Assembly (NCBI RefSeq): GCF_001953745.1
Contig: NZ_LWLN01000001.1
Location: 1,984,001 to 2,048,000, forward strand
Origin: Natrinema saccharevitans
GTDB taxonomy: Archaea; Halobacteriota; Halobacteria; Halobacteriales; Natrialbaceae
Direction of reading: 5' to 3'
DNA length: 64,000 nt
Shown: positions 1 to 64,000 of the stretch, piece after piece
How positions within the stretch are numbered: the stretch's first letter is position 1
How the letters are laid out: every line of letters starts with the position of its first letter
Made by a program: the position numbers and the translations under genes
The notes under the pieces: model-generated
What the model was told of the DNA's origin: nothing
Database searches by the model: none
What the model saw: only the letters and a program-made list of their open reading frames with translations

Positions 1-301
1 TGTGTGCGAGTGGCTTCTCGACGAGGACGTCGCGGCCGGCCTCGAGGGCCGCGACGGCGATGGGTTCGTGGAATCGGTTGGGCGTCGTCACGATGACGGC
101 GTCGACCGCCGCGTCCTCGAGGAGATCGTCGTGGGTCTCGTAGGTGCGCGCGCCGAACTCCTCGGCGAAGCGGTCGCGCTGCTCGGGGACGAGGTCCGCG
201 CCCGCGACGACGTCAGCGCCGAGATCGCGGACGCTTCGCGCGTGGAGGGTTCCCATCCCGCCGAGGCCGACGATGCCGACCCCGATCCCGCCGCCGATCA
301 T
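1..301 (-). CDS. Gfo/Idh/MocA-family oxidoreductase, N-terminal part (runs off the left edge)
   Basis: Reading the minus strand from an ATG at 301 gives about 100 residues open to the window edge. It starts MIGGGIGVGIVGLGGMG, a glycine-rich Rossmann nucleotide-binding loop, continues with a VTTPNRFHEP segment and reaches EKPL, the family motif whose lysine contributes to catalysis. These are the usual N-terminal landmarks of Gfo/Idh/MocA NAD(P)-dependent sugar or polyol dehydrogenases. The rest of the gene lies outside the window, so the substrate cannot be judged. It is divergent from the ThuA-like gene at 571; ThuA-like proteins and this dehydrogenase family are often linked in sugar-metabolism loci, so a shared carbohydrate role is plausible but inferred. 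Confidence 0.85.
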   Translation of the reverse strand, partial: MIGGGIGVGIVGLGGMGTLHARSVRDLGADVVAGADLVPEQRDRFAEEFGARTYETHDDLLEDAAVDAVIVTTPNRFHEPIAVAALEAGRDVLVEKPLAH

Positions 302-570
302 CGTTCAACCCCCGATTGCGTCGCATCGGCGAACGACCCGCAGTGAGAAAAATGTCGTTTCGATGGTGTCTGTGGTCGATCCCGTTCCATAGAGAGTGGC
401 GGTCGGCGATCGAAATAAGGGTTGTGACCGATTAATCTATGCAGTTTTTCGGATATTCGTGTTTTACTATGCTATTACTGTGTGGTAGCCGAATGTGTAT
501 CGAATATCTGATCGTTCCTGCCTTTCCGGAACGGCCGGCAGTATAAGCCGCCGGGGAGCGGAGAGCGGCC

Positions 571-1266
571 ATGGTCGCAGTCACCGTCTGGAACGAGTAC
601 CGCCACGAACGGACGGACGACGCCGTCGCCACGGTCTACCCCGACGGCATCCACGAGACGATCGCCGAGGCGCTCGCCGACGACCACGATGTCCGGACCG
701 CGACGCTCGACGACCCCGACCACGGGCTCACCGACGCGGCCCTCTCGGCGACGGACGTCCTCCTGTGGTGGGGCCACGAGGCCCACGACGAGGTGACGGA
801 CCGGGTCGTCGATCGGGTGCAGGAACGGGTCCTCGAGGGGATGGGATTCGTCCCGCTGCACTCGGCTCACTACTCGAAGCCGTTCAAGCGACTCATGGGG
901 ACATCCTGTAGCCTCCAGTATCGCGAGGACGGCGAGGCGGAGCGGCTCTGGGTCGTCGATCCCGGCCATCCGATCGCCGACGGCCTCGCGGAATCGATCG
1001 CCCTCCCCGAGACGGAGATGTACGGCGAGCCGTTCGACGTGCCCGAGCCCGACCGACTGGTGTTCGTCAGCTGGTTCGCTGGCGGGGAGGTGTTCCGCAG
1101 CGGCTGCTGTTATCGGCGCGGAAACGGTCGGATCTTCTACTTTCGGCCGGGCCACGAGACGTATCCGATCTACGAGGACGAGAGGGTTCGGCGCGTCCTG
1201 CACAACGCCGTCGAGTGGGCGGCCCCGACCGAGGGCTCGCCGCGGACGTTCGGGGAGCGCGAGTAG
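571..1266 (+). CDS. ThuA-like domain protein (trehalose-utilization family)
   Basis: A 231-residue cytoplasmic protein starting [14 protein letters not shown]. The early VTVWNE segment, a [12 protein letters not shown] stretch, and the [14 protein letters not shown] segment around residues 60-75 match the class-I glutamine-amidotransferase-like fold of the ThuA family. A later [15 protein letters not shown] segment also fits. ThuA-family proteins are associated with sugar (trehalose, glucoside) catabolism, but their exact reaction is poorly defined. The divergent Gfo/Idh/MocA dehydrogenase (1-301) supports a carbohydrate role. The ATG lies 269 bp from the dehydrogenase start in an AT-richer gap that must hold both promoters. 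The family call is firm; substrate is unknown. Confidence 0.85.
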
Positions 1267-1271
1267 TCCCC

Positions 1272-2564
1272 TCAGCCGCTTCGCTGCGTATCGACCAATT
1301 CGACGACGACCTCGAGATCGACGCCGACCGCCGACGCCAGCCGGTCGCGGACGTCGTCGGCGAAGTCGCCCGGGAGCAGCTCGCCCGGCGGCCGTTCGAC
1401 GAGAACGGTGATGACGGGCCGATCGCCGGTGTAGACGTCGACGAGTTCGTAGTCGACGTCGCTCTCACGGAAGGACAGGCCGGTCCCGTCCGTCCGCCCC
1501 TCGTCGCTCATCGCCTCGAGTTCGGTCTTCGCATCGTGTTCGACGGCGGCAGTACGGTACGTCCCGTACGTGACGCCGCCGAGGACGACGGAGAGAACGA
1601 CGATCGCCACGAGGAGGACGACGATTCGCGAGCGGAGGCGACCGTAGACGCGATCGATGTCCGCGGTCCGGTGCGGTCGGTAGCCGGACGCCCACAGCAG
1701 CAACAGCGCCGTGAGGTTGATCGAGAGCATGTTCACGAGAACGAGCGTCCCGGCGGTGACGACGACTTCCGGGTTCCCCCAGGCGATTCCGAGCCCCGCG
1801 GTGGCGGCGGGAGGAACGAGCGCGACGGCGATCGCGACGCCGACGAGGACCGAGCCGACGTTCCGAGTGAGGCTGACGACGGCGGCCACGCCCGAGCCCA
1901 GCGCGAGAAACAACGCGAGAACGTTCGGCGTGATCCGCTCGTGGATCTGGGGTACCGTCGTGATGTCGAACCCCGGCGGGAGCAACACCGTCCCCCTGAG
2001 CCCCCACCCGATCAGCGCCGCCGTCGCGATCGCGACGACCAGCCCGACCCCCTGCAGGACGACGCCACGTGTCGCGAGCGACTCGTCGTCGACGATCACG
2101 CCGACGCTCGCCGCGAGTGCGGGCCCCATCAGCGGGGCGACGACCATCGCGCCGATGATCGTCGCCGCCGAGTCCAGCAACAGTCCCGCCGTCGCGATCG
2201 CCGTACTCACGACGAGCAGACTGAAGTACGTCGACGCCGCGGGCGCGAGGTCGGCCGCTCGCGCCCGGAGTTCCTCCCGCGAGATCCGCGTCCCGGAAGC
2301 CGGCCCGGCGACGGCGTCGGTTCGACTCGAGACGATCACCTCGGCCGCCGTGACGACCGTGTACGACCGTTCGTCGAGGCCCGCGTCTCGGAGAGCGGAC
2401 AGCAGCGGTTCGACGCCCGACGGCGAAAGCGGAATCGAGACGACGGCCTCGAACTCGCCGCGGTCCGTATCCCGGGCGACGCTGTAATCGACACCGGCTT
2501 CGTCCGCCGTCTCGAGGACGCGGTCCAGCTCGCCTCGGGGGACGAATACCTGTACGAGACGCAT
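1272..2564 (-). CDS. DUF389 / TIGR00341-type membrane protein
   Basis: A 430-residue protein. Residues 1-75 form a soluble domain (MRLVQVFVPRGELDRVLETA) predicted to resemble a ferredoxin-like fold. About seven hydrophobic helices follow between residues 125 and 345, including GAMVVAPLMGPALAASVGVI and VALVPPAATAGLGIAWGNPE. This layout and the APLMGP and VPPAATAG segments are characteristic of DUF389 (TIGR00341 in archaea). Residues 350-430 form an acidic soluble tail. The family's function is not established; it is a polytopic cytoplasmic-membrane protein. It converges with the ThuA-like gene, whose stop is 6 bp away, so the two are not co-transcribed. Confidence 0.85.
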   Translation of the reverse strand: MRLVQVFVPRGELDRVLETADEAGVDYSVARDTDRGEFEAVVSIPLSPSGVEPLLSALRDAGLDERSYTVVTAAEVIVSSRTDAVAGPASGTRISREELRARAADLAPAASTYFSLLVVSTAIATAGLLLDSAATIIGAMVVAPLMGPALAASVGVIVDDESLATRGVVLQGVGLVVAIATAALIGWGLRGTVLLPPGFDITTVPQIHERITPNVLALFLALGSGVAAVVSLTRNVGSVLVGVAIAVALVPPAATAGLGIAWGNPEVVVTAGTLVLVNMLSINLTALLLLWASGYRPHRTADIDRVYGRLRSRIVVLLVAIVVLSVVLGGVTYGTYRTAAVEHDAKTELEAMSDEGRTDGTGLSFRESDVDYELVDVYTGDRPVITVLVERPPGELLPGDFADDVRDRLASAVGVDLEVVVELVDTQRSG

Positions 2565-2659
2565 ACGGACCGTACGTCAGAGAGCGGTATAGGCTGTCGT
2601 CACGCGGCCGCGACTGTCGACCGTGTTGACGGGTCGACCGATCTATCGGTCGAGGCGGC

Positions 2660-3511
2660 TCACAACTCCTGGCACCCCTCGTCGGTGACGACGCTCTCGA
2701 GGAGGTCGACCGGGGTCGCGTCGTAGGCGGGGTTCTCGACGGCGAACCCGTCGGCGGGTTCGGCCATTACCTCGCTGCTGGACCGGTGTTCGTTCTCGAA
2801 GACGAATCCCTCGGAGACGATCTTCGAGGACGCCCCGAGGACCGTGACCGGCACGTCGAGCCGGTCGGCCGTCGACGCGATCGGGAAGGTTCCGACCCGG
2901 TTGTACAGCGTGTCCTCGACGATACAGTCCATGCCGACGACGACCCGGTCGCACTCCGCGAGGTAGATCCCGTGTGCGCCGTCGGTGATCAGCGTCGCGT
3001 CGACGCCGTCCATGGCGGCCAGTTCCCGCGCGGTCTTGCGGCCGAGATACCGCGGTCGGGCCTCGGTGACGTAGACGTCGACGGTCTTGCCCGCGTCGGT
3101 CGCTTGCTCGAGGGCCGCCTGGACGGTCGAGGAGTAGTCGTGGACCAAAAGCGTCGCGCCGTCTTCGAGGACGTCGACGGCGTTCTCGGCCGCCAACTGC
3201 TTGCCGGACTCGATCCGCGAGACGACCGCGTCGATCGTCTCGCTGGTGAGCCGTTGGGCGTCCTCGACGCTGTCGAGATCGGCGTCGGCCACGTCGTCGA
3301 CGACCTCCCGAACCGCGTTCTGCAGCGAGGCGTGAGAGGGGTTTGCCCCCCGCAGCACGGAGCCGTTGCGCTCGAGGGCGCGGACGTACTCCTCGACGGT
3401 GGCGAACTCCCGTTCGGTCAACTCCTCGAGGGCCTGGGCGGCGCGGACCGCAACCACCGAGGAACTGTGCGTCTGCATCTCCCGAATTTCCTCGGCCGTC
3501 TCGTCGATCAT
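2660..3511 (-). CDS. aIF-2B-like / ribose-1,5-bisphosphate isomerase-family protein
   Basis: A 283-residue soluble protein starting MIDETAEEIREMQTHSSSVV. The second half carries the eIF-2B alpha/beta/delta-like Rossmann segment (TLLVHDYSSTVQ, VYVTEARPRYLGRKTA, LITDGAHGIYLAECDRVVVG, NRVGTFPIASTADRLDVPVT). Archaeal members include ribose-1,5-bisphosphate isomerase of the AMP/type III RuBisCO pathway as well as proteins named eIF-2B by homology. The loop here reads DCIVEDTLYNRVGT, not the more usual NG.v.NKIGT version, so the R15P reaction is not assured. An ATG nine codons upstream (3538) is possible; 3511 was chosen because MIDET starts the conserved part. Confidence 0.75.
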   Translation of the reverse strand: MIDETAEEIREMQTHSSSVVAVRAAQALEELTEREFATVEEYVRALERNGSVLRGANPSHASLQNAVREVVDDVADADLDSVEDAQRLTSETIDAVVSRIESGKQLAAENAVDVLEDGATLLVHDYSSTVQAALEQATDAGKTVDVYVTEARPRYLGRKTARELAAMDGVDATLITDGAHGIYLAECDRVVVGMDCIVEDTLYNRVGTFPIASTADRLDVPVTVLGASSKIVSEGFVFENEHRSSSEVMAEPADGFAVENPAYDATPVDLLESVVTDEGCQEL

Positions 3512-3589
3512 ACCTACACGGTTTCCCGTCAGCGCCAAAGGTGTTCCGGGTACTCTCAGGCGAACTCCTGCGTCGTCCTCGCCTCGCCG

Positions 3590-3913
3590 TCACTCGGTTT
3601 CGCCGAACTCAAATTGGCGGCGCAACTCGGCTTCGATCCGGGCGACGAGCGCCTCGAGGACGGTGTCGAACCCCTCGCGGTCGCCCACCGAGCCGACTCG
3701 CTCCCGTGGGTTGTCGGGGAGTTCGACGCGGAATTCACCGTTCCCTTCGTAGAACGGCTCGCTTTCGCTCAGTATTTTCCGGTCGATCGCTTTGAGGATC
3801 GCCGAGTCGTACTGACCGTGAAGCTGTTGGTAGGCCTCCGAGTAGGCCGCCTCGAGTTCCTCGAAGTAGTACACGTATTTCTCCTCGAACTTCTCGGGGT
3901 CGAACTCGGTCAT
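3590..3913 (-). CDS. Conserved haloarchaeal protein, probably DUF5783 family
   Basis: A 107-residue acidic soluble protein starting MTEFDPEKFEEKYVYYFEEL, with no signal peptide or membrane segment. It is predicted mostly helical, with a charged N-terminal half and a C-terminal helix ending in AELRRQFEFGETE. The opening resembles the haloarchaeal DUF5783 group as recalled; this cannot be verified without a search. No function is known. It lies upstream of the aIF-2B-like gene on the same strand with a 78-bp gap and is divergent from the zinc-finger gene at 4005. Confidence 0.7.
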   Translation of the reverse strand: MTEFDPEKFEEKYVYYFEELEAAYSEAYQQLHGQYDSAILKAIDRKILSESEPFYEGNGEFRVELPDNPRERVGSVGDREGFDTVLEALVARIEAELRRQFEFGETE

Positions 3914-4004
3914 GGGCGTCCATCGGCGTCTGATCGGGTAAACCGTTCGGGACCGCGCCCGACCGCAGCGAACGGTATAGGTTCCCCCACCCCCTAGCCG
4001 TCAC

Positions 4005-4328
4005 ATGACCGTCACCGTCCGCTACACCTGTCCCCACTGCAACGCCATGGTCAGCCTCGAGCGACCGCCGGACCTGGCAGACCGGTCGGTCACGAAGGTC
4101 CGCCAGCCGGGCTGGGAGTACGCGAGCCCGGACGACCCCGACCGCGAGTCGGCCGACGGGATCGAGTTCGTCTGCGGCGAGGACGGCCCCGTCACCGACC
4201 TCGAGGGCGAACCGGTCGAGGGCTGTGGCCGCCCGTTCTACCTGAACTTCGTCCGCTACGAGCAGGGGGTCGAACTCGAGCCCGAGCCGCCGACCTACGG
4301 CGGGCCGCGGTTCGACTTCATGCGGTGA
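4005..4328 (+). CDS. Small zinc-finger-containing conserved protein
   Basis: A 107-residue protein with an N-terminal CPHC knuckle (residues 9-12, in TVRYTCPHCNAMVSLERP). A second pair of cysteines sits further on (FVCGEDG and EGCGRPFYL, residues about 57 and 76), so one split zinc ribbon is likely. There is no recognisable catalytic domain and no membrane segment. It could be a nucleic-acid or protein binding adaptor, but nothing in the sequence decides this. The start ATG follows a short gap after the divergent 3590-3913 gene. Confidence 0.7.
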   Translation: MTVTVRYTCPHCNAMVSLERPPDLADRSVTKVRQPGWEYASPDDPDRESADGIEFVCGEDGPVTDLEGEPVEGCGRPFYLNFVRYEQGVELEPEPPTYGGPRFDFMR

Positions 4329-4398
4329 TCGCGTCGAGCGGCGCGCTCGAGGGCCGTTTCGCCACGAAACTTATGCCGCGACCCGATCACGTCGGCCC

Positions 4399-5214
4399 AT
4401 GAGCGACCCGCTTCCCGAAGCGCGATCGTCGGAGCCGATCACGGTCGAGTCGCTGACGACGGACCTCCGCGACCTCGGCGTGACGGCGGGAGAGACGGTG
4501 CTTGTCCACGGCTCGCTGTCCTCTCTGGGATGGGTCTGTGGCGGCGCTCCTGCCGTGGTCGACGCCCTCCAGCGCGTCGTCGGCGAGGAGGGTACCCTCG
4601 TGATGCCGACGCACTCGCCCGGCAACAGGGACCCCACGAACATGGGGTCCCCGCCGGTCCCCGACTCCTGGTACGACACGGTTCGAGAGGAGATGCCGCC
4701 GTATCGCCCCGCCGCGACGCCGACCCAGGGGATGGGAGCCATCCCCGAGTGTTTCCGCTCGTATCCCGGTGTCCGCCGGAGCGCCCACCCGCAACACTCC
4801 TTCGCCGCGTGGGGGGCCGACGCCGAGTTCGTTACCGAGGAGCACCCGTACGACGACTCGCTCGGCGAATCGTCGCCGCTCGCCCGGCTCTACGAGCTCG
4901 AGAGCCGGGTCCTGTTTCTCGGTACCACTCACGCGACGAACACCTCGCTCCACCTCGCGGAGTATCGCGCGGACATCGACCTCGAGCGGACGAGCCACGC
5001 CAGCGCAGTGATCGTCGACGGCGAACGCGAGTGGGTCGAGTGGGAGGACCTCGACATCGACGACGGCGACTTCCCGGACTGCGGCGAGACGTTCGAACGC
5101 GCCCGCCCGGCCGCGTTCGAAGCCGGCCGGGTGGGCGTCGGCGACGCGAAGCTGCTCGCCCAGCGGCCGCTCGTCGATTTCGCCGTCGAGTGGTTCGAGG
5201 CGAATCGCGGGTAA
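4399..5214 (+). CDS. AAC(3)-family N-acetyltransferase
   Basis: A 271-residue protein matching the Antibiotic_NAT (aminoglycoside 3-N-acetyltransferase) family. Visible motifs are ETVLVHGSLSSLGWVCGG near residue 35, EGTLVMPTHSP, GMGAIPECFRSYPGVRRSAHPQHSF with the family R-S-x-H-P signature, and VLFLGTTHATNTSLHLAEY. The family transfers acetyl from acetyl-CoA to an amino group. In environmental archaea the natural acceptor is generally unknown, so the antibiotic name should be read only as homology. It precedes the Mrp ATPase gene by 112 bp on the same strand, with no reason to assume a shared job. Confidence 0.85.
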   Translation: MSDPLPEARSSEPITVESLTTDLRDLGVTAGETVLVHGSLSSLGWVCGGAPAVVDALQRVVGEEGTLVMPTHSPGNRDPTNMGSPPVPDSWYDTVREEMPPYRPAATPTQGMGAIPECFRSYPGVRRSAHPQHSFAAWGADAEFVTEEHPYDDSLGESSPLARLYELESRVLFLGTTHATNTSLHLAEYRADIDLERTSHASAVIVDGEREWVEWEDLDIDDGDFPDCGETFERARPAAFEAGRVGVGDAKLLAQRPLVDFAVEWFEANRG

Positions 5215-5326
5215 GTGACCCGTTCGCGATCGACCGCTCCCCGGTGCCGTCGATCTCACGAGACCGGCGGCGACGCTCTCCTCCGGTGAACACAACCCTT
5301 TTCGAGCGTCGGACGAACCTATCGAC

Positions 5327-6403
5327 ATGGACGAAGCCGCCGTTCGCGACCGCCTCCGGACGGTCGAGGATCCGGAACTCGGCGACGACATCGTGTCGCT
5401 CGGACTGGTCAACGACATCACGGTCGACGGCGACGAGGTCGCGATCGATCTCGCACTCGGCGCTCCCTACTCCCCCAGCGAGAGCGACATCGCCGCCGAC
5501 GTTCGCGAGATCCTGACCGACGCGGGCCTCGAGCCGGACCTGACCGCCAGCGTCCCGGACCGCGACGACCTCACGAGCGAGGACCAGGTCCTGCCGAACG
5601 TCAAGAACGTCATCGCCGTCGCCTCCGGGAAGGGCGGCGTCGGCAAGTCGACCGTCGCGGTCAACCTCGCGGCCGGTCTCTCGCAACTGGGAGCCCGCGT
5701 CGGCCTCTTTGACGCCGACGTCTACGGCCCGAACGTCCCGCGGATGCTCGACGCCGACGAGCCGCCGATGGCCACCGAAGACGAGACGCTGGTCCCCCCC
5801 GAGAAGTACGGCGTGAAGCTGATGAGCATGGCCTTTCTCACCGGCGAGGACGACCCCGTCATCTGGCGCGGCCCGATGGTCCACAAGGTCATCACCCAAC
5901 TCACGGAAGACGTCGAGTGGGGCCACCTCGACTACCTCGTCGTCGACCTCCCGCCGGGGACCGGCGACACCCAGCTGACGATGCTCCAGACCATGCCCGT
6001 CACCGGCGCGGTCATCGTCACGACGCCACAGGACGTCGCACTGGACGACGCCCGCAAGGGCCTCGAGATGTTCGCCAAACACGACACCGTCGTGTTGGGG
6101 ATCGCCGAGAACATGTCGACGTTCGCCTGTCCCGACTGCGGCGGCGAACACGACATCTTCGGCTCCGGCGGGGGCGAATCGTTCGCCGAGGAACACGAAC
6201 TGCCCTTCCTCGGCTCGATCCCGCTTGACCCCGCCGTCCGCGAGGGCGGCGACGGCGGCGAGCCGACGGTGCTGAAAGACGGCGACGCGACCAGCGACGC
6301 CCTCCGGACGATCACCGAAAACGTCGCTAACAATACCGGGATCGTCCACCGGCAGGCCGTCTCTCAGGGCCGGCGCAACGAGGCCGCCTCGCCCGACCGA
6401 TGA
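5327..6403 (+). CDS. Mrp/NBP35-type P-loop ATPase, iron-sulfur carrier
   Basis: A 358-residue cytoplasmic protein with two parts. Residues 1-75 form a MIP18 (DUF59) domain (VEDPELGDDIVSLGLVND). It is followed by an Mrp/ApbC ATPase with the deviant Walker A VASGKGGVGKSTVAVNLA near residue 100 and the DLPPGTGDTQLT segment. The paired cysteines CPDCGG near residue 268 are the expected Fe-S cluster bridging motif of the homodimer. The family carries or transfers Fe-S clusters to apoproteins. The last codons overlap the next ATG by four bases (ATGA), so the 86-residue protein downstream is probably translated from the same mRNA. Confidence 0.92.
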   Translation: MDEAAVRDRLRTVEDPELGDDIVSLGLVNDITVDGDEVAIDLALGAPYSPSESDIAADVREILTDAGLEPDLTASVPDRDDLTSEDQVLPNVKNVIAVASGKGGVGKSTVAVNLAAGLSQLGARVGLFDADVYGPNVPRMLDADEPPMATEDETLVPPEKYGVKLMSMAFLTGEDDPVIWRGPMVHKVITQLTEDVEWGHLDYLVVDLPPGTGDTQLTMLQTMPVTGAVIVTTPQDVALDDARKGLEMFAKHDTVVLGIAENMSTFACPDCGGEHDIFGSGGGESFAEEHELPFLGSIPLDPAVREGGDGGEPTVLKDGDATSDALRTITENVANNTGIVHRQAVSQGRRNEAASPDR

Positions 6404-6660
6404 CCGACGGCGGCGACGACAACGAAGGGGACGGTCCCGTCGGGACGGACGGGTTCGAGCCCGATCCCGAACGCGTGGAACGGCTGCGAGAGATCGCGGA
6501 CGACGTCCGCGGCGAGACCAGCGAGAGCAAACAGCTCGCGAACGTCCTCTACCGGACGAGCGACCTCTACGACGACGAGGAGGAGACTACGCCCGAGGAA
6601 ATCGTCCGCAACGTCAAGTTCATCCTCGAGGTCAACGACCGCGGCGGCCTCGGCCGCTGA
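6400..6660 (+). CDS. Conserved small acidic protein coupled to Mrp
   Basis: An 86-residue, very acidic soluble protein. After a Gly/Asp-rich N-terminus it has a helical core (ERVERLREIADDVRGETSES) and a C-terminus EEIVRNVKFILEVNDRGGLGR. I do not recognise a characterised domain. The start overlaps the Mrp stop in an ATGA arrangement, a strong sign of translational coupling. A role connected with Mrp is possible, but only context suggests it. Confidence 0.75.
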   Translation: MTDGGDDNEGDGPVGTDGFEPDPERVERLREIADDVRGETSESKQLANVLYRTSDLYDDEEETTPEEIVRNVKFILEVNDRGGLGR

Positions 6661-6730
6661 GGCGGGTCGATAGCGGTCCCGGCCGGCCCCTCGACGCGGC
6701 GCTTTTGTCGATCCGCCTCGAGGGGCCACT

Positions 6731-7372
6731 GTGGACGCGAACCAACGGTCTCGAGCGAACCCCTACGGCATGGACGAGGACTGCCGGAACTGTCCGGCGC
6801 TCTGTGAGACGCGCGCGCAAGTCGTCCACGGCTACGGCGACGTGGGCGCGGACTTTCTGTTCGTCGGCGAGCGGCCGACCGCCCGCGCCGACGAAACGGG
6901 CGTCCCCTTCGCCGGCGCGGGCGGCAGCGACGGCGACGGTGGCTTGCGGCGGCTGCTCGAGCGACTCGGCCTCTGTGCCGTCGACTCGCCGGCCGACGAC
7001 CCCGCCCTCGAGAACGTCTACCTGACGACCCTCACGCGCTGTCGGGACCCCGACCGTCGACCGACCGACGAGGAGATCGGCAACTGTGAGCCGTATCTCA
7101 GCGCGGAGATCAGGATGATAAACCCCGAGATCCTGATCCCGGTCGGCGAGCGTGCGCTTTCGGAACTCGGCCGCGAGTACACCACGACTACCGCGGCGGA
7201 CCTCGGGTTCCCGGACGATCACGCGCGGCGCATCCGGGGCCGAGGCTTCGAACTCGTGCCGATGATCGACCCCCGCGAGCAGACCGCCGAGCAGACGCAG
7301 GCGTGGCTCGAGGCGTTCGTCGAGTTGATGGCGTCGGACTATCGACAGACGAAGGGGCGGCGGGAACGGTAA
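6731..7372 (+). CDS. Uracil-DNA glycosylase superfamily protein (4Fe-4S type)
   Basis: A 213-residue protein. An N-terminal CRNCPALCETR and a second pair, TRCRDPDRRPTDEEIGNC (two cysteines 14 residues apart), give the four cysteines expected for the 4Fe-4S cluster of family 4/5 uracil-DNA glycosylases. DFLFVGERPTARADETGVPF and PEILIPVGERALSELG fit the alpha/beta core. The family's usual GExPGxxED active-site loop is replaced by GERPTARADETG, so catalysis may differ. The start is the GTG at 6731; an ATG at 6770 would remove the first 13 residues but still keep the cysteines. The expected role is base-excision repair of deaminated cytosine. Confidence 0.8.
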   Translation: MDANQRSRANPYGMDEDCRNCPALCETRAQVVHGYGDVGADFLFVGERPTARADETGVPFAGAGGSDGDGGLRRLLERLGLCAVDSPADDPALENVYLTTLTRCRDPDRRPTDEEIGNCEPYLSAEIRMINPEILIPVGERALSELGREYTTTTAADLGFPDDHARRIRGRGFELVPMIDPREQTAEQTQAWLEAFVELMASDYRQTKGRRER

Positions 7373-7396
7373 GGAAGTGAGGGTGATCGCGGGCGG

Positions 7397-7615
7397 CTAC
7401 CAGTAGGGGTTCTCACGCCAGCGGCCCGAGCCGATGCCCGATGCGATCAGCGCGCCGACGGCGACGACGGCGACGACGAGAACGCCGATCGACGGCGCGA
7501 GGTAGTCGCCGGGCGAGTCGATCAGATAGCCGGTTCCGAACCCATACAGGCCGAGGACCGCCAGCGCGGCGACGACGGCCGTCGCGACCAGTCCAGCGAT
7601 CGAACGTTCGTCCAT
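7397..7615 (-). CDS. Small two-helix membrane protein
   Basis: A 72-residue protein starting MDERSIAGLVATAV. It has two hydrophobic segments, roughly residues 6-27 and 40-60, separated by a short polar loop containing DSPGDYLAPS, and a basic-aromatic tail GRWRENPYW. It is an integral membrane protein of unknown role. A longer reading from 7639 would add eight residues, but the MDERS start places the first helix in the usual position. Confidence 0.6.
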   Translation of the reverse strand: MDERSIAGLVATAVVAALAVLGLYGFGTGYLIDSPGDYLAPSIGVLVVAVVAVGALIASGIGSGRWRENPYW

Positions 7616-7719
7616 ACCGACTCGCACGCACTCCCCCACTATAATTCGTGGTCTTTCGGTGTCGGCACCTCTCCTCGGGAAGCGCCGCGTTCAAGGCCCG
7701 CGCCCGCGGAGTACCGGCC

Positions 7720-8460
7720 ATGATCGTCGTCGTTCCGGTCGACCCGCCGCGGGACGGGCTCGTCCTGCCTACACTCTCCGCCCAGTCGCCGCTGACCGAC
7801 CCCGAGGCCGCGACCCTCTACGAAGCCGCCGTCGCCGACGTCTGCCGAGCCGTCGCCGCCAGCGGCGGTGACCTTCTGGTCAACTACCGCGACGCCGAGA
7901 CCCTGCCCGATGGCCGCGCCCACGGCGACCCCGAGGCGGATGTCCGGGCGCTAGTACGCGACGGCCTCGGCGAGGACGCCGACGTCCGGTTCGAGCGACA
8001 GGTCGGCTCGACTCGCTCGGCCCGCGTGGGCAACACGGTCTCCCACCTGCTCGAGCAGGAGGGCGCACAGAGCGTCGGCGTCCTCGAGCCGGCGGCCCCG
8101 CTCGTGGCCCGCACCGAGATCGACGGCGCGGCGATGTCGCTGCGCCGGGACGACGTCGTCCTCGGTCCCTCGACCGGCGGGTGCGTCTACTTCGCCGGCT
8201 TCTCGGACCCCATCGACTTCGCCGACGCCTACGCCGCGCCCGAACTATCGACGCTCGCCCGACGGGGGGCCGACGCCGGCCTCGGCGTCGGGTTCGCACC
8301 GATGCTCCCGACGATCCGGACGCCGGCCGGACTCTGTGAGACGATCGCCGGCCTCGAGGCGCGACGCGCGGCCGGTCGGGCGGGTGGCGAGGCGACCGCG
8401 GCGTTCGTGGGCGAACTCGGGCTTCGGGTCGGTGCGGACGGCGGGCTCGAGCGCGAATAG
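7720..8460 (+). CDS. Conserved protein, nucleotidyltransferase-like (DUF2064-like)
   Basis: A 246-residue soluble protein starting MIVVVPVDPPRDGLVLPTLS. The opening, the GDLLVNYRDAETLP segment and the RRDDVVLGPSTGGCVYFAGF segment near the middle recall the GT-A/nucleotidyltransferase fold of the DUF2064 and CofC relatives. The LGPSTGGCVYF turn resembles the DGGYxLIG-type loop. The usual DxD metal site is not clear, so activity is uncertain. The in-frame reading extends 24 codons upstream, but the ATG at 7720 fits the domain start. It is unrelated in orientation to the next feature, tRNA-Ser, 41 bp on. Confidence 0.6.
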   Translation: MIVVVPVDPPRDGLVLPTLSAQSPLTDPEAATLYEAAVADVCRAVAASGGDLLVNYRDAETLPDGRAHGDPEADVRALVRDGLGEDADVRFERQVGSTRSARVGNTVSHLLEQEGAQSVGVLEPAAPLVARTEIDGAAMSLRRDDVVLGPSTGGCVYFAGFSDPIDFADAYAAPELSTLARRGADAGLGVGFAPMLPTIRTPAGLCETIAGLEARRAAGRAGGEATAAFVGELGLRVGADGGLERE

Positions 8461-8501
8461 ACCGACAAGGCTTTTTGAGCGTGTGCGGAAGCGGTAGGTG
8501 A

Positions 8502-8585
8502 GGTGGGGTGGCAGAGCGGCCCAACGCGCCTGCCTTGAGAGCAGGTGGCTGTCAAGCCTCATGGGTTCAAATCCCATCCCCACCG
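8502..8585 (+). tRNA. tRNA-Ser (anticodon TGA)
   Basis: An 84-nt cloverleaf with acceptor GGTGGGG/CCCCACC and discriminator G8585. The anticodon stem CCTGC/GCAGG encloses loop CTTGAGA with anticodon TGA at 8536-8538, reading UCA codons. It has a long variable arm, as expected for class II tRNA-Ser, and a T arm TGGGTTCAAATCCCA. CCA is not encoded. A GCTTTT stretch directly after the 3' end could serve as the terminator. Confidence 0.95.
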
Positions 8586-8926
8586 CTTTTGCGACGCGTT
8601 CGCGAGTAATGCGAGCGAACGCCCGTGAGAACTCCGTTCTCACGATGAACGGACGTGAGGAGCAAAGCGTCAAGATGGATTTGAATTAGACCGCGGTTCT
8701 GCGAGCGTAGCGAGCAGGTTCTCGGGCGTGGTTCGAATTCCATCCCCGCCATATTTTGCCGCGAGCGGTAAATCTCATCCCCATCGTCGTTTCGTGAGGA
8801 GTGTCCGATCCGTCGAGGTCGCGGCCAGTCCAACCGTACTCTCCATCGAAAATCGCGGTCAACCACGGTATTGAACTGAACTGTAGTCGGCGTACGGGTA
8901 CTCCGAACGGGCGACTCACAGGCCGT
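8586..8926. other. Gene-free stretch after tRNA-Ser
   Basis: 341 bp with no supportable gene. It contains imperfect GCGAGCG/CGCTCGC-type palindromic sequence around 8695-8720 and a decayed copy of the tRNA-Ser 3' end at 8732-8750 (listed separately). The next gene on the right ends at 8927 and is read from the other strand. Confidence 0.6.
8732..8750 (+). repeat. Decayed duplicate of the tRNA-Ser 3' end (possible attachment-site scar)
   Basis: The 19 bases 8732-8750 (TTCGAATTCCATCCCCGCC) match the T-loop-to-acceptor end of tRNA-Ser at 8566-8584 at 16 of 19 positions. No anticodon arm precedes it, so it is not a tRNA. Partial 3' tRNA copies are typical of the distal attachment sites of elements that integrate into tRNA genes. 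Only about 150 bp separate the two copies and no integrase is seen, so a scar is the most that can be claimed. Confidence 0.45.
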
Positions 8927-10096
8927 CTACCCTCGAGGGGCCTGTTCGACTCGCTCGGGTGACGCGGGAGCGTTCGCCGAGTGATAGACTGCCTCACCGG
9001 TCTCCGGGTCGAAGAGGTGGAGTCGCTCCGGATCGTACGTGACCGTGATCTCGTCACCCGTCTGCAGCGACGTTCGCGGTTCGGCCTGGATTTTGAAAGC
9101 GGCGTCGCCAACCGAACAGTGTATGAGGAGGCTATCTCCGAGCGGTTCGGTGACGTCGACCGTCGCTGTGAACGTCTCGTCGCCGAGATCGGGGTACTCC
9201 CGTGCCAGATAGAAGTCCTCCGGGCGAATACCGAGAATCGCGGCCTGCTGCTCTTTCGATTGCCGAGCGGCAGGGCTCGTTTCGGTGATCCCGTCTTCGC
9301 CACCATCGCTGGGAAGTGGCAGTTCGAAGGCGTCGTGGACCGCGGTCCAGTGTTCGACCGTGACATCGATCATGTTCATCGCCGGATCGCCGATGAACTC
9401 GGCGACGAAGCGATTCTCCGGGAAATCGTACAGCACCTGTGGCGAGTCGACCTGCATGATCTGCCCGTCGTTCATGACGACGACTCGTTCGCCGAGCGTC
9501 ATGGCCTCCGTCTGGTCATGTGTGACGTAAATCGTCGTCGTCTGGAGTTCCGCGTGGAGTCTCGTTAGCTCGGCGCGCATCTGAATCCGGAGTTTCGCGT
9601 CCAGATTCGAGAGCGGCTCGTCCATCAAAAACGCGTCCGGATCGCGGACGATCGCGCGACCGAGTGCGATCCGCTGGCGTTCGCCGCCGGACATGGCTTG
9701 GGGTTTTCGATCGAGGAGATCCGTAATGTCGAGCGTCTCCGCGACCTCCTCGACTCGCCGGTCGATATCCTCGTCGGTGAACGATCCGGTCGACTTCATT
9801 CCGAAGGTGATGTTCCGTCGCCCCGTCATGTGTGGATAGAGCGCGTAGTTCTGGAACACCATCGCGACGTTCCTGTTTTTCGGCTCGGTATCGGTGACGT
9901 CCCGGCCGTTCATACCGATCCGGCCGTCCGTTGCCTGCTCGAGCCCGGCGAGGAGCCGGAGCGTCGTACTCTTGCCACAGCCACTCGGACCGACGATCAC
10001 GAGGAACTCCCCGTCTTCGATGGTGAGGTCGATTCCGTTGACGGCGACGACATCGTCGAACTCCTTACGGAGATTCCGTAGTTTGATTGTTGTCAT
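8927..10096 (-). CDS. ABC transporter ATP-binding protein (UgpC/MalK-type, CUT1)
   Basis: A 389-residue peripheral ATPase starting MTTIKLRNLRKEFDDVVAVN. The motifs are Walker A GPSGCGKSTTLRLLAG near residue 38, the Q-loop NYALYPHMT, signature MSGGERQRIALGRAIVRD, Walker B DAFLMDEPLSNLDAKLR and the switch YVTHDQTEAMTLG. The C-terminal third (from about residue 240) is the TOBE/regulatory extension of the UgpC/MalK group (AILGIRPEDFYLA, YDPERLHLFDPETGEAV). It is the last gene of the 14480-8927 uptake cluster and starts 2 bp after the permease stop. The context of a glycerophosphodiesterase suggests glycerol-3-phosphate or phosphodiester uptake; a sugar cannot be excluded. Confidence 0.92.
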   Translation of the reverse strand: MTTIKLRNLRKEFDDVVAVNGIDLTIEDGEFLVIVGPSGCGKSTTLRLLAGLEQATDGRIGMNGRDVTDTEPKNRNVAMVFQNYALYPHMTGRRNITFGMKSTGSFTDEDIDRRVEEVAETLDITDLLDRKPQAMSGGERQRIALGRAIVRDPDAFLMDEPLSNLDAKLRIQMRAELTRLHAELQTTTIYVTHDQTEAMTLGERVVVMNDGQIMQVDSPQVLYDFPENRFVAEFIGDPAMNMIDVTVEHWTAVHDAFELPLPSDGGEDGITETSPAARQSKEQQAAILGIRPEDFYLAREYPDLGDETFTATVDVTEPLGDSLLIHCSVGDAAFKIQAEPRTSLQTGDEITVTYDPERLHLFDPETGEAVYHSANAPASPERVEQAPRG

Positions 10097-10098
10097 TG

Positions 10099-10983
10099 TT
10101 ATTTCTGTTGGATGGTGAACGTTTCGAGGAGCGGTTTCCGGAAGATGATCATCAAGACCAGCGGCGGAATCAGGGTTAGCATCGATCCCGCCATTACCAG
10201 TGACCAGGAGAGTTGGCCACCCTGAACGTCGCCCTGAAGCAACTGCAAGCCGACCTGTGCAACCTGATTGGCCTCCGAGTTGATGATTACCAGGGGCCAG
10301 AGGTACTGATTCCACGCGTAGACGAACATGATGATGGAGACGCCGACGAGGACGCCTTTCGACATCGGGATCAGCACGTAGACCATGAATTGTATCGGTC
10401 CGACGCCGTCTAATTTGGCGGTTTCGACGATCGACGTCGGAATCGAGAGGAAGTGCTGTCGAAGGATGAACACCGCCGTCGCGCTGGCGAGATACGGAAC
10501 GGTGATCGCGAGCAAACTGTTTCCCCACCCGAAGTCGTTGATCAACTGATACAACGGGATAAACCGAACCGGGACGGGTAGCAGGAGCGTAAACAGGATG
10601 AACAAGAACACGAGGTCCTTGTAGGGAACCCGATAGTAGACGATCGCCATCGCCGCACAGACTGAGATGACGAGCTTCCCAGCGACGACGACGGTCGACA
10701 TCACCAGCGAGTTCCACATGAACCGGCCGAAGTTGTAGTCGACGATCGCCTCCCGATAGTTCTCGAGCGCGTACGTTCCGGGAGCGAGATCGCCGAGGCT
10801 CGTGACGATCCCCTGTTGTTTCGTACTCACGATGAGGGCGACGGCGATGGGAAACACCACCAGCAACACCAACACCCAGAGTTGTAGATGGACGCCAGCG
10901 TTGCTCCCCTGTTCCGTCTGCTCGGGGGATCGTCCGATCACTGCACCGATTCGGCGTTTCGTGTATTGGATGACTCCGTCCAT
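10099..10983 (-). CDS. ABC transporter permease (UgpE/MalG-type)
   Basis: A 294-residue inner permease with six hydrophobic helices. The EAA loop reads ETAKLDGVGPIQFMVYVLIP at about residues 190-210, which is the coupling site for the ATPase. The C-terminus LLETFTIQQK is typical of the UgpE/MalG group. The ATG at 10983 follows the upstream permease stop by 1 bp; a GTG three codons earlier would overlap that stop. With the UgpA-like partner it forms the transmembrane heterodimer of a CUT1 importer. Confidence 0.9.
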   Translation of the reverse strand: MDGVIQYTKRRIGAVIGRSPEQTEQGSNAGVHLQLWVLVLLVVFPIAVALIVSTKQQGIVTSLGDLAPGTYALENYREAIVDYNFGRFMWNSLVMSTVVVAGKLVISVCAAMAIVYYRVPYKDLVFLFILFTLLLPVPVRFIPLYQLINDFGWGNSLLAITVPYLASATAVFILRQHFLSIPTSIVETAKLDGVGPIQFMVYVLIPMSKGVLVGVSIIMFVYAWNQYLWPLVIINSEANQVAQVGLQLLQGDVQGGQLSWSLVMAGSMLTLIPPLVLMIIFRKPLLETFTIQQK

Positions 10984-10984
10984 T

Positions 10985-11869
10985 CTACCCACCGTAGTAC
11001 GAGTACTTGTCAGTCACACGAAATTGGACGTACATGAGGATGCCAACGACCAGAAAGAGGACGACCGATTTCGTGGATGCGATGCCGAAATTGAAGAACG
11101 AGAACCCCTCCTGATACAGATCGAAGATCAGGATGTTCGTCGCGCCCGAGGGACCACCGCTGGTCAGCAGATCGACGAGCGCGAACGTACTAAAGAACGC
11201 GTAAATCGTGTTGATGATCACGAGGAAGAACAGCGTGGGGGTCATTATCGGGACGTAGACGGAGACGAGACGACGAAACCGACTCACTCCATCGAGTCGA
11301 GCGGTTTCGGTGAGTGCGTCGGGAATCGTGTTCATCGAAGCGATCATGAAGATCACGTTGTAGCCGATCTGCTTCCAGATCGCCGCGAGGGCCACGACGA
11401 CGAACGCTTGCGACCCGTTACTGAACCAGTCGAGGTCGATCCCGAGCGCCTCGATTGGCCCGGTTAAGACGCCTAGCGTCGGATGTAACATGAACAAGAA
11501 CACGAGCGCACCGACTGCCGGCGGGAGCGCGTACGGCCAAATGACGGAGAGCAGATACGCAGTCTGGCCGTACTCCACCTCGTGGATGAGAAACGTCACG
11601 TACAGCGAAAACGAGATCACGCCGACGACAACGATCGCGGCGAACAGTACCGACAGCAGGATACTCGAGTGATAGTCCGAGCTGGTAAGCAGCGTGGTGT
11701 AATTTTCGAAGCCGACGAACTCGTCCTGTCGACCGAACCCAGAGTCGAAGAAACTGGTTCGGACCGCCAGTGCCGTCGGATAATACAGGAACACGACCGA
11801 CACGATGATCGTCGGCAAGAGCAACAGCGCTGCCTCGAGCCGCCCATCGAATATTTCTCGCGTGGACAT
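10985..11869 (-). CDS. ABC transporter permease (UgpA/MalF-type)
   Basis: A 294-residue membrane protein starting MSTREIFDGRLEAALLLLPT, with six predicted helices. The EAA motif ETARLDGVSRFRRLVSVYVP is around residue 190. It is the first permease of the pair and lies 18 bp after the stop of the lipoprotein gene, so it belongs to the same operon. The assignment to the CUT1 class rests on the EAA loop and the tandem permease arrangement; the transported compound is inferred from neighbours. Confidence 0.9.
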   Translation of the reverse strand: MSTREIFDGRLEAALLLLPTIIVSVVFLYYPTALAVRTSFFDSGFGRQDEFVGFENYTTLLTSSDYHSSILLSVLFAAIVVVGVISFSLYVTFLIHEVEYGQTAYLLSVIWPYALPPAVGALVFLFMLHPTLGVLTGPIEALGIDLDWFSNGSQAFVVVALAAIWKQIGYNVIFMIASMNTIPDALTETARLDGVSRFRRLVSVYVPIMTPTLFFLVIINTIYAFFSTFALVDLLTSGGPSGATNILIFDLYQEGFSFFNFGIASTKSVVLFLVVGILMYVQFRVTDKYSYYGG

Positions 11870-11887
11870 GATAATGGGACCCGCTGA

Positions 11888-13237
11888 TCAGTTGTAGTAG
11901 TCGTCGAGAATCGTTTCGACCTCGTCTTTCATGGCGCCGATCTCCGACCCGATATCGTCGGCGTTGATGATGTCGACCGATTTGTCCTGAATGGTGGTCT
12001 GGACGTTCCGTGCCGGTCCGAGCAGGGCCCGTTTCGTCGCCGGATCATCGGCGTCACCGTTCTGGAGTTGCTCGAGTGCGACGTTGTACATCGGGTTCTC
12101 CTCGAACCAGCCGTCCGCTCTGAGCGAGTCGACCGAGCTTTGGGTAATCGGGTAGTAGCCAGACCCTTTGTGCCACTCGGTCTGTACCTCGGGTTGGGCC
12201 ATGTACTGGAGCAACTGTCCGATTTCCTCGTAGCGATCCTCGGGGAGTCCCTCGGGGACGTAAAACGACGCACCGCCGATAACCGGTCCGACGCGAGTCT
12301 CACTGATACTCGGATAGGGGGCTGCATCGACCTCGAAGTCCTCGGAGTCGGCGATCAATCCCGAGACCGACGCGGTACTCGTCAGGACCATCGCGGTCTC
12401 CTGTTCGATGAACAGCGACGTTGCCTCGCCCCACGCCTCGATTCCCGGGTTCGTATAGAGACCGTCGTCGGCCATCCCCTTCCACCAGTCGAAGAGATCG
12501 TGGATCGAGTCCGGCGTTCGGAACGTCGAAGGGTCGCCCGCGTGCCCGTTTTCGGCGTCGGTCATGAGTTCGCCTTCGAAGCCGTACCACGTTTCGACGA
12601 ACCAGACGTGGTTCGGCCAAGTGATCCCGTACTGGGTGACATCCTGATCGACGAGTTGCTCGGAGGCAGACCGCACCTCTGCGAGCGTGCGCGGTGGGTC
12701 GTCAGGGTCGAGCCCGGCTTCCTCGAAGGCATCACGGTTGATGTACATGATCGCGTTCGAGTTGTTGAACGGCAGCGACGCGAGTTCGCCATCGACGGTG
12801 AAGAACTCCGCGACGTTATCGAGGAAATCGTCCGTATCAAAATCATCCGGGAGAATGTTCTCAACCGGTCGTACCCTTCCAGTATCGAGCACTTGCTGAG
12901 CGAACAGGCTGTCGACTTGCAACATGTCCGAGACACTTCCGGAGTCGAACCCTGCGAGCGTGTTCGTGAGTACGTTCTCGTAGGAATCCTGAAACTCCAT
13001 GTTCACCGATGTCCCGTATTCGCTCTCGAAATCGGCGGCGATTCCGTCGAGCGTCTCTCCGTTCGTCCCGCCCATCGCGTGCCAGACGGTCAGTTCGTCG
13101 GCAATCGGTGTGATCTCTTGATTTCCGCCTCCGCTCAGACATCCTGCCAGGCTGGAAAGGGCACCCAGTGCAAGTCCGCTCTTGACGAGCGTGCCCCGAC
13201 GTGAAATCCCATCTGTCGCGTCCTCAGTATCGTTCAT
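11888..13237 (-). CDS. Extracellular solute-binding lipoprotein (UgpB-like)
   Basis: A 449-residue protein starting MNDTEDATDGISRRGTLVKS. A twin-arginine, a hydrophobic stretch and the lipobox LAGC near residue 35 mark a Tat-exported, membrane-anchored lipoprotein, the usual haloarchaeal form of a binding protein. The mature part has family-1 solute-binding features: LTVWHAMGG at the N-terminus, a FNNSNAIMYINRDAFEEAGL segment and a late PYPSISETRVGPVIGGASFY stretch. The start is set by the signal sequence; the frame extends 43 codons upstream without meaning. A CTATTA element 32 bp before the ATG is a plausible TATA box, and an imperfect inverted repeat (GATAT/ATATC) lies at 13307-13324. Confidence 0.9.
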   Translation of the reverse strand: MNDTEDATDGISRRGTLVKSGLALGALSSLAGCLSGGGNQEITPIADELTVWHAMGGTNGETLDGIAADFESEYGTSVNMEFQDSYENVLTNTLAGFDSGSVSDMLQVDSLFAQQVLDTGRVRPVENILPDDFDTDDFLDNVAEFFTVDGELASLPFNNSNAIMYINRDAFEEAGLDPDDPPRTLAEVRSASEQLVDQDVTQYGITWPNHVWFVETWYGFEGELMTDAENGHAGDPSTFRTPDSIHDLFDWWKGMADDGLYTNPGIEAWGEATSLFIEQETAMVLTSTASVSGLIADSEDFEVDAAPYPSISETRVGPVIGGASFYVPEGLPEDRYEEIGQLLQYMAQPEVQTEWHKGSGYYPITQSSVDSLRADGWFEENPMYNVALEQLQNGDADDPATKRALLGPARNVQTTIQDKSVDIINADDIGSEIGAMKDEVETILDDYYN

Positions 13238-13409
13238 CCGAGAGAACGTAGGCGAAAGTACTCTAATAGGTCCTGCTAAGAGTGCTATTATCTGATATGA
13301 ACTAGTGATATAACTACGTATATCTCTATTCCGGAAAGAACAACCACCCCATATTTTCCAACCCACTTCGAGAGCGTCTCCCGGACACGACGAGTTGAAC
13401 CCGTCTCAG

Positions 13410-14480
13410 TCAATTGGACTCCCCCGCGAGCAGATCCGAGTAATCGGCGATGATGCCGTCCACGCCGGCGGCTGCGAGGTGTTTGGCCTGCTGTGTCGAG
13501 TCGACCGTCCAGACGTTCACGTCTCGTCCGTCCTCGTGGGCGAGTGCAACCAGATCGATGTCCGGCAGATTCGATTTATCGAAAAACGGCGTCCCCTGAA
13601 TCATCGATATCGGCGGGTGAATTGCCGACGTGTCGTAGGTGCGAGCGATCTCGAGGCCGTCGTCCATCGAGCCCCAAAACAGCGGTGCGATCGGATAGGT
13701 AGATAGCTCATGGCTTATCGCAAGCGCGGCCTCGTAGAACGACGAGAGGAGGATCTCGTTGTCGTACTCGTCAGCGATTTCGAGGACGCGGTCGACGAAC
13801 GGTCGCCAAATCTCTTTCTGTTCGGCAAGTTCGCTATTGGGGAGTTTTTCAGCGAACCGAAGCTCCGTACTGCCGGGATTTTTCAGTTCGATGTTCACGC
13901 CGACGGTCGACGGGATCGCATCGAGAATCTCCGTGAGGAGCGGGACCGTCTCACCGCTGTCGAGTACCTCCGCACTGGTAACGGTCTCAGTGTCGGTTTC
14001 CCAGACGATGCCGCTCGCATCGGTGAGGCCGTCGCCGTCGTCGCGTTCGGACAGCCCGTCATCGTGGAATACGACCACATCGTCGTTGGCCGTCGGGATG
14101 ACGTCGATTTCGATGAGATCCGCCCGCTGCCCGGTTGCTTCAGTGTCGGTTGTCGCAGCGTCAACGGCCGCGATCGTGTTCTCGGGGTTCTCCCCGGCGA
14201 ATCCGCGGTGGGCAATGAGATTCGGGTCGCTCTCCCACGAGAGACTGTCCGTCTCGTGATCGTCATCAGTCAGCCCACTCAGCACATACGCAATACCGAC
14301 CCCAGCTGCGGCAGCGATTCCCGCCGTCCCGATCAGGACCGACCGACGCCGGCTTCGAGAAGCCGGTGTCGTCGAACTCCCCGTTCGGACCGGTAGGTCC
14401 GTTCGATCGTTGGCACTGTGCATCCGATCGGGAATTGACATCCGACATGACAGTCGGTCCGTCCCGACGCGTTCGACCAT
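13410..14480 (-). CDS. Glycerophosphodiester phosphodiesterase, Tat-exported
   Basis: A 356-residue protein. After a long polar N-terminus it carries a twin-arginine signal (SRSRRRSVLIGTAGIAAAAG, near residues 40-60) without a lipobox. The GDPD catalytic set follows: LIAHRGFAGENPENT, DLIEIDVIPTANDDVVVFHD, and ELKNPGS later. These give the metal-binding Glu-Asp pair and the two catalytic histidines. The enzyme hydrolyses glycerophosphodiesters to sn-glycerol-3-phosphate and an alcohol, here outside the cell. A CTATAC box at 14503-14508 lies 28 bp before the ATG at 14480, which supports this start over the internal ATGs at 14441 and 14423. It sits just upstream of the uptake operon, so product import is the obvious link. 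Confidence 0.88.
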   Translation of the reverse strand: MVERVGTDRLSCRMSIPDRMHSANDRTDLPVRTGSSTTPASRSRRRSVLIGTAGIAAAAGVGIAYVLSGLTDDDHETDSLSWESDPNLIAHRGFAGENPENTIAAVDAATTDTEATGQRADLIEIDVIPTANDDVVVFHDDGLSERDDGDGLTDASGIVWETDTETVTSAEVLDSGETVPLLTEILDAIPSTVGVNIELKNPGSTELRFAEKLPNSELAEQKEIWRPFVDRVLEIADEYDNEILLSSFYEAALAISHELSTYPIAPLFWGSMDDGLEIARTYDTSAIHPPISMIQGTPFFDKSNLPDIDLVALAHEDGRDVNVWTVDSTQQAKHLAAAGVDGIIADYSDLLAGESN

Positions 14481-14502
14481 AGCCTGTCATCCTACGGTTC
14501 GA

Positions 14503-14508
14503 GTATAG
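14503..14508 (-). promoter_or_regulatory. Probable TATA box of the phosphodiesterase gene
   Basis: On the minus strand the bases read CTATAC, 28 bp before the ATG at 14480, the distance expected for a leaderless haloarchaeal transcript. It decides between several in-frame ATGs for the phosphodiesterase. Confidence 0.5.
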
Positions 14509-14708
14509 CGGCTGCTATGTGGGCTACAGAGCGGTATGTAGTCGTCTCTTGGGCTAGCCCCGCCTGTCGCTTGCAGGGCAACTCAAGTCGAGACAAAACG
14601 GAAGACAGCGGCCGCTCGGGTCGATACCAGCGACGGCGAACGGTTCGCGGTCGGCGTTGGTAGCGTCCGGTGGGCGTTAGTCGCCGACCGACGGTGCTAC
14701 TGAACCGG

Positions 14709-15752
14709 TCAGTTATAGGACAGCTCGAGGTCGAGCGCCCGCTCGAGGAGGTCGTCGTCGTAATACTCCTCGGTCTGGCCGGGTCGCATCTCGTGGATCG
14801 CGCGGACCTGCTGGACCGTGTTGCGGAAGTTCTTGAACGTTGCCTCGTCGACCATCTGGCCGTCGAGCGTGACCGCGCCGGTGCCCTCGCGTTTGGCCGC
14901 GTTGAAGCGCTCGATCTTGCTCACGTCGCGCTCGAGTTCCTCGGGCGTGGGCATGTGGACGGTGTTTGCCTGCAGGGTCTGCTTGGGGTACAGCGACCAG
15001 GAGCCGTCGAGTCCGAGGCGGGCCTCGTGTTCGACCTGATCGGCGTAGTCGTCGGCGTTGTAGAATGTCAGGCCGGCGCGCTCCTTGAACAGGTCGTCGA
15101 AGGGGCCGCCGATCGAGACGAGGTCCGCGGCGCTGGCCTCGTTGGACAGGGCCTCGAGCAGGCCGTCCCAGCGGGGCATGCCGTCGCCGAGGTTACGGCC
15201 GCCGAGTTCGGCGGCGTAGTCGACGGGGCCGAAGACGAGCCCGGTCAGTCGGGAGTCCTCGCCGAACTTCGCGATCTCGCGCAGGTCAGAGCGGGCGCGG
15301 CCGGTTTCGATGATGATCGAGAGACCGATCGAGCCGTCCTCGTAGCCGTGTTCGGCCTCGGCGTCGGCGACGACTTCGGCGGCGCGTTTCACGTCCTCGA
15401 GGCGGCCGACTTTGGGGACGACGACGCCGTCGATCTCGTCGCCGATCTCGGCGACGAGTTGGTCGATCTGGTCGCGGCCCTTCTCGCGGTACGTTTCGTC
15501 CTCGTAGCTCCACTCGACGCGGGGCCAGATCTCGCCGGGGAAGTCGTGCTGGGGGACGTGTTCGATCGTGTTCTCGAGGCCCTCGGCCTTCATGTTGGGC
15601 GCGGTGCCGTCCTCCATGTCGGGCACGAGCCAGTCGGGGGCCTGGAAGCCCTCCGCGGTGAGCGCGGAGACGAGGTACTTCGCCGAGTCGTCTTTCGGGA
15701 CGGCGGCCGGTGCGGTCTGGAACGTACGGCAGAGTCGAATGTCGTCGGTCAT
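14709..15752 (-). CDS. HpcH/HpaI aldolase/citrate lyase family: malyl-CoA / beta-methylmalyl-CoA lyase
   Basis: A 347-residue enzyme of the CitE/malyl-CoA lyase superfamily. Visible landmarks are LCRTFQTAPAAVPKDD, WLVPDMEDGTAPNMK, VVVPKVGRLEDVKRA, LSIIIETGRA (metal-ligand Glu), GLVFGPVDYAAELGG (metal-ligand Asp) and LGLDGSWSLYPKQ. In the methylaspartate cycle of haloarchaea this family splits beta-methylmalyl-CoA into glyoxylate and propionyl-CoA. The position at the end of the mutase/ammonia-lyase/hydratase operon fits that role well. It follows the hydratase by 54 bp. Regulation is probably shared with the operon promoter upstream of the mutase S gene. Confidence 0.88.
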   Translation of the reverse strand: MTDDIRLCRTFQTAPAAVPKDDSAKYLVSALTAEGFQAPDWLVPDMEDGTAPNMKAEGLENTIEHVPQHDFPGEIWPRVEWSYEDETYREKGRDQIDQLVAEIGDEIDGVVVPKVGRLEDVKRAAEVVADAEAEHGYEDGSIGLSIIIETGRARSDLREIAKFGEDSRLTGLVFGPVDYAAELGGRNLGDGMPRWDGLLEALSNEASAADLVSIGGPFDDLFKERAGLTFYNADDYADQVEHEARLGLDGSWSLYPKQTLQANTVHMPTPEELERDVSKIERFNAAKREGTGAVTLDGQMVDEATFKNFRNTVQQVRAIHEMRPGQTEEYYDDDLLERALDLELSYN

Positions 15753-15806
15753 GGATTTGAGTCTGAAGTCGCGATTGGATGCGGTCGTCTATAACGTTCG
15801 ATCGTG

Positions 15807-16874
15807 TTACTTAGAACGTTTCTGAATCTCCGCGGTTCGTGTTCCGGAGTAGACAGGTTCGTCGTCCTGGTTGAACGCGATGTGCTGGAACCGGACGGTG
15901 CCGGCCGCGTCGCTCGAGGCGTCGTTTTCGGCCTCGAGGACGCGGGTGAAGGCGTAGACGGTGTCGCCCACGGCGACGAACGTGTGGAAGGACTCGTCGT
16001 CGAAGCCGACCTCGCGCCAGGTCTGCTCGTCCGAGCGGGCGTGGCCCAGCGCGGTCGATCGGGTCACGTCGCCGTAGGTGACGATGTTGCCCGACGGGGA
16101 GTCGGACATCACGTCGACGTTGTGATGCTGTTTGGCAGTGTTGAGCGTCGACAGCGGCAGCGAGGCGACGGTCACGTCGTCCTGCGTGCGACCCCGCTCG
16201 TGGCGGTAGGCGACGGCGGCGTTCTCGTCGTCGGCCTGCTCGAGAGCGTCGACGAAATCCTCGAAGTAGCCGCCCTCGGGCGTGACGAACGTCTCGGGGA
16301 GGTCGGGTCCGTCGTCCGCTCCTTCGTCGGTCGCTGCAGCGCCGCTGCCGTCCGTCGCGACGGGCTCGCGGCGCGGGATCATGTTCGTCCGCTCGTAGGA
16401 ACAGAGGACGTCGCCGGTCTCGGCGTCCTTGCCGCGGGTGCGCCAGGAGACGATGCCGTACTCCGGTCGGGAACTCGAGGTCGCCGTGTTGACGACCTCG
16501 CTCTCGACGTGGAGTTCGGTCCCCGTGTAGACGGGCGCTTCGGGGAAGCGAACGTCGGTCCGGCCGAGGAAGTAGCCGCCCTTCTCACTGAGGTCCTCGA
16601 CGGTGATCCCCAGCGTCGCGGCGGTCAGGTAGTCCGGGTGAACCGGCGGTTCCTCGAAGCCCCGCGCCGCGGCGGCGTCGCTGCGCCAGTAAGCGGGGTC
16701 GTGGTTCAGGGTCTGGCTCATCCACTTCTCGCTGCCGAACTGGGTGAGCGTGAGGCCGGGGTCGTGTTCGATGACGTCGCCTTCCGCGAAGTCCTCGAAA
16801 CAGTTGCCCTTCTCCTTGGTCTCGACTTCGTCGAGCGCCTGTGCGAACGTCTCCGGATCTGTCCAGTCAGTCAT
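15807..16874 (-). CDS. mch: Mesaconyl-CoA hydratase (MaoC-like)
   Basis: A 355-residue protein with two MaoC-type hot-dog domains, starting MTDWTDPETFAQALDEVETK. CFEDFAEGDVIEHDPGLTLT opens the first domain, and GGYFEDFVDAL opens the second near residue 185. DTVYAFTRVLEAENDAS and NQDDEPVYSGTRTAEIQKRS close it. In the methylaspartate cycle it hydrates mesaconyl-C1-CoA to beta-methylmalyl-CoA. Its first eight bases overlap the end of the ammonia-lyase gene, and the lyase for the next step follows directly, so the pathway order is preserved in the gene order. Confidence 0.88.
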   Translation of the reverse strand: MTDWTDPETFAQALDEVETKEKGNCFEDFAEGDVIEHDPGLTLTQFGSEKWMSQTLNHDPAYWRSDAAAARGFEEPPVHPDYLTAATLGITVEDLSEKGGYFLGRTDVRFPEAPVYTGTELHVESEVVNTATSSSRPEYGIVSWRTRGKDAETGDVLCSYERTNMIPRREPVATDGSGAAATDEGADDGPDLPETFVTPEGGYFEDFVDALEQADDENAAVAYRHERGRTQDDVTVASLPLSTLNTAKQHHNVDVMSDSPSGNIVTYGDVTRSTALGHARSDEQTWREVGFDDESFHTFVAVGDTVYAFTRVLEAENDASSDAAGTVRFQHIAFNQDDEPVYSGTRTAEIQKRSK

Positions 16875-18144
16875 CTGCGGTCACCTCGTCAGTGTCTGTC
16901 TGTCGCTGTTCTCGTTCCCGTCGGGCGATCGTCCGTCGCATCTCGTTCTCGACGATCATGTAGCCCTCGTCGAAGCCCATGCCGGGCTTCGCGAGAACCT
17001 GTGCGGCGTCGGTCGCGAGCGCGACGTGTGCGCAGGCCCGCGCGGAGGTTTCGGTCTCGTTGCAGGTCCCGCCGAGGTAGGCGCGGGTGTCGGTCCCCTG
17101 GCAGTAGCGGACCGCCTGTCCGCTGCGGTGGATGCCGCCGAGGTCGGGCGTCTTGACCTGCACGAGGTCGGCGGCTCCCGAATCGACGAACGCCTGCACG
17201 TCCTCGAAGGTGTTACACCACTCGTCGGCGACGATGTCGACGTCGACGCCGGCATCTTTCAGTCCCTCGCGGAGTTCGACCATCGCGTCGATCTGGTCGG
17301 CGCGGTTGCCGACGTCCATCGGCCCCTCGATCTGGATCGGGTAGGGCGCGGCGGCGTCCTCGAGGGCGGCGAAGTAGTCGACGACCTCGTCGCGGTCGTA
17401 GGGTGCGCCGAAGATTTCGCCGATCATCCCGTAGACGTCGATGTGGAAACGGGGGTCGTAGCCCTCGGGCCCAAGCTCCTGGGAGCGCTGGGTGAGCCAG
17501 TCAACGTACTCGAGGAGGACCTCCCCGTTCTCGCCGATCTTCTCGACGCTATTAATAAGGGCGTGTGGCAGGACCGGGACGCCCTTGACGAACATCTTCT
17601 CGGTGTTGTTGTAGCGGTCGTCGCCGGACTGGCCGAAGACCGGCACCGGCTCCGTGGCGGGTTCGGTGCCCAGCGCATCGGCCATCACGTCCGTCTTTGT
17701 CGTGTTCTCTGCCTCCGCCGCGGCGGCGAGCAAAGCCTGCGAGACGCCGTACCGGATCGCCGTGTGGAGGCGGTCGCCCTCGACGGTCATCTCCTCGAGC
17801 AGTTCGGCGTTGTCGAGGAAGTCGGTCGCGTCCCGGCCCTCGAGTTCGTCGGCGACGGGGCCCTCGACGACGGGGGCGTACTCCTCGGCTTTGAACAGCG
17901 GGTCGCGCCCGCCGGCACCGGAGTACTGGACCGCGGCGCAGTCGCCCCGGACCACGGTCCCGTCGGCGAGTTCGACGTCGACGATGATCGACTCGCCGGC
18001 CTGGCGAATCTCGTCGAAGCCGTCGGTGACGGGCTCGCCCTCGTAGGTGAACCCGTCCTGCTGTGCACCTTGCTTGATCGCGCGCTGGTCGTCGAAGAAG
18101 AACCCGGAGTAGCCGGGCGTGGCGTAAATTCCTGTAATCTCCAT
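16867..18144 (-). CDS. mal: Methylaspartate ammonia-lyase
   Basis: A 425-residue enolase-superfamily enzyme starting MEITGIYATPGYSGFFFDDQ. It shows CAAVQYSGAGGRDPLF, the conserved loop GPMDVGNRADQIDAM with acidic metal ligands, ADLVQVKTPDLGGIHRSGQA with the active-site lysine, and GGTCNETETSARACAHVALA near the end. The enzyme deaminates (2S,3S)-3-methylaspartate to mesaconate. The ATG is immediately next to the TAA of the mutase E gene (TAAATG) and the end overlaps the hydratase start by 8 bp, so the genes are tightly co-translated. Confidence 0.92.
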   Translation of the reverse strand: MEITGIYATPGYSGFFFDDQRAIKQGAQQDGFTYEGEPVTDGFDEIRQAGESIIVDVELADGTVVRGDCAAVQYSGAGGRDPLFKAEEYAPVVEGPVADELEGRDATDFLDNAELLEEMTVEGDRLHTAIRYGVSQALLAAAAEAENTTKTDVMADALGTEPATEPVPVFGQSGDDRYNNTEKMFVKGVPVLPHALINSVEKIGENGEVLLEYVDWLTQRSQELGPEGYDPRFHIDVYGMIGEIFGAPYDRDEVVDYFAALEDAAAPYPIQIEGPMDVGNRADQIDAMVELREGLKDAGVDVDIVADEWCNTFEDVQAFVDSGAADLVQVKTPDLGGIHRSGQAVRYCQGTDTRAYLGGTCNETETSARACAHVALATDAAQVLAKPGMGFDEGYMIVENEMRRTIARREREQRQTDTDEVTADD

Positions 18145-19590
18145 TTAGACGTCACCCTGTGGCTGTGACTGCGGTCGGCCGATGAGCTTTCCGTCGCTGA
18201 TCGCGTCGACGTCGTCCGCGACCATGCGGAACGATTGATCGCGGCCCTCGGTGTCGGCACGCTGGGAGAGCCGGGCCTTGTGAATCTCCTTGATGTCTTC
18301 GTCCATCTCGAGGTCGGCCCACTCGAAGATGCGGACGCGACCGTCGTCGTCGCGTGCGGGGAGGACCGCACCCTTCGCGCTGTCGCTGGGTGCGAAGGGC
18401 ACGTCGAGTGCGCCCGAGTCGAAGGCCTTGAGCGTCCCCTGGACGACGTCGCCGTCGCCGTGGTCGAAGATGGTGTCCATCAGACAGCGGGTCTCGCGCT
18501 CGATGAGGTCCTGCTCCTCCTCGATGCCGTCGATGTCGATCTGCTGTTCGATCGCCATGTCGATGACCTGTCGCGTCGTGCGCAGGCCGGCCGAGTTGGC
18601 CTCCTTGGTCGGGACCCCCTGGAACTCCTGTGGGGACTTGGTGATGACCTTGTCCGGCTGGGCGATCGCGGCGGTCATGCCGCCGAGGCTGATGACGCCG
18701 TTGGCGCGGGCCTCGTCCGGCGGGAAGCCGCCCATCCACTCGTGGAAGACCGTCGTGACGACGACCTCGTCGGGCAGGTACTCGTTACCCAGTTTCTTGA
18801 GGGCGTTCAGGGCGGCGACGTCCTGCACGACGTTGCCGACCTGACCGTAGCCGAGGGTGATCGAGCGCACGCCCTGCGTGGCGGCGAGTTTGCCCTCGAC
18901 CAGCATGACCGCGATCGCGATCGACGGCGGGACCAAGGTACCGGTAAGGGGGCCGAACGGCTCGCGGTTGATCCGCACGCCCCGTTCGGTGTAGGCCCCC
19001 GCGAGTCGATCGACGAACTGCCACTTCTCGATGGTCTCCTCCAAGCCGTGTCGCTTCGTGTACGGAATGTTGTAGGAGATCGGGCCGCCCTCGAAGCTCT
19101 GGAAGCCGCCGGCGAAGGTGATCGCCGCCAGCAGTCGGGCGTCGGGCGTCCCGTGGCGCACCTCGATCGGCGCGTCGATCGCGTCGATCAGCTGTCGGCA
19201 GCCGTCGACGCCGTGATTGACGGCGGGGAACCCGTTGAGCGTGTCGTCGCCCGTCTCGAGGGCCTTGTCGAGCCCCTGCTGGGCCTTCTCGTACTCGTTG
19301 TCCCGGGTGTAGGAGTCGATCGTGGTCGGCAGGAGATCCGCCTTCCCCTCCTCGTGGAGGTATTGCAGGAGTTCGATCTGATCGTCGAGCCGGGGGACGC
19401 CGGCCCGAGGCTGCAGAAGGGGCTTGTCGGCCGACTCGAGGACGTCGGCGAACCGCTTGTGGTCGGGCAGCGATTCGTGGTACTCGATGGCCTCCTCGAA
19501 GTCGACGTCGTCGCCCGTCGGCCAGTTAGATCGAATTTCCTCGTCGATACGCCGTAGCTCGTCGGACGGAATACGTTCGTCTCGTATCAT
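18145..19590 (-). CDS. glmE: Methylaspartate (glutamate) mutase, epsilon subunit
   Basis: A 481-residue TIM-barrel subunit starting MIRDERIPSDELRRIDEEIR. Conserved stretches include LLQPRAGVPRLDDQIELLQ, NGFPAVNHGVDGCRQLIDAI, IEVRHGTPDARLLAAITFAG, EGGPISYNIPYTKR and SITLGYGQVGNVVQDVAALN. These are the family's substrate and adenosylcobalamin-radical contact regions. With the S subunit it interconverts glutamate and 3-methylaspartate, the carbon-skeleton step of the methylaspartate cycle. The ATG touches the TAG of the S-subunit gene (TAGATG), giving a coupled S-E pair in roughly stoichiometric amounts. Confidence 0.93.
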   Translation of the reverse strand: MIRDERIPSDELRRIDEEIRSNWPTGDDVDFEEAIEYHESLPDHKRFADVLESADKPLLQPRAGVPRLDDQIELLQYLHEEGKADLLPTTIDSYTRDNEYEKAQQGLDKALETGDDTLNGFPAVNHGVDGCRQLIDAIDAPIEVRHGTPDARLLAAITFAGGFQSFEGGPISYNIPYTKRHGLEETIEKWQFVDRLAGAYTERGVRINREPFGPLTGTLVPPSIAIAVMLVEGKLAATQGVRSITLGYGQVGNVVQDVAALNALKKLGNEYLPDEVVVTTVFHEWMGGFPPDEARANGVISLGGMTAAIAQPDKVITKSPQEFQGVPTKEANSAGLRTTRQVIDMAIEQQIDIDGIEEEQDLIERETRCLMDTIFDHGDGDVVQGTLKAFDSGALDVPFAPSDSAKGAVLPARDDDGRVRIFEWADLEMDEDIKEIHKARLSQRADTEGRDQSFRMVADDVDAISDGKLIGRPQSQPQGDV

Positions 19591-20031
19591 CTAGGAACTG
19601 ATAGTAGCGCGTTCCGACTCCGTCGGTGTGATCTGGAGGTCTTCGCGCAGCGCGGCAATCGCGTCCTCGGGATCGGTTTCCGAATCGAAGACGCGGTCGA
19701 AACCGAGTTCGCGGAAGGTACGGCGGGTTTCCTCGAACTCGTCCTGTCCGACGGCGAGGTTGCCGCCGATGTACGTGACCGCGTCGACGCCCGCGTCCTC
19801 GAGAACGCCTTGGAATCCCTGACAGTCCTGCTCGGCGTGTCCGTAGAGCGAGGAGACGAGTACAGCGCTGGCGTCGTGGGCTTTGGCGGCCTCGGCGAAC
19901 TCCTCCTGAGAGGTCTGGACACCGAGGTTCACGACATCGAAGCCGGCTGCACTGAAGGCTTGCTCTAGGATTGTGATGCCAACGACGTGGGCATCGGAGC
20001 CGATAACGCCGAGGACGACCGTTTGGGACAT
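19591..20031 (-). CDS. glmS: Methylaspartate (glutamate) mutase, cobalamin-binding S subunit
   Basis: A 146-residue Rossmann-like B12-binding domain starting MSQTVVLGVIGSDAHVVGIT. The DxHxxG motif (D13-x-H15-x-x-G18) supplies the histidine that replaces dimethylbenzimidazole on cobalt. The later YIGGNLAVGQDEF segment matches the family GG loop. It is the first gene of the operon. A TATAAA at 20059-20064 (TTTATA on the coding strand) places the transcript start a few bases before 20031, so this ATG is preferred to one five codons upstream. The subunit binds adenosylcobalamin and docks on the E subunit. Confidence 0.92.
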   Translation of the reverse strand: MSQTVVLGVIGSDAHVVGITILEQAFSAAGFDVVNLGVQTSQEEFAEAAKAHDASAVLVSSLYGHAEQDCQGFQGVLEDAGVDAVTYIGGNLAVGQDEFEETRRTFRELGFDRVFDSETDPEDAIAALREDLQITPTESERATISS

Positions 20032-20058
20032 CGTACTCGGAATCATGAGCGACCGGGG

Positions 20059-20064
20059 TATAAA
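20059..20064 (-). promoter_or_regulatory. Probable TATA box of the methylaspartate-cycle operon
   Basis: The minus strand reads TTTATA, 33 to 28 bp upstream of the ATG at 20031, fitting a transcript with almost no leader. It lies in the 178-bp gap shared with the divergent CoA-transferase gene. No TATA-like box is obvious for the latter. Confidence 0.55.
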
Positions 20065-20209
20065 CCTAATGATCTTCCATGATAATATTCTTTAAAGATC
20101 CTAAGAGCATCCAAATGAGAACTGCTCACGTTGCCCTCGGTACCCGACACCAACTACATGATCGATGGTAAGGGTTTTGGTACTGGTTTGGAAAGGGGGG
20201 CGTACAGAC

Positions 20210-21382
20210 ATGGGCGCACTCTCGAACCTTCGCGTGCTGGATCTGACCCAGGTGCTTGCCGGGCCGTACTGCACGATGTTGCTCGCGGACATGGGCGCGG
20301 ACGTGGTCAAGATCGAGCGGCCGGGCGGCGACATGATCCGGTCGAACCCGCCGTTCGTCGACGACCCCGACGGGGAGGCCTACGGAGGCTACTTCCAGAG
20401 CGTCAACCGCGGCAAGAAAAGTATCGAACTGAACCTCGGCGACGAGGAGGACCGCGCGGACTTCCTCTCGCTGGTCGAGGAGGCCGACATCGTCGTCGAG
20501 AACTACCGCTCCGGGACGATGGAGAAGTACGATCTCGGCTACGAGACCCTCAAAGAGTACAACGAGGACATCATCTACTCCTCGATCCGGGGCTTTGGCG
20601 ACCCGCGAACCGGCGAAACCCACCGGCAGGGCCAGCCCTCCTTCGACCTCATCGCCCAGGCGCTCGGCGGCGTCATGGAGACCACCGGCCAGCCCGACGG
20701 CCCGCCGACCAAGACCGGCCCCGGCGTCGGCGATCTCTTTACCGCGACGCTGAACTGCATCGGGATTCTCGCCGCCGTGAACCACCGCGAACAGACCGGC
20801 GAGGGCCAGTACGTCGACACCGCGATGTACGACTCGATGCTCAGCTTCACCGAGCGCGCCATCTACCAGCAGTCCTACACCGGCGAGGCCCCCACCCGAC
20901 GGGGCAACTCCCACCCCACGCTCTTTCCCTACAACGCCTTCGAGACCGACGACGGCTACGCCGTCATCGCCGCGTTCAACAACAACCACTGGGCCGAACT
21001 CTGTGACATCATGGGTCGCGAGGACCTCGCCGAGGAGTACCCCACGACCGCCGAACGCCTCGAGCACCGCGATCACCTCCGCGGCGAGATCTCGGCGTGG
21101 GCGCTCGAGCAGACCAACGACGAACTCGTCGGCCAGCTCGAGGGGCGGGTCCCGGCCGCGCCCGTCCAGACCACCGAGGAGATCTTCGAGGACGACCACG
21201 TCCGCGCACGCGACATGCTCGTCCCCGTCGAACAGCCCGGTGCCGACACCGACGTCGAGATCGCGGGCAACCCGATCAAGATGAGCGAGACCGAACCCAA
21301 GCCCCGCGGTCGCGCGCCGCTGCTCGACGAACACCGCGAGGAAGTGCTGGGCGAGCAGGCAGAGGAGACGGCCGACGACTAA
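20210..21382 (+). CDS. mct: CaiB/BaiF-family CoA-transferase, probably mesaconyl-CoA C1-C4 CoA transferase
   Basis: A 390-residue family III CoA-transferase starting MGALSNLRVLDLTQVLAGPY. It shows MGADVVKIERPGGD, SVNRGKKSIELNLGDEEDR, FDLIAQALGGVMETTGQPD and GPGVGDLFTATL, the last holding the catalytic aspartate that forms the enzyme-CoA anhydride. The C-terminus (PIKMSETEPKPRGRAPLLDE) is family-typical. In the methylaspartate cycle this class moves CoA between the C1 and C4 carboxyls of mesaconate; the divergent operon makes that assignment likely. The ATG at 20210 is preceded by a G-rich stretch (GGGGGG) about 8 bp upstream. The reading frame extends 15 codons further upstream. Confidence 0.85.
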   Translation: MGALSNLRVLDLTQVLAGPYCTMLLADMGADVVKIERPGGDMIRSNPPFVDDPDGEAYGGYFQSVNRGKKSIELNLGDEEDRADFLSLVEEADIVVENYRSGTMEKYDLGYETLKEYNEDIIYSSIRGFGDPRTGETHRQGQPSFDLIAQALGGVMETTGQPDGPPTKTGPGVGDLFTATLNCIGILAAVNHREQTGEGQYVDTAMYDSMLSFTERAIYQQSYTGEAPTRRGNSHPTLFPYNAFETDDGYAVIAAFNNNHWAELCDIMGREDLAEEYPTTAERLEHRDHLRGEISAWALEQTNDELVGQLEGRVPAAPVQTTEEIFEDDHVRARDMLVPVEQPGADTDVEIAGNPIKMSETEPKPRGRAPLLDEHREEVLGEQAEETADD

Positions 21383-21408
21383 CACCGATCACTCGGTTTT
21401 CTCAGATA

Positions 21409-21540
21409 TCAGTCGGGAAGATGGGCCAAATTCGTCCCGACTTCGTAGGCACCCTTAGCGAGTTCCGATCGTTCTTCTGCTCGATCACGAACGTCACGAC
21501 GGAGTTCCTCGAGATCGATTGGGAGTTCTTCGAAAGTCAT
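21409..21540 (-). CDS. Small 43-residue ORF behind the McrC-like gene
   Basis: A minus-strand ATG-to-TGA frame starts MTFEELPIDLEELRRDVRDR and ends NLAHLPD. It is helical, charged, with no cysteines and no membrane segment. It begins 75 bp after the McrC-like stop on the same strand and fills an otherwise empty 233-bp gap before the CoA-transferase. No family is recognised. It might be a small partner of the restriction genes or the remains of a larger protein. Only the clean start, stop and position support it. Confidence 0.4.
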   Translation of the reverse strand: MTFEELPIDLEELRRDVRDRAEERSELAKGAYEVGTNLAHLPD

Positions 21541-21615
21541 CGGTTACCAATCCGTGGTGTGACGAGAGACAAAAACGTCGGCCTAGCACAGCGCACACCT
21601 GTATGCTCTCTGATC

Positions 21616-22962
21616 CTACAAAATCTCGTGTAGTATGCGTTCGAGGCTTTGCTCCAACTCCGAGGCCTGCAGAATCGTTACCGGGTTCTCGGTCTGATCC
21701 TCGAGAGAGGCCGTTTCGTCCTCAAGGTCCTGCGTTACCAGCAGGCCGTTCCACCCGGAGCCGAAGTACTCGTCCTCGTCAGGACCGAAAACGAACTCCT
21801 CGTTGACACGGAGGAAAGCGAGGTACTCCAGCGTCTCCTTGATTCCCCGTCGGATCGTGTCGACGTTGGCACTGTTCTTGACCTCGACGATCAGGTACTC
21901 GTGTTGGTCATCGTCCTCAGAGATGACCTCGAGGACGATCACGTCGGGGCGACCGGTGTGATTCCTGAACTCTCGACCGAAGTAGTCGCTCGCGATTTCC
22001 TGTGCCTCGAGTTGGACTTTGTCGGTCCGCGAGAGCGTTTCCGTGTCTTCGTCGGGTTCGGCGACGAACGATAGGTTCCGATCGCTCGCCGAGTTGTCGT
22101 GGTAGAGGACGATCTCCTTCTCGTCCTCGAACCGCGCTACCTCCTGTCGGCCCGTCGCGATCGTCTTGTACGTCGGCCGATTCTCCCGGAGTCGCTCGAG
22201 CGTCGCGACGAACCGAAAGAGGACGAACAGTTCGAACAGCGAGTCCTGATCGTCGGGGGCGATCGCCGTCTCCTCGAGTAATGCGCGGATCGCGTCGGCG
22301 TCGCCATCGAACAGTCGCTCTCGAGTCCGCAGGAGTGACGCCGCCTCGCGGTACACGGCGTGGCGCGAGTTCGCCGCCGTGGTGAGCATTCGCTCCGTCG
22401 GCTCGTAGCTGTCCGGATCGCGAATCCGTCGGACGTGGACGTTTCGCTCGACGATCCGCTGGAGTTCATCGATTAGATCCTCGTTTCCCTTCCACGTCTC
22501 TTGGACCCAGTCGTAATCGTCACGGAGGTACTCTTCAGCTTCCCGAATCGTCGTATGGACAATCGAGATCAGACGTTTGAGGACGATGTTTTCGGGGATG
22601 TCGTAGTCTATTGTCCGATCGTCACAGACGAAGATAGACCGGTCTCGAGGATGCTCGGAATACCTCTTTTTCATGGTCTCGTTCCAATTGATTCGACCAT
22701 CGACCGTCCCGCGTCGGGTTCGCGACGTCGTTCGCGTTTCAGTTCGGACGCTCCGAAGGTGACTCCGAAGGTCGCGCACGAAGTCGACGATGTCGGATTT
22801 GAGAATGAAGTGGAGATCGAGGAGGAGTTCGTACTCCTCGAATCGCTCGTCCAACTGTTCGGGTTTAATCGACGCCGCTAGCTCGCGTTCGGGAAACGAG
22901 CCTCGCATGACGTGCGCGAGGATGTCTTCGGTCAGTTGATCGAGGAGTTCGTCCCTATTCAT
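21616..22962 (-). CDS. McrC-like nuclease subunit of a modification-dependent restriction system
   Basis: A 448-residue protein starting MNRDELLDQLTEDILAHVMR. The N-terminal half is helical and charged. The last third carries a PD-(D/E)xK-type nuclease core: GRPDVIVLEV followed about 15 residues later by YLIVEVKNSA, giving the Asp and the E-x-K pair. This matches McrC-type endonucleases, which cut DNA when activated by the McrB motor. The ATG overlaps the McrB-like gene end by 8 bp. The frame stays open for 107 codons upstream, but those codons are antisense-type sequence within the partner gene. The expected partner and reader functions are described under the McrB-like gene. Confidence 0.8.
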   Translation of the reverse strand: MNRDELLDQLTEDILAHVMRGSFPERELAASIKPEQLDERFEEYELLLDLHFILKSDIVDFVRDLRSHLRSVRTETRTTSRTRRGTVDGRINWNETMKKRYSEHPRDRSIFVCDDRTIDYDIPENIVLKRLISIVHTTIREAEEYLRDDYDWVQETWKGNEDLIDELQRIVERNVHVRRIRDPDSYEPTERMLTTAANSRHAVYREAASLLRTRERLFDGDADAIRALLEETAIAPDDQDSLFELFVLFRFVATLERLRENRPTYKTIATGRQEVARFEDEKEIVLYHDNSASDRNLSFVAEPDEDTETLSRTDKVQLEAQEIASDYFGREFRNHTGRPDVIVLEVISEDDDQHEYLIVEVKNSANVDTIRRGIKETLEYLAFLRVNEEFVFGPDEDEYFGSGWNGLLVTQDLEDETASLEDQTENPVTILQASELEQSLERILHEIL

Positions 22963-25600
22963 TTTCGGCGAGGGCCACCTGCAGCATTTCTCGAGCGGCT
23001 TGCTCAAGCAGCAACTCGTCGATCTCCCTGACGGCCGCGATCTCGCGGACGATCTGCCGTCGCTTCGGGACGCCCTCGAGTTGCGGGAAGACGTAGCTGA
23101 TGACGGCCTGCGTGAGGTGGTACTCGAGGTCCGATTCGGGATGCTGATCCACGTAGCGGAGTATATCCTTGACAATCGCTGGCCCGATCGCTCGTTCCTC
23201 GACGGCATCGTTCGTCTCCCGCCAGACGCGGCCGGTCGCCATCGCGACGTTCCGGTCGGGGTCGAGTCCCCACGCGTCCGCATACTCGTAGACGAGGTCC
23301 TCTAACTGGTCGTCGTCAGACGGAAGCTCGGGAGCCGACACGCGAATAAACGCGAACCGACGCATGAACGCGTAGCTCATCTCGTAGAGCGATGTCTTGT
23401 CGTAGGTATTCATCGTCGCGAAGATCCGCCACGAGTCCGGCACGACGTACTGGTTGTCCGCCGGAAGTCCGGTCAGTTCGCCGGTCGTCGTGAGTTCGAT
23501 CTCGCGACCGTTCTTGGTGTACGGCAACTGCACCGACTGACCGGAGAGAAGCGTGAAGAGTTGACCGAACGCCTTGTCGATGTCGGCGCGGTTCAACTCG
23601 TCGATGACGATCAAGTCGTTCGATTGCGTTCCTGTCCGGTCGTTCTTGAGACGATTGAGGACGACCCCTGGCGTGAACGCGAGTTCGTCGCTACCGCTCT
23701 CGTCGGATTCGTTCGGCATGTAACCGCCGACGGTGTCGAACGTCGACCAGTCGGCGGTCGCCGTGGTCAATTCGTAATCCGAATACAGGTACGGATAGCT
23801 GTCCGTGAGGGACGAACAGACACGGCGAGCGATCTCCGTCTTTCCGGTTCCCGGCGGTCCGGTCAAAAGGACGTGCTTCCCGGACCGGAGGGCCGTCGCG
23901 ATCTGCTCGAGAATCCGTTCGCCCTGTTCTTCGGGGAAGTAGAGTCCGTCGAGCGTCTCGGCCGGTATCGAGCCCCGATACGGTTTGTGGACGTTGATCG
24001 GAGAAACTTCACGCAACTCCGGCGAAAGCGCCTCGAGGAGCGCGACGGGTCTATCGTAGTCGATCGTACCGTCGTCGTTTCGAAACGTCGCGTATTCGGA
24101 CTGAACGGGGAATCCCTTCCCTGATGCGTCCCCGCAGAGACCGTTGGCTCGGTCGATCGAAAGCGAACCCGTTGTCAGTGCAGCGGTCTCGCGATCGATC
24201 TCCGCGATCGACTTGTCGACGATCGATCGGGACGTATCGATATCGTCGATCGAACCCGTGAGGAACAGCCGATCGAACGTCACTATAAACGGATAGTGAG
24301 CGCCGGTTTCATGTTCGTCTCGCCACCACGGCTCGTCTTTCTCGATCCGCTCGCCGAGGATGCCGACGCCGATGATCCCGTTCGGCTGTCGGCTGAGATC
24401 GCCGTCCGAGGGCTCACCGCGAGAATGGAGGATCGCAACGTCACCTTCCGAAATGCCTTCCCACCGATCTCGGTGGTCCGCTTCGAACGAGACGGCACCG
24501 TATTCGACGCTCGTGAGCCAGTAGTCCGGCGGTGCAGTGAATTTGTAGACCGCCGGCGTTGACGCCCGGACGTGTGAGATGGCCGGATGGCTACTGTCCG
24601 ACGGCTCAGACATCGACTCTTCGTCTGCTGTTACTGTGTACGTGTCACGGAGGATGCTGTTCAGCCGGGGCTGGCTGAGGACGCCGCCCGCGTGGTCGAT
24701 CTCAGCCTGGAGGATACGAACCCAGCAGAGAAAGAGCGTCTTGGCCGGTGCGAACGAGTAGTGGGATCCGACACCGAGTTCCTCGGCGATCTCCACCAGT
24801 TCGGGCTCGAGCGATTCGCAGATCCGTCTGAGTTGATCGAACGTCGCCGCTGTACTCGCCGAGACGGTGCCCGAGGGTTTGAACCCGGACAGTGCAGCCG
24901 ACCATTCGGCGATGAGTGCCCGTCCGAGGCGGGTCTCGAGCCATGACACGTCTCGGTCGGAGTCCTCGAGACGAGTTCGGATGTCGGCCATCGCCGCCTC
25001 GAGGGTCTCGTAGTCCTCGGGCGGTTCGGCCGGATAGAGCTTATGACCCCGAATCTCCGCGATAAAATCCGAAATCGAATCGTATTCCTCGAAGAACGTC
25101 GATCCGTCGCGTTCGAAGTCGATCGAGCTGAACGCGTCGTTGGGCCACCCTCGGAAACCGAGCGCCTCCCAGAAGTCCTCGCGCTCGAGGGTCGTCTCGA
25201 AGACGGGATCCAGAAACATGACGTGTTGATACGTGGCGTCCGACACGTCGCCCCATCCGATCGCGTCGGTAAACGCCGTCGCCGTCTCCTCGTTCAGGAT
25301 CGTCGCGTGATCGATACGTGCCAGTAGCGTGTACTCGCCGCCACGGCGACCATCTCGATCCGCGAACAGGAGGTAGTCCCCGGTGTCCGCCGCGATGTCT
25401 TCTCGATTGCCCCAGACGCGAAGCGTCTCGTACTCGAGGGGGAGTTCACAAACGTCCGCGAGCCGATCCCGGCGAACGCCGTCAACGACGGTTCGCTCGA
25501 AATTGATCCGAATCGGCTCGTCCGCTTCCGTTTTCACCGGAACCTGATAGACCGTCGGCGGCCCGTTATCGTCTTCCGCAGCAGATAGTCCCGCACCCAT
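22955..25600 (-). CDS. McrB-like AAA+ ATPase with N-terminal modified-base reader domain(s)
   Basis: An 881-residue protein. The C-terminal AAA+ module (about residues 550-850) has Walker A LLTGPPGTGKTEIARR, Walker B NDLIVIDELNRADIDKAFGQ (the McrB DELNR form) and the sensor region IFATMNTYDKTSLYEMSYAF with MRRF after it. The middle (about 345-460) looks like an EVE/PUA-type domain: TAPPDYWLTSVEYGAVSFEA, GDVAILHSR, NGIIGVGILGERIEKDEPWW. The first 180 residues contain VWGNREDIAADTGDYLLF and a WGD/YQHVMFLDP region that may be a second PUA-like reader. Such readers recognise modified bases and direct McrC cleavage. An ATG at 25600 is chosen over GTG 25624 because the TATA box at 25626-25631 would lie inside the longer version's leader. 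Confidence 0.82.
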   Translation of the reverse strand: MGAGLSAAEDDNGPPTVYQVPVKTEADEPIRINFERTVVDGVRRDRLADVCELPLEYETLRVWGNREDIAADTGDYLLFADRDGRRGGEYTLLARIDHATILNEETATAFTDAIGWGDVSDATYQHVMFLDPVFETTLEREDFWEALGFRGWPNDAFSSIDFERDGSTFFEEYDSISDFIAEIRGHKLYPAEPPEDYETLEAAMADIRTRLEDSDRDVSWLETRLGRALIAEWSAALSGFKPSGTVSASTAATFDQLRRICESLEPELVEIAEELGVGSHYSFAPAKTLFLCWVRILQAEIDHAGGVLSQPRLNSILRDTYTVTADEESMSEPSDSSHPAISHVRASTPAVYKFTAPPDYWLTSVEYGAVSFEADHRDRWEGISEGDVAILHSRGEPSDGDLSRQPNGIIGVGILGERIEKDEPWWRDEHETGAHYPFIVTFDRLFLTGSIDDIDTSRSIVDKSIAEIDRETAALTTGSLSIDRANGLCGDASGKGFPVQSEYATFRNDDGTIDYDRPVALLEALSPELREVSPINVHKPYRGSIPAETLDGLYFPEEQGERILEQIATALRSGKHVLLTGPPGTGKTEIARRVCSSLTDSYPYLYSDYELTTATADWSTFDTVGGYMPNESDESGSDELAFTPGVVLNRLKNDRTGTQSNDLIVIDELNRADIDKAFGQLFTLLSGQSVQLPYTKNGREIELTTTGELTGLPADNQYVVPDSWRIFATMNTYDKTSLYEMSYAFMRRFAFIRVSAPELPSDDDQLEDLVYEYADAWGLDPDRNVAMATGRVWRETNDAVEERAIGPAIVKDILRYVDQHPESDLEYHLTQAVISYVFPQLEGVPKRRQIVREIAAVREIDELLLEQAAREMLQVALAENE

Positions 25601-25625
25601 TGTCTTCTCCGATACAGTATCCACG

Positions 25626-25631
25626 TATAAA
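25626..25631 (-). promoter_or_regulatory. Probable TATA box of the McrB-like/McrC-like operon
   Basis: The minus strand reads TTTATA 31 to 26 bp upstream of the ATG at 25600, the spacing of a leaderless transcript. It excludes the alternative GTG start at 25624, only 2 bp from the box. Confidence 0.55.
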
Positions 25632-25665
25632 TCCTGTTACGATATCACGAATCCCTCTCCAGAAC

Positions 25666-25884
25666 CGCACCGAAACCGAGGCCGACCTGATCAAGACCTT
25701 CGTCCCCGTCGCCGTTGACGATGTCCGGGGCAGCCTCGAGAGCAACCTCGAGACGAAAGAACGAGCAACGGAACTCGAGGCGAAGATCGAGAAGATCGGC
25801 GCGTTGATTGACGAAATCGTCTACGAACTGTACGGGCTGACCGACGAGGAAATCGAAATCGTCGAAGAGGCGGTCGGCGAGTAG
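25666..25884 (+). pseudogene. C-terminal remnant of a DNA methyltransferase / type IIG restriction enzyme
   Basis: The plus-strand frame ends with ELEAKIEKIGALIDEIVYEL followed by YGLTDEEIEIVEEAVGE and a TAG. The IDxIVYELYGLTxEEIxIVE ending is characteristic of large Eco57I/PglX-like N6-adenine methyltransferases and type IIG enzymes. There is no ATG or GTG start and no catalytic NPPY motif; only about 70 residues remain. The upstream part has been replaced by the start region of the McrB-like gene. This indicates a deletion or replacement of an older restriction-modification gene at this spot. Confidence 0.6.
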
Positions 25885-26063
25885 GACTGCGAACGATCGA
25901 TAGCGAGGCGCTTTGCGCTGTGAGAAGACGAACGGACGTGAGCCCGTGAGTTCGGAGTGCGTGCCAGCAGTTGCTACCCCTCCAGGGTTTGCTTCGGATA
26001 GTTACAATTGTACCGATGGAATTATATAGATAAATTTGAGATTATTTATTGAATTAGATTGGA

Positions 26064-26744
26064 ATGACCAGTCGCGATCCCGACGAATTAAAGGAAGAAT
26101 TAGAGGAAATCGAGTTCTCGGGAGACGTTGAAATGCTATCTGATCTCCGGGCTGAAGCTCGTGAAACCGTCAATTCCCAGCGAAAAACCCTCAACGATAT
26201 CGATACGAAGGCCAGCAAAATTCTCCGCCTCAATATTACGCTTATTGGTATTCTGGTTTCTGTTCTATCGATCGCGGCACAGAACGACTCTGGATCTGAT
26301 ACGACGTTCAGCGCTGCCGAACCGTTCGTAAACACACCGATGAAAATCGGTATTGGATCACTGGTCATTTCAACCGCCTTCGCTGCCGTTACCTACACTG
26401 CTTCGGAACTGGACGTCGGTGTTAGTTCGGATAATCTCACAGCACTGCTCCAGGCAGAATTCTCACAAGAGGACGTGGAGGAACTCCTCGTGAAGAACCA
26501 CATTGCCAGAATTAACTTCAATAGGAGTACTAACATCCGAAATATTCCGCTGATTCAATTAACGATCATTTTTGTCGTCTCGTCAGTCGTGTTCTTTGCA
26601 CTCGGGATCTACGACGCTGTGATCGGCCCTCTACCGAAGTGGCTTTCGGCGGCCGCTCTTATCGTCCTAATTTGTGTCACGGTGGTTTCGGGATTACCCA
26701 TGCAACTCGTTCGAGCAGTTCGAGATATCCGTGAGTGGAGATAG
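26064..26744 (+). CDS. Four-helix membrane protein, AT-rich, unknown function
   Basis: A 226-residue protein starting MTSRDPDELKEELEEIEFSG. Residues 1-48 are an acidic coiled-coil-like region. Four hydrophobic segments follow: residues about 52-72 (LRLNITLIGILVSVLSIAAQ), 93-113, 164-188 and 192-215, with a polar loop of about 50 residues between the second and third. This two-plus-two layout with a cytosolic helical head resembles SLATT-type and other membrane effectors of defence systems, but no signature is decisive. Codon use is visibly more AT-rich than in its neighbours, suggesting transfer. It stands 180 bp beyond the methyltransferase remnant and might belong to the same patch. Confidence 0.7.
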   Translation: MTSRDPDELKEELEEIEFSGDVEMLSDLRAEARETVNSQRKTLNDIDTKASKILRLNITLIGILVSVLSIAAQNDSGSDTTFSAAEPFVNTPMKIGIGSLVISTAFAAVTYTASELDVGVSSDNLTALLQAEFSQEDVEELLVKNHIARINFNRSTNIRNIPLIQLTIIFVVSSVVFFALGIYDAVIGPLPKWLSAAALIVLICVTVVSGLPMQLVRAVRDIREWR

Positions 26745-26781
26745 CCCAAAAACTATTACGGAGACTGCCATAGTCCCGTTC

Positions 26782-26898
26782 ATGAGCAACGACGACGAGG
26801 ACCGCCGTGACCGGAAGCGAGAGCAGGCGCGAGAAAGTCTTCTCAGCGGCGGTGAACGCGTTTCGAAAGGTCGGCAGCGCGACCGAGACGACGACTGA
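26782..26898 (+). CDS. Tiny highly charged protein
   Basis: An ATG at 26782 opens a 38-residue frame, MSNDDEDRRDRKREQARESL and onward, ending RQRDRDDD. It consists almost wholly of Asp, Glu, Arg and Lys and is probably disordered or a single helix. It lies 37 bp after the membrane-protein stop. No family is recognised; it is listed because it has a clean start and stop and haloarchaea encode many proteins of this size. Confidence 0.4.
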   Translation: MSNDDEDRRDRKREQARESLLSGGERVSKGRQRDRDDD

Positions 26899-27129
26899 AC
26901 CCGTTCTTGTCGTGTCCTTCCTCGAACGCCACTTGTACTAGCGATTTCCGACTCGGTACTGCATCGAATCAGTTCCTCGAGTCCGTTCGGACGGGGCAAT
27001 AGACCCGAGCCCCGCTTACGGGCCGACCGGCCGACTGCCGATGCCGACGGAGAGGTGGTGTGTCGAATGGTGGATTCGCCCGCGAGCGTCGACCGGCCGA
27101 CTGACCGCCGGGGCTCGAGTCGGCCCCGG

Positions 27130-27306
27130 CTACTCGAAGCCCGCGAACGTCGCCGGCGGCACCGTACAGCCACAGGGCTGAAGGTGACTCGTGTCGGGGC
27201 CGGTGACGACCGACACTGTCACCGGCTCCCCACAGTTGGGGCAGTCGGGCAGCGACCAGTCGTCGTCGGCGTCCGAATCCCGGTCGTTCGAGCGGTCCCT
27301 AGCCAT
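27130..27306 (-). CDS. Small zinc-ribbon protein, copy 1
   Basis: A 58-residue protein starting MARDRSNDRDSDADDDWSLP. CPNCGEPV and, 16 residues later, QPCGC give two cysteine knuckles and thus a single zinc ribbon; the N-terminus is acidic and flexible. The ATG overlaps the stop of the 35-codon ORF (ATGGCTAG), so translation is probably coupled. The paralogue at 27611-27781 shares CPxCGEPV, SVV, GP and PCGC. Haloarchaea have many such zinc micro-proteins with regulatory or adaptor roles; no specific function is known here. Confidence 0.75.
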   Translation of the reverse strand: MARDRSNDRDSDADDDWSLPDCPNCGEPVTVSVVTGPDTSHLQPCGCTVPPATFAGFE

Positions 27307-27406
27307 CGCAACCACCGCGTGCGGCGCGCAGCGTCGAGACTCGTCGCGTCGGGCGGTTCGTGGGTCGTGCGGGACGTTTATATCCCGGAAGTAGTAACGT
27401 AATCAT
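27299..27406 (-). CDS. 35-residue Pro/Arg-rich small ORF, copy 1
   Basis: ATG at 27406 to TAG at 27299 encodes MITLLLPGYKRPARPTNRP and 16 further residues. The tandem copy (27774-27881) is also 35 residues and shares LPGYKRPARPTNRP. Many differences between them are synonymous third-position changes (CTT/TTA for Leu, CGA/CGG for Arg, AAC/AAT for Asn, GGT/GGC for Gly), which argues for translation. The stop overlaps the zinc-ribbon ATG in both copies. It may be a leader peptide controlling the zinc gene or a partner micro-protein. Confidence 0.6.
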   Translation of the reverse strand: MITLLLPGYKRPARPTNRPTRRVSTLRAARGGCDG

Positions 27407-27414
27407 GGCAACCG

Positions 27415-27502
27415 AATCCCTGTGTGGGATTTGGAAGCCAGTCTCGGGTGCCACTACACCCGGGGCGTTTCGATGCGCCCCCTGTTTCGGAGTCTGACTT
27501 CC
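27415..27502 (-). ncRNA. Candidate structured RNA leader, copy 1
   Basis: Read on the minus strand from 27502, the transcript would form a three-way junction. An outer stem pairs 27490-27502 with 27433-27445 (12 of 13 positions, one as G-U). It encloses two hairpins, 27476-27481 with 27462-27467 (GGGGCG/CGCCCC, 8-nt loop) and 27457-27461 with 27446-27450 (GGGTG/CACCC, 6-nt loop). A further hairpin, 27426-27431 with 27415-27420 (AATCCC/GGGATT), ends 8 nt before the small-ORF ATG. The same stems are kept in copy 2. The strand is inferred from the promoter and downstream genes. Confidence 0.55.
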
Positions 27503-27527
27503 AGTTAGTACGTTTAGCTGTTCGGAC

Positions 27528-27533
27528 TTATAT
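27528..27533 (-). promoter_or_regulatory. Probable TATA box of copy 1
   Basis: The minus strand reads ATATAA here within the 18-base block GGACTTATATCTACTGTT (plus strand), identical in both copies. Its centre is 28 bp from 27502, where the outer stem begins, so the RNA would start with the stem itself. The spacer between box and stem has diverged between copies while keeping its length. Confidence 0.5.
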
Positions 27534-27610
27534 CTACTGTTCGCGCGTGAGAAGAGAGGTCGCTCGAGCGATCCAGAGCGGTGTGTCGGCAGGACTCGAG
27601 TCGGCCCCGA

Positions 27611-27781
27611 CTACTCGCGGTCCATGAGGGTGGTCGGCGACACCGCACAGCCACAGGGCTCGAGGGTGCTCGCGCCGGGACCGATGACGACCGACATCAA
27701 CACCGGTTCGCCACAGCGGGGACAGTTCGGCAGCGGTCCGTCGTCGGCCCCGTCGGACTCGCTCGCGTCGTCCTCAGTCAT
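27611..27781 (-). CDS. Small zinc-ribbon protein, copy 2
   Basis: A 56-residue protein starting MTEDDASESDGADDGPLPNC. It has CPRCGEPV and EPCGC knuckles with SVVIGP between them, matching the copy 1 protein in the core but not in the N- and C-terminal tails. The ATG overlaps the stop of the 35-codon ORF (ATGACTGA). Retention of both cysteine pairs after tail divergence suggests that both paralogues are functional. The function is unknown; a single zinc ion is expected. Confidence 0.75.
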   Translation of the reverse strand: MTEDDASESDGADDGPLPNCPRCGEPVLMSVVIGPGASTLEPCGCAVSPTTLMDRE

Positions 27782-27881
27782 CGTGGCCCCCTCGAGTAGC
27801 TCCCAGCGGCGAGGGTCGTTGCGGCGGGCGATTCGTGGGCCGTGCGGGACGTTTATATCCCGGTAAAATGAACGGAATCAT
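27774..27881 (-). CDS. 35-residue Pro/Arg-rich small ORF, copy 2
   Basis: ATG at 27881 to TGA at 27774 encodes MIPFILPGYKRPARPTNRP and 16 further residues, the same length as copy 1. The shared LPGYKRPARPTNRP core and the synonymous changes support coding. Its stop overlaps the next ATG. No domain is recognised; the Pro/Arg content resembles ribosome-stalling leader peptides, but that is speculation. Confidence 0.6.
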   Translation of the reverse strand: MIPFILPGYKRPARPTNRPPQRPSPLGATRGGHDD

Positions 27882-27889
27882 GGCAACCG

Positions 27890-27978
27890 AATCCCTGTAG
27901 TGGGGATTTGGAAGCCGGTCTCGGGTGTGTACGCACCCGGGGCGTTTCGATGTGCCCCCGTTTCGGAGCCCGACGTCC
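27890..27978 (-). ncRNA. Candidate structured RNA leader, copy 2
   Basis: Same architecture as copy 1: outer stem 27966-27978 with 27910-27922 (11 of 13 paired), hairpins 27953-27958 with 27939-27944 and 27934-27938 with 27923-27927, and a late hairpin 27903-27908 with 27890-27895. Compared with copy 1, one outer-stem pair changes from A-U to G-C, so pairing is kept by covariation. The GGGTG/CACCC stem is unchanged although its six-base loop is entirely different, and the AATCCC/GGGATT stem survives a loop-length change from 5 to 7. One closing pair of the GGGGC hairpin is lost on this strand. Confidence 0.55.
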
Positions 27979-28003
27979 AGTTTGGAACTCTACCGTTTAG
28001 GAC

Positions 28004-28009
28004 TTATAT
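28004..28009 (-). promoter_or_regulatory. Probable TATA box of copy 2
   Basis: Identical to the copy 1 box within the conserved block GGACTTATATCTACTGTT. Its centre is 28 bp from the stem start at 27978. The divergent kinase gene begins 149 bp to the right with its own box. Confidence 0.5.
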
Positions 28010-28127
28010 CTACTGTTAATCGGGTGAAAGAGAGTCCGGTCGAGCGGACTCGCGACGCGTCAGCGCCGATCCCGATGACGAGCGATCCCGACTCGAGGGC
28101 CGTCGCAGGTGATGACCCAGCCACAAT

Positions 28128-28133
28128 CTATAT
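28128..28133 (+). promoter_or_regulatory. Probable TATA box of the histidine kinase gene
   Basis: CTATAT lies 30 bp before the ATG at 28158, the spacing expected for a leaderless transcript. It supports that start over an ATG 13 codons further on. Confidence 0.5.
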
Positions 28134-28157
28134 CTCCCTCGTCGCGAGAGAGGGGGC

Positions 28158-30377
28158 ATGAGCATTCGGGACGGGCCCCGGTCCGGGGGCGTCTCGATGG
28201 ACGAAATCCGCGTCCTCTACGTGGACGACGAGCCGCAATGGGCCGTAACGACCGCCGAGCTTCTGGACCGACGTGACGTCGCCATCGAGACGCTCAGCGC
28301 GACCTCCGCGAGCGAGGCTCTCGAGTACCTGACCGAGCGCGAAATCGACTGTATCGTCGCCGAGTACGACCTGCCGGACGCCGACGGCCTCGAACTGCTC
28401 GAGGCCGCCCGATCGGAAGTCGACTCGATCCCGTTCCTGCTGTTTACCGGATCGGGCTCGGAAGCGATCGCGAGCGAGGCGATCTCGGCCGGCGTCACGG
28501 ACTACGTCCGGAAAGCCGACGATCCGGATCGGGACGCGGTCCTCGCCGACGCGGTCGTCGACGCCGTCGAGGCGGCCCACGGCCGGCGCAAGCGCGATCG
28601 ACAGCTCCACGCCGTCGAGACCGCACAGGAGGGGATCAGCATCCTCGATTCGAACGGGCGATTCGTCTACGTGAACCGGGCCTACGCGGACCTGTACGGC
28701 TACGAGCCCGCGGCGATGATCGGCGAACACTGGGAGCTGCTCTACCCGGACGACGAGGTCGCGGCCGCTCACGAGGAGATCATTCCGACGGTGATGGCCG
28801 AGGGCGAGTGGCGCGGGGAGACGACGGGGCTCCGGGCCGACGGCAGCACCTTCGTCGAGGCCCACTCGCTGTCGACGACGGGCAACGGCGATCTCATCTG
28901 CACGGTCCAGGATATCACCGACCACAAGGAACGCGAACGCGACCTCGAGCGCTACGAGACGATCATCGAGGCGCTCGGCGATCCGGTCTACACGGTCGAC
29001 GACGACGGACGCTACACCTACGTCAACGACGCTTACGCCGCGATGACCGGCTACGAGAAAGACGAGATCGTCGGGGAGCACGTCTCCGTCCTGCTCGACG
29101 ACGAGTCCGTCGAGCGCGGCGAAGCGACCGTCGAATCGCTGCTGTCGGCGGACACCGACGGCCGCCAATGTACCTACGAGATCACCGTCGAGACGAGCGA
29201 CGGCGAGGCGATTCGGTGTGAGGACAACGTCTCGCTGTTGCCCCTCGCGGACGGCCAGTTCCGCGGCATCGCCGGCGTCGTCCGCGACATTACCGACCGG
29301 GCCGAGCGCGAGCGCGAACTCGAGGAGTACGAGACGATCGTCGAGACGATCCCCGACGAGGTCTACACGCTGGACGCCGAGAGACGCCTCACGAAGGTCG
29401 TCCCGCCGAGCAACGCCGAGGTGACGACGACCGGCTACCGGCCCGCGGAGCTGGTCGGCGAACACGTCTCGCTGATCATGGACGAGGACGACATCGCCAC
29501 CGGCGACCGCGAGATCGGGGCCTTGCTGAACGACCCGGACCGCAGTACCGCCTCCTTCGAGATGGAGACGATCACGAAAGACGGGCAGCGCCGCCCCCAC
29601 GAGAACCACATCGCGATCCTGCCGCTCGACGGGGACGGCCGCTTTCAGGGCACCGTCGGCGTCCTGCGAGACATCAGCGATCGCAAGGAACGCGAGCGCG
29701 AGTTGCGGGCCCAGAACGAGCGCCTCGAGCGCTTTGCGAGTATCGTCTCCCACGACCTCCGGAACCCCCTGAACGTCGCCCAGGGCCGTCTCGAGCAGGC
29801 CCGCGGGACCTGCGACTGCGCCGAGGCCCACCTCGAGGAGGTCGCGTGGGCCCACGACCGAATGAGCGTGTTGATCGAGAACATCCTGACGGTCGCACGC
29901 GAGCGAGACCCGGAGCCCGATCCCGGGCCGATCAGTCTCGCGGCGGTCGTCGACGACTGTTGGGATCACGTCGAGACCGGGGCGGCCGCGTTGCGGGTCG
30001 AAACCGACGCGGTCGTTCGAGCCGATCGGGCGCGGCTCAAGCAGTTGCTCGAGAACCTGCTCCGCAATGCCGTGGACCACGGCGACGCCGACCCCGCGGA
30101 ACCACGCGGCGGCGACCGCCCCGGCGTCACGATCACGGTCGGCGACCGCGAGGGCGGGGACGGCTTCTACGTCGCGGACGACGGCCCGGGAATCCCGCTC
30201 GACGAACGCGAGCGGGTCTTCGAGAGCGGCTACTCGAGCGACGGGGACGGGACCGGGCTCGGACTCGCGATCGTCGAGCGGATCGCGACGGCTCACGGCT
30301 GGACGGCGACGGTCACCGAGAGCGCGGCCGGCGGCGCGCGATTCGAGCTGGCCGGCGTCGACGCTGTCGACCGGTGA
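28158..30377 (+). CDS. Hybrid sensor histidine kinase: receiver, three PAS, HisKA, HATPase
   Basis: A 739-residue soluble kinase. The domains in order are a receiver-like domain (about 15-130), PAS repeats at about 150-265, 270-390 and 390-505, a HisKA domain with FASIVSHDLRNPLNVAQGRL, and HATPase_c (LLENLLRNAVDHGDADP, DDGPGIPLDERERVFE, GTGLGLAIVERIA). No membrane helices are present, so it senses an intracellular signal or redox/ligand state. In the receiver, VLYVDDEPQ gives the acidic pair, but the usual phosphoacceptor aspartate is replaced by glutamate (E69, in CIVAEYDLPDADG). It probably autophosphorylates and passes phosphate to an unlinked regulator. Confidence 0.88.
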   Translation: MSIRDGPRSGGVSMDEIRVLYVDDEPQWAVTTAELLDRRDVAIETLSATSASEALEYLTEREIDCIVAEYDLPDADGLELLEAARSEVDSIPFLLFTGSGSEAIASEAISAGVTDYVRKADDPDRDAVLADAVVDAVEAAHGRRKRDRQLHAVETAQEGISILDSNGRFVYVNRAYADLYGYEPAAMIGEHWELLYPDDEVAAAHEEIIPTVMAEGEWRGETTGLRADGSTFVEAHSLSTTGNGDLICTVQDITDHKERERDLERYETIIEALGDPVYTVDDDGRYTYVNDAYAAMTGYEKDEIVGEHVSVLLDDESVERGEATVESLLSADTDGRQCTYEITVETSDGEAIRCEDNVSLLPLADGQFRGIAGVVRDITDRAERERELEEYETIVETIPDEVYTLDAERRLTKVVPPSNAEVTTTGYRPAELVGEHVSLIMDEDDIATGDREIGALLNDPDRSTASFEMETITKDGQRRPHENHIAILPLDGDGRFQGTVGVLRDISDRKERERELRAQNERLERFASIVSHDLRNPLNVAQGRLEQARGTCDCAEAHLEEVAWAHDRMSVLIENILTVARERDPEPDPGPISLAAVVDDCWDHVETGAAALRVETDAVVRADRARLKQLLENLLRNAVDHGDADPAEPRGGDRPGVTITVGDREGGDGFYVADDGPGIPLDERERVFESGYSSDGDGTGLGLAIVERIATAHGWTATVTESAAGGARFELAGVDAVDR

Positions 30378-30425
30378 CGGCGACGAGGAGAAATCCTTTT
30401 GCGGGCCCCCCACACACGTCGAGGT

Positions 30426-30752
30426 ATGAGCAACGATTGGCCAGTCGATCCCGACGGCGAGGAGGGCAGCGAGGGGATGCGCAAGTTCGACATGCGGATC
30501 ATCGCGGACAAGGTCGACGAGGAGGAGGACTTCCCGATGGACGTCGCCGAGTTCGTCGACGAGTACGGCGACTACCCGATCCGAATCAACCACGAGCGGG
30601 TCGTCGCGCTCAGTGAGATCTTCGACTACGTCGACGCCGAGGAGTTCGAGACGATCCTCGAGATGCACAAGGCCGTCGGCGCGGCGATGCGCGAGGGCGA
30701 CTTCTGGAAGTACCACCCGCACGGCAAGGACCCGGAGAAGGTCCACGCCTGA
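30426..30752 (+). CDS. Conserved haloarchaeal protein, probably DUF5785 family
   Basis: A 108-residue acidic soluble protein starting MSNDWPVDPDGEEGSEGMRK. It has a MRIIADKVDEEEDFPMDVAE middle and EFETILEMHKAVGAAMREGD before the basic tail YHPHGKDPEKVHA. The opening WPxDPDGEEGSEGMRK resembles the haloarchaeal DUF5785 group as recalled. No function is known. An in-frame start nine codons earlier is possible. It follows the kinase by 48 bp, with its own gap. Confidence 0.7.
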   Translation: MSNDWPVDPDGEEGSEGMRKFDMRIIADKVDEEEDFPMDVAEFVDEYGDYPIRINHERVVALSEIFDYVDAEEFETILEMHKAVGAAMREGDFWKYHPHGKDPEKVHA

Positions 30753-30904
30753 GACGGGTCGCTGTACCGATCTGCCGGTGGGAACGCGGGGCGGTCGCGG
30801 TCCTCCGGCAATGACGGACCGGAGATCGTCCGACCGGGCCCCGATGCATCACGAATCTGGATTACGTATCACTTATACGACGGCGTTCGAAAGGAACGTT
30901 CACA

Positions 30905-31675
30905 GTGACTAACACGCAGGTAACGCTCGTTCAGATCGACAACTACGGCCCCTGGACCGTGACCCCGGAGCCCCGCCGGGAAGCGGACCTCCAGACCATG
31001 CAATCCCGACTGTACGCCGACATCTCCCAGTTCGTCGGCAACCGCGGCGGCTACACCTTCTTCACCCGGTTCGACAACATCGTCGCCGTCACGAACGGCT
31101 GCTCGATGGCGGATCACGCGCTCCTCCAGGAGTCGGTCGGCAACCGGTACCCCGTGACGCTCAGTCTCGGCGTCGCGACCGGTCGGGACCCCGTCCAGGC
31201 GCTGTCGGACGCGACCGAACGCCTGCAAGACGCCGGCAGCGCTCAAGACGAGGACCGGCGGGAGTGTCTCGAGGGCCGGGCCATCGACGAGGAGTTCCGG
31301 GCCGACGACGACGTCCAGATCGCACACTTCGACGTGATCGACGCGACCGGCAACTACACGGACGAACTCAACGCCTTCGACACCTTCATCGAGATCGAGC
31401 AGGGCTATGCGGAACTCATGCAGCACATGCGCCACGTCCACGACAGCCTCTCGTTTTTCGTCGGCGGCGACAACGTCATCGTCGTCTGCCCCGACCTCGG
31501 CGAAGCCGACTACGAGGAGGCCGTCGCCCACGTCGCGGAGAGCGTCGACGTCGAGATGCAGGTCGGCGTCGGCCGCGGCAAGAGCGCCCACGAGGCCGGC
31601 TACGACGCCAAACACGCCCTCGAGACCTGTCGAGCAGACGGGACGCGGGTCGAACTCGAGTGGGAGAACGCCTGA
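30905..31675 (+). CDS. GTP cyclohydrolase III
   Basis: A 256-residue enzyme starting with GTG: MTNTQVTLVQIDNYGPWTVT. The IDNYGPW motif, ADISQFVGNRGGYTFFTRFD, and a duplicated half with LSFFVGGDNVIVVCPDLG and MQVGVGRGKSAHEAGYDAKH match archaeal GTP cyclohydrolase III. It hydrolyses GTP to 2-amino-5-formylamino-6-ribosylamino-4(3H)-pyrimidinone 5'-phosphate, the entry to archaeal riboflavin and F420 synthesis. A CTTATA box at 30872-30877 is 33 bp upstream, supporting the GTG start. Confidence 0.92.
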   Translation: MTNTQVTLVQIDNYGPWTVTPEPRREADLQTMQSRLYADISQFVGNRGGYTFFTRFDNIVAVTNGCSMADHALLQESVGNRYPVTLSLGVATGRDPVQALSDATERLQDAGSAQDEDRRECLEGRAIDEEFRADDDVQIAHFDVIDATGNYTDELNAFDTFIEIEQGYAELMQHMRHVHDSLSFFVGGDNVIVVCPDLGEADYEEAVAHVAESVDVEMQVGVGRGKSAHEAGYDAKHALETCRADGTRVELEWENA

Positions 31676-31759
31676 GTTCGGGAGTTAGAGAACTTCGCTC
31701 CCGATTTTCTTAAGTGTAGCGGAGGTAGCTTTTAGCCCGTTCGTGTGATTCGTACACGT

Positions 31760-32368
31760 ATGGAATCGGAACTGTCCGTCAGGGACGTGCTGACGAGCGA
31801 GTACGTCGGCGTCAGCGAATCGGACACCGTCCTCGACGTGGTGCGGCTCATGCGGGAGGAACGGACCAGCTGTGCGCTGGTCGTCCGGGGCTCCGAGCCC
31901 GTCGGCATCGTGACCGAGTGGGACGTACTGGAGCTGATGGCCGAGGAAGGCGAGCCGACCGAAACGACCGTCGACGACGTGATGACGACCCCGGTCATCA
32001 CGGTCGACCCCGACCGGTCGCTGACCGACGTCGCCACCACGATGGCCCGCCAGAACATCCGTAACGTCGTCGTCGACGGCCCGGACGGGATCGTCGGCCT
32101 CGTCACCCAGCGCGACGTCATCGCGGCCGCCAGCTCCTTCCAGGCGACGATGACCCCCGCCCGCTCGAGCGAGCCGCCGATCGATCGCGACCGCGGCGTC
32201 GCCGATCCCGCGACCGCGTCCCTCGCCGCGGAGGGCGAGGCCGCCGTCCTCCCCAACGGCGGCGACGAGTACACCACGCAGGGCGTCTGCGAGGCCTGTG
32301 GCTCGCTCGCGGACGCGCTGTGGGACGCCAACGGCCAGCTGGTCTGTTCGGACTGTCGGACGGTCTAG
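31760..32368 (+). CDS. CBS-domain pair protein with C-terminal zinc knuckles
   Basis: A 202-residue protein starting MESELSVRDVLTSEYVGVSE. Two CBS motifs span about residues 5-125 (LVVRGSEPVGIVTEWDVLEL, VVVDGPDGIVGLVTQRDVIA). A linker follows, and the C-terminus CEACGSLADALWDANGQLVC-SDC holds two CxxC knuckles for one zinc. CBS pairs bind adenine nucleotides and usually regulate another function; the zinc end may contact a partner or nucleic acid. A TTTTAG element 29 bp upstream supports the ATG at 31760 over a GTG five codons earlier. Confidence 0.85.
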   Translation: MESELSVRDVLTSEYVGVSESDTVLDVVRLMREERTSCALVVRGSEPVGIVTEWDVLELMAEEGEPTETTVDDVMTTPVITVDPDRSLTDVATTMARQNIRNVVVDGPDGIVGLVTQRDVIAAASSFQATMTPARSSEPPIDRDRGVADPATASLAAEGEAAVLPNGGDEYTTQGVCEACGSLADALWDANGQLVCSDCRTV

Positions 32369-32469
32369 ACCGCTCTCGACTCCCGCATCTGCGTGCTACA
32401 TGCCATCAATCGCCGTGGCTATCTCTCCGATAGAAAGACCTTTCGGGTGCCGCAGTGGACTGACCCGTA

Positions 32470-33693
32470 ATGATCGCGACCCTCGACGACCTGGACGTCG
32501 AAGGGACTACCGTCGGTGTTCGCGTCGACGTCAATAGTCCGATCGACGACGATGATACGCTCGCGGACGACGCCCGCCTGCGCGCACACGTCGATACCCT
32601 CGCGGAACTGCTAGAGCGGGGCGGTCGGGTCGCCGTCCTCGCCCATCAGGGTCGACCCGGCGGCGACGAGTTCGTCTCCCTCGAGTCACACGCCGAACGG
32701 CTCTCGGAGTTGCTCGGACAACCGGTCGACTACGTGGACGCCACCTTCACCGACGCCGCCCGCGAGGCCGTCAGGGACCTCGAGGACGGCGACTGCGTCG
32801 TCCTCGAGAACACCCGCTTCTACAGCGAGGAGTACATGGAGTTCGAGCCGGAACGGGCCGCCCGGACTCATCTGGTCGAGGGCCTCGAGCCCGTCCTGGA
32901 CGTCTACGTCAACGACGCCTTCGCGGCGGCCCATCGATCCCAGCCCTCGCTGGTCGGGCTGCCGACGGTCCTGCCGAGCTACGCCGGCCGGGTCATGGAG
33001 TCCGAACTCGACGTGCTGGGCTCCATCGAGGAGACCGGCGAACCCCGCGTCTACGTCCTCGGCGGGGCGAAAGTCTCCGACTCCATCGACGTCGCCTGGT
33101 CGGTCCTCGAGAAGGGGCTGGCCGATCACGTCCTCACGGCCGGCGTCGTCGGCAACGTCTTTCTCATCGCCGACGGCGTCGATCTGGGCGACGCCAGCTC
33201 CGATTTCATCTACGATCAGGGCTACTGGGACGAGATCGACCGCGCCGCGGACCTGCTCGACGCCTACGGCGACCGGATCGCGCTGCCCCGCGACGTCGCC
33301 GTCGACCGGGACGGCGGCCGCCACGAACTCGGCGTCAACGCCCTCCCGCCGGGCGACGGCGAGTCCGCCATGGACATCGGCGGGTCGACCCTGGAGTACT
33401 ACCGCCGGATCCTCGCGGACGCGGAGACGGTCATCCTCAACGGCCCCGCCGGCGTCTTCGAGGACGACCGCTTCGAGACGGGGACGCGACGGCTCTACGA
33501 CGCCGCGACCGACGTCCCCACGAGCATCGTCGGCGGCGGCGACACCGCCTCGGCGCTTCGCCAGCTCGGCGTCGAGGGCTTTTCACACGTCAGCACCGGC
33601 GGCGGCGCGGCCCTCCGGATGCTCACCGCCGAACCGCTGCCCGCCGTGACCGCACTCGAGAATGCCCCCGAACGACCAGCGGCCGACGATTGA
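32470..33693 (+). CDS. pgk: Phosphoglycerate kinase
   Basis: A 407-residue glycolytic/gluconeogenic kinase interconverting 1,3-bisphosphoglycerate and 3-phosphoglycerate with ADP/ATP. Visible family features are VGVRVDVNSPIDDDDTLADD, LAHQGRPGG, CVVLENTRFYSEEYMEFEP, YVNDAFAAAHRSQPSLVG, VLGGAKVSDSIDVAWSVLEK and SIVGGGDTASALRQLG with FSHVSTGGGAALRML. The length is normal for archaeal PGK. The last 32 bases overlap the start of the acetyltransferase gene in another frame. Confidence 0.95.
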   Translation: MIATLDDLDVEGTTVGVRVDVNSPIDDDDTLADDARLRAHVDTLAELLERGGRVAVLAHQGRPGGDEFVSLESHAERLSELLGQPVDYVDATFTDAAREAVRDLEDGDCVVLENTRFYSEEYMEFEPERAARTHLVEGLEPVLDVYVNDAFAAAHRSQPSLVGLPTVLPSYAGRVMESELDVLGSIEETGEPRVYVLGGAKVSDSIDVAWSVLEKGLADHVLTAGVVGNVFLIADGVDLGDASSDFIYDQGYWDEIDRAADLLDAYGDRIALPRDVAVDRDGGRHELGVNALPPGDGESAMDIGGSTLEYYRRILADAETVILNGPAGVFEDDRFETGTRRLYDAATDVPTSIVGGGDTASALRQLGVEGFSHVSTGGGAALRMLTAEPLPAVTALENAPERPAADD

Positions 33694-34177
33694 ACTCGCC
33701 ACGCGGGCCGACCTCGACGTCCTCACGGATCTCTGGGTCGACCTCGCCCGCGACCAGCGCCGGTACGAGTCGGCGGTCCGCCCCGAGGCCAACCGCGAGG
33801 CCATGCGGGAGACGCTCGGGGCCTACCTGGTCAGCGACGGCCTGTTCCTCGCCCGCCTCGGGGGCGCGATCGTCGGCTTCGTCTCGGTGACGGTCGAACG
33901 CGGCACCCTCGAACTCGACACCACCCGCGGCCTGCTCTCGAACATCTACGTCCGGCCGGCCTACCGGGGGCAGGGGATCGGCACCGCACTGCTCGAGGCC
34001 GCCGAGGCGTCGCTTTCCGACCGCGGCGTCGACGAACTGCTGCTCGAGGTGATGGCCGACAACGAGGCCGCCCGCCGGTTCTACCGTCGCCACGGCTACG
34101 ATCCGTTCCGCGTGTCGATGTCGCGCTCGCTCGCGGACCGCGACGAAAACGATACACACTCAAAGGAGGACGGCTAA
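33662..34177 (+). CDS. GNAT-family N-acetyltransferase
   Basis: A 171-residue protein. It has the GNAT fold with the acetyl-CoA loop VRPAYRGQGIGTALLEAAEA (Q/RxxGxG/A) near residue 100 and the C-terminal NEAARRFYRRHGYDPF. The substrate is unknown. Its ATG lies 32 bp inside the end of pgk, which may couple its expression to that gene. It ends 12 bp before tRNA-Thr. Confidence 0.88.
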   Translation: MPPNDQRPTIELATRADLDVLTDLWVDLARDQRRYESAVRPEANREAMRETLGAYLVSDGLFLARLGGAIVGFVSVTVERGTLELDTTRGLLSNIYVRPAYRGQGIGTALLEAAEASLSDRGVDELLLEVMADNEAARRFYRRHGYDPFRVSMSRSLADRDENDTHSKEDG

Positions 34178-34189
34178 CCCACGGCCTGC

Positions 34190-34263
34190 GCCAGGGGAGC
34201 ATGGGCGGTTCATGCACTCGACTTGTAATCGAGACTTCCGGGGTTCAAATCCCCGCCCTGGCT
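34190..34263 (+). tRNA. tRNA-Thr (anticodon TGT)
   Basis: A 74-nt cloverleaf with acceptor GCCAGGG/CCCTGGC and discriminator T34263. The anticodon stem CTCGA/TCGAG has loop CTTGTAA and anticodon TGT at 34224-34226, decoding ACA. The T arm is CGGGGTTCAAATCCCCG. CCA is not encoded. Confidence 0.95.
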
Positions 34264-34420
34264 TTCCCCCTCGCCTTCGAACCCCCCTACCGACCGGTTC
34301 GGACCGTCGATTTCTGTCGACCGCCGTCGAAAGTCACGCGCTCGAGACGCGACCGAGCGGTGTCTCGCGGGCGAAAGACGGTCGTCTCGTGGCTGCTCGG
34401 CCGTCGGTTCCGCCGGCGGC

Positions 34421-34591
34421 CTACCACAGTCCGAGTGCGCGACCGGTCGCGAGGACCGCGAACATCGCCAGCCCGAGCAGGATCAAAACCAGCGCTTCCG
34501 CCGAGACGGCAGTAATCAGGGCTCGAGCGACTCGCGTCGGACGACCGGTCGGCCGGTCGAGGCGCCAATCGGCCCGCTCGTCGGGTGACAC
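34421..34591 (-). CDS. Small single-helix membrane protein
   Basis: A minus-strand GTG at 34591 gives a 56-residue frame starting MSPDERADWRLDRPTGRPTR. A hydrophobic helix SAEALVLILLGLAMFAVLAT (about residues 30-49) precedes the short tail GRALGLW. The WRLDR start and terminal helix resemble small conserved haloarchaeal membrane proteins, but I cannot name the family. It is the only supportable coding frame between tRNA-Thr and the DCC gene. Confidence 0.5.
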   Translation of the reverse strand: MSPDERADWRLDRPTGRPTRVARALITAVSAEALVLILLGLAMFAVLATGRALGLW

Positions 34592-34661
34592 ACACGCGGG
34601 TACGGACGGGGACGACTAAAAGCTGTCCGCGGGACGCGGCGGTCGGCGACGCCCCGACGGC

Positions 34662-35078
34662 CTACTCGAGGAACCGGGTTCGGACGTCGCCGGTCGGCAT
34701 CAGACACTGTTCTTTCCGCCCGAACCAGCGATAGCGACGGGCCGCGACGAAGTCGTAGGCGCGGTCCCGGATCGGGCGCGGGAGATACCGCAGTGCCGAC
34801 AGGAGAGCGTAGACGCCGCCGAGGTGGGCCGCGATCCGAGCCACGGCTGCGGACTTGACGTAACAGTCGTCGCCCTCGACCAGGACGATCGACTCCAGCG
34901 CGTCAGTCGGCAGGTCGTGGGCCGCGAGCAGTTCCTGACCGACGTCGGACTGGAGGGACGCGAAGTGGATCTTCCCCGCCGGATCCCGGGGGACGATGAA
35001 CTGGACGAACCCGTTACAGAGGTTACAGACCCCGTCGAACAGGACGATCGGACTCTCGTCGGGGACCTCGGAACTCAT
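34662..35078 (-). CDS. DCC-family thiol-disulfide oxidoreductase (DUF393)
   Basis: A 138-residue protein starting MSSEVPDESPIVLFDGVCNL. The FDGVCNLCNGFVQFI motif contains the defining D-x-x-C-x-x-C redox site. FASLQSDVG, SIVLVEGDDCYVKSAAVARI and a late YRWFGRKEQCLMPTGDVRTR match the family. It is thought to act as a small thiol-disulfide oxidoreductase. The divergent HTTM protein at 35225 is a frequent neighbour of DCC proteins, suggesting joint work on a membrane redox or modification reaction. Confidence 0.88.
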   Translation of the reverse strand: MSSEVPDESPIVLFDGVCNLCNGFVQFIVPRDPAGKIHFASLQSDVGQELLAAHDLPTDALESIVLVEGDDCYVKSAAVARIAAHLGGVYALLSALRYLPRPIRDRAYDFVAARRYRWFGRKEQCLMPTGDVRTRFLE

Positions 35079-35224
35079 CGGACGTATCGTGGTAGGCGGC
35101 GGGGCCAGTTCAGCGTTCCGATCGGACCCGTCTTCGAACGAGAAGCGATCGCACAAATAGCTGTTTCAGCTTGCACGAAGCATATTCCGGGTCGGTCGAG
35201 ACGCCCGGACGTCTCTCCACGACG

Positions 35225-36790
35225 ATGCCCCGACAACTCTCCATCACCGACGTCCGCCGGCGGCTCTCGAGCGGTGCCGATCGAGTCGCCGCCGGGATCG
35301 AACGCCGGTTCGCGATCGACGCGCGAGCGCTGGCAGCGTTTCGGATCGCGATTGGACTCCTGTTGCTCGCCGACCTCGCGCTCCGGGCTCGAAACCTCGA
35401 GGCGTTCTACACCGACGCCGGCGTCCTCCCGCGGCGGGCCCTGTTTTCGGACTACTCGCAGGTGTACTCGCTGCACGCCCTCTCCGGCGAGGCGTGGGCG
35501 ATCGCGCTGTTGTTCGTCCTGGCGGGCGGCTTCGCGCTCGCACTGACCGTCGGCTACCGGACGCGGCTCGCGACGGTCTGCTCGTGGCTGTTGCTCGTCT
35601 CCCTGCACGCCCGGAACCCGATGGTTCTCAACGGCGGGGACACGCTGCTTCGGCTCCTCGTGTTCTGGGCGATGTTCCTCCCGCTGAGCGAGCGCTGGGC
35701 CGTCGACGCGCGCCGTCCCGAGGCGGCCCGGGCGACCGTCGCGAACGTGGCGACGATGGCGCTGTTGCTCCAGGTCGTCGTCATGTACGTCTCGAACGCC
35801 ATCCACAAGAGCCGAGGGGAACTGTGGTTCGACGGAGAGGCGGTCGCCTACGTCTTCAGCCTCGACTACATGTTCACGTACCTGCTCGGCGACGTCCTCA
35901 CGGCCTATCCCGGGCTACTACGGCTCACGACGTATCTGTGGGTGGCGTTGCTCGTCTGTACGCCGCTGTTGCTCCTCCTGACCGGCTGGCCGCGAGCGGC
36001 GCTGGCCGCGGCGTTCGCCGGCATGCACCTCGGAATGCTCGTGACGATGCGGATCGGGCTGTTCCCGCTGGTCGTCGTCGCCGCGCTCGTGCCCTTCTTC
36101 CCGCCGGTCGTCTGGGACAAGCTGGCGGCCGCGATCGCCCGGGTCGGCCTCGTCGGGCCGCTCCGAAACGCGGTGGAACGGCTCCGGCGGCTCCGTCTCG
36201 AGCGGTCGATGGCCGACGTGGTCGGGACCGCCGTCGTGCCGTCGCATCGGTTCCTCACCGCCGGCGTCGCCCGCGGCCGGTCGCTGCTGTCGACGGCCGT
36301 TCCAGCGGTCTTTCTCGTCCTCGTACTACTCTCGAACGCCCAGGCGCTTGGATACACGCAGGTGCCCGACGCCGGCGAAACCGCCCTCGAGGCCACCGAG
36401 ACCGACCAGTCGTGGCGGATGTTCGCCCCGGAACCGCTTCGGACCGACGGCTGGTTCCACGCGCCGGCCGACCTCGAGAACGGCTCTCGAGTCGACGCCA
36501 TGCACCGGTCCGCGATCAACTGGAACCCCCCTCCGAGCCACGCGGACGTCTACCCGACCACGCGGTGGCGGAAGTACCTCGCGAACGTGGAGAGCGGGGA
36601 CAACGAGAACCACCAGTCGTACGTGTCGAACTACCTCTGTGAGCGGTGGAACGACGACCAGCAAACGGACATCGAGCGCCTCGAACTCTACTACATGGCC
36701 CAGCGGTCGGACCCGTACAACGAGACCGAACCGGTCACCAGCATCAAACTGCGCGAGTACGACTGCGACGGCGCGTTCGTGCAGGACTGA
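35225..36790 (+). CDS. HTTM-domain membrane protein (vitamin-K carboxylase-like)
   Basis: A 521-residue polytopic protein. Residues about 40-320 contain the HTTM (horizontally transferred transmembrane) domain, beginning FAIDARALAAFRIAIGLLLL and including the SLHARNPMVLNGGDTLLRLL signature and NAIHKSRGELWFDGEAVAYV. A C-terminal globular part of about 170 residues, after a last helix (PAVFLVLVLLSNAQALGYTQ), contains a WRMFAPEP motif seen in this group. It is related to vitamin K-dependent gamma-carboxylase, but the substrate in archaea is unknown. The ATG at 35225 removes 18 unsupported upstream codons. Confidence 0.85.
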   Translation: MPRQLSITDVRRRLSSGADRVAAGIERRFAIDARALAAFRIAIGLLLLADLALRARNLEAFYTDAGVLPRRALFSDYSQVYSLHALSGEAWAIALLFVLAGGFALALTVGYRTRLATVCSWLLLVSLHARNPMVLNGGDTLLRLLVFWAMFLPLSERWAVDARRPEAARATVANVATMALLLQVVVMYVSNAIHKSRGELWFDGEAVAYVFSLDYMFTYLLGDVLTAYPGLLRLTTYLWVALLVCTPLLLLLTGWPRAALAAAFAGMHLGMLVTMRIGLFPLVVVAALVPFFPPVVWDKLAAAIARVGLVGPLRNAVERLRRLRLERSMADVVGTAVVPSHRFLTAGVARGRSLLSTAVPAVFLVLVLLSNAQALGYTQVPDAGETALEATETDQSWRMFAPEPLRTDGWFHAPADLENGSRVDAMHRSAINWNPPPSHADVYPTTRWRKYLANVESGDNENHQSYVSNYLCERWNDDQQTDIERLELYYMAQRSDPYNETEPVTSIKLREYDCDGAFVQD

Positions 36791-36822
36791 GACGGGTTGC
36801 CGTCCCGGTGGGACCGCCGGCG

Positions 36823-37443
36823 CTACTCGTCGGCCGGTCCCGTCGCGACGCGGGCCTCGCCGGAGACGGCGTCGACGTGGACGTGAACCGGTCCCGCGTC
36901 GGTCTCGAGGGGGACGATCCAGGAGGCGCTGGTCCGGTGGGGCTGGTCGGCCAGCGCGAGGTCATCGTACCCGTCGTTTGCGACAGTTTTGCGGGCGATG
37001 TCTTCGGCCTCGTCGGCGTCGTCGATGCGGATGTCGTCGGTCAGCCGGACGGTCACCACGGGGACGTCGGCCATCCGGACGACCCGTTCGGTGACGCTCC
37101 CGACCAGCACCCGGTCGAGTCCGGTCCGGCCCTGCGTCCCCATCACGATCATGTCGATATCGTTCTCGTCGGCGTACTCGAGGATCGCCTCGTGGGGGAC
37201 CCCCTGTTCGACGGCCGTTACGGCCGTCACGCCCTCGCGGTCGGCCTCGGATTCGACGCGCTCGACCGCTCGCTCGGCCGCGGGGATCGCTTCGTCGGTC
37301 TGTAGCGTGCCGAGCGGGCCTTCTGGGACGATCGACAGCGCGTGGACCGTCGCGTCGAACCGGTCGGCGATCGCCAGCCCGTGGGTGATCGACCGGCGGG
37401 TGCCGTCGCTCCCGTCAGTCGGGACGAGGATGTCCTGATACAT
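36823..37443 (-). CDS. Universal stress protein with a C-terminal PepSY-like extension
   Basis: A 206-residue protein. Residues 1-138 form a UspA domain: ILVPTDGSDGTRRSITHGLA, DIDMIVMGTQGRTGLDRVLV followed by GSVTERV (the ATP-binding G-2x-G-9x-G-S/T motif) and ADVPVVTV. Residues 140-206 are extra: DEAEDIARKTV, SWIVPLETDAGPVHVHVDAV and SGEARVA. Their spacing resembles a PepSY-type domain. USPs bind ATP or sense stress; the addition may let it bind a ligand or partner. It is convergent with the HTTM gene. Confidence 0.85.
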   Translation of the reverse strand: MYQDILVPTDGSDGTRRSITHGLAIADRFDATVHALSIVPEGPLGTLQTDEAIPAAERAVERVESEADREGVTAVTAVEQGVPHEAILEYADENDIDMIVMGTQGRTGLDRVLVGSVTERVVRMADVPVVTVRLTDDIRIDDADEAEDIARKTVANDGYDDLALADQPHRTSASWIVPLETDAGPVHVHVDAVSGEARVATGPADE

Positions 37444-37662
37444 CGCTGTCCGGGGGTTAGGAACGCGACCGTAAATACCCTCGAGTCGGTGTCCACGGAT
37501 CGATGGCGGTCCCGCGTGGGCCGTTGGCCGCCGCCTCGAAACCGCGAGTGCGTATCAGCGATCGGGAGTACTCAGTTCGATTATCGCTGGTAAGAAATCC
37601 CGGCGCGATCTCCGAACGATGTAAATCTTTTTTACGATACGCGCGAACGTACCCCACGGACT

Positions 37663-39231
37663 ATGACAAATCTTGTCACTAATCTCGCGGCCGCCGTCGA
37701 GGAACACGGCGATAACACCGCGATCGGTTACCAGGGGTCGGAGACGAGCTACGAGGAGTTCTGGGGACAGACGGGTGCGTTCGCGACCGCGCTCGAGGAG
37801 CGAGGGCTCGGCGCGGGCGACCGCGTCGCGCTCTATCTCCCGAACGTGCCGCCGTTCCTGATCGGGTTCCACGGGACGCTGCGAGCCGGCGGGGTCGTCG
37901 TCCCGATGAACCCGCAGTACAAGTCCCGCGAGATCGGCCACCTGCTCGGCGACAGCGAGGCCAAGGTCGTCGTCGCGCTCGCCGACCTCGTTCCCTTCGT
38001 CAACGAGGTACAGGACGAAACGAGCGTCGAACACGTCGTCAGCATCGGCGGCGAGGCCGAGGGCGCGGTCACGCTCGAGGAGTTCCTCGAGTCGGGCGAT
38101 CCCGATATCGCGGACCGGGCCGACGACGACGTGGCGGTCCAGCCCTACACCTCCGGGACGACGGGTCAGCCGAAGGGCGTCCAGCTTACCCACGACAACC
38201 TCGCGTCGAACGCGAACGCCGCCGCGAAGCTCATTCCCGACGGGATCCGCGCCGACGACAAAGGACTCGGCGTCCTCCCGCTGTTTCACATCTACGGGAT
38301 GACCGTCACGATGAACGCGACGCTGTTCAACGGCGGTGCCTTCTACCCGATGCCCGAGTGGGACGCACAGGACGCCGTCTCGCTGATCGAGGACGAGCAG
38401 TTGACGATCATGCACGGCGTGCCGGCGATGTACAACGACGTCATCAACCAGCCCAACGCCGAGGAGTTCGACCTGTCGTCGGTACGGCTCTGTGGCGTCG
38501 GCGGCTCGGGCATTCCGGTCGAGGTCCTGCGCCAGTTCGAGGAGCTCTACGAGCCGAAGATCTACGAGGGGTACGGCCTGACCGAGACCAGCCCGATCAC
38601 CCACTTCAACAGCCCGATCGACGGCCGACGCGTCGGCAGCATCGGGAAGACCGTCCCCGGCGTCGACTCGAAGGTCGTCGACGACGACTTCGAGGAAGTC
38701 CCGCCGGTCGAGGAGGGGCCGATCGACGAGGAGGAGGCCGACCTCCGGGAGATCACCGGCGAGATCGTCGTCGCCGGGCCGAACGTCATGAAAGGCTACT
38801 ACGGCCTGCCCGAGGCCAACGAGGAGGCGTTCACCGAGGAGGGCGGCCGGACGTGGTTCCACACGGGCGACATCGGCTACCACGACGAGGACGACTTCTT
38901 CTACGTCGTCGACCGCGAGAAACACATGATCGTCACGGGCGGGTACAACGTCTACCCGCGGGAAGTCGAGGAACTCCTCTTCGAACACGAGGACGTCGCC
39001 GACGCCGCCGTCGCCGGCATCCCCGACGAGCGCCGCGGCGAGACCGTGAAGGCGTTCGTCGTCCGCACGCCCGACGGCGACGTGACCGAGGAAGAGCTCA
39101 AGGAGTACTGTCTGACCAACCTCGCGGAATACAAACATCCACGTGAGGTCGAGTTCGTCGACGAACTCCCCCGAACGACCACCGGGAAGGTCCAGAAGTT
39201 CAAGCTCCGCGAGCAAGAGGGTGAGAACTGA
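37663..39231 (+). CDS. Acyl-CoA synthetase (AMP-forming), long-chain fatty-acid type
   Basis: A 522-residue ANL-superfamily enzyme. The motifs are YTSGTTGQPKGVQLTHDNLA (P-loop-like A3), YEGYGLTETSPITHFNSPID (A5), WFHTGDIGYHDEDDFFYVVD (A7), RGETVKAFVV, and the C-terminal PRTTTGKVQKFKLRE with the catalytic lysine. It activates a carboxylic acid, probably a fatty acid, via an acyl-adenylate. The stop TGA overlaps the next ATG by one base (TGATG), coupling it to the enoyl-CoA hydratase. A TTTTTTACGA stretch about 40 bp upstream of the ATG may be the promoter. Confidence 0.9.
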   Translation: MTNLVTNLAAAVEEHGDNTAIGYQGSETSYEEFWGQTGAFATALEERGLGAGDRVALYLPNVPPFLIGFHGTLRAGGVVVPMNPQYKSREIGHLLGDSEAKVVVALADLVPFVNEVQDETSVEHVVSIGGEAEGAVTLEEFLESGDPDIADRADDDVAVQPYTSGTTGQPKGVQLTHDNLASNANAAAKLIPDGIRADDKGLGVLPLFHIYGMTVTMNATLFNGGAFYPMPEWDAQDAVSLIEDEQLTIMHGVPAMYNDVINQPNAEEFDLSSVRLCGVGGSGIPVEVLRQFEELYEPKIYEGYGLTETSPITHFNSPIDGRRVGSIGKTVPGVDSKVVDDDFEEVPPVEEGPIDEEEADLREITGEIVVAGPNVMKGYYGLPEANEEAFTEEGGRTWFHTGDIGYHDEDDFFYVVDREKHMIVTGGYNVYPREVEELLFEHEDVADAAVAGIPDERRGETVKAFVVRTPDGDVTEEELKEYCLTNLAEYKHPREVEFVDELPRTTTGKVQKFKLREQEGEN

Positions 39232-40031
39232 TGGCGCTCGGTGACGCGGTTCTCCTCGAGATCGAGGACGACGGGACGGCGACGATCACGCTCAACCAGC
39301 CCGACCGGCGCAACGCCCTCTCCGAGGAGATCAGCACCGGGATCTCCGAAGCCCTCGACGAGATCGAGGGCAGCGACGCCCGCGTCGTCGTCCTGCAGGG
39401 CTCCGGCGGCTCGTTCTCCGCCGGCGGCGACATCGAGCGGATGACCGAGGCCATCGAGAGCGACGTCCCCGCGGACGATCGGGTCCGCCGCCTCGAGCGC
39501 TCGACGAACGAACTGATGACCAAGCTCGTCGACTTCCCCATTCCGACGATCGCGGCCATCGACGGGGCCGCCGTCGGCGCGGGCGCGAACCTCGCGATCG
39601 CCTGTGACATCCAACTCGCCAGCGAGTCGGCTGCGTTCGGCTTCGTCTTCCGGCAGGTCGGGTTGAGCGTCGACGCCGGCACCTCCTATCTGCTGCCCCG
39701 AATCGTCGGCGAAAACGTGGCCAAGGAACTGGTCCTGACCGGCGACATCTTCGGCGCGGACCGCGCGAAGAAACTCGGCCTGGTCAACCACGTCTACGCC
39801 GACGACGAGTTCGACGAGGAGGTCGACGCGTTCGTCGAGAACGTCGTCTCCGGGCCGCCGATCGCCCTGCGCCACGCCAACCGACTCGTCGGTGAGGGTC
39901 TCGAGAAATCGCTCGAGCAGGCGCTGACCGACGAGGCCGTCGCTCAGGGCATCGTCTTCGAGACCGAGGATCACGCCGAAGGAGTCGAGGCCTTCCTCGA
40001 GGACCGCGAGCCCGAGTTCGAGGGACAGTAG
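39231..40031 (+). CDS. Enoyl-CoA hydratase/isomerase family protein
   Basis: A 266-residue crotonase-fold enzyme. It has ATITLNQPDRRNALSEEIST, GSGGSFSAGGDIERMTEAIE (oxyanion hole), AIDGAAVGAGANLAIACDIQ and FVFRQVGLSVDAGTSYLLPR (second oxyanion and substrate segment). It hydrates 2-enoyl-CoA or isomerises an acyl-CoA. The first base is shared with the ligase stop, so the two are made together and probably serve fatty-acid degradation. Confidence 0.9.
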   Translation: MALGDAVLLEIEDDGTATITLNQPDRRNALSEEISTGISEALDEIEGSDARVVVLQGSGGSFSAGGDIERMTEAIESDVPADDRVRRLERSTNELMTKLVDFPIPTIAAIDGAAVGAGANLAIACDIQLASESAAFGFVFRQVGLSVDAGTSYLLPRIVGENVAKELVLTGDIFGADRAKKLGLVNHVYADDEFDEEVDAFVENVVSGPPIALRHANRLVGEGLEKSLEQALTDEAVAQGIVFETEDHAEGVEAFLEDREPEFEGQ

Positions 40032-40065
40032 GGACCCGCCCGCCGGTTTTTCGTTCCGACTCGAG

Positions 40066-40518
40066 TCACTCGCGCCGGGTCGAACCGCCCAGTGGAACCA
40101 GCCGCGAGACCCGCGCGTTCTCCTTGAGCCGGAGGCCGCCGTCGGCCACCGTCAGCGGGATCAGGGGCAGGTGATCCCGGACCTGCATCGACGGATGCGA
40201 GCCGCCCCGAGCCAGCAGTTCGTTGCGCGGCTGTAGCTGTACCGGCTCCGCGAGGTCGGTCAGGAACTCGTTGTGCTGGATGACGTACTGGCCGCCCTCG
40301 AGGTGCCACCAGCCGTACTCGTCGTCGGAAGCCTCGAGGTCCGTGGGCACGGGCTCGAGGTCGGCGTCGACGAGTTCGTCGCCGCCGAAGTCGATCCGAC
40401 CCGGTGCGGCCACCTCGTAGACGGCACCCACCGTCAGATCGATCCCGTGGTCGTCGAGCTGTACCGGTTCGTAGACGAGATTGTCGACGGCGTCCGCGAG
40501 GGGGTGTTCGTCGGACAT
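40066..40518 (-). CDS. dCTP deaminase/dUTPase-like protein
   Basis: A 150-residue protein starting MSDEHPLADAVDNLVYEPVQ. The second half reads VIQHNEFLTDLAEPVQLQPR and NELLARGGSHPSMQVRD. This resembles the Dcd/dUTPase jelly-roll motifs, where a conserved serine/arginine stretch binds the nucleotide triphosphate. Segments for a full active site are not all visible, and the protein is shorter than typical Dcd. It may be a dUTPase-type nucleotidohydrolase or a non-catalytic relative. It is convergent with the hydratase gene and divergent from the methyltransferase. Confidence 0.65.
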   Translation of the reverse strand: MSDEHPLADAVDNLVYEPVQLDDHGIDLTVGAVYEVAAPGRIDFGGDELVDADLEPVPTDLEASDDEYGWWHLEGGQYVIQHNEFLTDLAEPVQLQPRNELLARGGSHPSMQVRDHLPLIPLTVADGGLRLKENARVSRLVPLGGSTRRE

Positions 40519-40647
40519 GTCGGGTGAACGGACGGTTTCGAGCGGCAAAAAGGATACTGTCACCGACGGCGTCGCGACCCCCGGACCGGTCGCGCGATCC
40601 GTTGCCGAGGCCCCGGACCCAATAGGCCGGCGACCGTAGCGCCGCGT

Positions 40648-41313
40648 ATGACCGACGTCCTCTCCGACGAGATCGCGCGGTTCGTCCGCGCGGTCGGTCC
40701 CCAACCCGACGAGACGCTGATCGAGATGGACGAGTACGCCGCCGCCGAGGGCTTTCCACACGTCGGCCCCGAGGTCGGCGGATTCCTCCGGCTGCTGGCC
40801 CGGCTGACCGACGCCGAGCGGGTCTTCGAGTTCGGCTCGGGCTACGGCTACTCGGCTTACTGGTTCGCCGAGGCCCTGCCCGCGGACGGCGAGATCGTCC
40901 TGACCGAGGTCGACGAGGCGGAACTCGACCTCGCCCGCGAGTACATGGCCGCGGGCGGCTACGACGGGATCGCGACCTACGAACTCGGCGACGCGATGGA
41001 CGCGATCGGCCGCTTCGACGGCCCCTTCGATGTCGTCTTGATCGATCACCAGAAGACGCGCTACGCGGACGCGTTCGAGGCCGTTCGCGACGAGATTCAG
41101 ATTGGCGGCGTCGTCGTCGCCGACAACGCCATCACCGCGAGCGTCGTCGAGTTCGACGACCTGCTGGCGTGGGCCGACGGCGACGCCGTCGAGACCAACG
41201 ACCACACGCAGGGGGTCATCGACTACCTCGAGACGGTTCAGGCGGACCCGGCGTTCGAGACAGTCGTCGTCCCGCTGGGCGAGGGCATCACGGTGAGTTA
41301 CCGCGTCGAGTAG
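40648..41313 (+). CDS. Class I SAM-dependent O-methyltransferase
   Basis: A 221-residue protein. It has the SAM motif VFEFGSGYGYSAYWFAEALP near residue 65, the acidic ribose contact IVLTEVDEAEL, DVVLIDHQKTRYADAFEAV and GGVVVADNAITASVVE. This pattern is that of catechol/caffeoyl-CoA-type O-methyltransferases. The acceptor is not predictable. It stands alone between divergent and convergent neighbours. Confidence 0.85.
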   Translation: MTDVLSDEIARFVRAVGPQPDETLIEMDEYAAAEGFPHVGPEVGGFLRLLARLTDAERVFEFGSGYGYSAYWFAEALPADGEIVLTEVDEAELDLAREYMAAGGYDGIATYELGDAMDAIGRFDGPFDVVLIDHQKTRYADAFEAVRDEIQIGGVVVADNAITASVVEFDDLLAWADGDAVETNDHTQGVIDYLETVQADPAFETVVVPLGEGITVSYRVE

Positions 41314-41346
41314 CCGCGAGCGGCGGCGATCGACGCAGCACCCGTT

Positions 41347-41796
41347 TCAGGGGCTACTGTAGTCGGAGGTCTCGCCCTCGAGGACGGCGTCGTCGGCCGG
41401 GGCCGGCGAACCGTACTCCCGGAGGCCGAGAAAGAGCGTGGTGCCGGCGGCGGCGAGCAGCGTCGCCCACGTGACCGCGGCCACTGCGACGACGGTCGCG
41501 GCGGCGGGGCCCGGCGCGACCGCACCGAGCGTCTCGAGACCGACGGCGTGGCCGACGGCGGTCGCCAGAAAGGCGAACCAGAGGGCAAGCGCCGTCCGCG
41601 CGAGCGCCCGCCGGCTGATCGATTCGGCGTGGCGGGCGAGGGCGTAGACGCCGACGACGGCAACGGCGGTCGCCGCGAGGGTGAGGGCGAGCCCGTCGAC
41701 GGTGGCGTTCGCGACGCCGGCGACGGCGAAACAGGCCAGCGCGGCGGCGAGGCGAAAGCGGTCCGTCCCGCGTGGTGTCGAAATCACGTCAGGCAC
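41347..41796 (-). CDS. Small polytopic membrane protein
   Basis: A 149-residue protein read from a GTG at 41796. Four hydrophobic helices lie at about residues 14-33, 38-55, 65-88 and 95-122, with a polar C-terminus PADDAVLEGETSDYSSP. The third codon-start candidate GTG at 41787 would shorten the N-terminus by three residues. No family is recognised and no function can be assigned. Confidence 0.65.
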   Translation of the reverse strand: MPDVISTPRGTDRFRLAAALACFAVAGVANATVDGLALTLAATAVAVVGVYALARHAESISRRALARTALALWFAFLATAVGHAVGLETLGAVAPGPAAATVVAVAAVTWATLLAAAGTTLFLGLREYGSPAPADDAVLEGETSDYSSP

Positions 41797-41890
41797 TGCT
41801 TTGCCGGGTTGAATGGGTGATCGGATATATAGCTGTTGACTGGCGGACGGCTCGAGTCACGATCCCCGACTCGCCGCCCGCACGACGGGC

Positions 41891-44800
41891 TCACTCGGCC
41901 GACCCGTCGGCGGCCGGCAGAGTGACGGTGAACGTCGCGCCCTCGCCCGGCTCGGAGTCGACGGTGATCTCGCCGCCGTGGCGCTCGACGATCCGGTGAC
42001 AGAGCGCGAGGCCGATCCCCGTCCCGGGATGATCCTCGTGGCTGTGGAGCCGCTGGAAGACCCGGAAGATCCGTTCTTGATGCTCGGGATCGATGCCGAT
42101 TCCTTCGTCACGGACCGAGATCGCCCACCGGTCGCCGGCTCGCTCCGCGCCGACGTGAATTTCCGGCGGCTCGTCGCCGTTGTACTCGAGGGCGTTCGCG
42201 AGCAGGTTCTGGAACACCTGCCGGAGCTGGCCGGCGTCGCCCCGGACCGCGGGCAGGGACCCGACCGTGACCGCGGCGTCTTCCTCCTCGATTCTGAACT
42301 GGAGATCCTCGCGGACGTCCGCGAGGACGTCCTCGAGGGAAAGCGGCTCGAGGGGAGCCCCGCGAGTCTCGACGCGGGAGTACTCGAGCAGGCCGTCGAT
42401 CATCTCCGAGAGGCGCTCGGCCCCGTCGACGGCGTAGTCGATGAACTCCCGCCCGTCCGCATCGAGGTCGTCGGCGCACCGCTCCTCGAGCAGGCGGAGG
42501 TAACTCGAGATCATCCGCAGGGGTTCCTGCAGGTCGTGGGAGGCGGCGTAGGCGAACTGCTCTAAGCGTTCGTTCGACTGCTCGAGTCGACGCCGATACT
42601 CCACGCGTTCGGTGACGTCCTGAATGACGATCATTCCCGAAGTGACGTCGCCCCCTGCTCGGACGGGCAGCGTGGTCGCGCGCAGTTCCCGGTCGCGGTA
42701 GGTCACCCCAAAGGACCGTTCCTCGCCCTCGAGTGCGGCCCGAAAGTGGGGTTCGACGTCCGCGAGCAGGTCGCCGCCGTAGCGCTCGTGGATCGTCTGG
42801 CCGATCGCGGTCTCGCGGTCGACGCCGAGTTCACCCAGAAGGCGGCCGCCAATAGCCGTGTACCGCAGGTCCTCGTCGAACAGCGCGACGAGCCCGTTCG
42901 GGAAGTTCTCGGCGAGGGTCCGGTAGCGCTGTTCGCTCGCCTCGAGCCGGTGCTGTCGCGCCTTCCGTTCGGTGACGTCCCTGACGACGCCGATCCGCTC
43001 GCGCCCGCGGTCGGCGGTCGTGACGGACGTGACCGTCGCCTCTATCGGACGCCGGTCGCCCGATTTCGTCTCGAGGTCCGCCTGGACGGTCGGCTCGTCG
43101 CGCTCGTCGGCGGCGATCTTCCGCGCGAGAGCCATCACGCGTTCGTCGACGACCAGCGACGCGTGGCTCCCGAGCAGTTCCTCGCGGTCGTAGCCCGTCA
43201 GCTCGAGGTAGGCGTCGTTGACCATCGTGAACCGGCCGTCGGCGTCGAGGACGTAGATCCCGTCCTCGACCGTCTCGATGATCCGTTCGTACTGCTCGAG
43301 CTGTCGTTCCCGCCGCTTCCGCTCCGAGATGTCCCGGAAGTACACCGACAGCCCGGTCTCGGAGGGATAGGCCTGGATCTCCATCCAGATCTCGAGCGAC
43401 TCGGAGTAGCGCTCCCACGAGACCGGCTCCTGGGTCGCCATCGCCTCCCGGTAGCGGTCGACGAGGTCCGAGCGCATCCCGCCGGGGAACACGTCCCAGA
43501 CGGTCCGTCCGAGCAGTTCGTCGCGCGAGCGGCCCAGTAGCTCCGCGGCGCGGTCGTTGACGTGGGTGAATCGCCACTCGTCGTCGAGCGCGTAGAAGGC
43601 GTCCGAGACGCGCCCGAGGATCTCGCTCAGCTCGGACTCGAGTTCGTGTTTGCGACGCTGGAGACGGCGCTCCTGTTCTTTCAGCGCCGTGATGTCCTCG
43701 CCGGCGGAGACGACCCGTTCGACGTCGCCGTCGGGGCCGAACACGGGGACGGCCGTGATGGAGAGCCACGTCCGCTCGCCCGACGCCGCCTCGATCGCCA
43801 GCTCCGCGTCGCGGACCGGCTCGCCGGTGTCCCTGACGCGCGCCGACGGGCCGCGATCGGGGCCGATCGGCTCGCCGTCGGCGTCGACGGCGGTCCGTTC
43901 GGCGAGCAGTTCGGTCTCGCCGAGCGGTTCGCGATCCGCGAGTCCGAGCGCCGTCTGTGCGTGCCGGTTCGCCAGCACCGTCTCGCCCTCGGCGTCCTCG
44001 ACCGAGATCGCCACCGGCGTCGCCCGGAGCAGCGTCTCGGTCTGGACCCGTTCGCGCTCGAGGCGCTGTTCGTGGCTGATCCGGTCGAAGGTCGCCTCCA
44101 GGCTCGAGGCGACGATCTTCGCCAGCGAGAGGTCGGCAGCGTCGAAGGCCCCCCGCTCCTCGGACCCGATGATGGCGATCCCGTGGTCGCCGATCGGGAG
44201 ACAGATCTCGCTTCGGATCGGCGTCTCGGGGTTGTAGACGTCCTCGGCAGCAGTGACGTCGTCGTAGATTTCCGGTGCGCCGGTCTCGAAGACCCGCCAG
44301 GCGATCCCCTCGCCCGCCTCGAACGTCGGTGGCTCGCCGAGCAGTGCCGCGGCTGGGTCGGTCCAGGCGACGGGCTCGAGCGTCTCGTCGGCCGGCTCGT
44401 GGAGGAAGACGCCGTTGACCTCGAGCGCGAGAATGTCGGCGAGATGGCGACACGCCTGCTTGGCGACCGCCCGTCGCGTGCCGGTTCCGAGCCACTCCCG
44501 AACGGCCTCGTTGAGCCGCCGCAGCTGGTAGGCCCGCCGGTGTCGCTCGGTCACGTCGTAGTAGAGTTCGAGCCGTCCGCCGGCGTACGGCCCCGATCGG
44601 ATGGGCTTGCTCCGGTGTTCGAGCCAGCGTTCCTCGAGGCCCTCGCCTGGCGTCACGCGACACTCGAACCGTTCGGTGTCGCTGTTGTCGTCGTAGGTCG
44701 CACCGACGATGTCGGCGAACTGGGCCGGTTCGGCGATCCGATCGCTGAGCACGTCGTCGATCACCGCCGTCTTGTCCCGGCCGACGACGGTCGCGGCGTC

Positions 44801-45325
44801 GATCCCGAAGTACCGCTCCGTCGCGTCGTTGATCCAGACGATATCGAACTCGTCGTCGAGGACGAAGACGCCGACGTCGGCCTCCTCGAGGACGGCCGTG
44901 ATCGGTTCGAACGGCGAGGGCGATCCCGCGGCGGTCGACGGCGTGTCGGATGCGTCGTCGAGTTCACGGACGAGCGCGATCGATCCCCGGTCGTCCTCGT
45001 CGGCCGGAACCGTCCCGAGGCGAACCGTACAGGGCACAGCGGCCCCGTCGGCCGTCCGAACGGGAAACTCGAGCGGGGCGTCGACAGCTTCGAGCGCGTC
45101 GGCACCCTCGAGCAGCCGCGAAACGTGTTCGCCCCGGAGCGCCTCGCGCGTGTACCCAGTCAGTTCGAGAAGGGCGTCGTCGACGGCGACGATCCGATCG
45201 CCGGCGTCCAGTTGGATCACGCCGCCGTCGACCGTCTCGACGAGCGTTCGGTACCACTGGCGGGCCGCCCGGTCGTCGCCCTCGTTCCACGGTGGCGGGC
45301 CCGCTGATTCCGCCCGTTCGGTCAT
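41891..45325 (-). CDS. Multi-sensor histidine kinase: six PAS, one GAF, HisKA, HATPase
   Basis: A 1,144-residue soluble kinase. Rough order: PAS at 25-135 and 150-265, a bacterioopsin-activator-type GAF at 280-420 (ACRHLADILALEVNGVFLHE), PAS at 430-550, 565-680, 690-810 and 820-925. HisKA follows with FAYAASHDLQEPLRMISSYL carrying the phosphorylated histidine. HATPase_c at about 1040-1140 shows FQNLLANALEYNGDE, VRDEGIGIDPEHQERIFRVF and GTGIGLALCHRIVERHGGE. No transmembrane helices or receiver domain are seen, so it reports cytosolic cues to an unlinked regulator. Confidence 0.9.
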   Translation of the reverse strand: MTERAESAGPPPWNEGDDRAARQWYRTLVETVDGGVIQLDAGDRIVAVDDALLELTGYTREALRGEHVSRLLEGADALEAVDAPLEFPVRTADGAAVPCTVRLGTVPADEDDRGSIALVRELDDASDTPSTAAGSPSPFEPITAVLEEADVGVFVLDDEFDIVWINDATERYFGIDAATVVGRDKTAVIDDVLSDRIAEPAQFADIVGATYDDNSDTERFECRVTPGEGLEERWLEHRSKPIRSGPYAGGRLELYYDVTERHRRAYQLRRLNEAVREWLGTGTRRAVAKQACRHLADILALEVNGVFLHEPADETLEPVAWTDPAAALLGEPPTFEAGEGIAWRVFETGAPEIYDDVTAAEDVYNPETPIRSEICLPIGDHGIAIIGSEERGAFDAADLSLAKIVASSLEATFDRISHEQRLERERVQTETLLRATPVAISVEDAEGETVLANRHAQTALGLADREPLGETELLAERTAVDADGEPIGPDRGPSARVRDTGEPVRDAELAIEAASGERTWLSITAVPVFGPDGDVERVVSAGEDITALKEQERRLQRRKHELESELSEILGRVSDAFYALDDEWRFTHVNDRAAELLGRSRDELLGRTVWDVFPGGMRSDLVDRYREAMATQEPVSWERYSESLEIWMEIQAYPSETGLSVYFRDISERKRRERQLEQYERIIETVEDGIYVLDADGRFTMVNDAYLELTGYDREELLGSHASLVVDERVMALARKIAADERDEPTVQADLETKSGDRRPIEATVTSVTTADRGRERIGVVRDVTERKARQHRLEASEQRYRTLAENFPNGLVALFDEDLRYTAIGGRLLGELGVDRETAIGQTIHERYGGDLLADVEPHFRAALEGEERSFGVTYRDRELRATTLPVRAGGDVTSGMIVIQDVTERVEYRRRLEQSNERLEQFAYAASHDLQEPLRMISSYLRLLEERCADDLDADGREFIDYAVDGAERLSEMIDGLLEYSRVETRGAPLEPLSLEDVLADVREDLQFRIEEEDAAVTVGSLPAVRGDAGQLRQVFQNLLANALEYNGDEPPEIHVGAERAGDRWAISVRDEGIGIDPEHQERIFRVFQRLHSHEDHPGTGIGLALCHRIVERHGGEITVDSEPGEGATFTVTLPAADGSAE

Positions 45326-45621
45326 TGGGAGAGCAACGCCGCTCCGACGGATAAGTGCAGCGCCGGGGGCTGTGACGGTGGGGTCCGCACGCGGGCCCGG
45401 TCATCGAGCCGAAACGCGGCGACCGGGTGATCAGTCCCGGACGAACCACCAGCAAACGGGGTCGAGCCCCTTCGCTCGGTAATCCAGTCTTACCGGAATC
45501 GGGACCGCAGCAGCCGCGTCCGCCGGAACGAGGGCGTCACGCCTCGGGTCCGCGTTGCCACGGCCCGTTCGCGTACTGCCGTGACACCCACGCTTAGGGG
45601 GATCCGCATACGAGAGTCAGT

Positions 45622-46392
45622 ATGTACCTCGCCGACCACGCGTGGCCGGACCTCGAGTCATACTTCGAATCGGAGTCGCTGGCGCTGGTGCCGCTGGGAT
45701 CGACCGAACAGCACGGGCCGCACCTGCCGGAGGCGACCGACCACCTGATCGGGGAAGCGTTCGCCCGCGAGGTCGCCGACCGGACGGGCTATCTCTGTAC
45801 GCCGACGATCAACGTCGGCGTCAGCGGCCACCACCGGCAGTTTCACGGGACGATGTGGGTCGACCCGTCGGCGTTTCGCGAGTACGTGGAATCGCTGACC
45901 CGGAACCTCACGACCCACGGGATCGACCGGGTCATCTACGTCAACGCCCACGGCGGTAACGTCCCGCACCTGCGTGAGGTCGGGAGCCGGCTCCGACAGG
46001 AAGGAGTCGCCTACGCCATCGAGTGGATGTGGGACGAGTCGATTCCGGAACTGGTCGACGACCTGTTCGCGCAGAACGGCCCCCACGGCGGGCCAAAGGA
46101 GACCGCGATGATCCAGTATCTCGAGCCCGACCTGGTCCACGACGACCGCCTCGAGGAAGCCAGGAATACCGGGGTCCCGAGCGTCGAGGACGCCGAAACG
46201 GTTAAACACGGCTCGCGGACGTTCTTCGATGCGGCCGACAACACCGACAACGGCGTGTTAGGCGACCAGACGGACGCCTCGGCCCAGAAGGGCGAACAGT
46301 TGTTCGAGGCCGCGAGCGAGCAACTCGTCCAACTGAGCGAGTGGCTCGCCGCACAGGACTTCGACGACCTGCTCCCCGAGGACCACGTCTGA
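45622..46392 (+). CDS. Creatininase-family protein
   Basis: A 256-residue protein with the creatininase metal motifs [20 protein letters not shown] (Glu, His, Asp ligands) near residue 25 and [36 protein letters not shown] near residue 155 also fits. Family members hydrolyse creatinine or related cyclic amides, or process peptide-derived cofactors (MftE-type), and several haloarchaeal ones are of unknown substrate. It precedes NikR by 80 bp on the same strand, but NikR has its own promoter. Confidence 0.88.
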
Positions 46393-46443
46393 CCCATCGG
46401 CGGTCGCAGTCGCATCCCCCTTCGGCCGAGACAATGATAATCG

Positions 46444-46449
46444 TTAATA
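46444..46449 (+). promoter_or_regulatory. Probable TATA box of the NikR-type gene
   Basis: TTAATA lies 29 bp before the ATG at 46473, suiting a leaderless transcript. The surrounding GATAATCGTTAATAGC is AT-rich and could hold a NikR auto-operator, but no good palindrome is visible. Confidence 0.4.
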
Positions 46450-46472
46450 GCGACACTGCACTAAGTTATTAT

Positions 46473-46898
46473 ATGGCAGTCGTCAGCGTCTCGATGCCCG
46501 ACGAGCTCCTCGAGCGACTCGATCAGTTCGCCGAGGAACACGGGTACACCGGCCGGAGCGAAGTCGTCAGGGAAGCCTCCCGCAACCTGCTCGGGGAGTT
46601 CGAGGACACCCGACTCGAGGACCGGGACCTGATGGGGATCATCACCGTCCTGTTCGACTACGAGACCACCAGCGTCGAGGAACGGATGATGCACCTGCGC
46701 CACGAACACGAACACCTCGTCGCGTCGAACTTCCACAGCCACGTCGGCGACCACTACTGTATGGAGCTGTTCGTCCTCGAGGGCGAACTCGAGGACATTT
46801 CGGCGTTCGTCGGGAAGATCCGCGCGACCAAGGACGCGCTGACGGTCGACTACTCGGTCATTCCGGTCGACAGCTTCGACCCGCTCGCGCAGGGCTAG
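46473..46898 (+). CDS. nikR: NikR-family nickel-responsive regulator
   Basis: A 141-residue protein. The ribbon-helix-helix DNA-binding part is [20 protein letters not shown] through [12 protein letters not shown]. The ACT-like metal-binding domain contains [20 protein letters not shown] followed by C, giving the H...HxH...C nickel site, and [15 protein letters not shown]. The family represses nickel uptake genes when nickel is bound. No nickel transporter lies in the window, so its targets are elsewhere. The ATG is fixed by the RHH start; the frame is open 44 codons upstream. Confidence 0.9.
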
Positions 46899-47149
46899 CG
46901 GCGAGCGCGTCCGGGCGACCCCATCCGGTTCTCGATCGTCACCGATCCCACACCGACTCCGTCGGTCCCCGTGGCTGTTCGGTCCCGCCCGGACGCCGCG
47001 CCGATCTCGTGGATGGAGTCCGACGACCGCGAGCAGTCTGCTCGCGCCGTCGATCGACGCCGCGGGACTATCGCGACCGGCACTGCCGACCGACCCGACC
47101 CGGTTCGACAGACAGTATCGTTTTACTGTCGTCTCCCGAATGGATCCAT

Positions 47150-47524
47150 ATGACATACCGGAAGGTCAACTACGAGGAGGTCGAGGAAGTCTCGAGCGCG
47201 ATGCACTTTCTCAGCGATCCGCTCGAGACCGAGCAGGTCGGCGTCACGGTCGCGCGGTGTGATCCCGGCTGGAACAGCAAGCCCCACGACCACACCGACA
47301 ACGACCACGAGGAGGTCTACGTCCTCATCGAGGGGGCGGCGACGGTCGTCGTCGACGACGACCCCGTGGCGATGGAGGCCGGCGACGCGCTGTGGCTCCC
47401 GCCGGAGGCGACCCGCCAGATCCGCAACGGGGACCGCGAGAGCGCGTTCGTCCTCGTGAGCGCGCCCAGCATCGCCGACGAGGACGGCGACGAGGAGTGG
47501 TCGCTCTCGGGCTTTGCGGGCTAG
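47150..47524 (+). CDS. Cupin-domain protein
   Basis: A 124-residue single cupin. GWNSKPHDHTDNDHEEVYVL gives the HxH and Glu metal ligands of motif 1, and VAMEAGDALWLPPEATRQIR is motif 2 with the second set of barrel strands. The metal-binding set appears complete (His, His, Glu, and a later His is not obvious). Function could be a small-molecule dioxygenase or isomerase, or a sensor. The ATG at 47150 follows a TCGTTTTAC stretch about 30 bp upstream. Confidence 0.85.
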   Translation: MTYRKVNYEEVEEVSSAMHFLSDPLETEQVGVTVARCDPGWNSKPHDHTDNDHEEVYVLIEGAATVVVDDDPVAMEAGDALWLPPEATRQIRNGDRESAFVLVSAPSIADEDGDEEWSLSGFAG

Positions 47525-47580
47525 CCTCGAGTCGCCGCAGGCGATTGGTCCCCCCGTGAAAACCGCATCCACGCGCGACG

Positions 47581-47850
47581 ATCGCGGACCAGTCCGAAAT
47601 CTTCGACCCCGGCGACGTTGGCGTCCTCTCGCGGCCGTTGAGCCACGTCGTGATCGGCGGTCTCGCGGTTCAGGCGCTTGCGCTGGCGAGCGTCCAGCTC
47701 GCGGTCGTGACCGCTGGCATCCTCTATGCCCACCTGCTGGCCGATCTCGTCTGGGACCGTCACTTGCTCGAGGCCCACGCGGACGCGGCCGACTCGACCG
47801 ACGATCTGGTGCGGACTTCGGTTAGCGAGCCGGAATTACCGTCCGCGGAT
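47581..47850 (+). other. Possible degraded or unusual-start membrane protein gene
   Basis: The frame beginning IADQSEIFDPGDVGVLSRPL and continuing HVVIGGLAVQALALASVQLA then LLADLVWDRHLLEAHADAAD looks like real protein sequence with one or two helices. It has no ATG or GTG at the natural beginning, where an ATC stands (47581). The only in-frame alternatives are TTG 47638 or GTG 47647. The open frame runs on into the acyl-CoA dehydrogenase start region without a sensible end. It may be a pseudogene whose start codon was lost, or chance; it is the only content of the 397-bp gap 47525-47921. Confidence 0.3.
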
Positions 47851-47921
47851 CCCGACCGGACCGTACTCAGGTTGCAATATTCGCCCGCGACTATTTCCTC
47901 TGTGCGATCGTACGGCGGGAC

Positions 47922-49073
47922 ATGGAACTGCTCGACGACGATATCGTCCCCGAACACGCTCGCGAGATCAAAGCCGAGGCCCGCGAGTTCGCCCGGAAAC
48001 ACATCGAACCCAACGCCCAGGAGTACTTCCAGTCCGGCGAGTATCCCGAGGCGATCCTCGAGGCCGGCCGAGAGGCGAACCTCGTGGCACAGGACATCCC
48101 CGAGGAGTGGGGCGGGCGGGGGCTGGATCTGGCCCAGCTGCTCGCGATGACGGAGGAGTTCTACCGGGCGGACGCGGGGATCGCGCTGACGCTGCAACTC
48201 GCCAGCTTCGGCTGCGAGATTACCTACGAACACGGCACCGACGAGCAATGCGAGGAGTACATCCGCCCGGTCGCGGAAGGCGAGCAACGCTCCGGGCTCG
48301 CCGTCTCGGAGCCCGACACCGGCAGCGACCTCGCGGGGATGCAGACCACGGCCGAGCGGGACGGCGACGAGTACGTGATCAACGGCGAGAAGTACTGGAT
48401 CGGCAACGGCGTCGAGGCCGACTGGATCACCCTCTACGCCCGCACCGGCGACGACGAGGAGAACCCGTACGGCAACCACTCGATGTTCATCGTGCCGACG
48501 GAGACCGACGGCTACGAGGCCGAACACATCCCCGAGAAGATGGCGATGCGCGCCTCGAAGCAGGCCCACATCGAGTTCGACGACTGCCGGGTCCCCGCCG
48601 AGAACGTGATCGGCTCGGAGGGTGACGGCTTCATGCTGCTGGCCGACTTCTTCAACCACGGCCGCGTGGCCGTCGCCGGCCACGGGCTGGGTATCGCCGC
48701 GGCCGCGATCGAGGAGGCCTGGGACTTTACCCACGGCCGCGAGGAGTTCGGCAAGACGATCAGCGACTTCCAGAGCGTCCAGCACGGCCTCGCGGACATG
48801 CTGCTCGAGTTCGAGAGCGCCCGGACCCTCGTCTGGCGCGCCCGCGAGAAGGTCGCCGAGGAGGACAACGCGGGCTACTGGGCGGCGATGGCGAAGACGA
48901 AGGCGACCGAGACGGCCGTCGACGTCGCGGAACAGGGCATGCAGTTCCACGGCGGCCGATCGGTCCTCGACGAACGGCGGATCGCCCGCGTCTACCGCGA
49001 CGCCCGGATCCCCGTCATCTACGAGGGGGCCAACGAGATCCAGCGCAATCTGATCTACGGGCAAGCGGAGTAG
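47922..49073 (+). CDS. Acyl-CoA dehydrogenase
   Basis: A 383-residue flavoenzyme. LAVSEPDTGSDLAGMQT (FAD and substrate loop), GEKYWIGNGVEADWITLYAR, the middle beta-domain and RDARIPVIYEGANEIQRNLI at the C-terminus match the family. The glutamate in YEGANE is the catalytic base region. It oxidises acyl-CoA to 2-enoyl-CoA, passing electrons to ETF. A second, about equally long paralogue is at 52074. Confidence 0.92.
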   Translation: MELLDDDIVPEHAREIKAEAREFARKHIEPNAQEYFQSGEYPEAILEAGREANLVAQDIPEEWGGRGLDLAQLLAMTEEFYRADAGIALTLQLASFGCEITYEHGTDEQCEEYIRPVAEGEQRSGLAVSEPDTGSDLAGMQTTAERDGDEYVINGEKYWIGNGVEADWITLYARTGDDEENPYGNHSMFIVPTETDGYEAEHIPEKMAMRASKQAHIEFDDCRVPAENVIGSEGDGFMLLADFFNHGRVAVAGHGLGIAAAAIEEAWDFTHGREEFGKTISDFQSVQHGLADMLLEFESARTLVWRAREKVAEEDNAGYWAAMAKTKATETAVDVAEQGMQFHGGRSVLDERRIARVYRDARIPVIYEGANEIQRNLIYGQAE

Positions 49074-49218
49074 GCGTCTGCCGCCGGTGATTCGGCGCGC
49101 CGACGTGGCGTTTTCGTCGTCGGAAAATGGATCACAGAGCGTCGACCGCCAAAGATATCGCTACCGGACACGGGTGAACGGCCACCACGAGCGAGAGCGG
49201 AGGGGCTCGCTTCGAGTC

Positions 49219-49791
49219 CTAGTTCTCGGACTGAAGATCCTGGAACGCGCCCACGAAGTCGTCGTGGGTGGACATCCCCGAGACCGTCTCGTCGACCCGT
49301 TTCTCGAGGCGGTCGACGCGGTCACGGAGGTCCTGATACTCTTCGTTGTCCGCGAGTTCGCGATCAGCCTTCTCGGACTCCAGCAGCGCCTTCTTCGAGA
49401 CGAGCGCGTAGTACTCCTGAATGTCGGACTCGTAGTCCGAGCGGCCGGCGACATCCTCGACCATGTCGAGGAGTTCGTCCTTCGAAACCGGCTTGACGAG
49501 GTAGTCGTCGAACCCCATCTCGATGATATCGAAGTCCGGATCGACGGCCGTTACCATGACGACCCGGGAGTCGTACCCGTCACCGCGGATCTGCTCGAGG
49601 ACTTCGTCACCGGAGAGCCCCGGCATCCGTCGGTCCAGCAGGACGACCTCGACGGAGTCGGACATTTTCGAGAGCGCTTCCTCTCCGTCGTACGCCGTTT
49701 CGACGGTCCAGTCGGTCTGGAGCCACGCGGCGAACAGGTCCGCGAGTCGCGCCTCGTCGTCGACGACGAGGACCGATGGCCCGTCACTCAT
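49219..49791 (-). CDS. HalX-type response regulator
   Basis: A 190-residue protein. The receiver domain (residues 7-120) has VLVVDDEARLADLF, the phosphoacceptor D53 in VVLLDRRMPGLSGDEVLEQI, VVMVTA and the KP pair in DDYLVKPVSK. Residues about 125-190 form the HalX domain (YYALVSKKALLESEKADREL, LRDRVDRLEKRVD), a coiled-coil output found in haloarchaea. It has no DNA-binding domain, so the output is probably protein contact. It may serve one of the kinases, although neither is adjacent. Confidence 0.9.
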   Translation of the reverse strand: MSDGPSVLVVDDEARLADLFAAWLQTDWTVETAYDGEEALSKMSDSVEVVLLDRRMPGLSGDEVLEQIRGDGYDSRVVMVTAVDPDFDIIEMGFDDYLVKPVSKDELLDMVEDVAGRSDYESDIQEYYALVSKKALLESEKADRELADNEEYQDLRDRVDRLEKRVDETVSGMSTHDDFVGAFQDLQSEN

Positions 49792-49984
49792 AGGGGAACC
49801 CCTCCGTTCTCTTCATCGTTACAGCCACGGGACACCCATGGTACCTCTGGGTCATAAATCTCGCGACCAAAGATCAAATACCGTATAATAATTGCGAGAA
49901 AATAGTCGGTGTCCCGCCGGTCGACTCGATCCGGGACGTCGTAGGTTCTCGCTGACCGGCCATCGGCCAGCAGCGAGAGTCGTC

Positions 49985-51958
49985 TTACTGCCCCTCGAAC
50001 TCCGGCTCCTCGTCTTCCATGAAGGCCGTGATCCCTTCCATCAGGTCGTCGGTCCCCATCAGGTGCCCGAACGCGGAGGCCTCGTACTCGAGGCCGGACT
50101 CGGTGTCGTCGCGGCCGGCCAGCATCGCGCGCTTGGTGAACTTCTGGGCGATCGGCGGGCCGCCCGCGAGGTCGGTCGCCAGTTCGAGGGCACGGTCCTC
50201 GAGATCAGCGTTGTCGACGACTTCGTTGACGAAGCCGTAGTCGGCCAGCGTCTCGGCGTCGTAGCGCTCGGCGGTGAAGATGATCTCCTTCGCGCGGCCC
50301 TCGCCGACGATGTGCTTGAGTCGCTGGGTGCCGCCCCAGCCCGGAATGAGGCCGAGGTCGATCTCGGGCTGGCCGAACTCCGAGCGCTCGCTGGCCACGC
50401 GGAGGTCCGCACAGGTCGCCAGCTCCATCCCGCCGCCCAGACAGAAGCCGTCGATCCCGGCGACGACCGGCAGGTTACAGGCCTCGAGCTTGCCGAACGT
50501 CTGCTGGCCCAGTCGCGAGAGCTCCTGTCCCTCGATCGGGTCGGCACCGCTGCCGGCCATACTCTGGACGTCCGCGCCCGCGGAGAAGGCCTGCTCGCCC
50601 TCGCCGGTGACGAGGATCGCGCGCACCTCGTCGTCGTCTTCGAGGTGGTCGATCGCGGTCGATAGCTCCTCGAGGAGTTCGTCGCTGATGGTGTTCATCC
50701 GGTGCGGGCGATCGAGAACGATCTGTCCGACGTAGTCGGCGGGGTACTCGAGTCGGATCGTCCCGAAGTCGACCCCCGACGCGTCCTCGCCGTCGTCGTA
50801 GAAGCCGCCGGCCTCGGCTCGCTCCGCGAGGTAGTCGTCGGGCGCGTATCGCTCGTGGCCCGTCTCCTCGTAGGCGTCCTCGAGGGTGTCGTGCAGCGTC
50901 TCGAGGCCGTAGTCGTCGACCAGCGCGACCGGGCCGTCGGGGAAGCCGGCCCCGAGCTGGACGGCCTCGTCGATCGACGCCGGCGGGGCGACGTCGCCGC
51001 CGATCAGCTTCGCGGCCTCGTTGGCTATCGTCGCGAGCAGGCGCTGCTCGACGAACTCCGATCCCTCGTCGGTCGGGATCTGGACGCCCTCGCCGTCCTC
51101 GTAGTCGTAGAAGCCCTTGCCGGTCTTCTTGCCCAGTTCCTCGTTCTCGACTTTCTCCTCGAGCAGCGGAGCCGGCTCGTAGGCCTCGCCCAGCACTTCG
51201 TTCATGTACTCGAGGACGTGGTAGCTGACGTCGTTACCGACCTGGTCGCCGAGTTCGAAGCTGCCCATCGGCAGGCCCATGTCGTACTTCGTCGTCGAGT
51301 CGATCTCGGCGATCGTCGCCTCGTCGTCGCTGACGAGCCACGCGGCCTCGTTCATCAGCGGCACCAGAATGCGGTTGACGATGAACCCGGGCGAGTCCTT
51401 GCGGACCCGAACGGCCGTCTTACCGAAGTCCTCGGCGAGGGCCTCCGTCACCGAGAGCGTCTCCTCGGTGCTTTCGGCACCCGAGATCACTTCGACCAGT
51501 TGCATCCGGACCGGCGGGTTGAAAAAGTGCATCCCGCAGAACCGCTCCGGCCGCTCGGTGAACTCGGCGAGGTCGGTGATCGAGAGGCTCGAGGTGTTCG
51601 TCGCGAAGATCGCGTCGTCGGGCGCGACTTCCTCGAGGTCGGTGTAGACGTCCTCTTTGATCCCCATCTGCTCGGGGACCGCCTCGATGACGAAGTCCGT
51701 GTCCGCGACGGCCTCCCCCATGTCGACCAGCGGCGTCACTCGCTCTTTGGCGGCCTCGGCTTCCTCGTCGGTGAGCCGGTCGTTCTCGGCGAGTTTGTCA
51801 AGCGACCACTCGATCTGCTCGTAGCCGTTCTGGACGAACTCCTCTTTGATGTCGCGCATGTTCACGTCGTAGCCGGCCATCGCGGCGACCTCCGCGATAC
51901 CGTGACCCATGTTGCCCGCACCCAGAACTGTGATGGTGTTGATGTCCTCGAGTTCCAT
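49985..51958 (-). CDS. Fused 3-hydroxyacyl-CoA dehydrogenase / enoyl-CoA hydratase
   Basis: A 657-residue bifunctional enzyme starting MELEDINTITVLGAGNMGHG. Residues 1-300 are the NAD-dependent dehydrogenase with VLGAGNMGHGIAEVAAMAGY and FCGMHFFNPPVRMQLVEVIS, followed by its helical domain (KTGKGFYDYEDGEG). From about residue 400 to the end is a crotonase fold: VGQIVLDRPHRMNTISDELL, TGEGEQAFSAGADVQSMAGS and GIDGFCLGGGMELATCADLR. The order is dehydrogenase first, hydratase second. It does two consecutive beta-oxidation steps and is flanked divergently by the acyl-CoA dehydrogenase at 52074. Confidence 0.93.
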   Translation of the reverse strand: MELEDINTITVLGAGNMGHGIAEVAAMAGYDVNMRDIKEEFVQNGYEQIEWSLDKLAENDRLTDEEAEAAKERVTPLVDMGEAVADTDFVIEAVPEQMGIKEDVYTDLEEVAPDDAIFATNTSSLSITDLAEFTERPERFCGMHFFNPPVRMQLVEVISGAESTEETLSVTEALAEDFGKTAVRVRKDSPGFIVNRILVPLMNEAAWLVSDDEATIAEIDSTTKYDMGLPMGSFELGDQVGNDVSYHVLEYMNEVLGEAYEPAPLLEEKVENEELGKKTGKGFYDYEDGEGVQIPTDEGSEFVEQRLLATIANEAAKLIGGDVAPPASIDEAVQLGAGFPDGPVALVDDYGLETLHDTLEDAYEETGHERYAPDDYLAERAEAGGFYDDGEDASGVDFGTIRLEYPADYVGQIVLDRPHRMNTISDELLEELSTAIDHLEDDDEVRAILVTGEGEQAFSAGADVQSMAGSGADPIEGQELSRLGQQTFGKLEACNLPVVAGIDGFCLGGGMELATCADLRVASERSEFGQPEIDLGLIPGWGGTQRLKHIVGEGRAKEIIFTAERYDAETLADYGFVNEVVDNADLEDRALELATDLAGGPPIAQKFTKRAMLAGRDDTESGLEYEASAFGHLMGTDDLMEGITAFMEDEEPEFEGQ

Positions 51959-52073
51959 GCTCGAAAATCCTATTCGGACCCGTTTCAACGTTTCCCTCTC
52001 ACTTAATGGGAACTGGAGTTTCGTTTATTATCGGTTACAAAGCTCTTTACCGTTCCGATCGTAAGGGTCGTTC

Positions 52074-53219
52074 ATGGAATTCGGACTCAACGAAGAACAG
52101 GAACAGATCCGCGACGAAGTTCGCCGGTTCGCCGAGAACGAGATCGTACCCCACGCCGAGGAGTACGACACCGAAGAGAAGTTCCCCCACGAGATCGTCG
52201 ACGAGGCCGCCGAGATGGGCCTGGTCGGCACCTCGATCCCGATGGAGTACGGCGGGGCCGGCTACTCCACCCTCGAATCGGCGCTCATCGCCGAGGAACT
52301 GTTCTCCTACGATCCCGGCATCGCGCTGTCGATCATGGCCTGCTCGTTCGGGACCGAGGCAATCAGCGAGTTCGGGACCGAAGATCAGAAAGAGCGCTAC
52401 CTCGAGCCGGTCGCGACCGGCGAGAAGATCTCGGGCGCGGCCATCTCCGAGCCCGACACCGGGTCGGACGTCTCCTCCGTGTCGACTCGCGCCGAGAAGG
52501 ACGGCGACGAGTGGGTGATCAACGGCAATAAGATGTGGATCACCAACGGCTCGGTCGGCGACTACTTCGTCGTCCTCTGTAAGACCGACCCCGACGCCGA
52601 CAGCCGCTACGGCGGCTTCAGTCAGATCATCGTCGAGTCCGATCGCGACGGCTTCAGCGCCGACAAGATCACCGGCAAGCTCGGCATTCGAGCCTCCGAC
52701 ACCGCCGAACTCATCTTCGACGACGTCCGCGTGCCCGAGGAGAACCTCGTCGGCGACGAGGACGCCGCCTTCCTCCATCAGATGCACTTCTTCGACGCCA
52801 CCCGGACCGGCGTCGCCGCGCAGGGACTGGGCATCGCCAAGGGCGCGCTCCGGGCCGCCCGCGAGTACGCACAGGACCGCGAGCAGTTCGGCCAGTCCAT
52901 CTCGGAGTTCCAGGCCATCCAGCACAAACTCGCGGAGATGGCCACCGAGACCGAGGCCGCGCGCAACCTGACCTACAAGGCCGCCTGGAACGTCGACCAG
53001 GGCAACGACATCACCAAGCTCGCCTCGATGGCCAAGGAGTACGCCTCCCGCGTCGCCGTCGACGTCGCCAACGAGGCCGTCCAGATCCACGGCGGTGCCG
53101 GCTACGTCAACGACTTCCCCGTCGAGCGGTTCTACCGCGACTCGAAGATCACCCAGATCTACGAGGGCACCACCGAGATCCAGAAGAACGTCATCGCGCG
53201 GGAGTTGCTGGACGAATAG
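52074..53219 (+). CDS. Acyl-CoA dehydrogenase (second paralogue)
   Basis: A 381-residue flavoenzyme starting MEFGLNEEQEQIRDEVRRFA. AAISEPDTGSDVSSVST, GNKMWITNGSVGDYFVVLC, QIHGGAGYVNDFPVERFYRD and SKITQIYEGTTEIQKNVIAR are family signatures; the YEGTTE glutamate lies in the catalytic-base position. It is divergent from the fused dehydrogenase/hydratase at 49985-51958, with only 115 bp between the two starts, so a shared promoter region and regulation in fatty-acid oxidation is likely. Two strong hairpins follow its stop. Confidence 0.93.
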   Translation: MEFGLNEEQEQIRDEVRRFAENEIVPHAEEYDTEEKFPHEIVDEAAEMGLVGTSIPMEYGGAGYSTLESALIAEELFSYDPGIALSIMACSFGTEAISEFGTEDQKERYLEPVATGEKISGAAISEPDTGSDVSSVSTRAEKDGDEWVINGNKMWITNGSVGDYFVVLCKTDPDADSRYGGFSQIIVESDRDGFSADKITGKLGIRASDTAELIFDDVRVPEENLVGDEDAAFLHQMHFFDATRTGVAAQGLGIAKGALRAAREYAQDREQFGQSISEFQAIQHKLAEMATETEAARNLTYKAAWNVDQGNDITKLASMAKEYASRVAVDVANEAVQIHGGAGYVNDFPVERFYRDSKITQIYEGTTEIQKNVIARELLDE

Positions 53220-53238
53220 TAGCGAAATTTCACTCTGC

Positions 53239-53257
53239 GGGCCGCCTTCGGCGGCCC
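53239..53257 (+). terminator. Strong GC hairpin after the acyl-CoA dehydrogenase
   Basis: GGGCCGCC and GGCGGCCC pair perfectly around a three-base TTC loop, 20 bp after the stop at 53219. No T tract follows, so it may be a processing or mRNA-stability structure more than a classical terminator. Confidence 0.45.
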
Positions 53258-53275
53258 TCGTTGAAATCTTCAAAA

Positions 53276-53298
53276 GAGCGGGACCTTCGATCCCGCTC
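53276..53298 (+). terminator. Second hairpin after the acyl-CoA dehydrogenase
   Basis: GAGCGGGA and TCCCGCTC pair perfectly across a seven-base loop CCTTCGA. It lies 18 bp beyond the first hairpin, making a tandem. AAAA precedes it and a short TTTCG run follows. Confidence 0.45.
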
Positions 53299-53485
53299 AG
53301 TTTCGATCAAAAGCGCCGGAAGCCACATAGCGTCTCCCGAGTTCTCGTTCACTTCGCTCGCGGTCGTCGTCGGGTAACCGCCTGCCCTCCCCCGGGTCCC
53401 GCGGCTCTCGCAGTCGCTCGAGTCGCGCTCCCGGCCGTCCTCGCACCCAGCAACGCTTTGCCCCGCGGGAGCCTACGACGGCGCA

Positions 53486-54241
53486 ATGAGAGAGTTCGTC
53501 TTCGCCCTCGAGTACGAGCCCGGCTGTAACCGGGTGGCCGACGCGCTGGCCGACCACCCCGACGCCCGGATCCGCTCGCTGTCGCTGCACGCCACCGACG
53601 ATCGCCTCTGGCGGGTCGACCACGCCACGGGGACGTCGGCGGCCCTCGAGGACATCGAGGGCGCCTTCCTCAACGGCGATTACTACGCGGACTGTCTCGC
53701 GACCGACGACTGCGGCGCGACCCAGACGACGCGAGTCCTCGATCGGACCGACGACACGCTCGTTCTCTACTCCACGTGGGAGCGAACGCCGACCTGCGCG
53801 TCCGTTCCCCACATCGCCCGCGATCACCTCGGCGACGGCGTCCTGTTCGAGACGCGCCACGAGGGGCGCCACTACACCTGGCGGATCGTCCACTCCGGCG
53901 TCGGCGACCCGGCCGCGTTCTTCGACGCCCTCGAGGCGGCGGTCGGTGACTGCGCCCGCATGGAGATGCTCCGGGCGGCGACGACGGAGGCCGACGCGCC
54001 GACGGGCGACGGAACCGGCGGGGCGAGCGGCCTCGCCCCCGAACAGGAGGCCGCGCTCCGGGCCGCGGTCGAACACGGCTACTACGAGTCGCCCCGAGAG
54101 GTCGACGTCGGCGACCTCGCCGATCACCTCGACGTGCCTCGGTCGACGCTCACCTACCGGCTCCGCCGGGCCGAGGAACGGTTGGCCAAGGGGTACGTCG
54201 CGGACGAGCGGTTCGCCGACGCGCCGTCGACGCCGCTCTAG
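53486..54241 (+). CDS. HTH-10 (Bat-type) transcriptional regulator
   Basis: A 251-residue protein. The C-terminal segment PREVDVGDLADHLDVPRSTL followed by TYRLRRAEERLAKGY is the HTH-10 DNA-binding domain of haloarchaeal Bat-type regulators. The N-terminal two-thirds (FVFALEYEPGCNRVADALAD, C near residue 13, a YYADCLATDDCGATQ segment) contain several cysteines and may sense a metal or redox state. It is directly followed, 63 bp later, by a heavy-metal P-type ATPase with a palindrome between them, suggesting it controls metal export. Confidence 0.85.
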   Translation: MREFVFALEYEPGCNRVADALADHPDARIRSLSLHATDDRLWRVDHATGTSAALEDIEGAFLNGDYYADCLATDDCGATQTTRVLDRTDDTLVLYSTWERTPTCASVPHIARDHLGDGVLFETRHEGRHYTWRIVHSGVGDPAAFFDALEAAVGDCARMEMLRAATTEADAPTGDGTGGASGLAPEQEAALRAAVEHGYYESPREVDVGDLADHLDVPRSTLTYRLRRAEERLAKGYVADERFADAPSTPL

Positions 54242-54253
54242 CGTCGGCGGGTT

Positions 54254-54267
54254 TTGGAATATTCCAA
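54254..54267. promoter_or_regulatory. Perfect 14-bp palindrome upstream of the metal ATPase
   Basis: TTGGAATATTCCAA is a perfect inverted repeat, located just upstream of the CTTATC box at 54274-54279, which itself is 31 bp before the ATG at 54305. This is the usual place of an activator or repressor site in haloarchaeal promoters. A regulator such as the preceding HTH-10 protein may bind here. Confidence 0.6.
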
Positions 54268-54273
54268 CCAAGG

Positions 54274-54279
54274 CTTATC
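54274..54279 (+). promoter_or_regulatory. Probable TATA box of the metal ATPase gene
   Basis: CTTATC, 31 bp before the ATG at 54305, six bases beyond the palindrome. The spacing indicates a transcript with almost no leader. Confidence 0.45.
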
Positions 54280-54304
54280 GAACTGACGCCCTTACTCCGA
54301 AGTA

Positions 54305-56767
54305 ATGAGTGCTGAATCGGGCGCGACGGAGGGAACGGACGGGGGCGGACAGCGACGGGAGCTGACCGCCCGACTCGCCGTTCCCGAGATGGACTGCCCG
54401 TCCTGTGCGGGGAAAGTCGACAAGAGCCTCGAGCGGCTCGACGGAGTGGTCGACGTCGAACTCAACCCGACCGCCGGGACGGCCACGGTCACGTACGACC
54501 GCGATCGGACCGGCGAGGCCGACGTGGTCGCCGCGATCGAAGGTGCCGGCTACGAGGTCACCGGGGGAACGGCCGACGGCGGGGCGACGGAATCGGCCTC
54601 GAGCGGCGACGGCGTCGACGTCGCGCCGCCCTCGGAGGTCTGGACGAGTCCCCGCGCGAAGAAGACGTGGCTCGGCGCGGTCTTCGTCACGCTCGGACTG
54701 GGCTTCGAGTTCCTCCTGACGGGCGGGAACGTCGCGGTGGCGAGCGTCCTCGAGTATCCCCTTCACGTCGCGGATCTGCTCTTCCTCGGGGCGGTCGCCG
54801 TCAGCGGCGTCCCCGTCGTCCGCAGCGGCTACTACTCCGCGAGAAACCGGAGCCTCGACATCGACCTCCTGATGGGGACGGCGATCGTCGCCGCGACCGG
54901 CATCGGCTACTTCGTCGAGGCCGCGACGCTCGCGGTTCTGTTCAGCATCGCCGAACTGCTCGAGGACTACGCGATGGATCGGGCGCGGGACTCCCTGCGC
55001 GAGCTGATGGAACTCTCGCCGGACGAGGCCACGGTCGTCCGTGACGGCGAGGAGGTGACCGTCGACGCGGACGACGTGGCGGTCGGCGAGACCGTCGTCG
55101 TCCGGCCCGGCGACAAGATCCCGCTCGACGGCACGGTCCGCGAGGGCGAGAGCGCGGTCGACGAGTCGCCGATCACCGGCGAGAGCGTCCCCGTGGACAA
55201 GTCGACCGGCGACGAGGTGTACGCCGGGACGATCACCGAGGACGGCTACCTCGAGATCGAGGTCACCTCGACGGCGGGCGACTCGACGCTGTCTCGGATC
55301 ATCGAGATGGTCCAGGGCGCACAGGCCGAGCGGACGGAGACCGAGCAGTTCGTCGACCGGTTCGCGGGCTACTACACGCCCGTCGTGGTCGTGCTGGCGA
55401 TCCTGACCGCCGCCGTGCCGCCGCTTCTCATCGGCGACACCGTCACCGCGGGGATCGCCGGCTACGAGATCGTCTTTGCCGGCGACTGGGGGACGTGGTT
55501 CGTCCGCGGGCTCACATTGCTGGTGATCGCCTGTCCCTGTGCGTTCGTCATCTCGACGCCCGTCTCGGTGGTCTCGGGGGTCACCAGCGCCGCGCGAAAC
55601 GGCGTCCTGATCAAGGGCGGCAACTACCTCGAGGCGATGGGCGAGGTCGACGCCGTCGCCCTCGACAAGACCGGCACGCTCACGAAGGGCGAACTCGCCG
55701 TCACCGACGTCGTGCCCTGCGCGGCGTCCAGCGCCGCGAACGAGGTGAGCGGTGACACCGCGAGCCAGGCCGGCGACACCGACGAGGCGACGCTGCTTCG
55801 GTACGCGGCCGGCCTCGAGCGACGCAGCGAACACCCCATCGCGGCGGCGATCCTCGCTCGGGCCGACGAGGCGGACGTGGGCGATCTCCCCGAGCCGACG
55901 GGGTTCGAGAGCCTCACCGGCAGGGGGATCCGCGGTGAGATCGAGGGCGAGACGTACTACGCGGGCAAGCCCGCGCTGTTCGAGGAGTTGGGCTTCGATC
56001 TCTCGCGGGCCCGCGCCGACGGCGCGTCGGATCCGCGGACCGACGGCGGCGTCGCGTCCGAGAGCGCGCTCGAGGCCGACGAGGGGGCCTTCGCCGCGGA
56101 CACGCTCGCCGCGCTCGAGCGGGAGGGAAAGACGGTCGTCCTCGTCGGGACGGAGACCGAACTGCTGGGCGCGATCGCGATCGCCGACGAGGTTCGGCCC
56201 GACTCCAGGCGGGCGGTCGAGCGCCTCCACGACCTCGGCGTGGAGCGCGTCGTCATGCTGACCGGGGACAACGAGGGCACGGCGCGGGCGATCGCCGAGG
56301 CGGTCGGCGTCGACGAGTACCGCGCCGAACTCCTGCCCGACGAGAAGGTCGACGCCGTGGCTGACCTCCAAGAGCGGTACGGCGACGTGGCGATGGTCGG
56401 CGACGGCATCAACGACGCGCCCGCGCTGGCGACCGCCGAGGTCGGGGTCGCGATGGGTGCGGCCGGCACCGACACCGCCCTCGAGACGGCCGATATCGCG
56501 TTGATGAGCGACGACATCGGGAAGCTGCCGTACCTGTACGAGCTGTCCCACACGGCAAACGGCGTCATCCGACAGAACGTCTGGGCGAGCCTCGGGGTGA
56601 AGGCCCTGCTCGCGATCGGCGTCCCGCTCGGGTTCGTGAGCGTCGCGCTGGCGGTCGTCGTCGGCGACATGGGGATGAGCCTCGGCGTCACCGGTAACGC
56701 GATGCGGCTCGCGAACGTCGAACCCGAGCGGTCCGCGGTCGCCGAAGACGGATCCGACGGGCGGTAA
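54305..56767 (+). CDS. Heavy-metal P1B-type ATPase, probably Zn/Cd/Pb exporter
   Basis: An 820-residue pump. An HMA domain at about residues 20-90 has MDCPSCAGKVDKSLERLDGV (CxxC). The transmembrane metal site is LLVIACPCAFVISTPVSVVS. The A domain TGES (DESPITGESVPVDKSTGDEV), the phosphorylation motif ALDKTGTLTKGEL, SEHPIAAAIL (HP) and MVGDGINDAPALA are all present. The last helix reads VVGDMGMSLGVTGNAMRL; the aspartate there fits the Zn/Cd/Pb subclass rather than copper. It exports divalent metal from the cytoplasm. The upstream HTH-10 gene and palindrome suggest metal-responsive control. Confidence 0.92.
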   Translation: MSAESGATEGTDGGGQRRELTARLAVPEMDCPSCAGKVDKSLERLDGVVDVELNPTAGTATVTYDRDRTGEADVVAAIEGAGYEVTGGTADGGATESASSGDGVDVAPPSEVWTSPRAKKTWLGAVFVTLGLGFEFLLTGGNVAVASVLEYPLHVADLLFLGAVAVSGVPVVRSGYYSARNRSLDIDLLMGTAIVAATGIGYFVEAATLAVLFSIAELLEDYAMDRARDSLRELMELSPDEATVVRDGEEVTVDADDVAVGETVVVRPGDKIPLDGTVREGESAVDESPITGESVPVDKSTGDEVYAGTITEDGYLEIEVTSTAGDSTLSRIIEMVQGAQAERTETEQFVDRFAGYYTPVVVVLAILTAAVPPLLIGDTVTAGIAGYEIVFAGDWGTWFVRGLTLLVIACPCAFVISTPVSVVSGVTSAARNGVLIKGGNYLEAMGEVDAVALDKTGTLTKGELAVTDVVPCAASSAANEVSGDTASQAGDTDEATLLRYAAGLERRSEHPIAAAILARADEADVGDLPEPTGFESLTGRGIRGEIEGETYYAGKPALFEELGFDLSRARADGASDPRTDGGVASESALEADEGAFAADTLAALEREGKTVVLVGTETELLGAIAIADEVRPDSRRAVERLHDLGVERVVMLTGDNEGTARAIAEAVGVDEYRAELLPDEKVDAVADLQERYGDVAMVGDGINDAPALATAEVGVAMGAAGTDTALETADIALMSDDIGKLPYLYELSHTANGVIRQNVWASLGVKALLAIGVPLGFVSVALAVVVGDMGMSLGVTGNAMRLANVEPERSAVAEDGSDGR

Positions 56768-56965
56768 CGGTGTGACGGCCGTCCGACCAGTTATGTCGGA
56801 TTTAAAGACAGTTTCCGACGACCGGGATACGGGTGTCCGAACCGAACTTTCTCCGCGTCTCTCGAGGCAGTTCGAAGGCGAAGTATTGTACGTAATCGGC
56901 CTGAGAAGCGACTTTTGCATCGTTCGGGACGAGACCTAAACCCGGTCGGTGATTACGTTCACTCG

Positions 56966-58846
56966 ATGACAAAATTGCCGTCCAACGACAGCGACACGAC
57001 CGACGACGACCGCCGAGCGACGAGCCGCGAGCGGTCGACCGCCGGGATCGAGAACCGCCTCGAGACCGAGGGCGATCCCGGCCCCGCCGCCGGCCTCGAG
57101 TACGAAGTCGTGACGACCCCGGTACTCGTGATCGGGGCGGGCGCGGCGGGCGCTCGCGTCGCGATCGCGCTCGCCGAATCGGGGATCGACCCGCTCGTGA
57201 TCGGCAAGCGCGATCACGGCGACGCCCACACGACGTGGGCGGCCGGCGGCGTCAACGCTGCGCTGGGATCGCTCGATTCCGAGGACGACTGGACGATCCA
57301 CGCGGCGGACACCTTTAACGAGGGCCACCACCTGAACGACCCCGAGGCGGTCGAACTGACGGCCCGGGAGATGCCCGACCGCATCCGCGAACTCGAGTCG
57401 TGGGGGATGCCGTTCGACCGGACCGAAGAGGGCGACGTCAACCAGCGCTACTTCGGCGCGCAGTCCTACCGACGGACCTGCTTCGTCGGCGACCGGACCG
57501 GCGAGGCCATGCTCGAGACGCTGGTCGACCGCGCTCGCGAACTCGAGGTCACCCACCGCGAGAACGTGATGATCACGCGCTTGCTCTCGGACGGCGAGCG
57601 CGTCGACGGGGCCGTCGGCTTCGACATGGAGACCGGCTCGGGACTCCTGTTCCGGACGAACCACGTCGTCCTCGCGGCCGGCGGGTTCTCGGCGCTCTAT
57701 CACCGCCACTCCTCGCGGGACGACGAGAACAACGGCGACGGACAGGCGCTGGCGCTCGAGGCGGGGGCCCGACTCGTCGACCTCGAATTCGTCCAGTTCC
57801 ACCCGACCGGGATGGTCGGCGACCGCTACGGCGAGGAGTGGGACGGCCGGCTCGTCACGGAGGCGGTCCGCGGCGAGGGCGGCCGACTGTACAACGCGGA
57901 TGGCGAGCGGTTCATGGAGCGGTACTCGCCCGACCAGATGGAACTCGACGCCCGCGACGTCGTCGCGCGGGCCATCGCCCGCGAGGTCCGCGAGGGACGG
58001 GGCACCGAAGACGGCGGTGTCTACCTCGACATCTCCCACCGTGACGACCAGTACGTCCGCGACCGGCTGCCGTCGATGGTCGAGCGCTTCGAGTCGCTGG
58101 GCGTCGACATCACCGAGGAACCGATGGTGGTCGGGCCGACGGCCCACTACACGATGGGCGGGGTCGACATCGACTTCCGAACGGGCGAGACCGGCGTGGG
58201 CGGGCTCTACGCCGTCGGCGAGACGGTTGCCGGCGTCCACGGCGCGAACCGCCTCGGCGGGAACTCGCTGGCCGAGACCGTCGCGATCGGCAAGCTCGTC
58301 GGCGACCACGTCGCGGCCGCGGTGACCGACGGCGACGACGATCCAACGGTCACCGACGGCCAGCGGGCGCTCGCCGAACGGGAGTTCGCGGCCCTCCGAG
58401 ATCTCGCCGCCTCGGACGGCACCGTCACGCCGACGGAACTGCTCGAGGATCTCGGCGACCTGCTGTGGGACCATGCCGGCATCCTCCGCGACGACGCGGG
58501 GCTCCGGGAGGGACTCGCGAAACTGGACGCCCTGCGGGACCGCACCGCCGACCTCCGCGTCGAGGGCGATCGGACCTCGAAGTCCTTCGAGTACGCCGTC
58601 GACCTCTCGGCGAGTCTCACCGTCGCCGAGGCGATGCTGCGGGCCGCCCTCGAGCGGACCGAGTCCCGCGGCGCACACTACCGGACGGACTACCCCGACA
58701 CGGCCGACGACTGGCGGGTGAACCTCGTGATCACGGCCGAACCGGCGGAGCTCTCGTTCAGTCGTCGCGGCGTCGGTGATCCCAGCCCGGCCGTTCGGGC
58801 GGCCCTCGAGGCGGACCACGAACTCGACTACCACCACCTCGAGTGA
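56966..58846 (+). CDS. FAD-dependent L-aspartate oxidase / fumarate reductase flavoprotein-like
   Basis: A 626-residue flavoenzyme. After a polar N-terminus it has the dinucleotide fold TPVLVIGAGAAGARVAIALA, the HTTWAAGGVNAALGSLDSED segment (covalent/FAD histidine region), TCFVGDRTGEAMLETL, LEFVQFHPTGMVGDRYGE with the HPTG signature and GGVDIDFRTGETGVGGLYAV then GANRLGGNSLAET. These are shared by L-aspartate oxidase (NadB) and succinate/fumarate flavoproteins. No membrane-anchor subunits or Fe-S subunit lie next to it, which favours a soluble oxidase. The start is the ATG at 56966, with CTAAAC 30 bp upstream. Confidence 0.85.
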   Translation: MTKLPSNDSDTTDDDRRATSRERSTAGIENRLETEGDPGPAAGLEYEVVTTPVLVIGAGAAGARVAIALAESGIDPLVIGKRDHGDAHTTWAAGGVNAALGSLDSEDDWTIHAADTFNEGHHLNDPEAVELTAREMPDRIRELESWGMPFDRTEEGDVNQRYFGAQSYRRTCFVGDRTGEAMLETLVDRARELEVTHRENVMITRLLSDGERVDGAVGFDMETGSGLLFRTNHVVLAAGGFSALYHRHSSRDDENNGDGQALALEAGARLVDLEFVQFHPTGMVGDRYGEEWDGRLVTEAVRGEGGRLYNADGERFMERYSPDQMELDARDVVARAIAREVREGRGTEDGGVYLDISHRDDQYVRDRLPSMVERFESLGVDITEEPMVVGPTAHYTMGGVDIDFRTGETGVGGLYAVGETVAGVHGANRLGGNSLAETVAIGKLVGDHVAAAVTDGDDDPTVTDGQRALAEREFAALRDLAASDGTVTPTELLEDLGDLLWDHAGILRDDAGLREGLAKLDALRDRTADLRVEGDRTSKSFEYAVDLSASLTVAEAMLRAALERTESRGAHYRTDYPDTADDWRVNLVITAEPAELSFSRRGVGDPSPAVRAALEADHELDYHHLE

Positions 58847-58913
58847 GCTCCGCGAGCGAGCCATCGAGACGCCTATCTGGCTCCGGTTCCCTACACCCGT
58901 TATCTATCTGCGC

Positions 58914-59504
58914 ATGAACGACGAGGCACACGCCGTCCTCCGGGAAGACCCCGTGATGGCCGGACTGGTCGACCGACACGACCCCTACGTCGAACGGGAC
59001 TGGACCGAGTACGAGCGGCTCTGTATCTCGATCATCAACCAGCAGCTCTCGACCGCGAGCGCCGCGGCCGTCCGGGAGCGGGTCTTCGAGGTCCTCGAGG
59101 GGGAGGTGACGCCGGAATCGGTGCTGGCCGCCGACGAGGCCGCGCTTCGCGACGCCGGCCTCTCCGTGAGCAAGATCGAGTACGTGCGAAACGCCGCCCG
59201 CGCCTTCCGGGAAGCGGACTACACGCGGGCGGGACTGGCCTCGTGTTCGAACGCGGAGGTCGTCGACCTGCTGACCGAGATCAAAGGGATCGGCGAGTGG
59301 ACCGCGCGGATGTACCTCCTGTTCGTCCTCGAGCGACCCGACGTCCTCCCGCTTGGCGACCTCGCCGTCCGCCGCGGGATCGAGCAGTTGTACGCCGACG
59401 GCGAGGAGCTGTCCCGTGCCGAGATGCGCGAGATCGCCGAGCCGTGGCGGCCCTATCGCAGCGTCGCCACGCGCTATCTCTGGGCCGAGTACGAGTCCGG
59501 TTGA
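58914..59504 (+). CDS. DNA-3-methyladenine glycosylase (AlkA-like, HhH-GPD)
   Basis: A 196-residue HhH-GPD glycosylase starting MNDEAHAVLREDPVMAGLVD. CISIINQQLSTASAAAVRER is the conserved core. VDLLTEIKGIGEWTARMYLL is the helix-hairpin-helix, and LPLGDLAVRRGIEQLY contains the catalytic aspartate of the GPD loop. It removes alkylated purines in base-excision repair. The ATG lies 67 bp after the flavoprotein stop. Confidence 0.88.
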   Translation: MNDEAHAVLREDPVMAGLVDRHDPYVERDWTEYERLCISIINQQLSTASAAAVRERVFEVLEGEVTPESVLAADEAALRDAGLSVSKIEYVRNAARAFREADYTRAGLASCSNAEVVDLLTEIKGIGEWTARMYLLFVLERPDVLPLGDLAVRRGIEQLYADGEELSRAEMREIAEPWRPYRSVATRYLWAEYESG

Positions 59505-59743
59505 GCGCCCCTGATCGCGTCCGGCCTGCCGTTCGTTCGCCCGGCCCCGTCGGTTCGCCGGTAACGTCCGCTTGGACGCGCCTCGAGCGACGAAACCGAT
59601 CGAAACGGACGACGGCGATGCGGGCAAGACCGGGTTACGTCCCGGCTCCTGCCGGCCGCTAGCGGGGGCCGGAGAAACGAGACACTGAACCGACGGGACG
59701 GCCACGTCGACTGAAGTGCGGCGGCGTCCGGACTCTACTGGAG

Positions 59744-61030
59744 ATGGCAAACGACACGTCCCCGACGGATACGGACGCGCCGGAGCAACGCCGGATGACC
59801 AGCGATCCCGAGCGGATCAGGGAGTGGGCCGAGGCCCGCGACGCCGTCCCGGTACGGGTCCGGGACAGCGACGACCACGGCCACTCGTTCGCCCGCCGCG
59901 ACGAGCTCGGCGAGGGCCACGAGGAGTACTCGTGGGAGGAGTTCGAGCGGCGGTTCGACGACGAGGACTACGTCTTCGTCTACCACGAGGACGAACCCAC
60001 CGGCGAGGGGCTGGGGTTCTTCGAGATCGTCGAACGCGAACGGGCCTTCGAGCGGGCCGATCTCGGTCGCGACGAACTCGAGGACTCGCTGCGACGCGGC
60101 GAGACGGTGACGACCGAGATCGTCGAGACGCAGGTCGTCGAGACCGAGGTCGTCGAGCGGGACACGATCGAGAGCGAGGTGATCGACACGGAGCTGGTCG
60201 AACGCGATATCGTCGACTCCGAACGCCGCTCTCGCGAGGTCGTCGAAACCGAGTTCGTCGGCGACGACACCATCGTGGTGATCGTCGACGAGACCCGCCT
60301 CGAGACGATCGAGGAGATCGAGCGGTACATCGTCGAGAGCCGGGTCGTCGACGTCGACATCGAGCGGGACCGGGAGATGGAACGCGACGATATCGAGACC
60401 GACATCGAACTCGAGAGCGTCCAGCGATCGATCCTCGAGAGCGACGTCGTCCGCTCGAGCGTCGCGCCCGACGAGGTACTCGAGCGGGAGGTCATCCGGA
60501 GCCAGCGCACCGAAGGCGACGCCGTCCGGAGCGAACTCATCGAGCGCCGCACCGTCGAAGAGGAACGCGACGAACGGCTGGAGATACGATACGTCCTCGA
60601 GGAGTCGGAACTGGTCGAGTCCGAGGTCGTCAGCAGCGAGTTGCTCGAGGGCGAGATCATCGACGTCGAGGAGTACGGGTCGATGGACGCCGGCGGGGCG
60701 GCGGCCGCGTCCGGCGGTGCCGTCGGCGGCGAAGCGACGGCCAGCACGGCGGGAGAGGCCGGGACGGGACCGACGGACGAGACGGCAGCCCCGGCGGTCG
60801 AACTCTCGCATGCCGATCAGGGGAAAGACGTCGTCGACGAGTCGGGTCAGCAGATCGGGATGGTCGCCGAAGTCGAGGGCCAGACCGCCTACGTCGATCC
60901 GGAGCCCGGGCTGACGGACCGACTCAAAGCGCGCATGGACTGGGGCGGCCACGGCGACGACGACTACCCGGTCGACGCCGCACAGATAGCGGCAATCAGA
61001 GACGACGCGGTCGTCATCAGAAGCGAATAG
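59744..61030 (+). CDS. Acidic repeat protein with C-terminal PRC-like domain
   Basis: A 428-residue protein. Residues 1-100 form an acidic head containing DSDDHGHSFARRDELGEGHE. Residues about 105-305 carry a degenerate heptad-like repeat of V-V-E-x-E/T pattern (EIVETQVVETEVVERDTIES), ending near EGEIIDVEEYGS. A Gly/Ala-rich linker follows, and the last 75 residues (VELSHADQGKDVVDESGQQI, GMVAEVEGQTAYVDPEPG) resemble a PRC-barrel-like domain as in haloarchaeal surface-stress or ribosome-associated proteins. The role is unknown. No signal peptide is present. Confidence 0.7.
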   Translation: MANDTSPTDTDAPEQRRMTSDPERIREWAEARDAVPVRVRDSDDHGHSFARRDELGEGHEEYSWEEFERRFDDEDYVFVYHEDEPTGEGLGFFEIVERERAFERADLGRDELEDSLRRGETVTTEIVETQVVETEVVERDTIESEVIDTELVERDIVDSERRSREVVETEFVGDDTIVVIVDETRLETIEEIERYIVESRVVDVDIERDREMERDDIETDIELESVQRSILESDVVRSSVAPDEVLEREVIRSQRTEGDAVRSELIERRTVEEERDERLEIRYVLEESELVESEVVSSELLEGEIIDVEEYGSMDAGGAAAASGGAVGGEATASTAGEAGTGPTDETAAPAVELSHADQGKDVVDESGQQIGMVAEVEGQTAYVDPEPGLTDRLKARMDWGGHGDDDYPVDAAQIAAIRDDAVVIRSE

Positions 61031-61128
61031 CGACGTCGGTCGCGGCGGGAGGACCGCGACCGGGCGATGATCGGCCCCGGCGAACGCGACGGTTCGTCGG
61101 CGATGTCAGCGGCAGCGCGAGCGCTCGA

Positions 61129-64000
<2,872 letters not shown>

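Follow-up and report, generated by a model that had tools for sequence, protein, structure and literature searches.

To our knowledge, only few cis-regulatory RNAs are known from archaea. PMC8241225 names a single archaeal riboswitch with experimental proof, the fluoride riboswitch of Thermococcus kodakarensis, and the S15 ribosomal-protein leaders, situated before rpsO operons, are cis-regulatory RNAs of Halobacteria (PMC7247131). Joint action of a leader RNA and a small translated ORF that is linked to the gene following it is described for the B12 riboswitch of Mycobacterium tuberculosis in the part of PMC11260477 consulted here. Haloarchaeal gene pairs with 4- and 8-nt stop/start overlaps are coupled by termination-reinitiation (PMC6728339, PMC10666635); in Haloferax volcanii such overlaps are among the classes typical of this process, and coupling is almost lost when some 20 nt separate the two genes (PMC10666635). 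Furthermore, haloarchaea possess CPxCG zinc-finger micro-proteins of fewer than 70 amino acids with four cysteines (PMC11241148, PMC6562870); a word search of PMC6562870 returned no mention of UTRs or leaders.

The locus analyzed here resembles each of these systems in part. Like translational strand-exchange riboswitches, its leader is a conserved structured RNA in which one strand would be common to the closing helix (P1) and to an alternative hairpin at the start codon (P4), and it recurs many times in front of genes of one class; unlike the known translational riboswitches, it would use the bases preceding the AUG and not a Shine-Dalgarno sequence as the pairing arm, and it matches no Rfam 15 family. 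With the S15 leaders it would share the role of a cis-regulatory RNA in Halobacteria, but it precedes genes for small zinc proteins. The upstream ORF recalls that of the B12 riboswitch, yet it recurs in about 110 sampled units, with 4- or 8-nt overlaps and an unconserved peptide, which sets it apart from the M. tuberculosis case as far as the consulted part of PMC11260477 describes it. The overlaps equal those of haloarchaeal termination-reinitiation pairs, whose first gene encodes a subunit, whereas here it would be a short ORF that follows a structured leader and matters by position only. The encoded proteins resemble the CPxCG micro-proteins in size, in having a CPxCG motif and in cysteine number but carry PCGC instead of CPxCG as their second motif and belong to no Pfam or NCBIfam family at cut-off.

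The window, that is the whole 64,000-nucleotide stretch of Natrinema saccharevitans DNA that was analyzed, contains between positions 27130 and 28008 on the minus strand two tandem units, each consisting of a promoter and a structured leader followed by an ORF of 35 codons and the gene for a zinc ribbon, with the following features:

28003..28008, minus strand: copy A promoter TATA box (GTAGATATAAGT), alignable across every Natrinema copy; P1 5' arm about 30 nt away
27882-27978, minus strand: copy A leader (96-97 nt, range of both copies)
27972..27978, minus strand: copy A P1 5' arm (arm A), GGACGTC; predicted RNA 5' end, one mismatch to the 3' arm, P1 covariation
27939..27957, minus strand: copy A predicted hairpin P2, conserved GAAA in the loop
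27923..27938, minus strand: copy A predicted hairpin P3, GGGTG-CGTACA-CACCC, loop hypervariable
27910..27916, minus strand: copy A P1 3' arm (arm B), GGCTTCC, common to P1 and P4
27882..27916, minus strand: copy A predicted hairpin P4, arm B with pre-AUG arm GGTTGCC; in the free MFE, register-aware tests
27774..27881, minus strand: copy A upstream ORF, 35 codons (35 aa), overlapping the zinc gene by 8 nt
27845..27862, minus strand: copy A predicted hairpin P5, CGGGATATAAACGTCCCG, 19 nt past the A of the AUG; fixed distance, covariation (0/500 shuffles)
27611..27781, minus strand: copy A zinc-ribbon gene, 56 aa, CPRCGEPV...PCGC, family coding constraint
27527..27532, minus strand: copy B TATA box, promoter
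27407-27502, minus strand: copy B leader (96-97 nt, range of both copies)
27496..27502, minus strand: copy B P1 5' arm (arm A), GGAAGTC, predicted RNA 5' end
27462..27482, minus strand: copy B predicted hairpin P2
27446..27461, minus strand: copy B predicted hairpin P3, GGGTG-TAGTGG-CACCC
27433..27439, minus strand: copy B P1 3' arm (arm B), GGCTTCC
27407..27439, minus strand: copy B predicted hairpin P4, pre-AUG arm GGTTGCC; register-aware tests, folding
27299..27406, minus strand: copy B upstream ORF, 35 codons (35 aa), 8-nt overlap with the zinc gene
27370..27387, minus strand: copy B predicted hairpin P5; fixed distance, covariation
27130..27306, minus strand: copy B zinc-ribbon gene, 58 aa if started at ATG (61 aa with the GTG at 27315); block 89% identical to the single copy of relatives

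All parts of the four-part unit that the original prediction had placed here twice, in the same order and on the same strand, were thus recovered, with corresponding blocks 475-481 bp apart and 75-86% identical. Both leaders are more stable than dinucleotide shuffles (z = -2.4 and -4.0), and chance can be dismissed as the origin of the unit because the leader is present seven times in this Natrinema genome and hundreds of times elsewhere. A hairpin CCGAC...GTCGG, possibly a terminator, followed by GGCCGG.TCGG and CTCGAGT, is shared 3' of the zinc genes (window 27024-27037 and 27090-27103; 3' flanks of L009-L013, L017, L023 and L035), and an imperfect 18-nt inverted repeat (27106-27123/28088-28105) surrounds the tandem pair.

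The duplication itself, which had been put at the centre of the original prediction, is real but its tandem arrangement is incidental, because three relatives (G004, G006 and G173) have just one copy at this locus, with the flanks unchanged. The block that carries the single copy shares 89-90% identity with the copy B side, as compared with 79% (G006) and 75% (G004) for copy A. The relatives may have lost one copy of an old duplication, or copy A may have evolved faster. Another pair of leaders, about 1.1 kb apart, was seen at L103 (G106:C1:2398900-2401800), where no CPxCG gene was recognised directly behind.

The leader is a dispersed family in salt-loving archaea that was previously undescribed. 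A DNA search returned eight matches in the window's own genome and at least one match (E <= 0.001) in 23 of the 25 Natrinema genomes searched (G000 to G024). Covariance models were built from 25 copies (R1) and from 59 divergent copies (R2). Far from being confined to this strain, the leader was found with R2 in 113 of 392 Halobacteriales genomes, covering 41 of 95 genera, and in a phylum sample of 197 genomes all matching genomes were Halobacteriales. Copy numbers reach about 19 per genome, three genomes from a single genus of family f4 having 17-19 and one Haladaptatus genome 18; near-consensus copies occur, among others, in Natrinema, Natrialba, Halopiger, Halovivax, Halostagnicola, Natronorubrum and Natribaculum. 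The expectation that no described system has this make-up held as well: no Rfam 15 family was matched, neither by ten divergent loci (0 matches) nor by the window region (best E = 1.1), and no paper describing the leader was found. The many dispersed copies, the coupled leader ORF and the folded 5' end are reminiscent of a small selfish or mobile element, either MITE-like or a type I toxin-antitoxin system of the hok/mok type, and some Haladaptatus copies indeed reside on plasmids beside winged-helix and sometimes PIN genes. Such an origin is nevertheless very unlikely, as the window locus is syntenic in three relatives, orthologous copies exist in several species, neither a transposase nor a boundary was seen in the loci read, and zinc ribbons are not membrane toxins. 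A scan of a viral contig collection with the exact Natrialbaceae P3-P1 pattern gave no match.

From 5' to 3', the predicted RNA consists of a three-way junction in which P1 (consensus GGAAGCC...GGCTTCC) encloses P2, with a loop ending in GAAA, and P3 (GGGTG-loop-CACCC), followed by hairpin P4, the AUG and hairpin P5. Judging from the spacing to the TATA box, we infer that the leader is transcribed and that transcription starts 30-31 nt past this box at the first G of P1; this predicted start falls on the same G in Natrialbaceae and Haladaptatus alike, despite otherwise different promoters. In alignment A2, 97.4% of P1 cells are paired, and three pairs show changes in both partners. The P1/P3 structure has a higher covariation score than any of the 500 shuffles and any slid control. 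The P3 stem and the outer P1 pairs are nearly invariant within the sampled families, the elements having been chosen partly by those very sequences. Covariation in P1 and P5 together with the position before start codons in many genomes qualifies the leader as a conserved structured RNA in a predicted mRNA 5' UTR. A pseudoknot of the P2 loop with the 5' junction was considered and dropped; it fits some Halovivax-type copies (CGCA/TGCG, CGCC/GGCG, TGCC/GGCA) and is not general.

The loop of P3 is the variable part of this fold. Among Haladaptatus copies (L091, L093, L094, L096, L138-L141 and L191-L201) the RNA core is 98.8% identical, third codon positions 76% and the P3 loop 43%, as calculated from 27 non-independent pairs. 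The loop consensus is weak (YUGGAR; CURRARR); of 64 seven-base loops, 54 have U at position 2. Several loops co-occur with their own reverse complement; pairing of the loop elsewhere within its own unit was not enriched. In Haladaptatus promoters the TATA box is surrounded by palindromes that differ from copy to copy. Upstream of the element, seven of the nine Haladaptatus copies with enough flank (L091, L094, L096, L138-L141) have a small, divergently oriented winged-helix-like gene, and at L204 and L207 a PIN-domain (VapC-like) gene comes after the winged-helix-like gene.

Instead of closing P1, its 3' arm can pair with the bases immediately preceding the AUG, forming P4. The two arms of P1 and the pre-AUG arm change together between lineages, as in GGAAGCC/GGCTTCC/GAAGCC-AUG, GGAAGA/GGTCTTCC/GAAGACC-AUG, GGGAAC/GGGTTCCC/GAACCC-AUG and GGAAAGCC/GGCTTTCC/AAAGCC-AUG (in the order P1 5' arm, P1 3' arm, pre-AUG arm), and P1 and P4 therefore look like mutually exclusive alternative structures of a predicted strand-exchange switch. 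At least four contiguous outer P4 pairs can be formed in 145 of 150 elements, and the longest run of pairs averages 5.49 as compared with 4.58 +/- 0.06 upon permutation of the pre-AUG arms. Within Natrialbaceae the pre-AUG register tracks base 7 of the P1 3' arm (86/10 vs 1/10), and the energy of the P4 hairpin is -12.2 kcal/mol versus -10.4 +/- 0.15 kcal/mol with permuted arms. A fixed-column count of P4 pairs on alignment A2 did not rise above its own shuffles, which we attribute to changes of register; only the register-aware tests were positive. For all shuffle and permutation tests of this analysis it must be kept in mind that the sequences are related, which weakens the tests, and that p-values are not literal.

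When copies were folded, the P1 state was the minimum in 102 of 125 and P4 lay within 3 kcal/mol in 24; the window copies are near-bistable, the free minimum being 1.0-1.1 kcal/mol below the P1-forced state. The usual stability of P1, the location of the start codon between two hairpins and the fixed distance of P5 would also suit an unregulated module for constitutive expression, in which P1 shields the 5' end while P4 and P5 position the ribosome on an AUG lacking a Shine-Dalgarno sequence, a sequence that is not strictly needed for haloarchaeal translation (PMC8241225). We consider this quite unlikely; it leaves unexplained why the pre-AUG arm changes together with P1 in such a way that either could pair with the same strand.

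Hairpin P5, of which the original prediction makes no mention, lies at a fixed distance behind the start codon. It begins at +19 (87 copies), +18 (9) or +20 (1) from the A of the AUG, i.e. in 97 of 109 copies of a set that includes one misfiled Haladaptatus copy, L141, by which this and the other totals for the set shift by one. Its covariation score lies above 500 of 500 shuffles, with 31 double-change cells versus 12.8 expected, and P5-like hairpins at about equal distance were recognised by eye in distant families (L092, L247, L248, L250, L253). In the window, P5 lies inside the upstream ORF, and in Natrinema it resembles a second TATA box: CGGGATATAAACGTCCCG, nearly invariant in this genus, includes a TATAAA some 70 nt upstream of the zinc start. 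On this ground the leader might be regarded as a separate non-coding RNA gene, with the zinc gene transcribed from a promoter of its own. In relatives, however, the TATA letters are replaced (GCTTAAACAT, CAAAAAGG, CTTAAACA) and the P5 stem is kept through paired changes. We reject the internal promoter because the letters vary while the stem covaries; the upstream ORF, moreover, remains open and overlaps the zinc start, and the reading as two separate genes is highly improbable.

This upstream ORF has likewise been retained over long periods. Frame 0 is open for at least 33 codons in 104 of the 109 Natrialbaceae copies (17 and 5 for the other frames), and the ORF ends inside the zinc gene, with a stop/start overlap of 4 nt (49 copies), 8 nt (30) or 11 nt (6), in 85 of 109 copies, so that the long-term selection on the unit proposed from the window alone finds support across genera. 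The 35-codon ORF of the original prediction is accordingly real as an open frame; as a conserved peptide it is not borne out. In its second half, after P5, substitutions are distributed over codon positions as 38/56/49, with 25 synonymous versus 81 nonsynonymous codon changes. For the zinc core, the corresponding values from part of these pairs are 26/19/56 and 48/35. Unlike the zinc core, the second half of the ORF is free of amino-acid constraint, and a conserved regulatory peptide was rejected for it; the two window ORFs had no match in Pfam or NCBIfam. Because the frame is kept open without such constraint after P5, we infer that translation through the ORF matters and its peptide does not. 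In one Natrialbaceae genome (L246/L404) the upstream ORF and the zinc ribbon form one continuous frame of 107 amino acids, possibly an evolutionary intermediate, and outside Natrialbaceae the leader's AUG usually opens the metal-binding protein directly.

The genes behind the leader mostly encode small Cys-rich proteins, among them CPxCG ribbons, a HalOD1-like plus ribbon protein, a SWIM protein in Haladaptatus (annotated as 'SWIM zinc finger family protein') and others that stay below the Pfam cut-offs. The leaders L257 and L258 deviate in preceding a 101-aa protein without CxxC motif. In the alignment of the zinc ribbons, which are putative metal binders, C20, C23, C43 and C45 are invariant and the second motif is PCGC. 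Pfam and NCBIfam searches of the zinc proteins yielded sub-threshold matches only, none at cut-off. The AlphaFold model of the 56-aa protein has a pLDDT of 76, and a Foldseek comparison of the zinc-ribbon model with the PDB returned mostly ribosomal zinc proteins, none of them significant. Association with the leader is close: it is present at 46 of 53 zinc homologues in six genomes, and of the other seven three retain remnants of the ORF and P5 (L395, L396, L401) and one retains the promoter (L400), so that zinc homologues elsewhere do not as a rule lack it. In genus g18 (L097, L098, L100, L102, L405) 112-aa proteins with a sub-threshold HalOD1-like part and a CPxCG ribbon follow the leader. 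Throughout the G106 genome, zinc-ribbon matches recur in pairs about 150-250 bp apart (on contig 1, e.g. 3614930/3615097, 660437/660595, 1446493/1446743), which suggests double-ribbon or tandem genes.

The nature of these proteins bears on the question of the signal. Nearly all are small, Cys-rich and possibly nucleic-acid-binding, in several folds, and ribosomal proteins dominate the Foldseek list, albeit without significance. Autogenous control, by which the small zinc protein itself or a paralogue would bind the leader and shift P1/P4 without any small-molecule ligand, could therefore be imagined, and the halobacterial S15 leaders provide a precedent (PMC7247131). On the other hand, unrelated proteins (CPxCG ribbon, SWIM and others) reside behind the same leader, which makes one shared protein fold as the ligand unlikely, and the variable P3 loop tracks the similarity of the zinc proteins weakly at most (r = 0.11 and 0.04). 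On balance, we judge autogenous control unlikely.

The best explanation, which we regard as probable though by no means certain, is that the leader is a cis-acting, riboswitch-like element for translational control of small zinc proteins. P1, P4, P5, the co-changing segments, the open frame and the overlaps are all supported by the comparison of the copies. Each unit would give rise to one mRNA that starts at the P1 5' arm and whose leader folds into a compact three-way junction of P1, P2 and P3. With P1 closed the bases before the AUG would be free, with P4 closed they would be buried, and P5, 19 nt past the AUG, would lie about at the front edge of an initiating ribosome. The closed P1 would thus represent the translating state, a direction guessed from geometry, and a signal, be it a ligand, a metal or a protein, would shift the balance between P1 and P4. 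In Natrialbaceae the ribosome would first translate the upstream ORF (mostly 31-50 codons), the peptide being unimportant, terminate inside the start of the zinc gene and presumably reinitiate there, so that the switch would set the output of zinc protein. In other families the same AUG would start the small metal-binding protein directly. A more specific version, a native haloarchaeal riboswitch class of up to about 19 copies per genome that would sense a metal or metabolite and, by means of a hairpin-clamped start and a translated but sequence-free uORF, would govern the output of an entire family of tiny metal-binding proteins, with the P3 loop as a copy-specific address for a trans-acting partner, is less probable.

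If the proposed translational control is correct, haloarchaea possess a widespread multi-copy class of leaders in a genetically tractable group, tied to mostly little-characterised small zinc proteins. The control of these proteins, haloarchaeal initiation on leaders without Shine-Dalgarno sequence and upstream ORFs that would act purely by position could then be put to the test now.

What the first reader, a model, noticed from the sequence alone, without database searches (positions are those of the whole stretch)
27415..27502. Riboswitch-like leader with covariation between the two tandem copies
A three-way junction plus a fourth hairpin is predicted in both copies. One outer-stem pair changes A-U to G-C, the GGGTG/CACCC stem survives a completely changed loop, and the AATCCC/GGGATT stem survives a loop-length change. 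The last hairpin ends 8 nt before the small-ORF ATG, where it could gate translation. Long structured leaders are unusual in a lineage with mostly leaderless mRNAs.
Basis: partly seen in the sequence, partly recalled or inferred. Interest (0 to 1): 0.75.

Follow-up and report, generated by a model that had tools for sequence, protein, structure and literature searches.

The report
New haloarchaeal mRNA leader switch family
The two repeats are copies of a folded RNA at the front of a messenger RNA, found in more than half of the salt-loving archaeal genomes searched, whose two competing folds either expose or bury the start signal of the gene behind it; such a widespread RNA switch was not expected in organisms thought to make little use of structured mRNA leaders.

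Summary
Confirmed and extended. On the minus strand both copies (27407-27502; 27882-27978) are structured 5' leaders. Each lies about 30 nt behind a TATA-like box and ends at the AUG of a small ORF (27406-27299; 27881-27774), whose stop overlaps the start of a zinc-ribbon microprotein. In 127 copies from Natrialbaceae genomes this ORF is always open and nearly always overlaps its partner. G·U versus A·C counts place the RNA on the minus strand. The leader has segments A (GGAAGYC), B (GGCUUCC) and A' (GAAGCC next to the AUG). B can pair with A, closing a three-way junction, or with A', burying the start codon; the two folds have nearly equal predicted energy. Distant homologues in 214 of 391 Halobacteria genomes keep both pairings with other letters (GGUCUUC/GAAGACC-AUG, GGGUUC/GAACCC-AUG, GGGUUUG/CAAACCC-AUG), with covariation far above controls and no hit outside the order. 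They precede many genes, about half of whose products look zinc-binding, including one on Haloferax volcanii pHV2. Rfam has no match. A translational RNA switch is well supported; its signal is unknown and nothing has been tested at the bench.

The parts
27526..27535 (-). TATA-like promoter element of copy 1 (minus: AGATATAAGT)
   Evidence: TATAA/ATATA at -30/-31 from the first leader base in 84 and 75 of 90 Natrialbaceae copies; consensus CAgTAGaTATAAGT. In distant homologues TATA-like hits also peak at -30 to -32.
27407..27502 (-). Structured leader, copy 1 (A, P4, P3, B, P1, A')
   Evidence: Covariance model R1 hit, 140 bits, G000:C1:2011359-2011508 minus = window 27359-27508; alignments A3 and A6, pair counts.
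27496..27502 (-). Segment A (GGAAGTC), 5' strand of helix P2
   Evidence: Pairs with B: 97% of cells standard pairs in 90 copies.
27462..27481 (-). Hairpin P4 (GGGGCG/CGCCCC)
   Evidence: 94% paired and 4 of 6 pairs with changes on both sides in distant homologues.
27446..27461 (-). Hairpin P3 (GGGTG/CACCC)
   Evidence: 100% paired in 90 copies; in distant homologues inner GUG/CAC invariant, outer pairs covary (45 double changes at one pair).
27433..27439 (-). Segment B (GGCTTCC), shared by two exclusive helices
   Evidence: Complementary to A (P2) and to A' (P1ext); both complementarities kept with different letters in other families.
27415..27431 (-). Hairpin P1 (AATCCC/GGGATT)
   Evidence: All 4 tested pairs show compensatory changes across copies.
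27407..27413 (-). Segment A' (GGTTGCC), directly 5' of the ORF1 AUG; pairs with B in the alternative fold
   Evidence: B-A' pairing 5.56 of 7 bases against 3.51 when A' is shuffled; exact complement ending at the AUG in distant homologues.
27299..27406 (-). ORF1, 35 aa basic microprotein MITLLLPGYKRPARPTNRPTRRVSTLRAARGGCDG
   Evidence: Open in 127/127 copies, conserved N-terminus, stop overlaps ORF2 start, never in ORF2's frame.
27370..27387 (-). Hairpin P5 inside ORF1 codons 7-13 (CGGGAT-ATAAAC-GTCCCG)
   Evidence: Loop AUAAAC invariant in 127 copies; G-C to A-U compensatory change at 8.1/12.2 in 10 copies; U.G/U-A/C-G at 9.1/11.2.
27130..27306 (-). ORF2, 58 aa zinc-ribbon microprotein (CPNCG...PCGC)
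   Evidence: Invariant C..C...PCGC in the 26-member alignment A1; no Pfam or NCBIfam family above cut-off.
28002..28011 (-). TATA-like promoter element of copy 2
   Evidence: Same sequence and spacing as copy 1.
27882..27978 (-). Structured leader, copy 2
   Evidence: R1 hit 128.7 bits, G000:C1:2011834-2011984 minus = window 27834-27984.
27774..27881 (-). ORF1 of copy 2 (MIPFILPGYKRPARPTNRPPQRPSPLGATRGGHDD)
   Evidence: Same frame and 8-nt stop/start overlap with ORF2.
27611..27781 (-). ORF2 of copy 2, 56 aa zinc-ribbon microprotein
   Evidence: Homologous to ORF2 of copy 1.

Best explanation
A cis-acting translational RNA switch at the 5' end of a two-gene mRNA. Transcription starts about 30 nt behind the minus-strand TATA box, at or just before segment A. 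As the RNA is made, A pairs with B and closes a three-way junction holding hairpins P4 and P3; this leaves A' and the AUG of ORF1 free (inferred ON state). If this fold is lost or never forms, B pairs with A' instead and makes a long hairpin that ends at the AUG (inferred OFF state). Initiation at ORF1 then feeds translation of the zinc-ribbon ORF2 through the overlapping stop/start. Shown by sequence: strand, promoter spacing, both pairings, their covariation, near-equal energies, ORF overlap. Inferred: which state is ON, that the switch is used in the cell, and the coupling. The signal is unknown. Because the same P3/P4 core stands before unrelated genes, I think one common factor or condition (a host protein or a small ligand/ion, about 70% together, otherwise salt, temperature or folding kinetics) is more likely than each gene's own product.
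For: R1 and R2 models and pair statistics: A3 93.5% paired, 51 double-changed cells against 20.1+-3.4; A5 48 against 22.6+-3.8; A6 341 against 112.6+-9.7, covariation 0.470 against 0.206+-0.008, 0/500 (A6 is fitted to the model, A5 and A3 are not). Exclusive pairing: B:A' and A:B stems longer than all 20000 dealings among 25 distant leaders; states differ by 1.9+-2.8 kcal/mol out of about -45. Strand: G.U over A.C. Promoter at -30/-31. ORF1 open 127/127, overlap with ORF2 start, shuffled spacers all open with log10 P = -9 in 47 nonredundant spacers. R2, built without Natrialbaceae sequences, still finds Natrialbaceae copies on the same strand. No hits outside the order.
Against: No transcript, probing or reporter data. 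B is invariant inside Natrialbaceae, so B:A' cannot covary there and within that family rests on complementarity only. In 17 of 90 copies A' is GUUGCC and pairs with B through a U-U internal loop. In 22 of 90 copies the OFF fold is predicted more stable. Energies are for 37 C and 1 M salt, not 4 M KCl.
Confidence: 0.75

Rival explanations
1. A plus-strand small RNA with its own promoter: GTTTATATCCCGG lies about 27 nt before a plus-strand RNA that would start near 27404 and be antisense to the leader.
For: Good TATA-like match, near-invariant in all copies with rare synonymous codons kept; plus strand folds well (z -3.9, -2.8).
Against: G.U pairs favour the minus strand six to one in A3. Distant homologues lack this plus-strand box but keep the leader and the downstream gene. 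The same bases are explained by ORF1 and hairpin P5, which covaries. AUG-linked A' makes sense only on the minus strand.
Confidence: 0.08
2. A fixed structured leader that only protects the mRNA or helps the ribosome find the AUG (with P5 as a downstream pause), without switching.
For: State 1 is the MFE in 68 of 90 copies; P5 sits about 16 nt after the AUG at fixed distance.
Against: It does not explain why the 6-7 nt before the AUG stay complementary to B while their letters change in step across families or why the two folds are so closely balanced.
Confidence: 0.12
3. A mobile repeat (MITE-like) or DNA-level element that carries a promoter and happens to fold.
For: Multi-copy, up to at least 7-10 strong copies per genome; many distant copies on plasmids.
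Against: No terminal repeats; copies are diverged, orthologous between species, always in register with a start codon, and show compensatory changes.
Confidence: 0.03

Closest known systems
Translational riboswitches with exclusive helices (A-B-A' layout)
   Same: Aptamer-like multi-helix junction, anti-sequestering and sequestering helices sharing one strand, start region as output.
   Different: No ligand known; no Shine-Dalgarno sequence in play, the AUG itself is abutted; archaeal; dozens of unrelated downstream genes; element continues into the coding region.
Ribosomal-protein leaders of archaea, including the Halobacteria S15 leader (Eckert and Weinberg 2020, PMC7247131)
   Same: Structured cis-acting leader RNA in Halobacteria found by covariation.
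   Different: Downstream genes here are not ribosomal protein genes; that motif was not aligned with ours here, and Rfam 15 gives no match to ours.
brz-brb operon and its analogues in Halobacterium salinarum (PMC2253796, PMC3184054)
   Same: Small CPxCG zinc-finger protein paired with a small basic protein in one operon, overlapping ORFs in one analogue.
   Different: Gene order there is zinc finger first and the mRNA of one analogue starts at the start codon (no leader); no bop or Bat neighbour is established here. Sequence relation was not tested.

Membership tests
Riboswitch (strict sense) | Located in the 5' leader of an mRNA, sense strand | tested here: met
   TATA spacing, strand asymmetry, position before ORF in all families
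Riboswitch (strict sense) | Conserved structure supported by covariation | tested here: met
Riboswitch (strict sense) | Expression platform with mutually exclusive helices | tested here: met
   (sequence and energy evidence only)
Riboswitch (strict sense) | Direct binding of a small molecule or ion by the RNA | not testable with these tools
   needs in-line probing or ITC
Any Rfam 15 family | Match at gathering or relaxed threshold | tested here: not met
   no match in window or loci L171, L177, L184; only a chance hit E 0.64 far under its gathering score
Trans-acting small RNA | Own promoter and no link to a downstream start codon | tested here: not met
   A' directly touches the AUG in nearly all leaders

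The most novel reading that the evidence does not exclude
A class of haloarchaeal riboswitch that senses a metal ion (for example zinc) or another common cell signal directly, and controls translation of a large set of small zinc-binding proteins and mobile-element genes across Halobacteria.
Probability: 0.15. Interest if true: 0.95.

Novelty: new variant of a known kind. Interest (0 to 1): 0.82.

Why it matters
[quoted passage not shown] Only a handful of archaeal cis-regulatory RNAs are known or even predicted (PMC7247131). This leader occurs in 214 of 391 Halobacteria genomes searched and 68 of 86 genera, with a bistable design that ends on the start codon. It makes the open question of how leadered, non-Shine-Dalgarno archaeal mRNAs are controlled directly testable, since Haloferax volcanii plasmid pHV2 carries a copy, and it brings to light coupled pairs of overlooked microproteins.

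Tried and rejected
First idea: a divergent plus-strand small RNA with promoter TTTATATCCC next to the zinc-ribbon gene. Rejected after the strand test and after ORF1 was found to cover that box. A plus-strand peptide from ATG 27405 (MATESL...) was rejected: its frame breaks between copies. MITE or repeat reading rejected (compensatory changes). Viral origin: exact core patterns not found in viral contigs, and blastn with one leader found nothing in phages. A conserved neighbour gene: only the histidine kinase recurs, in about 17 loci, so no universal neighbour. RNAalifold on the mixed alignment A4 gave no structure because the helices are out of register. The recurring 'csf1/Cas7-like' reading of a downstream gene pair was by eye only and got no support from NCBIfam, PADLOC or PDB sequence searches. 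A cross-family hairpin P5 is weak: register-free stems exceed the control (8/20000) but no fixed register holds.

Full report
What is there. The window is haloarchaeal; orthologous copies lie in Natrinema species. Two units in tandem (27130-27535 and 27611-28011) are read on the minus strand. Each has a TATA-like box, a leader of about 96 nt, a 35-codon ORF1 and a zinc-ribbon ORF2. blastn with copy 1 found related copies in 70 of 125 genomes of the family, often several per genome. A covariance model finds seven strong copies in the window's own genome.

Strand. At first the plus strand looked better because GTTTATATCCC sits at the right distance for a promoter. Three results overturn this. 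The region is covered by ORF1, which is open in all 127 copies and ends on the start of ORF2: 8-nt overlap in 57 copies, 4-nt (ATGA/GTGA) in 44, 11-nt in 15. ORF2 is never in ORF1's frame. Shuffled spacers would all be open with log10 P = -9 over 47 nonredundant spacers. Within helices, G.U on the minus strand outnumbers A.C (which would be G.U on the plus strand) 106 to 18 in the family and 133 to 61 in distant homologues. And the minus strand has its own TATA-like box at -30/-31 in 84 and 75 of 90 copies.

Structure. On alignment A3 (90 diverse copies), 28 pairs are 93.5% paired. There are 51 cells with both sides changed against 20.1+-3.4 in shuffles, and sliding the partner by one column drops pairing to 54% or 48%. 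Hairpin P5 inside ORF1 has an invariant loop AUAAAC and a compensatory G-C/A-U pair. It explains why rare codons such as TAT (8 against 62 TAC in window genes) never vary there, although a second, DNA-level role cannot be excluded.

The switch. Segment B (GGCUUCC) is complementary both to A (GGAAGYC, 5' end) and to A' (GAAGCC or GUUGCC) directly before the AUG. Forcing B to pair upstream or downstream gives energies that differ by only 1.9+-2.8 kcal/mol; upstream is favoured in 68 of 90 copies. Shuffling the A' octamer drops B pairing from 5.56 to 3.51 of 7 bases. Within Natrialbaceae B is invariant, so covariation could not be tested there.

Distant homologues settle this. Model R1 found weak hits in other families. 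Their letters differ, but B and A' change together: GGCUUCC/GGAAGCC-AUG, GGUCUUC/GAAGACC-AUG, GGGUUC/GAACCC-AUG, GGUUUC/GAAACC-AUG, GGGUUUG/CAAACCC-AUG. Both A:B and B:A' stems are longer than in all of 20000 dealings of partners among 25 leaders. With one leader per A' type the counts are 19 and 12 of 20000. A second model, R2, from these distant leaders only, matches 214 of 391 Halobacteria genomes and 68 of 86 genera. In a phylum-wide sample every one of the 42 genomes hit belongs to the same order. It also finds five of the seven own-genome copies. In 90 newly found leaders, fitted to the model, 19 of 23 pairs have compensatory changes, 341 cells against 112.6+-9.7.

Downstream genes. In almost all of 88 leaders read, an AUG follows A' at once. 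43 first ORFs, and 55 first or coupled second ORFs, carry zinc-ribbon or SWIM-like patterns. After removing redundancy this is 27 of 57, against 7% for residue-permuted proteins. For comparison, 8% of very small archaeal proteins carry a CPxCG-related motif (PMC2253796). 35 of the 88 have a second ORF overlapping the first stop by 4 nt. Several leaders lie on plasmids, including pHV2 of Haloferax volcanii DS2 before WP_004050879.1.

What is known. Rfam 15 has no match. The literature library gave no description of this RNA, but only open-licence papers are held and one relevant survey of structured RNAs could not be read, so prior publication cannot be fully excluded. A zinc-finger plus basic-protein operon is known in Halobacterium (brz-brb, PMC3184054), with a different gene order; homology was not tested.

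Verdict. A conserved cis-acting leader with two exclusive folds at the start codon is strongly supported by sequence. That it switches in the cell, in which direction, and in response to what, is inference.

Noticed in passing
L195 1300-1651 (Haloferax volcanii DS2 plasmid pHV2, record 4704-4931): The same leader type precedes a 75-aa CPVCG protein (WP_004050879.1) on pHV2, a test case in a model organism.
   Followed up: partly
L222, L237, L228, L250, L269 and others: Behind the leader a cysteine-containing protein is followed by an overlapping ORF with a conserved 'TDRHHAS...LSGWLRHG...ACHPG' sequence that looks RAMP/Cas7-like by eye, with no hit in NCBIfam, PADLOC or PDB.
   Followed up: partly
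codons 9-13 of genes behind distant leaders (alignment A6 loci): A conserved nucleotide stretch inside the coding region (A at 10.2 in 96%, C at 12.3 in 90%, G at 13.1 in 98% of 89 sequences), at the place of hairpin P5 in Natrialbaceae.
   Followed up: partly
window 28158-30377 (+): A receiver-multi-PAS histidine kinase lies divergent to copy 2; similar kinases lie beside about 17 other copies.
   Followed up: partly
L008 2002-2150, L064 second copy: Tandem extra leaders without a recognisable ORF2; in L008 ORF1's start codon is ACG, so this copy may be decaying.
   Followed up: no
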